From a virus, in the IMG/VR virus record IMGVR_UViG_3300025168_000919, positions 1 through 20,031 of that record: a DNA stretch of 20,031 nucleotides. The stretch is one strand, 5' to 3'. A program made the position numbers and the translations under genes. The first letter of the stretch is position 1, and each line of letters opens with the position of its first letter. Positions 1-20,031 of this stretch are shown piece by piece. The notes under the pieces were generated by a model. That model was not told the DNA's origin and ran no database searches. It saw only the letters and a list, made by a program, of their open reading frames with translations.

Positions 1-424
1 CGTTTATGTCTACAGTAGTAGCAGCTATCTGTATTTCTGTGTCAGCTACAAGATCAAGCTGTCCATCTGCTGAAGAGTTAATGTATATTGCTGTATCACG
101 GAACTGTATTTTTTCTGTAGAAGCTACAAGTATGTCATCAGAAAACTCAAAGTAATCTTCGTCTTCCATCCATTTAAATACACCATCATTTGATTCGCCA
201 TCAAATGTTACTGTTATGTCTGTACCTGATGTAGCATCACCGATAGTAATAGAAGTACCTAATAGTTTAGTTATTGGGCCACCTTCAGCAGTTGTACCAT
301 CGTGTGTGTGTCCTGTAGATGCAGCAAATGCAGCTAACAACTGATCAAATTCGTTGTTAGTATCTGCTGCTGTAATTACATCTCCGTCAGTATAAGAGGA
401 CTGTCTTGTATATGTAGCACCCAT
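1..424 (-). CDS. Tail fibre/appendage protein, N-terminal part (runs off left edge)
   Basis: An open frame starts with ATG at 424 and reads leftward without a stop to the window edge, giving about 141 residues. It begins MGATYTRQSSYTDGD and holds AASTGHTHDGTTAEGGP, then Thr/Ile/Asp-rich beta-type sequence (KIQFRDTAIYINSSADGQ, LVADTEIQIAATTVDIN). The HTHDG box and the hydrophobic beta repeats ending in TTVDIN are typical of phage tail fibres, whose N-terminus docks on the tail. The start directly abuts the stop of the upstream tail gene (TAAATG), which points to coupled translation. The host-binding C-terminal part lies outside the window. A structural tail role is fairly secure; the exact appendage is inferred. 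Confidence 0.75.
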   Translation of the reverse strand, partial: MGATYTRQSSYTDGDVITAADTNNEFDQLLAAFAASTGHTHDGTTAEGGPITKLLGTSITIGDATSGTDITVTFDGESNDGVFKWMEDEDYFEFSDDILVASTEKIQFRDTAIYINSSADGQLDLVADTEIQIAATTVDIN

Positions 425-2149
425 TTATCTTCTAGCTCCTATTTGATATTCTAATTGAAATCCTTTAAGAGAATAAGGAGCAGTTAAACCCCCATCATTT
501 ACTCTTAAAGCTATTGTAAACCCTGATCCTTCTACTGATTGTCTTACAGAAGGTTGTGTTGTACCACCATAGGTACTTGTTGATCCGTATGTAGCAACTC
601 CGTATTGAGCAGCTACTTTTGTAGAATCTAAAGGATATGCAGCAGGTCTAGCAGAAGTTGCTGATTCCTGATCATACCTTAAAAACAAATCTGCGTCAAT
701 AGCAGATTCAGGTTTATAGTTAATTATTACTCTTTGCATATGTTTTCTAATACCCAAGTCATTAAAACCTAAATCAGGACTTCTATATTTACCAAATATA
801 ACCGTACCATCAAAGTCGTTTCCTGTTTCTTGTCTATTTATATACCCAGTATAATCTCCATGTAATACTAACACATCACCTGCGTCTATTGTAGTATCTG
901 TACTAGAAGGTTTTATGCCTCTAATTTCAGAAAACTCATAACCTTCACTTTTTCTTACACATATAACACCTTTAGTTAGTGATGGTGCTTGACCCTCTTT
1001 AGCAAAAAATAATCTGTATTGAGTTTTTTCTGGTATAACAATACTTTCAAAAACTGTAGCATCATCTATCTGTTCGTCAAATAAAGGCTGTACATTTTTA
1101 CTTATTGTACCAAGCTCAACGTCACCAATTTTAGCTGTACCTGCAACAGTTCTTAAACCATCAGGGCCAAGAAAAATTAAATCACCTGCAAGTTCTTGTA
1201 TAGTATTACCATTAACACAACCAATGTTACGAGTAACAGGAGACATTGCAAAGTTTGAAGAAGACGTGCCTGATAAACTAAATATTCTATTTTCACAAAA
1301 GATAAAAAGATTTTCACGAAAAGTTTTAATGCCTACAATAATGTCATCTACTTTAATGCTACCTGCACCTGACCCACTGCTAAAAGCATCTTCATCAAAG
1401 GGTTGACTAAACACTAATTCTTCTGGGGTATTAGACATACCTGCGTAAAACATATGCCCTTTAAAAGCAGTAACAAATTTTGCACCAGCTACAGAACTTT
1501 CGCTTACATCAGTTGCTGCTAAAGAAGTGTTAAATACTGTAGGAGCATTAACCTGATCTACTACAATAATTTTACTGTTACCATCAAAGTTAAATTTTTC
1601 AAAAGTATACTTTGCTGCGTTGGTTCTACCTGTATCTCGTTGTGTCCAACTTTCTGAAACTACATCTTTTACCGCATGAGCTGCTGCTGTAGTAGAAGAG
1701 GTAGCACGAGTTACACCTGTAAATGTAGAAGAAGTTACACCTGTATATGTAAATATCTCACTATTAATTTGCAAAGTACCACTTGCAGTAAATCCTGTAG
1801 TACTAAAAACATTAATTGTTCCAGAGCCTGTCATAGAAGTATTTGCAACTATAGCAATAGTTATAGTAGTAGATGCAGAACTCCATATTTTTTCACCTCT
1901 AGCTGCTAATACATTATTAGAAAAAACAGTACACATTAATACTGCTTCTGAGCTTGTTGTAGTTTGAGGAACAATATGATTTATATATTTATTAAAACCA
2001 TTTATACGTCTATATCCACCACCAATATCTGGTTCAAAGTTTTGTAACTCAAGAGCTTCTCCGGGTTGCATTAAAAAAGTAGATTTGTTTAATACCAAAC
2101 CCCCCTCGCAGTTAAAAGCTACTGGACTTATTTGTGAAGTTTCAGGCAT
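425..2149 (-). CDS. P22 gp10-like tail stabilization/hub protein
   Basis: This 574-residue protein opens with a Phe/Gly/Asn-rich segment (GGLVLNKSTFLMQPGEALEL, then GGGYRRINGF). That opening resembles phage stabilisation proteins that plug the head-tail junction in P22-like podoviruses. Most of the chain is predicted beta-rich, with many Thr, Ser and Gly residues and few Cys. Residues 110-166 form a Thr/Ser module ending TGVTRATSSTTAAAHA that recurs in the neighbouring adaptor gene. The start overlaps the adaptor stop by one base (TAATG), so translation is probably coupled. P22 gp10 is 472 aa, so this is somewhat longer, partly because of the module. I infer assembly on the virion tail; the family assignment rests on sequence style and gene order, not on a search. 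Confidence 0.65.
   Translation of the reverse strand: MPETSQISPVAFNCEGGLVLNKSTFLMQPGEALELQNFEPDIGGGYRRINGFNKYINHIVPQTTTSSEAVLMCTVFSNNVLAARGEKIWSSASTTITIAIVANTSMTGSGTINVFSTTGFTASGTLQINSEIFTYTGVTSSTFTGVTRATSSTTAAAHAVKDVVSESWTQRDTGRTNAAKYTFEKFNFDGNSKIIVVDQVNAPTVFNTSLAATDVSESSVAGAKFVTAFKGHMFYAGMSNTPEELVFSQPFDEDAFSSGSGAGSIKVDDIIVGIKTFRENLFIFCENRIFSLSGTSSSNFAMSPVTRNIGCVNGNTIQELAGDLIFLGPDGLRTVAGTAKIGDVELGTISKNVQPLFDEQIDDATVFESIVIPEKTQYRLFFAKEGQAPSLTKGVICVRKSEGYEFSEIRGIKPSSTDTTIDAGDVLVLHGDYTGYINRQETGNDFDGTVIFGKYRSPDLGFNDLGIRKHMQRVIINYKPESAIDADLFLRYDQESATSARPAAYPLDSTKVAAQYGVATYGSTSTYGGTTQPSVRQSVEGSGFTIALRVNDGGLTAPYSLKGFQLEYQIGARR
1652..1822 (-). repeat. Shared Thr/Ser-rich module, copy in gp10-like gene
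   Basis: Residues 110-166 of the gp10-like protein match residues 132-190 of the adjacent adaptor protein. Both contain STTGF, then SGT, an E-(I/V)-x-TYT box, and T(F/L)TGVTRAT followed by TTAAAHA. The DNA copies have diverged strongly, so this is a protein-level repeat. Confidence 0.75.
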
Positions 2150-3090
2150 TAAATAATCCTAGTTGATGTTCGTGACCCTATATAGTTTGAAGACTGCGGT
2201 ATATAAGTTGATCGTAAATAGTCATATCTATTTATTAACAAAGTCTGCATGTGTTTTATGCCAGCTTCAAAACGTGTAAATGTTACACCATACTGTTGCA
2301 TTTCACCACGATACTGATACACAAATGCTGTAGCCCCATCTATTATAACTGCAGCAAATCTGTCAGGTATAGTAGTAGTGTCACCATGTGCAGCTAAGTC
2401 TGCTGGAAAAGTAAAGTAGTCAAATTTTAATGAGTAAGATTTTGTAGGAAAAGGATATAGTATGTAGTTATTGTCAAGAGTTCTTGTTACGTATTTAGGT
2501 ATTCCACCATTGTCAAACTGTGCAACCTGCACACCACTTGCGTGTGCTGCTGCAGTAGTTCCACCAGTAGCTCTAGTGACACCAGTAAGAGTCGTTGAAG
2601 AACCTACTGCTGTATACGTCATAACTTCATTACCTACAAAAACAGTACCTGAACTATCAAATCCTGTTGTACTCGCTACTGTTAACGTAGTAACAGAGTC
2701 AGTGTGAGACTGACTTAGTGTTGTAGTTTGTATTTCATCTTCTTGTTCTACATAGCTTCTTAGATAGTCGTTGTAGTTTAATGGACTTAAAGTTATTGAC
2801 CCATTACCTAAGTCTGAGTCTTTTACTAATCTAAATGTATTGTAGTCTACTACTTTAGTAGATGTAGGAACAGTATACTTTACTGTACCTGCTGTTAGAG
2901 TCTCTGTAGCAGTAGCATGATTAAACGGATAGTTATATTCTCTTTGATTAATATACCGAATAGCTTCATTGACAGCGTTTTGACACTGTACTTGTATTCC
3001 TCTAGCTGATGTAAAATTAGCTGATGTTAACTCAACTTCATTTAATCTAGCTATAACTTTATTTGTTAACGTAAGGTATGTTTCAGCCAT
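2149..3090 (-). CDS. Head-tail adaptor, gp4 / tail-tubular-A-like
   Basis: This 313-residue protein starts with a helical segment (MAETYLTLTNKVIARLNEVE) and carries AVNEAIRYINQREYNYPFN, followed by a short beta region with TAGTVKYTVP and DYNTFRLV. That layout is typical of podoviral adaptors that bind under the portal ring, such as P22 gp4 or T7 gp11. A clear AAGGAA lies about 4-5 bases upstream of the ATG at 3090. Residues 132-190 are a Thr/Ser module shared with the next gene, and without it the protein would be close to usual adaptor length. Position after capsid and before a gp10-like gene supports the role. Family assignment is from recognisable sequence style; a structure-based search would settle it. 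Confidence 0.65.
   Translation of the reverse strand: MAETYLTLTNKVIARLNEVELTSANFTSARGIQVQCQNAVNEAIRYINQREYNYPFNHATATETLTAGTVKYTVPTSTKVVDYNTFRLVKDSDLGNGSITLSPLNYNDYLRSYVEQEDEIQTTTLSQSHTDSVTTLTVASTTGFDSSGTVFVGNEVMTYTAVGSSTTLTGVTRATGGTTAAAHASGVQVAQFDNGGIPKYVTRTLDNNYILYPFPTKSYSLKFDYFTFPADLAAHGDTTTIPDRFAAVIIDGATAFVYQYRGEMQQYGVTFTRFEAGIKHMQTLLINRYDYLRSTYIPQSSNYIGSRTSTRII
2521..2697 (-). repeat. Shared Thr/Ser-rich module, copy in adaptor gene
   Basis: Residues 132-190 of the adaptor repeat the module at 1652-1822: TTGF, SSGT, NEVMTYT, TLTGVTRATGG and TTAAAHA. It appears inserted between the adaptor's N-terminal helical/beta part and its C-terminal part. Confidence 0.75.
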
Positions 3091-3110
3091 TGTATTCCTT
3101 AATATTTAAA

Positions 3111-3512
3111 TTAATAAACTTTTTTCATTGCTACAATAATGTCATAGGTATCTGTATTACTGTGTCCTGTAGTAGTTAATAGTACATCACCATTAACGCC
3201 ACTACCTGCATTGTTTACAAGACCACCGAAATCACGGTAATCAGAATAGCCTTCTGAGTCAATTTTAATTTTTCTTGCAGATACATTAGTGCTTGCATTC
3301 CAAAATAACTCAGCAGACATACCTACAGTATTCCACCATAATTGTTCTATAATAACACTGCTTACTGCGTTACCATGTGCATCTGTGCTTAACGCACTTG
3401 CATCTACTTTTGCAACTGCTGATTCTCCTGAACCGTCACTTACATTTCTAAATCTCATTACAAGGTTGTGAGGGCCATCAACTAGCGTTTCACTTGTAAC
3501 TGCATCTGCCAT
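3111..3512 (-). CDS. Conserved-looking small virion protein, function unknown
   Basis: The product is 133 residues, starts MADAVTSETLVDGPHNLVMR and is predicted almost entirely beta. It has alternating polar and hydrophobic residues, a DYRDFGGLVNNAGSG box and no Cys. A good ribosome site (AGGAG) precedes the ATG at 3512. It is the first gene after the capsid-unit terminator and is followed by the adaptor gene, so a capsid-decoration, head-completion or tail role is likely. I recall similar proteins in marine metagenomic phages but know no assigned function. Confidence 0.7.
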   Translation of the reverse strand: MADAVTSETLVDGPHNLVMRFRNVSDGSGESAVAKVDASALSTDAHGNAVSSVIIEQLWWNTVGMSAELFWNASTNVSARKIKIDSEGYSDYRDFGGLVNNAGSGVNGDVLLTTTGHSNTDTYDIIVAMKKVY

Positions 3513-3535
3513 TTTATTTCTCCTATATCATAATA

Positions 3536-3562
3536 AGTGGGGCAAGTTTACCCTGCCCCACT
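3536..3562 (-). terminator. Intrinsic terminator after capsid unit
   Basis: AGTGGGGCA (3536-3544) and TGCCCCACT (3554-3562) form a perfect 9-bp GC-rich stem with a 9-base loop. Read on the minus strand, the stem is followed by TTATTATG. It begins 8 bases after the stop of the putative decoration gene. This is the strongest terminator-like hairpin in the window. The U-tract is interrupted, so partial read-through into the tail genes is plausible. Confidence 0.8.
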
Positions 3563-3570
3563 AAATAGTA

Positions 3571-4083
3571 TTATGCTAGTTGATCACGATCAACTTCGTC
3601 AGCACTTAAGTCTCCGGGATTGTCTATGTTCATAAGAACCATCCAAACACGAATCTTACCACCTGTCGGTGCAGTACTTGCAGCTTGAAGTTCAAGATCC
3701 ATTGTTGTTGCCGTAGAACCAGTAAGGTTCGGGAACACTCCGGGAATCATAGTAGCATATGAACCAACCGCCATAGCGTCTGTGTCCATTGCTGCAACGA
3801 ACTCATCAACATCAGCAGCAATACCACCTGTAGAGGCAGTAGTAATACCTAAGTTGAATGTTGTGTCGTTTGATTCTCCAGTTAATAGAGCCTCAACTTC
3901 ATAACCTGCTGCCATAATAAGAGTATCTGTTGGTATTGTGAAGATTTGCAAAATATCGTTTGCAGCTAATGCCGCAGCGTTATTTGTGTTTTCTACAGCA
4001 ATATCAATAGTATTACTTACTAAGTATGGTGCAGGAGCAGAAGGTCTGTGAACTGCTTGTAAACTTGATGAATAAGTAGCCAT
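3571..4083 (-). CDS. Putative capsid decoration / head protein
   Basis: This 170-residue protein starts MATYSSSLQAVHRPSAPAPY and is rich in Ala, Thr and Asp with no Cys. Its predicted beta segments include DILQIFTIPTDTLIMAAGYE and KIRVWMVLMNI. It lies 13 bases after the capsid stop with a strong AAGGAGG ribosome site, and both genes sit before a shared terminator. Co-transcription with the major capsid gene at high copy is the classic context of a decoration protein. The composition resembles small jelly-roll-like head proteins of marine phages. The function is inferred from context and style; no diagnostic motif was seen. Confidence 0.6.
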   Translation of the reverse strand: MATYSSSLQAVHRPSAPAPYLVSNTIDIAVENTNNAAALAANDILQIFTIPTDTLIMAAGYEVEALLTGESNDTTFNLGITTASTGGIAADVDEFVAAMDTDAMAVGSYATMIPGVFPNLTGSTATTMDLELQAASTAPTGGKIRVWMVLMNIDNPGDLSADEVDRDQLA

Positions 4084-4096
4084 TAGTCAGTCCTCC

Positions 4097-5158
4097 TTAT
4101 ATGCCAGAAACATAAAACGCACGAGACAATGCCTCTGGGCGTAATATTTTTCTACCGTACATATGCATGCCTCTAACAATATCAGCAAAGCTATCAGGGT
4201 CTCTGTAGGTTTCTGTTTTATTGATTGAGTCTGCTGTTGCAACTGCTGATGAGTGACCACCAACGATTACACCATAGTGTGTGCTACCTGTTGCTGTTGC
4301 ACCAGTTGCACCATTACCGACTGCTGGTAGGTTGTTTGACATGTAAACTTTAAAACCGTGAACGTTGTTCAAGATTAATCCATTTTGTAAGCCAGCTCCA
4401 CCGAAGTCAGAGTTTAGAAGACGTGAATCTTCGTCTTGAAGTAGCTCTGCAAACACAGGGTCTACGACCAACCATCTACCTGATGTATCAACGTTTTGTT
4501 GGTCAAGTTTTCTTGACATACGAGCGATGATAGATAGAGGTGATGCTTTAGCAGTAGTTGTGTTTAAGCTATCTCCACCTGCACGAGGAACAGCAACGAT
4601 TGAGTTGCCTGCTGTACCGCCATTAAAGTCGGCAGCATCCACTAACATAGATGCTAGTAGCTCGTTTGTAGCAGCAGTAGATACAGCAACTGAACCATTT
4701 ACGGTTGCGTTAACTGTGTCGGCTGTGCCATGCAGTACAGATTGTTTGAAACCTGACAAGTAACCAAGAACGTCTTGGTCAAATTGATCAGCCAAACGGT
4801 AAGCAGCACGATCACTTGCAAGGTCTTGAAAGTTAATATGTGAATGTGCTTCCTCAATGTCATCAACTTTAAATGCAAAGTAATTTGCTTTGTCAATGGT
4901 CAATGAGAAATCTTCGTCATCAAGATCTTGTGGTTGGATAGTTGTGCCACGTGCGTATGCTTTCACAGTGATCTCCGGTTCTTTGATAATTTTAACCGAA
5001 TCTCCCATGTTAGCTATCTCTCCGAAATAGTCGGAGTTTGTTACAGCTCCTACAACTGATGCTTTGCGAAACGCAAGTTGCACCTGTTTGCTGTAAATGA
5101 CTGGTGAGAAGTTACCGTTAGGTAAGTTACCATACCCAGCCGCAGTTGAAAATGCCAT
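4097..5158 (-). CDS. Major capsid protein
   Basis: The 353-residue product starts MAFSTAAGYGNLPNGNFSP and has features common in HK97-fold capsid proteins of marine podoviruses: an N-terminal YSKQVQLAFRKASVV helix, GDSVKIIKEP, a TIDKANYFAFKVDDIEEA strand-helix unit, LADQFDQDVLGYL, and RWLVVDPVFAELL followed by a loop with GFKVYMSNNLP. A strong ribosome site (AAAGGAG, 6 bases from the ATG) precedes it. It follows the scaffold gene, as expected, but is separated by about 245 bases holding a near-consensus promoter and a hairpin-rich leader, and it is terminated with the next gene. P22 gp5 is longer at 430 aa, so the insertion domain may be absent or small. Confidence 0.88.
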   Translation of the reverse strand: MAFSTAAGYGNLPNGNFSPVIYSKQVQLAFRKASVVGAVTNSDYFGEIANMGDSVKIIKEPEITVKAYARGTTIQPQDLDDEDFSLTIDKANYFAFKVDDIEEAHSHINFQDLASDRAAYRLADQFDQDVLGYLSGFKQSVLHGTADTVNATVNGSVAVSTAATNELLASMLVDAADFNGGTAGNSIVAVPRAGGDSLNTTTAKASPLSIIARMSRKLDQQNVDTSGRWLVVDPVFAELLQDEDSRLLNSDFGGAGLQNGLILNNVHGFKVYMSNNLPAVGNGATGATATGSTHYGVIVGGHSSAVATADSINKTETYRDPDSFADIVRGMHMYGRKILRPEALSRAFYVSGI

Positions 5159-5366
5159 GTTATTTCTCCTTTGGATTTTCTACAGATGCAAACGAAACAA
5201 GTATTCATGTAGTGGCTAAATCTAGTAGGGTGCATTTTAGTAAAAGTTGGCCGACTCTTACATCAATGGGCCAAAAGATAATAGGTAGTCTATATTATTA
5301 TTGTTGTTTGCTATTAATAAGTTGCGTAGGTAATCTTTACAGAGGCTACGCAACTACATTGTACAT
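5159..5366 (-). promoter_or_regulatory. Structured 5' leader of the capsid mRNA
   Basis: About 200 untranslated bases lie between the promoter and the capsid start, long for this tightly packed genome. AGTTGCGTAG (5320-5329) pairs perfectly with CTACGCAACT (5346-5355), and the loop contains a smaller GTAA-TCT-TTAC hairpin. A second pair, TTGGCC (5247-5252) and GGCCAA (5269-5274), lies nearer the gene and is followed on the minus strand by CTTTT. These could stabilise the mRNA, attenuate transcription or act as an RNA processing site. No known riboswitch or tRNA pattern was recognised. Confidence 0.55.
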
Positions 5367-5397
5367 ATAGTTATACACTATTGTATAAATATGTCAA
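5367..5397 (-). promoter_or_regulatory. Promoter for the capsid unit
   Basis: On the minus strand a perfect -35 TTGACA (5397-5392), a 16-base spacer and a -10 TATAAC (5375-5370) followed by TAT fit a sigma-70-type promoter. It begins just past the scaffold stop codon and fires toward the capsid gene. The same TTGACA-N16-TAWAACTAT arrangement occurs at 19481-19511 and 19674-19704. Confidence 0.75.
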
Positions 5398-5404
5398 TAC
5401 CTTT

Positions 5405-6271
5405 TTAACGAGCATTGCCAGATATATCATATACAAACTTACCTGATCGTATAGCTTCCATGATTTTATCTGCGTTCTTCTCGTATTGCTGTGCAGACAT
5501 CTTTTGCACAACTGATTCTTTTACCATTCCAGCATCTTCACCAGATGGTTCACTTCTGGTATTTGTTTTAGATACTGCTTTTGCTGCATCTTTACCTGAA
5601 GAAGACTTCTTAGTCTTTATACCTTTGTCTGCTTTATATAAGTCTATAGCTCTTGATGCTGCTCTAGCATCGCTATCGTTTTCATATAGTGCGTCTTGTA
5701 TTGACTTAGGCTGTTCTTCTGCCCACTCATGAAACTCGTCACTATCTCTTATATCAGCAAAGTCTGGGTGTGCAGTCATTAACTCAACTTCTGCTTTATC
5801 TCTGTTTGCTGCTTCTCGCATCTCGTCTATTTCTTTTACACGAGCTTCTAAGCCAGACGATTGTTCTTTAGCTTTTTTAATTGCTATAGTTTCTACTATG
5901 GCTGCAACATCAGGATACTGACTTGCCCAAGCATCTATGTCTTCGTCAGACTTAGGTAGTTTAATTTCTTGTTTAGTAGACTGTTCTAGTTGACTTTGCA
6001 AAGCATTTATTTTTTCTACATGTTCTTGTAGTTGTTTTTGTGAATGCCTACGTAAATCACCGTATCTTTTCTTAAAACTTTTTTCTTCAGCATTAGTAGG
6101 TTCTTCTTCTTTTTCAACCTCTTCAGGTTCTACTTCACCTTTTTGTTCTGCAACTAATGTTGCTAGCTCTTCTTCTTCTTTTTTAATTCTATCTTCATTA
6201 GAGTATTTACGATTTGCAAATGCAACTTTTTCTTGTGGCTTTACTTCTTCTGCCATTACTGTATCAGACAT
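5405..6271 (-). CDS. Capsid scaffolding protein
   Basis: The product is 288 residues from the ATG at 6271, chosen because AAAGGAG lies 6 bases upstream; an upstream in-frame start at 6295 has no such site. It is highly charged and helical: a Glu-rich stretch (EEEELATLVAEQ, then VEPEEVEKEEE), a coiled-coil region with LQEHVEKINALQSQLEQ, and a basic C-terminal domain (QQYEKNADKIMEAIRSGKF). An acidic helical body with a C-terminal capsid-binding tail is typical of scaffolds, and P22 gp8 is 303 aa. It lies immediately upstream of the capsid gene. The DPDVAA/HPDFADI-type segments also occur in scaffold-like proteins of other podoviruses, in my memory. Confidence 0.82.
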   Translation of the reverse strand: MSDTVMAEEVKPQEKVAFANRKYSNEDRIKKEEEELATLVAEQKGEVEPEEVEKEEEPTNAEEKSFKKRYGDLRRHSQKQLQEHVEKINALQSQLEQSTKQEIKLPKSDEDIDAWASQYPDVAAIVETIAIKKAKEQSSGLEARVKEIDEMREAANRDKAEVELMTAHPDFADIRDSDEFHEWAEEQPKSIQDALYENDSDARAASRAIDLYKADKGIKTKKSSSGKDAAKAVSKTNTRSEPSGEDAGMVKESVVQKMSAQQYEKNADKIMEAIRSGKFVYDISGNAR

Positions 6272-6334
6272 TACTGTCTCCTTTACTAGGGCCACCGTAG
6301 CCTATGTTGGTAGGGGGATGAGTAGCTAGTCATA

Positions 6335-6359
6335 TTTAGCTTTTTACCGTGTAGCTAAA
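6335..6359 (-). repeat. Inverted repeat at the end of the 534-aa gene
   Basis: TTTAGCT (6335-6341) pairs with AGCTAAA (6353-6359) around an 11-base loop that contains the stop codon of the 534-aa gene. With only 7 weak base pairs and no clear U-tract, it is a poor terminator. It may stabilise the mRNA end or be incidental. Confidence 0.35.
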
Positions 6360-7948
6360 CCACCTTTCTTATACGTCTTCATTTTTTTCTTAGGTTTTTT
6401 TCCTGCTAGGCCACCTTGATTAAAGTAACCAAAAGAACCACCAAAGTCTGCTCCACTAAAGTCTCCACCTGAGTTGGCATCTCCACCACTGTAACCATCT
6501 GGGCCACTACCTGAATAACCATCAGGGCCACCTGTGTAATCACCATCAATCCCTTTAGCAGATTTTCCTTCAGCAGCTACTGCTTCAGCAATATCAACAT
6601 CTTTTTTAGTGACACCTTTTACGGTAGGATCAGAAACATTATAAATATCTTTATTTAAATTAGCTGCTTCTAATTCCTTTGTTAATTGTTCATTTCTTTT
6701 ATCAGCAGCAGCTTTGTCTGCAGCTAATTTATCAAATAATTCTTGTTGACTTTTTATTTCAGCATCTCGTTTATTTTTTTCTGCAATAGCTGCTTGTGCT
6801 TCAGTAGTACTTTTTAATTTATATTGTTCCTTAAGATTAGCTATTTGTTCTGCAGCTTTTTTCTCAGCAAGAGCAACTGCTGATTGTGCTTCAGTAGTAC
6901 CCTTTAATTTATATTGTTCCTTAAGGTTAGCTATTTCTATTTCTTTTTCTTTTGCTGTTTTTTCTTCTGCAGCTTTTTTCTCAGCAAGAGCAATAGCTGC
7001 TTTTGCATCTCGTTTTTTATTTTCGTTTTGTATATCAAAGTCTAACGTCTTTTTATCATATGCTCGTAGACTTTTTTCTCCTTGATTTACTAAAAACTTA
7101 GTAAAAGGAATAGCTTGTAGTACAGATTTAAGTTTGCTATCTTTATTGTAAAAATCTCTAGCCTTTTGTCTATCTTCTGGGGTCATGTCTTCAAAACTTT
7201 TTACTTGACCTGATTCAGGATCATCTGGGCCACCTCCAAACTCAACAGGTTTAACTACTTCTGCAGGAGGAAGTACAGGTGAAGTTGGGGGTGCTGGTGG
7301 TAAAGGATTATTAAGATCAACTTCTACAAAACCTTCAGGTATACTAAACATAGGTACACCATTCATAAATGGAACCATCATGTTTCTACCATCTGGATGT
7401 TGATAGTTTTTAAATGTAAATCCACCAAAGCCGCCCATTGAATCTCCAAAAGAAGGTTGTGGTCTGTTTGGTTGATTTTGAGTATTTAATGTTCTCATTC
7501 CACTAGTAGCTTGAATAGGTCTTCCTCTTTCATCGTGCATTCCACCATGATAAAATCCTTTGGGAACTAACCCACCGTCAGCCATCATTAATTCTTGACC
7601 CTGATCATCTTCAACATTTATATCGCCCATACCAAAAGGAATAGAATCGTCTAACATTTCTCCTTGAGTAGGCTGACCCATTAGGCCATCTTTTTCCATT
7701 TGATTATATCCTTGCTTTGCTTCTTCTTGCATTGCATTAAGTTTATCTACACCATGATAACGAGTACTAGCTTCGTTCATTACGTACTCACCCTCACTTA
7801 ACATAGCAGGCACATCATCTCTTACGCCTTCTTGCGTTGCACCATCAGGTACTTCATTACCAGATACAGGATCTACTGTGCCACCTTGATCTTTAAGACC
7901 ACCGCCTTCAAGCATCATGCTCATTTGTTTTTCTGCTGGGGCTGCCAT
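6344..7948 (-). CDS. 534-aa coiled-coil internal/structural protein with GGL motifs
   Basis: I do not recognise a named family. Residues 44-56 (DDVPAMLSEGEYV) followed by RYHGVDKLNAMQEEA match a motif I know from many phage virion and tape-measure proteins (roughly D-x-VPAML-x-x-GE-x-V). Residues near 300-430 form a long Ala/Lys/Glu coiled coil with repeated units (ALAEKKAAE, ANLKEQYKLK, TTEAQ). The C-terminus is a Gly/Asp/Ser linker (GGPDGYSGSGPDGYSGG) ending in two GGLA boxes within Lys-rich sequence. GGL also occurs at residues 16-18 and 125-127. It sits between portal and scaffold, where ejection or internal head proteins often lie, so a virion-internal role is plausible. AAAGG lies about 9 bases before the ATG. 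Confidence 0.7.
   Translation of the reverse strand: MAAPAEKQMSMMLEGGGLKDQGGTVDPVSGNEVPDGATQEGVRDDVPAMLSEGEYVMNEASTRYHGVDKLNAMQEEAKQGYNQMEKDGLMGQPTQGEMLDDSIPFGMGDINVEDDQGQELMMADGGLVPKGFYHGGMHDERGRPIQATSGMRTLNTQNQPNRPQPSFGDSMGGFGGFTFKNYQHPDGRNMMVPFMNGVPMFSIPEGFVEVDLNNPLPPAPPTSPVLPPAEVVKPVEFGGGPDDPESGQVKSFEDMTPEDRQKARDFYNKDSKLKSVLQAIPFTKFLVNQGEKSLRAYDKKTLDFDIQNENKKRDAKAAIALAEKKAAEEKTAKEKEIEIANLKEQYKLKGTTEAQSAVALAEKKAAEQIANLKEQYKLKSTTEAQAAIAEKNKRDAEIKSQQELFDKLAADKAAADKRNEQLTKELEAANLNKDIYNVSDPTVKGVTKKDVDIAEAVAAEGKSAKGIDGDYTGGPDGYSGSGPDGYSGGDANSGGDFSGADFGGSFGYFNQGGLAGKKPKKKMKTYKKGGLATR
6798..6936 (-). repeat. In-frame tandem repeat within the coiled coil
   Basis: A roughly 49-base unit starting GCTTCAGTAGTAC at 6798 recurs at 6888, 90 bases on, with few changes. 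A second unit with GCAGCTTTTTTCTCAGC occurs near 6849 and 6966, 117 bases apart. Both offsets are multiples of three, so the repeats lengthen the coiled coil without breaking the frame. Confidence 0.8.
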
Positions 7949-7964
7949 TGGGTATTACCTTTCT

Positions 7965-8171
7965 TTACTTTAATACTTCATCTCGAAGTTTTTGAAGCCT
8001 ACGTAACGTATATATAGAGCCTTGCGCTCTGTGTACTGCAATCATATTATCCGATTGTTCTATAGTACGGTGTTGTTGTGTTATTAGTTGTTCTAAATAA
8101 CTATTGAAGTTGGCCCATTCCTTGGGTTTGCTGACCAGACCCTTCAACTTGCTGAGTATTTCCTTGTCCAT
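7965..8171 (-). CDS. Small helical protein overlapping the portal gene
   Basis: The likely start is the ATG at 8171 (68 residues, MDKEILSKLKGLVSKPKEW), with TGGAA 3-4 bases upstream; the earlier in-frame ATG at 8195 lacks a ribosome site. The gene overlaps the portal 3' end by 71 bases in another frame. The rest is a charged helix pair (SYLEQLITQQHRTIEQSDNM, then YTLRRLQKLRDEVLK) with no Cys. Its place directly after the portal suggests a small head or chaperone-like factor. The function is unknown. Confidence 0.65.
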   Translation of the reverse strand: MDKEILSKLKGLVSKPKEWANFNSYLEQLITQQHRTIEQSDNMIAVHRAQGSIYTLRRLQKLRDEVLK

Positions 8172-10263
8172 TATTTCCACTAAACCCTTGCTCATTAGGT
8201 GAAGGTGCTATACCTGTGCCTATAGTACCACCACCTGCTCCTGTTGGATCTGCTGGATTAGTTCCTGCTGGAGGTGGAGGCCCACCTTCTTGCGGAGCAC
8301 CAGCTTCAGGTGCAGGTTGTTGAAAGCTTTTCATTAGCTCTGCTTGTATAGCTGCTTCATTCATATTGTTGGTTACTTTGTCAGGGTCTAAGTCCATTGA
8401 TTTTGCAATCTCTCGACTAATGTAATCAAACTTAACAAAAGGTGCAAGTGCTGGATTAGATGCTACTTGCATAAACTGCATCAGACGTTGACTGCGTACT
8501 TCATTAGCCATTAAACTTTCTGTGCCTCTAGCTTTAACCTCTAAGTCACCTTTAATTTTAGGATCATAATCAAACTGCATATTAAATCTAAACAGTCCTT
8601 CACCTAACGGTCTTAATAAATAATCATCTACATTTTTAATAACGTTTTTAATGCCACCACTAGCAGCATTCATTAACATACTAATACCAGAAGCTGTTCT
8701 ACCTACTCCTGTAACACCAGTCTGTCCATGAGAAAAACTAGGTAGCCCGGTGCTTTCATCAGATAACTGTCTAGCTTTATCAAACAACTGTAAATTTTCT
8801 CCAGCTACGTTAGGAAACTTTGTACCAAAAATTGCTTGACCGGGTGCACCACCCTGTCTTCTAAACACTTTTCCGGGATACACAGATAAATCTTGACCGG
8901 GAACTAAATTTGTTTCATCTACTTCAATAAGAAGATTACCAGATAATACAGCATTGTCAACAGCCATTCTCATAAAGCCATTCATTAATGTTTGTGTATC
9001 ATCCATGTTCTCTGCAATACCTACGCCAAAGAAACTATATGGGTTAAGCTCATACGGTGCAGCCATGTAAGGTATACGTGCAGGTTTAAATGGATTAATA
9101 ACCATTCTAATTAACTTACCATTACATATCCAAACATTAGTTTGTAACTCATCAGAGTCCTCTAACTCTGCAGGTATTTCTACACCTTGTTCTTGTAACA
9201 TTTCTGTATCACACATACCCCAATACTCTAGTACTTCAAATCTTTCTGTACCATATTCTGGTGCGTAATCAGATAAGTCATCTTCCCAGTGTTCTCTATC
9301 ATAATTTTCACCTATAGCTATAGCTTCATCAATTACGCTAGACCTAAAGTATGGTCGTTTCTTTAGTCCACGCATTTGTGTACGAGACATTTTATGTCGT
9401 TCTATTACAAACTGTGCTTCATCCATATTGTTAGCATCTGGGTCTGGATAAAAATTCCATACAGAAACGTGTGATACTTGTGGAATAGTTTTAATTAAAG
9501 GATCATATTCTCCTTCTTCATTCCAATTAGGATACTCTTTGTCTACAGCAAATGGGCCTTTCATTACACCTGTACCAAACAAAGCCATTTCAAATGCTGT
9601 GCTTCGTAGATGTTTAGATGCACTAGATTCTTCTAACTGATCTTGTATTTTCTTTTGCATAGTCTTTGCAGCAATCATAGCTGGACTAAATGTAATTGCA
9701 GTAGGAGTTTTACCTACACCTTGTTTTACATTATCTATACCTTCAAACTTATCTTTTAATGGCCCAAGCATTTCAGATAAAGTTTTTTCTGTTGCACCTG
9801 CTTCTAACTCTTTACCATCGCCTTTAAATCCATACGGACTTATTATGTTTTCCATGTCAGAACTACGTATTTGTTCGGGTTCTTTAGGATCAAAACTTAC
9901 ATCTGCAACGACACCATCAGGTAGTTCAGTAGGATCTACAGTTAACGGAAATTTATTATTTGCAAAAAGTACATCTATTATTTGTCCATATGCTGCAAGA
10001 GTTTTAGTTTTAGTTACTTTAATAAAGACACGAGATTTTTCTGCTTCAGTAAACTGTACATCTGAACCATACAATCCTCTATAATTACGATAGGATTTTA
10101 ACCAACGTGTTTCATCTTGTTGTCTGTAATCGTCTGCACGTCTATACCGATCCATAACAAAAGGTATAATTGCTGATACGTCAATGTCATCAACTATAGA
10201 ATCTTCAGTGTCTTCTAAAGTGATTGCCTCATCTTCAATGAATACTTCATTATCTTCTGCCAT
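8101..10263 (-). CDS. Portal protein
   Basis: This 720-residue protein follows the large terminase and precedes scaffold and capsid, the expected portal position. The N-terminus is acidic (IEDEAITLEDTEDSIVDDID), then comes FVMDRYRRADDYRQQDE and KSRVFIKVTKTKTLAAYGQI. The middle has VSHVSVWNFYPDPDA, a segment typical of podoviral portals, and a conserved-looking PYELNPYSFFGVGIAENMDD. The C-terminus is Gln/Gly/Pro-rich and low complexity. P22 gp1 is 725 aa, so the size suggests a P22-like rather than a lambda- or HK97-like portal. It forms the dodecameric DNA channel at one capsid vertex. AAAGGAA lies 6 bases before the ATG. Confidence 0.85.
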   Translation of the reverse strand: MAEDNEVFIEDEAITLEDTEDSIVDDIDVSAIIPFVMDRYRRADDYRQQDETRWLKSYRNYRGLYGSDVQFTEAEKSRVFIKVTKTKTLAAYGQIIDVLFANNKFPLTVDPTELPDGVVADVSFDPKEPEQIRSSDMENIISPYGFKGDGKELEAGATEKTLSEMLGPLKDKFEGIDNVKQGVGKTPTAITFSPAMIAAKTMQKKIQDQLEESSASKHLRSTAFEMALFGTGVMKGPFAVDKEYPNWNEEGEYDPLIKTIPQVSHVSVWNFYPDPDANNMDEAQFVIERHKMSRTQMRGLKKRPYFRSSVIDEAIAIGENYDREHWEDDLSDYAPEYGTERFEVLEYWGMCDTEMLQEQGVEIPAELEDSDELQTNVWICNGKLIRMVINPFKPARIPYMAAPYELNPYSFFGVGIAENMDDTQTLMNGFMRMAVDNAVLSGNLLIEVDETNLVPGQDLSVYPGKVFRRQGGAPGQAIFGTKFPNVAGENLQLFDKARQLSDESTGLPSFSHGQTGVTGVGRTASGISMLMNAASGGIKNVIKNVDDYLLRPLGEGLFRFNMQFDYDPKIKGDLEVKARGTESLMANEVRSQRLMQFMQVASNPALAPFVKFDYISREIAKSMDLDPDKVTNNMNEAAIQAELMKSFQQPAPEAGAPQEGGPPPPAGTNPADPTGAGGGTIGTGIAPSPNEQGFSGNNGQGNTQQVEGSGQQTQGMGQLQ

Positions 10264-10273
10264 TTAATTTCCT

Positions 10274-11863
10274 TTAATACCCAAACGTTGTATCTGCTAT
10301 AGCCATCCTATTAGTCTTAGAGTTATTAGGATCATAATCAAATATACTAAACCTTGGTCTTGACATGATACCATATCTTAAAGCATCATACAAGTGGTCT
10401 TCTGATGTTGTATCTATATCTTCTGGATTCTTTTTGTCTATGGGTAACGCTGGTAGTTGAGCAATAAGATTATTACAGTTATTAAAAAATACTAATCTTG
10501 GTTCTTCTGTAAACTCATCTACTTGTAATCTTCTGTGTACTTCGTTTTTACCTGCTACACGTGAGCCTTTACTTCTGTCTGATGGCCTCCACCTGCAACC
10601 TCGTTGTACCATTTGTTCTGCTAGAGATGGACCTGTATCACCACGTTTGTGCCACAGTGAGGAGTCAAGTACTCCGTATCTCATTCCACCATCACCAGCT
10701 TCTAAATCTAGTATCATGTCTGCTAGGTCAGTAGCTAGTACTTTGCTTACGTAAAGCTCTCTATATACAATAAGCTGTTCATTTGGGGATACAGCGAACC
10801 ATACAACACCTGATTTACTTCCGTATCCGTAGTCACATGCTCTAAATCTAACCCAGTTGTTAGGTATATCAAAGGGTTCAACGACATGTACATTCCTATC
10901 AAACTCTGTAAATGCCGCACCTTCTTTAATATCCCAATCACCATCTAGTAACTGCCTACGTTGCTGTTCAGGTAATGACAAAAGCATTGCTTCATAGTCA
11001 CCTTGTGCAGCTAAGTATGGGTTATCTCTTAATCTAGCAGGTATAAACCTACGTTTAAATAAAGATCTTCCTGCTTTCTCATGACCTGCTGGGTACTTTA
11101 GATCTTCTCCTGTTTCAATGTCTGTAGCATTAAACGGAGTATCTACTGCAGCAGGATCAATAAACATTTTTTTGACCCAGTGATGTCCTCTACCACCCGG
11201 ATTTGTAGTAGCTCTCATAAAGACTGGTAAGTCGGGTGCAGTGGATCGTAGACGAGAGCGCATGTAGTTCCATGCGAATGGTGTGGGCCATTGTGTTAAC
11301 TCGTCAAAACCTATCCAACTAAACGCCAGACCCTGATAACGCAAAGCATCATCCTCTCTGTCGAGGTATGACATCCACAATCTTGCACCAGATGGTGCGA
11401 CCCACTGCATCTTTCTCTCTGACCACTTTATTCCGGGCCAGATTTTTGGATACATCTCTTGAGACTTAAATATAAGTTCTCTAAGCTCTTCTGTAGTATG
11501 TCGCAATAACAACCCAGAAAATGCAGGATGCCCCATATATCGTAACGGATCGGCAAGCATCGCATAACTTTTTCCACCACCAGCCGAGCCGCCATATAAA
11601 ACTTCTCTTTCACCTGCAGCAAGGAACTCAGTCTGAGGCCCATGATTAGGTTTAAATATAACATTATGTTGTTCTTCAATAGTCTCAATAGGATCAAGTT
11701 TTTCAATCTCTATTACTTTAGGTGGCTCTAGCTTCTTCTTCGCTGTAGCTTTCTTTTGAACCGACCCTTTGACTTTCGATTTTTTCCGCTTTGGCGATTG
11801 CCTCTTTGGCATAGTCTGCCCATCTGCGTAAGCTTGCAGCTTGGTTGTTTCTTCTTTTTTCAT
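10274..11863 (-). CDS. terL: Terminase large subunit
   Basis: This is the DNA-packaging motor: an N-terminal ATPase joined to a C-terminal nuclease. Walker A is GGSAGGGKS (residues 91-99), Walker B is WIGFDE (Asp187-Glu188) and a coupling motif TTNPGG is at 219-224. The RNase H-like nuclease shows acidic positions in RACDYGYG (Asp344), YGVLDSS (Asp400) and SEDHLYDALRYG (Asp489/Asp493). The 529-aa length is normal. The start at 11863 has AAGGAA 11 bases upstream, while the second ATG at 11812 has only a weak site. Either choice overlaps the upstream gene by about 95-146 bases, because no later ATG precedes the ATPase domain. The first 50 residues are a Lys-rich tail (PKRQSPKRKKSK). Confidence 0.95.
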   Translation of the reverse strand: MKKEETTKLQAYADGQTMPKRQSPKRKKSKVKGSVQKKATAKKKLEPPKVIEIEKLDPIETIEEQHNVIFKPNHGPQTEFLAAGEREVLYGGSAGGGKSYAMLADPLRYMGHPAFSGLLLRHTTEELRELIFKSQEMYPKIWPGIKWSERKMQWVAPSGARLWMSYLDREDDALRYQGLAFSWIGFDELTQWPTPFAWNYMRSRLRSTAPDLPVFMRATTNPGGRGHHWVKKMFIDPAAVDTPFNATDIETGEDLKYPAGHEKAGRSLFKRRFIPARLRDNPYLAAQGDYEAMLLSLPEQQRRQLLDGDWDIKEGAAFTEFDRNVHVVEPFDIPNNWVRFRACDYGYGSKSGVVWFAVSPNEQLIVYRELYVSKVLATDLADMILDLEAGDGGMRYGVLDSSLWHKRGDTGPSLAEQMVQRGCRWRPSDRSKGSRVAGKNEVHRRLQVDEFTEEPRLVFFNNCNNLIAQLPALPIDKKNPEDIDTTSEDHLYDALRYGIMSRPRFSIFDYDPNNSKTNRMAIADTTFGY

Positions 11864-12143
11864 TCTCTAAACGTTTCCTTAAACCTACATGTGATATGTA
11901 TCTATTTGTATTGCGAGTTAACCATTGTGATACTTCTCTATACGAATATTGTTTTAAATATCTTTTTGCTATTTCTAGTTTATCTAGTTGGTCAGGTATT
12001 GGGTTTAGTATTCCACTATCTTCTTTATCTAGCTCGTAGCCAAAAGGTATAGTGCGAGAAATCTTAGGTATAGATACCCATTCATTATCTTCTTTTACAT
12101 CTGTGGGTTGTGGTAGTTTCCACTTACCAAGGGATCTAGTCAT
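11718..12143 (-). CDS. Putative DNA-binding terminase partner (HTH-type)
   Basis: The 141-residue product begins MTRSLGKWKLPQPTDVKEDN and includes VSIPKISRTIPFGYELD, a segment I associate with a conserved marine-phage protein next to TerL. The middle, YLKQYSYREVSQWLTRNTNR followed by YISHVGLRKRLEN, reads like a helix-turn-helix with a trailing helix. The C-terminal part is a charged helix. The start overlaps the preceding TerS candidate by 8 bases with GGAAG just ahead, and the 3' end overlaps terL by up to 146 bases. It could be the true small terminase or a second DNA-recognition factor. HTH is inferred from pattern only. Confidence 0.65.
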   Translation of the reverse strand: MTRSLGKWKLPQPTDVKEDNEWVSIPKISRTIPFGYELDKEDSGILNPIPDQLDKLEIAKRYLKQYSYREVSQWLTRNTNRYISHVGLRKRLENEKRRNNQAASLRRWADYAKEAIAKAEKIESQRVGSKESYSEEEARAT

Positions 12144-12507
12144 TATCTTCCGTGTTTTTTGGTGGCATTAACATTACTCCACCCTTAGCTTCTACTTGTA
12201 CTTTCTCAGTTTTAACAAGTCCAGTACGATCAAGCAACTCTTTAGCTGCTGCCATTTTGTCTCTTATGCCTAGCTCAGTAGGATCAAACAAACCACTGAC
12301 CATAGCCATTGCAGCTTTAGGAGCATTACGTGCCATAAAACTTTGTGTGCTTTCTAATATTTCTTCTTTCATAGAATTAACAACTTCAGTAGTACTGGTA
12401 GCATCAGAGTAACCTGCAAGTTTTTTAGCTGTTGCTACATCTCCACCAGCCTGATCAAACAATACAGATAAAAACTGTTGTTGTCTTTCTGTTAGTTGTC
12501 TAGCCAT
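12136..12507 (-). CDS. Putative terminase small subunit
   Basis: The start chosen is the ATG at 12507 (123 residues, MARQLTERQQQFLSVLFD), with CTGGAG 8 bases upstream inside the lysozyme 3' end. The longer frame to 12594 would run far into lysozyme without support. The opening L-T-x-x-Q-x-x-FL, then AKKLAGYSDATS and later GIRDKMAAAKELLDRTGL, resembles the helical DNA-binding and oligomerisation layout of small terminases that recognise the packaging site. It ends with a flexible acidic tail. Its position two genes before terL supports the call, but the next gene competes for the role. Confidence 0.65.
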   Translation of the reverse strand: MARQLTERQQQFLSVLFDQAGGDVATAKKLAGYSDATSTTEVVNSMKEEILESTQSFMARNAPKAAMAMVSGLFDPTELGIRDKMAAAKELLDRTGLVKTEKVQVEAKGGVMLMPPKNTEDND

Positions 12508-13015
12508 GAGCCATCTCCAGTGCTTTTTCTTTTGTCTCATCATTACGTCTAGTCCAGCCTTTACCGAAAGTGTCAAACGTAGACAACTTCTCATAAAAAC
12601 TTTGACGTGTGTAATGCATTTGTTCTATTATTTCTACAGCTTCCATATCACCTACTGCAGCTATTGTCATCGGGCCTATGCCACCATCCTGCTCTACACC
12701 GACTATACGTTGTAAAGCTTTAGCAGATCGTGATACGCCTGAATTAACAGCCCAGTCAAATACACAAAGATCAACCCCACTAGGAAGTTGATCACATTTA
12801 GCTCTATTCCAATAATTCTTTTTATAGATAGGTGCTACATCTTCGTGCGTCAAGTCACGCATTTCTTTAGGCGTAGTTTCTCTGCCTACCCACTTATCGT
12901 AGACTTTTTTAGTGACACCGTAGTTCGTTATTCCACCCGGATCTTTAGGATGATTTACAAAACCGCCTTCGTGTTCTAATATTATTTCTAAACACGTATT
13001 GTAGTTAGTTATCAT
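12500..13015 (-). CDS. Endolysin, GH108-type lysozyme
   Basis: The 171-residue enzyme shows the glycoside hydrolase family 108 signature: LEHEGGFVNHPKDPGG followed by TNYGVT, with the catalytic Glu expected in the HEGG motif (Glu16). The middle, KNYWNRAKCDQLPSGVD and FDWAVNSGVSRSAKALQ, and the C-terminal QDGGIGPMT segment match the family's fold and its predicted peptidoglycan-binding part. The length is typical. There is no signal peptide, so it should stay in the cytoplasm until a holin opens the membrane, and the gene just upstream is a holin-like protein joined by an ATGA overlap. It cleaves peptidoglycan glycan strands for host lysis. Confidence 0.9.
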   Translation of the reverse strand: MITNYNTCLEIILEHEGGFVNHPKDPGGITNYGVTKKVYDKWVGRETTPKEMRDLTHEDVAPIYKKNYWNRAKCDQLPSGVDLCVFDWAVNSGVSRSAKALQRIVGVEQDGGIGPMTIAAVGDMEAVEIIEQMHYTRQSFYEKLSTFDTFGKGWTRRNDETKEKALEMAHG

Positions 13016-13374
13016 TTCTTGCCGCCAAAGAACTTAGTTGCAGATCGTATACCAAAGGATGCAGCAATAACTACTCCAAGAGAATAGCTATACCATTGTG
13101 GTGCTTCTCCTAGTGCAGTAAACCCTGCTGCTGCAATCTCTCTACCCCAATCCCCACAGAAGGATAAAATAAATGGGCCACTTAAAAGCAGTGTCAACCA
13201 TTCGTCTTTCCATGAGTTCTGTGTAGCTTTCATAGCTTCCAGATCCCAGTCTATTTCACCTGTAGCAATCTTTAAGTCTTTGGTAGCTTTAGCTTTTTGT
13301 ACAGCAGTCTTGCCTTCAATCCATGATCCAGCAAGACCAGCTATAGGCCCAAGTATATTACCTAAACCAAGCAT
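13012..13374 (-). CDS. Holin, 3TM / gene-transfer-agent type
   Basis: The 120-residue protein has a hydrophobic Gly-rich start (GLGNILGPIAGLAGSWIEG), a charged linker (KAKATKDLKIATGEIDWD), then NSWKDEWLTLLLSGPFILSF with CGDWGREI, and a last hydrophobic segment (YSYSLGVVIAASFGI) before a basic tail (KFFGGKK). The WKDEW and GDWGRE elements match holins of the three-transmembrane family first described in gene-transfer agents. It would form membrane lesions that release the lysozyme encoded next, with which it shares an ATGA junction. Its own start overlaps the stop of the Cys-rich mini-gene by one base (TGATG). Confidence 0.82.
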   Translation of the reverse strand: MLGLGNILGPIAGLAGSWIEGKTAVQKAKATKDLKIATGEIDWDLEAMKATQNSWKDEWLTLLLSGPFILSFCGDWGREIAAAGFTALGEAPQWYSYSLGVVIAASFGIRSATKFFGGKK

Positions 13375-13475
13375 CAGCTACCACACTGACATTTATCGCA
13401 ACAGTTACATTTAATATTTAACAAAGAACGCACAATACGTTCTATGTATCTGTATATAGATTTAATATATTTCAT
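13374..13475 (-). CDS. 33-aa cysteine-rich mini-protein
   Basis: A 33-codon frame starts at ATG 13475 with AAGGAA 8 bases upstream and ends in TGA sharing one base with the holin start (TGATG). The N-terminal two thirds is a basic amphipathic segment (MKYIKSIYRYIERIVRS) and the end is CNCCDKCQCGS, five Cys in nine residues. The Cys cluster could bind a metal or form disulfides. Being sandwiched between a secreted-protein gene and a holin with perfect overlaps argues that it is translated. It may take part in lysis or membrane targeting. No family is recognised and the function is unknown. Confidence 0.7.
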   Translation of the reverse strand: MKYIKSIYRYIERIVRSLLNIKCNCCDKCQCGS

Positions 13476-13486
13476 AATATTATTCC

Positions 13487-13846
13487 TTATTTAAAGGCGA
13501 TAGCTACGCCTATTGACAGATCACTATATTTAAAGTCTTTATCTAAAGATAATTTAGAATAAGCAGACAGGCTTTTGCTTATACCTAATGTGCTTTTTAC
13601 TGATGCACCAGCAATAGCAAATGAACCTCCACTTGCATATCCCCAGTCTAGTGCTGGTCTAATAGATAGTCTTGAAACGTTTGCAGTTACGCCAAAGTCT
13701 CCCGACCATTTCTTAGATTTAATTCCATACTCAACAGATGCATCTGGCTTTATCATAGATAAAAGACCACCTCTTACAACTCCTTCAGCCTGTGCTGACA
13801 TTGCCGTTAGTGTAACAATAACACCTGCAATAAATAAATTTCTCAT
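13487..13846 (-). CDS. Secreted beta-rich, outer-membrane-protein-like
   Basis: The 119-residue product has a clear signal peptide (MRNLFIAGVIVTLTAMSAQA, cleavage likely after AQA). The mature part alternates polar and hydrophobic residues with short turns (SVEYGIKSKKWSGDFGV, then SRLSIRPALDWGYASG), as in small beta-barrels, and it ends SIGVAIAFK with a penultimate Phe. Outer-membrane proteins usually end in Phe or Trp, so the last Lys is atypical. The mature size allows perhaps six to eight strands. The start overlaps the DUF1127 stop by one base (TAATG), and the Cys-rich gene and holin follow. Roles could be superinfection exclusion or assistance in disrupting the outer membrane; both are guesses. 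Confidence 0.7.
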   Translation of the reverse strand: MRNLFIAGVIVTLTAMSAQAEGVVRGGLLSMIKPDASVEYGIKSKKWSGDFGVTANVSRLSIRPALDWGYASGGSFAIAGASVKSTLGISKSLSAYSKLSLDKDFKYSDLSIGVAIAFK

Positions 13847-13995
13847 TAACGTTCTCCATATCCTGTTAGTCTTCTAATTTCACCACGACAGATTCCTAGA
13901 TCTCGTAGTTGTCTCTCTGTCATATTCATTAGTTGATAATATGCAGTTCTATTAGCCATATAATTATGGTATTTAATTAGTAATTTTCTGATCAT
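13846..13995 (-). CDS. DUF1127-type mini-protein
   Basis: This 49-codon frame starts at ATG 13995 with a strong AAAAGGAG 7 bases upstream. The C-terminal half, NMTERQLRDLGICRGEIRRL, matches the DUF1127 pattern (L-x-D-R-x-L-x-D-I-G-x-x-R-x-x-I) found mainly in alphaproteobacterial mini-proteins. Some cellular members, such as CcaF1 of Rhodobacter, have been reported to bind RNA and affect RNA turnover, which is knowledge of the family and not of this gene. It is the first gene after a candidate promoter and is coupled by TAATG to the next gene. It is probably host-derived and might modulate host RNA or metabolism. Confidence 0.85.
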   Translation of the reverse strand: MIRKLLIKYHNYMANRTAYYQLMNMTERQLRDLGICRGEIRRLTGYGER

Positions 13996-14058
13996 TGTAT
14001 AACTCCTTTTATGTATACATCAGTACTATTGACTGATAAGGATGTTATACCATAGTTA

Positions 14059-14087
14059 GTTATAACATAAAAGAGATAATAATGCAA
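14059..14087 (-). promoter_or_regulatory. Candidate promoter for the DUF1127-lysis run
   Basis: In a 107-base gap, the minus strand reads TTGCAT (14087-14082), a 17-base spacer and TATAAC (14064-14059), with TG one base before the -10 (extended -10, TGTTATAAC). The -35 is poor. The -10 has the same TATAACTA form as the capsid promoter. Inverted repeats flank it: TGTTATA/TATAACA at 14043-14067 and ATCAGT/ACTGAT at 14019-14037, so control by a bound protein or an RNA hairpin is possible. Confidence 0.5.
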
Positions 14088-14102
14088 CCCTGTTATGCAA
14101 TT

Positions 14103-14291
14103 TTATTTACGTTTACTGTACGATCCCGGTTTAGCAAAATTTTTCTTAGGCAAACCACCTTTATTCATTCCCTTTGCTATTCTAGGGTTTGTTTTTACTG
14201 CTTTTGATTTTGGTATGCCATACTCTTTAAGAAATTGTTTTGCTGGCAAACCTCCCTCTTTAGGATTTTTTAAGTCTTGTTTCATTCCCAT
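14103..14291 (-). CDS. 62-aa basic GGLP-repeat protein
   Basis: The protein has two related halves: EGGLPAKQFLKEYGIPKSK and NKGGLPKKNFAKPGSYSKRK, each GGLP-x-K-x-F-x-K followed by a Tyr/Ser/Lys segment. It is very basic, lacks Cys and has no membrane span. The GGL-plus-lysine style links it to the 534-aa structural protein and the KKKGYAKGG protein. AAAGGAA lies about 11 bases before the ATG at 14291, with a second ATG two codons later. It is the last gene before the 14.0-14.1 kb promoter gap. The function is unknown; virion or nucleic-acid association is a guess. Confidence 0.65.
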   Translation of the reverse strand: MGMKQDLKNPKEGGLPAKQFLKEYGIPKSKAVKTNPRIAKGMNKGGLPKKNFAKPGSYSKRK

Positions 14292-14299
14292 AGTATATT

Positions 14300-14626
14300 T
14301 TATTCCTTTGACTTTGTTTTAGTTAAAGCTGTAGCACCCATAAAACCTAGTACGACACCCATCTGTGCTACAAGAAAAGTGTTAAGAAACCCTGATGCAG
14401 ACTCCATACGAGCTACATTAATAATAGGCGTAAGTAATACTATAACAGTTACGATTGTTGTACCCATAGCTAACCAAGCCATAGTACGTTGCGTGTCCAT
14501 CATCTTGTCTTCGTTCTCTAAACGTATCCATCGTTCATGGCGATCTAGCTCTTCGTCAGTAATAATGCCATCACCATCCGTGTCAGCTACTGCATACTTG
14601 CTATCTGCCTGTAGTTTCTTTGACAT
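14300..14626 (-). CDS. Membrane protein with an EF-hand calcium loop
   Basis: Residues 15-26 (DTDGDGIITDEE) are a canonical EF-hand loop, with Asp at positions 1, 3 and 5, Gly at 6, Ile at 8 and Glu at 12. A charged helix follows, then two hydrophobic spans (about residues 50-69 and 82-101) and a Lys-rich tail. Only one loop is present, although EF-hands usually pair, so dimerisation may be needed. GAGGAA lies 5 bases before the ATG. It follows another two-span protein in a run of small membrane genes just ahead of the lysis genes. A calcium-sensitive holin or antiholin-like role is conceivable but unproven. Confidence 0.75.
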   Translation of the reverse strand: MSKKLQADSKYAVADTDGDGIITDEELDRHERWIRLENEDKMMDTQRTMAWLAMGTTIVTVIVLLTPIINVARMESASGFLNTFLVAQMGVVLGFMGATALTKTKSKE

Positions 14627-14628
14627 TA

Positions 14629-14934
14629 CTATTCCTCATGTTTAGCAAAGGCTGATCCAGTAAGTATAGCCCCAAATGCTAGATGAAACAATCCACCACC
14701 CATAAGAGTAAAAGGATTATGTTGCCCTGTTAACTTTTTCATCAGTTCCATTTGAACCATTGGCTCAGTAGTAGAATTTATAATATCCATAAACTGAGAT
14801 ATATCTGGTCTATTAATTCCGTACCATATAGGTACAAACATAAAGTCATAAAAACATATTAATAAATATATTATTAATGCAGTCCACCGCCAAGTCATAG
14901 TAGACTTCTGTTGTGCGGTAAGTTGTTTACTCAT
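14629..14934 (-). CDS. Two-span membrane protein, possible holin
   Basis: This 101-residue protein has a short basic start with STMTWRWTAL, one span at about residues 17-37 (LIIYLLICFYDFMFVPIWY), a polar loop with MVQMELMKKLTG, and a Gly-rich second span (TLMGGGLFHLAFGAILTGSA). Length and layout are holin-like, and I recall similar proteins in marine phages without a proven role. The start abuts the stop of the 34-aa gene (TAAATG) with no clear ribosome site, so translation is probably coupled. Together with the better holin candidate at 13012-13374 it could form a holin/antiholin pair. Confidence 0.7.
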   Translation of the reverse strand: MSKQLTAQQKSTMTWRWTALIIYLLICFYDFMFVPIWYGINRPDISQFMDIINSTTEPMVQMELMKKLTGQHNPFTLMGGGLFHLAFGAILTGSAFAKHEE

Positions 14935-15039
14935 TTAGATACAGGGAGGTGTACACATTTGTACTTTAGCCCCATATACCATTATACCTACTAGTATTGA
15001 AATTATTAAACCTATCCAAATCCATTTATATTTAATCAT
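14935..15039 (-). CDS. 34-aa single-span membrane peptide
   Basis: The frame starts with ATG at 15039, overlapping the upstream stop by four bases (ATGA), and ends directly before the next ATG. It reads MIKYKWIWIGLIISILVG, a single hydrophobic span, followed by KVQMCTPPCI with two Cys. Exact fit between two genes with overlap at both ends supports expression. Small single-span peptides of this kind occur among pinholins, spanin parts and membrane-targeting toxins. The function is unknown. Confidence 0.65.
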   Translation of the reverse strand: MIKYKWIWIGLIISILVGIMVYGAKVQMCTPPCI

Positions 15040-15236
15040 GCTTCTTCTCCATAAGGATTAAATGCAAAACATTTAGCTTTTACATAGTGGCCTGTAGTCA
15101 ATAGACCTCTTGCTACAGTTTTTATTTGTTCTTGACACTCTACTTCTGTTTTAAACAAATGATTTTTACGTATCATAACATCGCAAGATGTAGGATCAGT
15201 AATAACTGAACAGTATAGTATTACTGCAAGAAACAT
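15036..15236 (-). CDS. 66-aa secreted/anchored Cys protein
   Basis: The product begins with a hydrophobic stretch (MFLAVILYCSVI) that could be a short signal or membrane anchor, followed by TDPTSCDVMIRKN and a mainly polar domain. Cys at positions 9, 18, 34 and 56 suggest a disulfide-stabilised periplasmic fold or, if Cys9 is lipidated, a lipoprotein; the context of Cys9 is not a clean lipobox. The start shares one base with the upstream stop (TAATG) and the stop overlaps the next start (ATGA). I recall similar tiny proteins in marine phages but no function. Confidence 0.7.
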   Translation of the reverse strand: MFLAVILYCSVITDPTSCDVMIRKNHLFKTEVECQEQIKTVARGLLTTGHYVKAKCFAFNPYGEEA

Positions 15237-15790
15237 TATTTTTCAAACATCTTCATTAAAAATTTTAATTCATCGCCAGCACCAGAAGTAATATATCCTT
15301 CTTCTTTACCACCACGTTCTTTCTTTTTATATCTCATTAAAAGTTGTTTATGTTCTTTTTCTAATCTAGCTAACTCTTTATTAAGTTGGGCAGAACTGGA
15401 TAAAGTAGTAGGTGATTTATTTTTTCTTTTATTACTACGTATATCTTTTTTTAGTTTAGCTATATCCTTTTTAAACTTTCTAGTTTTTGGAATTAAAGAA
15501 GAAGTAACTGTAGTTTTAGTTATAGATACTACAGGTTTATCTTTAGGCTTTATAGACTTTTTAGGAGCTAAAGATTTTTTACCTTCTTTAAGAGCCTTAC
15601 GTGTTTTATATGCTATTCTAAGTGCTTCTAGTTTTTCTTTTCGTTTAGCTTCTACTGCTTCACGTCCTGTAAGTTTAGGCTTAGTAGCTTTCTTTTTAGC
15701 TGCAGGTTTCTTTCCCTTTTTAGCTAAATATTTTTTACGTAACTCTACTAATTCTTTTGCACGTTTTTTCTCTACTGCTTCTCTGCCCAT
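15236..15790 (-). CDS. 184-aa Lys-rich protein with a duplicated GREAVE module
   Basis: Residues 2-21 (GREAVEKKRAKELVELRKKY) recur at 42-61 (GREAVEAKRKEKLEALRIAY), a 40-residue period joined by Lys/Ala/Pro linkers like those of histone H1 tails (KKGKKPAAKKKATKPK). The C-terminal half is a long charged coiled coil (KKDIAKLKKDIRSNKRK, then NKELARLEKEHKQLLM). AAAGGAA lies 5-6 bases before the ATG. Such strongly basic, repeat-built chains suit DNA or RNA binding or packing inside the capsid. No family is recognised and the function is inferred only from composition. Confidence 0.7.
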   Translation of the reverse strand: MGREAVEKKRAKELVELRKKYLAKKGKKPAAKKKATKPKLTGREAVEAKRKEKLEALRIAYKTRKALKEGKKSLAPKKSIKPKDKPVVSITKTTVTSSLIPKTRKFKKDIAKLKKDIRSNKRKNKSPTTLSSSAQLNKELARLEKEHKQLLMRYKKKERGGKEEGYITSGAGDELKFLMKMFEK

Positions 15791-15801
15791 AATATTTCCT
15801 T

Positions 15802-16986
15802 TTATTTTTTCTTTGGGGATTTAGGTCTTTTAGTTCCGTCTTTACGAGTAGTTCTAGGTTTAGTTTTAGATTTTTTTAACGGCCCTCTTTTTATAATATC
15901 CCTCATCATTTTTTGTATTTCTTTACCTACCTTACTGTTAGTGGGTTTTCTTTGAGTTTCTTCAATAAGTTTTTTTGCTTCTGCTTTAGTTTTTGTAGAT
16001 CCTTTAAGATTACCATCTTTACGTTTGTCTCTTCTTTTAACACCGCCTGTATCTGCTTTTAACATGTTTTTAACTTGTTTATCTTCTCCTCTAGCAGAAA
16101 AACCTACAGATCTATTTCTTGTTCCTACAGAAGATTCCATAGGAGATCCTTTATTTTTTTGTCTTAATCTTTCTGCACGTTTAGCTAAACGTTCTCGTGT
16201 AGCTGCTGAAAAACTTCTTGCTTGTTTATCTGATCTAGCTAATTGAATTTGTTTTAATGTAGGATTACCTACTATTGTTCCATTATTTTTTACACCATTA
16301 GTAGTATTTCCAAACAACATATCTTTTTCTTTGGGCGATGCTCCTACTTTAATTTTTGTTCCTTCTGGGCCTGCAAGGGTAATACCTTTATCTTTACGTT
16401 TTGTATCACTACTTTTTATTGCAGCTTTTCTTATTCTAGCAGTTTCTCCAGATGCAGATTTTTTATCTAAATTTTTTAACTGCATCTCTTTTGTTTTTAA
16501 TTTTGCTGTATCAACCGCACTAAGTTTCTTTTTATCTTTTAACTTAGTTATTTCTTTTTCAAGATTAGTAACTTTTTTAGCCCTAGATTTCTCACCTTTA
16601 CTTACAGACTCAGCCATACCTTTGTCTACAGATTTTTTACCTCTAGTTACTTTACCTGCTTCTCCTCTAGCTACAGAACGAGCAGCACTTACTGCCCCTC
16701 CTGTTTCGGGATCTAAACGTGCACCTTCTATTATTTCATACTTTTTAGCAAATGCTCTATTAATTTTAGTGGGTGGCTTAACTGTTGTTTCTTTTTTTAT
16801 GTCTTTTTTAAGTCTTCTAATAGCATCTTGTATTCTTTTAGTTTTAGCATCACCTTTAGCTTTTTCTTTTGTTGTACGTATTTTATTTGCACGTTTTTTA
16901 TTTTTATCTAAATACCTTGGTTTTTGTGTTCTGCTACCAATTAATTTTTCTAAAATAGACTTACCAAATTCTGATTTACTAGACAT
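15802..16986 (-). CDS. 394-aa Lys/Arg-rich protein, unknown function
   Basis: This is the largest member of the basic cluster. The N-terminus (MSSKSEFGKSILEKLIGSR) looks like a short amphipathic helix, followed by KRANKIRTTKEKAKGDAKTK, an SVARGEAGKVTRGKKS region and a coiled coil (NLEKEITKLKDKKKLSAVD). A less charged insert (GITLAGPEGTKIKVGASP) follows, and the tail is RTTRKDGTKRPKSPKKK. No enzyme motif, Cys cluster or membrane span was seen. AAAAGG lies about 9 bases before the ATG. The low-complexity charge pattern fits a disordered nucleic-acid-binding or virion protein. An antisense open frame here is an artefact of its Lys codons. Confidence 0.65.
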   Translation of the reverse strand: MSSKSEFGKSILEKLIGSRTQKPRYLDKNKKRANKIRTTKEKAKGDAKTKRIQDAIRRLKKDIKKETTVKPPTKINRAFAKKYEIIEGARLDPETGGAVSAARSVARGEAGKVTRGKKSVDKGMAESVSKGEKSRAKKVTNLEKEITKLKDKKKLSAVDTAKLKTKEMQLKNLDKKSASGETARIRKAAIKSSDTKRKDKGITLAGPEGTKIKVGASPKEKDMLFGNTTNGVKNNGTIVGNPTLKQIQLARSDKQARSFSAATRERLAKRAERLRQKNKGSPMESSVGTRNRSVGFSARGEDKQVKNMLKADTGGVKRRDKRKDGNLKGSTKTKAEAKKLIEETQRKPTNSKVGKEIQKMMRDIIKRGPLKKSKTKPRTTRKDGTKRPKSPKKK

Positions 16987-16992
16987 TATTAT

Positions 16993-17181
16993 TTACCTTT
17001 TTTTTGAAGATGCTACTTTATTCATTTCTTTCATATACTTCGGGGTTGTTCTATCTTTTTTTAAACCCTTTAATTTATCTTGAAATTTTTTTATTTTATC
17101 TTTCATTTCTTTTTTTGTAGTCTTTTGTGCTTTTCCTTTTTTCATTCTTCCTTTTTGTGGTTTTGCTTTTCTCATTTCCAT
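16993..17181 (-). CDS. 62-aa basic protein
   Basis: I place the start at ATG 17181 (MEMRKAKPQKGRMKKGKAQK), because AAAGGAAG lies 7 bases upstream. The longer frame to 17229 would overlap the upstream gene and lacks a site. The protein is about one third Lys, helical in the middle (MKDKIKKFQDKLKGLKKD) and ends KVASSKKR. No family is recognised. It belongs with the basic cluster of 15.2-19.3 kb. Confidence 0.6.
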   Translation of the reverse strand: MEMRKAKPQKGRMKKGKAQKTTKKEMKDKIKKFQDKLKGLKKDRTTPKYMKEMNKVASSKKR

Positions 17182-17194
17182 TAGGTTTCTTCCT

Positions 17195-17473
17195 TTACCA
17201 TTTAACCTTATCAGCCCAGTAAGCCGCACTCATTTTGCCTCTAGCTATATTCTTTCCATGTCTTGCTTTAAAACTTTTACGTTTTGCTTTCATTCTTGCT
17301 GACTCACCAGCTTTGGGTTTACCTGCGGTGCTTGCACCCTTCTCTCCAAACCTTATGAGTTTAATCTTTGAGCCTTCTTTGGCAAGTACAGCGTGTGACT
17401 TCTTAGGGTGATCAGGTGTACGTTTAGGTTTGTTATATCCTGCAAACTTTTCACCTCTATAGTCTATACTCAT
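17195..17473 (-). CDS. 92-aa conserved phage basic protein, unknown function
   Basis: The protein contains KKSHAVLAKEGSKIKLIRFG, then GASTAGKPKAGESARMKAKR and SFKARHGKNIARGKMSAAYW. I recognise this pattern as widely conserved in cyanophages and other marine viruses, always without known function; I do not trust my memory for the Pfam number. The pattern of a short beta pair, a GKPKAGE turn and a basic helix ending in YWADKVKW suggests a small folded nucleic-acid-binding protein. AGGAG lies 7-8 bases before the ATG, overlapping the previous gene's end, and the start abuts that gene's stop (TAGATG). Confidence 0.8.
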   Translation of the reverse strand: MSIDYRGEKFAGYNKPKRTPDHPKKSHAVLAKEGSKIKLIRFGEKGASTAGKPKAGESARMKAKRKSFKARHGKNIARGKMSAAYWADKVKW

Positions 17474-17719
17474 CTATGATCTCCTGAACTTGCTAGTTTT
17501 CTTGCCTATATTTTTAGGTTGTCTACTAAACTGTTTACCTTTAGCTGTATCTTCTCGTTTCTTACGAGTAGTCGCTGCATACTCAGAACTTGATAGAGAC
17601 TTAATAGCACTATCAGGCAAATACCTTTCCCCTGTTTTAGAGGAAGGTTTACCTGATTTAGTTCTCCAGTTTTGTCGAGTCCAATTAGATAAAGACTTTT
17701 GAGGTTTCTTTAAAGACAT
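17474..17719 (-). CDS. 81-aa conserved phage basic protein, unknown function
   Basis: The sequence SLSNWTRQNWRTKSGKPSSK, then TGERYLPDSAIKSLSSSEYA and ATTRKKRE, matches a small family I recall from phages and some algal viruses. Trp and Tyr positions alternating with Lys/Arg give it a compact, possibly DNA-binding look. It ends with a disordered basic tail (RQPKNIGKKTSKFRRS). Its ATG follows the previous stop by one base, and no strong ribosome site is present, so coupling is likely. The function is unknown. Confidence 0.8.
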   Translation of the reverse strand: MSLKKPQKSLSNWTRQNWRTKSGKPSSKTGERYLPDSAIKSLSSSEYAATTRKKREDTAKGKQFSRQPKNIGKKTSKFRRS

Positions 17720-17720
17720 G

Positions 17721-18023
17721 CTATATCTTTACGAGCTTATAGCCTTTTGCTTTAGCTGCTGATCTAATTTCTGCAAGAGTCATAGGTTTTGCTTTAACCA
17801 TACCGCCCTTTTTCATATAGCCCATTTTATTTCTAACTGAGCTAGGAAGTTTACTTACGCCTTTGTTTCCTTTAGGTGCAGCTTTAAGTCCACCAGCAGC
17901 ATATCCTTTTTTCTTCATCATAGCACCGCCTTTAGCGTAGCCTTTTTTCTTCATGCCACCTTTAGCGTATCCTTTTTTCTTCATGCCACCTTTAGCATAG
18001 CCTTTTTTCTTTTTCATAACCAT
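17721..18023 (-). CDS. KKKGYAKGG repeat protein
   Basis: I place the start at ATG 18023 because AAGGAG lies 7 bases upstream; the frame extends to 18053 without such a site. The 100-residue protein has four copies of KKKGYAKGGM-like decapeptides (about residues 5-14, 15-24, 25-34 and 37-46), then LPSSVRNKMGYMKKGGMV and a small C-terminal domain (MTLAEIRSAAKAKGYKLVKI). Similar Lys-Gly-Tyr repeat proteins occur in marine phages, from memory. The repeats may bind DNA, RNA or membranes, or act as a phase-separating linker; none of this is shown. Gly-Gly plus Met or Leu also recurs in two other proteins here. Confidence 0.75.
   Translation of the reverse strand: MVMKKKKGYAKGGMKKKGYAKGGMKKKGYAKGGAMMKKKGYAAGGLKAAPKGNKGVSKLPSSVRNKMGYMKKGGMVKAKPMTLAEIRSAAKAKGYKLVKI
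17886..18011 (-). repeat. 30-bp coding tandem repeats (KKKGYAKGG units)
   Basis: The unit CCTTTTTTCTTCATGCCACC plus TTTAGCGTAT occurs at 17941-17970 and 17971-18000 with only two differing bases, flanked by a partial copy and by one with a short insertion. The near-identity suggests recent slippage or recombination, and copy number may vary between relatives. Confidence 0.85.
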
Positions 18024-18027
18024 TATA

Positions 18028-18702
18028 TTACTCCTTGTTATATAAGTTATCAAATACTCTGTGTGTATCCCACACGTAATCTAAATCTTCTTTAGAGTGA
18101 AACACTCTCTGACTAGGTTTGAAGTCTGGTGCACCTTCTCCTGTCTCAAACCAAGCAGGGTGCGTAACTCTTACTCTGTTATTGGGTAGTGCTACAATGT
18201 TTCCTGTGTACTCTGCAGCGTCTACTAGCTCTAATACGTGACTCTGTTTATGTTGAGCAGGGTCATCTGCTATCTCAGAGCCTGTGTAGTCTACTGTGAA
18301 TAGGTATTTAGCTGGATAGAACTCTCCATCCACTTTAGCTAACCACGGAGCTGGTGTAGCCCTGCTAAGTACGTAGACTGAGTGATCATGTGACATACAA
18401 TCCCAAGGCTGTGCTGCGTAGGCTGGTAGCTCTTCTGCCCACTCCTCTACAGGTGTATCACCTACGAGTGCGGTAATAGGCATTCTCGCCCACATCGCTC
18501 CACCGTGTACGTTAGGTTCGTCTGTGTCATCTGATTCACAACCAGTAAAGATAACTTGGAAGCTGAGTGATCTATTTGGCATAGTCGTTACAGCTATTAC
18601 CATGCAATGTAGGAACTCACCGTGGTATCGTTCAAAATTACATGTATATTCTCTTCTTACCCACGCTTTGAAGTAGGGTATATTACTTTGTAGATACGCC
18701 AT
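18028..18702 (-). CDS. 224-aa conserved acidic protein, unknown function
   Basis: Unlike its Lys-rich neighbours, this protein is acidic and rich in Trp, His and Asp. It holds YFKAWVRREYTCNFERYHGE, VIFTGCESDDTDEPNVHGGA, PYAAQPWDCMSHDHSVYV-like segments and VWDTHRVFDN near the end. I recall close relatives in marine phages but no function. The DNA is clearly richer in G+C: one 60-base line (18121-18180) has 30 G/C against 16 in a line of the 394-aa gene. This may reflect codon choice for strong expression or separate origin. The start at 18702 overlaps the upstream gene by 20 bases with a distant GGAGG. Several His, Cys and Asp residues could bind a metal, but no set motif is evident. Confidence 0.78.
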   Translation of the reverse strand: MAYLQSNIPYFKAWVRREYTCNFERYHGEFLHCMVIAVTTMPNRSLSFQVIFTGCESDDTDEPNVHGGAMWARMPITALVGDTPVEEWAEELPAYAAQPWDCMSHDHSVYVLSRATPAPWLAKVDGEFYPAKYLFTVDYTGSEIADDPAQHKQSHVLELVDAAEYTGNIVALPNNRVRVTHPAWFETGEGAPDFKPSQRVFHSKEDLDYVWDTHRVFDNLYNKE

Positions 18703-18988
18703 TCTTTTTATGTTTCCTCCGCAAATCTGATTTAGCTTGTTTGAAAAGACTAGCTATTGCTGTCTTCCCCATGACTTTAGCACGTTGCTCTGCTACTGTC
18801 AATATCTGAATCTTTCTTGCGTAGGGTTTCTTTATTTTTTTTACTTTTGCTATTGTAGCTTTTGCATCGGCTATTGTAGCAAATTTTATGGATACCGTAT
18901 CCTTTGGGTTCTCATCTGTATATAATCTACGATCAGATCCTTTAGGTTTTTTACCTGTTCCTACTTTAGGATCTTTTCGTTTTACCAT
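18683..18988 (-). CDS. 101-aa RLYTDENPKDTV-motif protein
   Basis: I use the ATG at 18988 (MVKRKDPKVGTGKKPKGSDR); the frame continues to a GTG at 19000 that lacks a usable ribosome site. The core RRLYTDENPKDTVSIKFATI is a motif I recall from small proteins of phages and large algal viruses, always preceded by KGSxR. Then come basic helices (ADAKATIAKVKKIKKPYARK and KTAIASLFKQAKSDLRRKHK). The chain is very basic with no Cys. It overlaps the 42-aa frame upstream by 23 bases. The function is unknown; nucleic-acid binding is likely from charge. Confidence 0.75.
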   Translation of the reverse strand: MVKRKDPKVGTGKKPKGSDRRLYTDENPKDTVSIKFATIADAKATIAKVKKIKKPYARKIQILTVAEQRAKVMGKTAIASLFKQAKSDLRRKHKKNGVSTK

Positions 18989-19094
18989 TTCTAACAACAC
19001 TCTTTAAAGTTTTAGCTTGCTTTGCATGAAGCTTAGAGGCTTTGTTTAAACCTTTAATAACTTTTTTTATTTTATTAGTTTTTTTACTATGCAT
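18966..19094 (-). CDS. 42-aa basic mini-protein (tentative)
   Basis: A frame of 42 codons starts at ATG 19094, overlapping the upstream stop (TAA at 19096-19094) by one base, and ends at 18966. It reads MHSKKTNKIKKVIKGLNKAS and then KLHAKQAKTLKSVV with a basic tail. It fills what would otherwise be a gap of about 100 bases between two accepted genes. The evidence is the one-base overlap and a composition like its neighbours, but AT-rich DNA readily yields Lys-rich frames, so this is tentative. Confidence 0.5.
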   Translation of the reverse strand: MHSKKTNKIKKVIKGLNKASKLHAKQAKTLKSVVRNGKTKRS

Positions 19095-19294
19095 TACTTA
19101 TATCCTCCACCTGCAGCTTTATATGCTTTAGCTAGCATCTGAGCCTTACGTGCAGACCACTGACCTGCTTTACCACCCTTAGTGCCTGCTTTAATTCTAC
19201 TGAATATTCGTTTACGCAGGGCAGGCTTAGTGTAATTACCTGATTCATTTACTTTTGACTTTGCTTTTGGTTTTGTCTTGGTAGTTTGGGTCAC
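19094..19294 (-). CDS. 66-aa conserved basic phage protein (GTG start)
   Basis: The C-terminal two thirds, NYTKPALRKRIFSRIKAGTK then GGKAGQWSARKAQMLAKAYK and AAGGGYK, is a pattern I recognise from many phages and some algal viruses. Family function is unknown. The only upstream start in frame after the last stop is GTG at 19294, with GAGAG 7-8 bases ahead; it overlaps the previous gene by about 50 bases. The first 20 residues are a Thr/Lys linker. Gly-Gly turns between basic helices suggest a nucleic-acid-binding mini-fold. Confidence 0.8.
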   Translation of the reverse strand: MTQTTKTKPKAKSKVNESGNYTKPALRKRIFSRIKAGTKGGKAGQWSARKAQMLAKAYKAAGGGYK

Positions 19295-19511
19295 TGTATG
19301 ATCTCTCTTTCCAGCCTTCGGCTATCATAGCGTTCTCTATACGCTCTAAAGTAAACTTCTCACCGAAGTGAGCCTCACATGCTGCCCTTACGTAGAAGAC
19401 ATCGCTATGCGGTATATGTAAATTATCTACATTACCACGTAATAGCATATCATAGAATGTTTCTAATACTTTGTCTGTGTATAGTTTTACTGATTTTCTC
19501 TTCAATGTCAA
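19245..19511 (-). CDS. 88-aa protein, first gene of the leftward run (start uncertain)
   Basis: The frame opens at TTG 19511 with AGG close upstream. It reads VKLYTDKVLETFYDMLLRGN, then DNLHIPHSDVFYVRAACEAH and FGEKFTLERIENAMIAEGWK, an alpha-helical pattern I recall in small marine-phage proteins. The only later ATG in the N-terminal half (19448, MLLRGN) has a weak site. A promoter-like sequence (TTGACA-N16-TAAAAC) overlaps the first 10 codons, so a shorter product from the later ATG is possible. Its place right after the regulatory region suggests an early or regulatory role; this is inference. It lacks a recognised DNA-binding motif. Confidence 0.7.
   Translation of the reverse strand: MTLKRKSVKLYTDKVLETFYDMLLRGNVDNLHIPHSDVFYVRAACEAHFGEKFTLERIENAMIAEGWKERSYSDPNYQDKTKSKVKSK
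19481..19511 (-). promoter_or_regulatory. Promoter-like motif overlapping the 88-aa gene start
   Basis: TTGACA (19511-19506), 16 bases, then TAAAAC (19489-19484) followed by TAT. The 12 bases AGGTATTGACAT around the -35 are identical to those of the capsid promoter at 5397. Because it lies within coding sequence it may be either a real internal promoter or coincidence. Confidence 0.45.
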
Positions 19512-19536
19512 TACCTAATTTATATTAATACAAATA

Positions 19537-19659
19537 TAACACTTAAAGTGTTACATTTATAGTGTATTCTAATCTTTTTTGAAAGACATTTAAAGTGTTA
19601 CATATAAGTGTAATATATTTATAACTATTATATAGTTTTAATGTAGCACTTTAAGTGTT
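19537..19659. repeat. Palindromic CACTT-W-AAGTG sites (operator- or iteron-like)
   Basis: Site A, TAACACTT-A-AAGTGTTA (19537-19553), is a perfect palindrome with an odd centre. Site C, GCACTT-T-AAGTGTT (19645-19659 with one mismatch), is almost the same. Site B (19585-19599) keeps the AAGTGTT half, and another AAGTGTAA half lies at 19606-19613. Centres are about 47 and 60 bases apart. Site C lies just upstream, on the minus strand, of TAAAACTATATAAT, which contains a perfect TATAAT. This is what an operator for a dimeric regulator would look like. Confidence 0.6.
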
Positions 19660-19673
19660 GTGTTGTGTTATAC

Positions 19674-19704
19674 ATAGTTTTACACATTTACGAAACCATG
19701 TCAA
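19674..19704 (-). promoter_or_regulatory. Leftward promoter upstream of the basic-protein run
   Basis: On the minus strand TTGACA (19704-19699), 16 bases, then TAAAAC (19682-19677) followed by TAT. It lies about 165 bases ahead of the 88-aa gene, with the palindromic sites between them, so a regulator bound there could control it. The -10 differs from consensus at two places. Confidence 0.6.
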
Positions 19705-19920
19705 CCCATAAAATATATTATATTAAAATAATATGCAAAGATACCACATTATGTGATCACAAATCCACCCAACCATCGTGTGTATTCGACTATATACATT
19801 GTGGTTAACACCCTATTTTCCAGATCTGTGTAGACTTGTGTATATAGATACTAGCGTGGGGTGGGTGGCCCTTGCGTACCCTAGCTCTCAGGCGTGTTTT
19901 ATGCGTGATCATATGTGTTG

Positions 19921-19998
19921 ATTCCTATTAGGAATAAAAAAAGTGACTTCATCCCTCATATTCCATAGAATATGTAACAAAATCAACTACTTAGTTGA
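19921..19998. repeat. Cluster of three perfect inverted repeats
   Basis: ATTCCTA-T-TAGGAAT (19921-19935), CATATTC-CATA-GAATATG (19957-19974) and TCAACTA-CT-TAGTTGA (19983-19998) each have 7-bp perfect arms and short centres. They differ in sequence, so they are not copies of one operator. They might be protein-binding sites, cruciforms or hairpins in a plus-strand transcript. Confidence 0.6.
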
Positions 19999-20031
19999 AG
20001 GTGACAAGTGATATGCAATCAGTTGCCATAC

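Follow-up and report, generated by a model that had tools for sequence, protein, structure and literature searches.

The window analysed here is a 20,031-base virus record with genes for a portal, a terminase, a relative of the P22-type coat and a GH108 endolysin, all on the minus strand. Within it lies a small gene that raises a question: what would a phage do with an EF-hand calcium loop fused to two membrane spans? The description that best suits the product of this gene (hereafter the EF protein; see Table 1) is that of a holin-type lysis protein in a new form, one that bears an EF-hand.

Table 1. Coordinates of the EF gene, its parts and its neighbours in the window, followed by gene orders of related cassettes in other phages and loci.
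Feature	Position	Strand	Basis or remark
EF-hand/two-TM protein (the finding)	14300..14626	-	108-aa ORF
EF-hand loop DTDGDGIITDEE, residues 15-26	14549..14584	-	ligand positions invariant or near-invariant in the family
Predicted transmembrane helix 1, about residues 50-70	14417..14479	-	segment by eye; within AlphaFold2 helix 24-65; family hydropathy
Predicted transmembrane helix 2, about residues 81-101, then basic C-tail	14324..14386	-	by eye; within AlphaFold2 helix 71-107; charge bias of C-tail
101-aa protein, two apparent hydrophobic segments, immediately upstream of EF gene, tightly coupled	14629..14934	-	no family match
62-aa basic protein directly downstream of EF gene	14103..14291	-	no convincing family match
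119-aa protein between EF and 3TM genes, apparent signal sequence	13487..13846	-	no family match; fold by eye
3TM holin-like protein (phrog_2524), overlaps endolysin start	13012..13374	-	remote relative of GTA_holin_3TM PF11351
GH108 endolysin with PG_binding_3 domain	12500..13015	-	family matches
CRP-810 cassette: EF/PF11351 holin/GH108			
CRP-345 cassette: EF/spanin/M15			
CRP-9 and CRP-1 cassettes: EF/M15/spanin-like			
L160 and L162 cassettes: EF/3TM/GH24			
L168 cassette: EF/GH24			
DC31-type cassette: XhlA-like/tail-anchored/EF/Rz/M15			

Architecture of the EF protein

The loop of the window protein carries D1, D3, D5, G6, I8, T9 and E12, that is, all EF-hand ligand positions, and the protein holds only this one loop. 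It is also the sole match to an EF-loop pattern in the six frames of the window, and the same pattern was absent from 60 shuffled windows. A loop arising by chance is ruled out by its conservation and codon pattern (see below). Against the Pfam EF-hand model the window protein scores 17.0 bits, under the gathering score of 25.9; EF-hand_1 is matched by 26 out of 29 diverse family members, and the family profile retrieves solved EF-hand proteins including calmodulin (E ~1e-8). Judging from the sequence, the loop is highly likely to bind calcium.

Two hydrophobic segments are seen by hydropathy in most homologues. AlphaFold2 models the window protein as a helix at residues 24-65, a short turn and a helix at 71-107 (pLDDT 76, pTM 0.43), preceded at the N-terminus by a helix at 10-14 and the loop, a part for which the pLDDT is only 59-68. 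A Foldseek search of this model against PDB and BFVD gave no match at E <=0.001, as can be expected because the model is a simple helical hairpin. The original prediction of one loop with every canonical ligand position is hence borne out by the sequence and by homologue conservation, and its joining to a two-span hairpin is well supported by family conservation, hydropathy and AlphaFold2.

Charged residues point to the orientation of the hairpin. Among 113 distinct members the mean number of lysines and arginines is 2.7 in the C-tail, 1.0 in the loop between the spans and 7.5 in the N-domain; the C-tail exceeds the inter-span loop in 107 of the 113 and is never below it. Because of this bias an N-in/C-in topology is predicted, as for class II holins, whose pattern including a basic C-tail has been described (PMC3556154). 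The EF loop would consequently face the cytoplasm, a placement that we regard as probable.

The ATG of the EF gene lies 2 nt past the stop of the 101-aa upstream ORF, and a GAGGA located ~7 nt ahead of this ATG sits in the last codons of that ORF, which suggests that both genes are translationally coupled. Separately, three window proteins (17721-18053, 14103-14291 and 6344-7948) have in common a KGG[LM] motif near lysine-rich stretches, in the contexts of KKGYAKGG repeats, NKGGLPKK and KKGGLATR.

Spread and conservation of the family

The EF/two-TM family is widespread and occurs in many unrelated, mostly aquatic phages. Homologues retrieved with tblastn derive from phages of roseobacters (HMO-2011-type), Limnohabitans, SAR11, OM43 Methylophilales, Sinorhizobium and Stenotrophomonas. 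One scan of IMG/VR yielded 216 close relatives and a profile scan at least 510 family members, while genome bins of prokaryotes contain 18 family loci, many of them on phage-like contigs. One member (L156, 1087-1428) is found on a 4.6-kb contig of a gammaproteobacterial bin, with neighbours read by eye as pgpA-, thiE- and hemL-like; this copy may be a prophage remnant, a cellular copy or a binning error. The only PHROG that clearly covers the window protein is phrog_27150, which carries no assigned function, aligns along the full length of the Sinorhizobium phiM12 type and is matched by 24 of the 29 diverse members. Searches of Pfam, NCBIfam and PHROGs with these 29 gave no convincing named function.

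Ligand conservation in homologues had been set beforehand as the check that could overturn the calcium loop, and the ligands turned out to be conserved: a first pass, counted by ligand positions and disregarding the non-ligand position 4, found them in 148 of 149, and a second pass, using a pattern that leaves loop position 9 free, in 162 out of the 164 full-length homologues. Two outliers differ in kind: the loop of L158, DTNGDKIITDKE, lacks only the glycine at position 6, and the protein of Stenotrophomonas phage DLP_6 has lost the loop and retained the hairpin and the gene position. The loop is still conserved where overall identity to the window protein drops to 20-40%. For 74 distinct close relatives (>60% identity) dN is 0.002 at the ligand codons, with dS saturated, and 0.19 in the transmembrane region; the ligand codons vary almost only synonymously and are among the most constrained of the gene.

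Gene neighbourhood and exchange at one position

The labels of neighbouring genes come from iterative phmmer searches, and most of the seeds were verified against Pfam and PHROGs. With the seeds taken from these same loci and the counts standing without a control gene, an endolysin is found within 3 kb on the same strand in 57 out of 80 loci having at least 2.5 kb on both sides, and an endolysin, 3TM holin or spanin in 63 of these 80. The endolysins near the EF gene represent four unrelated enzyme families (GH108, M15, GH24 and GH19). At the level of sequence clusters (60% identity) an endolysin lies within 3 kb in 14 out of 20, usually together with a 3TM holin or spanin. The predicted link with lysis is well supported by such endolysin, holin and spanin neighbours in unrelated phages, and the family probably works in host lysis.

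In the window the order is 101-aa protein, EF protein, 62-aa protein, 119-aa protein, 3TM protein and GH108 endolysin. Relatives of the 101-aa protein are found in some loci of the window's clade. Alignment of the 3TM protein to PF11351 with hhalign gave a probability score of 90.6 and an E-value of 1.3e-6. The 119-aa protein shows a barrel-like alternation and is possibly a small outer-membrane barrel in the lysis region.

Several other small proteins recur around the EF gene. A tail-anchored protein of 150-235 aa with a C-terminal span often lies directly upstream and is present within 3 kb in 42 of 164 loci (e.g. L144 5516-5995, L086 2257-2718, L131 4015-4710 and L116 5513-5992). These proteins are mostly without family, apart from one match to phrog_32327, and a CRP-345 relative is located elsewhere (27176-27652); they are a possible third lysis component. 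Three roseophage proteins (L090 4287-4652, L083 2365-2739 and L086 3764-4105) combine an apparent lipobox with a C-terminal span and look like one-piece spanins, two of them matching the Rz-like spanin PHROG 1804 weakly. Finally, a protein of 60-80 aa that contains several cysteines and, near its N-terminus, a short hydrophobic segment recurs near EF cassettes (window 15036-15236; L090 2253-2441; L086 720-908; L083 3094-3279), in L169 ~300 bases downstream of the EF gene.

At one position other holin-type genes take the place of the EF gene, a form of replacement typical of holin genes. M15 endolysins that are 58-66% identical to the one of CRP-345 are preceded by other hydrophobic proteins in CRP-13 (a 3TM protein and an 81-aa protein), in CRP-823 and ctQRb9 (a 3TM protein of PF11351 type) and in CRP-831 (a different two-span protein). 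We also performed a hydropathy scan on the genes of four complete HMO-2011-type genomes, leaving out a few near the record ends. Of the CRP-1 proteins shorter than 350 aa, the EF protein alone has two predicted spans, and its gene directly precedes the endolysin gene; the adjacent spanin-like gp54 was scored with one span, a second hydrophobic segment being visible. The early regions of CRP-9 and CRP-345 each encode one further tiny two-span protein; CRP-207, besides its EF protein, has a 3TM-like protein elsewhere in the genome.

T4-like phages place the gene differently. In HTVC008M, Melnitz, phiM12, phiN3, DLP_6, L159 and L161 it is located between gp51 and the tape measure gene; the first four fall outside the lysis-cassette pattern, and the annotated lysozyme of HTVC008M is far from the EF gene. 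Given the recurrence of this slot, it might be argued that the slot reflects the true function (a membrane factor in tail or hub assembly or in DNA ejection) and that adjacency to lysis genes is incidental. On the tree at least four changes of the T4-slot label are needed on well-supported branches, and therefore the slot has been filled repeatedly. Nonetheless, the gene is present in this slot in only some T4-like phages: in S-SM2 gp51 is directly followed by the gene of a large transmembrane protein, with no EF gene between them, and YB07 apparently has no comparable small gene between the gp51-sized ORF and the next large gene. Against a tail or hub factor, other kinds of phage often have the gene close to an endolysin, with four enzyme families represented, and close relatives bridge both settings: the L137 protein, adjoining two spanin-like genes, is 65% identical to that of HTVC008M, and the proteins of L161 (T4 slot) and L162 (3TM/GH24) share 57% identity. 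Moreover, the T4 holin gene t itself lies among tail genes and not beside the endolysin gene. We consider a tail or ejection function improbable; a core role in tail assembly is disfavoured, the gene being optional in T4-like phages and moving to and from lysis cassettes.

Homologues retrieved for the tape measure protein of HTVC008M were limited to remote Gram-positive tape measures, and the T4-like regions of Vibrio K351 and Klebsiella T751 showed no annotated gp51/tape measure pair after gp26. In DLP_6 the loop-less family member is directly followed by a tape-measure-like protein of 720 aa (L092 4346-6508), which has a GH108 domain in its C-terminal part.

A proposed holin-type lysis protein and its alternatives

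Searches of Pfam, NCBIfam and PHROGs with the 29 members gave no match to named holin families above threshold; weak matches to Phage_holin_3_6 were obtained for 3 of the 29 (best E 0.0065). Because of this lack of sequence match the EF protein is not placed in any holin family, despite its class II-like architecture and gene context. There is an about even chance, in our judgement, that it is a class II-type holin or an obligate holin partner whose mechanism involves a calcium-filled loop; whether it would form the pore itself rather than regulate one is equally balanced.

The mechanism would run as follows. The EF protein would reside in the inner membrane as a two-span hairpin with its loop in the cytoplasm and, as long as the membrane is intact, this loop would be empty because free calcium in the cytoplasm is sub-micromolar. 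At the time of lysis a first small lesion, whether due to the EF protein or to its 3TM companion, would admit external calcium. Calcium would then fill the single EF loops, which might associate across subunits, as lone EF-hands usually dimerise; the paired loops could straighten or rigidify the helix that leads into span 1 and push the hairpins into large assemblies. Such cooperative assembly would produce all-or-none lesions through which the cytoplasmic endolysin escapes. Gating in this full sense, with a loop that is empty in the healthy cell and calcium from the first lesions making lysis cooperative and sudden, is a tentative and somewhat unlikely proposal, and it is doubtful that calcium acts as a trigger rather than as a purely structural ion. 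The suggestion in the original prediction that the protein could sense leakage or gate lysis would fit a loop on the cytoplasmic side. That prediction also invoked the calcium of seawater, an argument that proves too restrictive: the family has members in phages of freshwater Limnohabitans and soil Sinorhizobium as well as in further non-marine phages, and therefore only an inward calcium gradient would be required.

The companion 3TM protein offers another division of labour, in which this PF11351-like protein forms the pore and the EF protein, as an antiholin or activator, inhibits or triggers it by calcium. A 3TM holin-like gene lies close to the EF gene in 67 of 100 loci of the window's own clade as well as in CRP-810, L160, L162, L158 and L145, and the gene transfer agent of R. 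capsulatus is annotated with a holin, rcc00556, adjoining the endolysin rcc00555. The EF protein could be accessory because a 3TM protein is usually present as well in the window clade. However, no 3TM gene is in view beside the EF gene in CRP-1, CRP-9, CRP-345 and the DC31-type cassette, where the EF protein itself would therefore have to be the holin, and we rate a purely regulatory role as rather unlikely. Quite apart from lysis, a host-takeover or superinfection-exclusion membrane protein might travel as a passenger near lysis genes; its presence is optional, it is mobile between phage types and one copy (L156) lies on a short bacterial contig beside cell genes. In many clusters endolysin, 3TM holin and spanin genes recur next to it to a degree not expected for a passenger, which makes this reading very improbable.

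A further alternative concerns the loop only: it might be a static calcium or magnesium site, for instance one that holds the N-domain folded, and sense nothing. Single DxDxDG loops are often structural, as in dockerin repeats, and DLP_6 does without the loop while keeping hairpin and gene position. On the other hand, few codons of the gene are as constrained as those of the ligands and, if the N-domain is cytoplasmic, a loop of micromolar affinity would be empty before lysis, so that a constitutive role for calcium is less natural. A static site thus appears unlikely, if still worth weighing.

Known systems and significance

Holins time phage lysis, and there is continuing debate about what makes them trigger so suddenly. 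On a protein of holin type, a calcium loop that is conserved would be a concrete candidate trigger that can be mutated (D15, D17, D19 and E26) and, if the proposal is true, a calcium-gated holin would constitute a widespread family, shared by phages that are unrelated and whose endolysins are unrelated too. Relatives are frequent enough in aquatic viromes for the family to improve the annotation of lysis modules, and it would supply a lysis gene for marine phages without a recognised one such as Melnitz, which encodes a family member. The consulted passages of the Melnitz paper name no holin gene and propose a curli pore as pinholin analogue (PMC9004378), and lysis genes are mentioned in general terms only in the genomic report on CRP-207 (PMC9038755). 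In the open-access literature (PMC) we found no report of an EF-hand holin and nothing relevant that links an EF-hand with a marine phage or with calcium-triggered lysis; papers on EF-hand and holin were endolysin and general phage papers only. This agrees with the original statement that no phage protein of the EF-hand/two-span kind has been characterised.

Compared with T4, where genes 27 and 28 occupy the comparable slot, the EF gene of some T4-like phages resembles that of gp28 (a membrane-associated hub assembly factor of the inner membrane) in its place upstream of the tape measure gene. It differs in being optional in T4-like phages and in occurring outside the T4 group as well, and family searches gave no similarity between both proteins.

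GTA_holin_3TM (PF11351) is found in the same cassettes as the EF gene, often adjacent; gp32 of CRP-810 matches it with an E-value of 2.5e-20. It is a separate protein which, unlike the EF protein, has three spans and no EF loop: PF11351 gave no match to the window EF protein at E-values up to 1 and is absent from the 25 families most frequently matched by the 29 members. The RcGTA genes rcc00555 and rcc00556, the latter of which we take to be of PF11351 type, are the nearest described endolysin/3TM-holin pair. A holin-free lysis route has been described in a GTA paper (PMC13236601).

Class II holins of the phage 21 S21 type come closest in layout. The EF protein likewise has two spans, a predicted N-in/C-in topology, a basic C-tail and no signal peptide, and its gene likewise lies beside endolysin and spanin genes. 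It differs by its N-terminal EF-hand loop and long helix and by its length (~108 aa against ~70), without detectable similarity to named holin families; its soluble N-domain, 45 aa including the conserved loop, is bigger than would be usual in this class, and we know of no member of that class with an N-terminal EF-hand loop and long helix. With the EF-hand superfamily (calmodulin etc.) the EF protein has all loop ligand positions in common. It has a single loop instead of a pair and a very short predicted entering helix (residues 10-14), whereas its exiting helix is predicted to continue into a transmembrane span.
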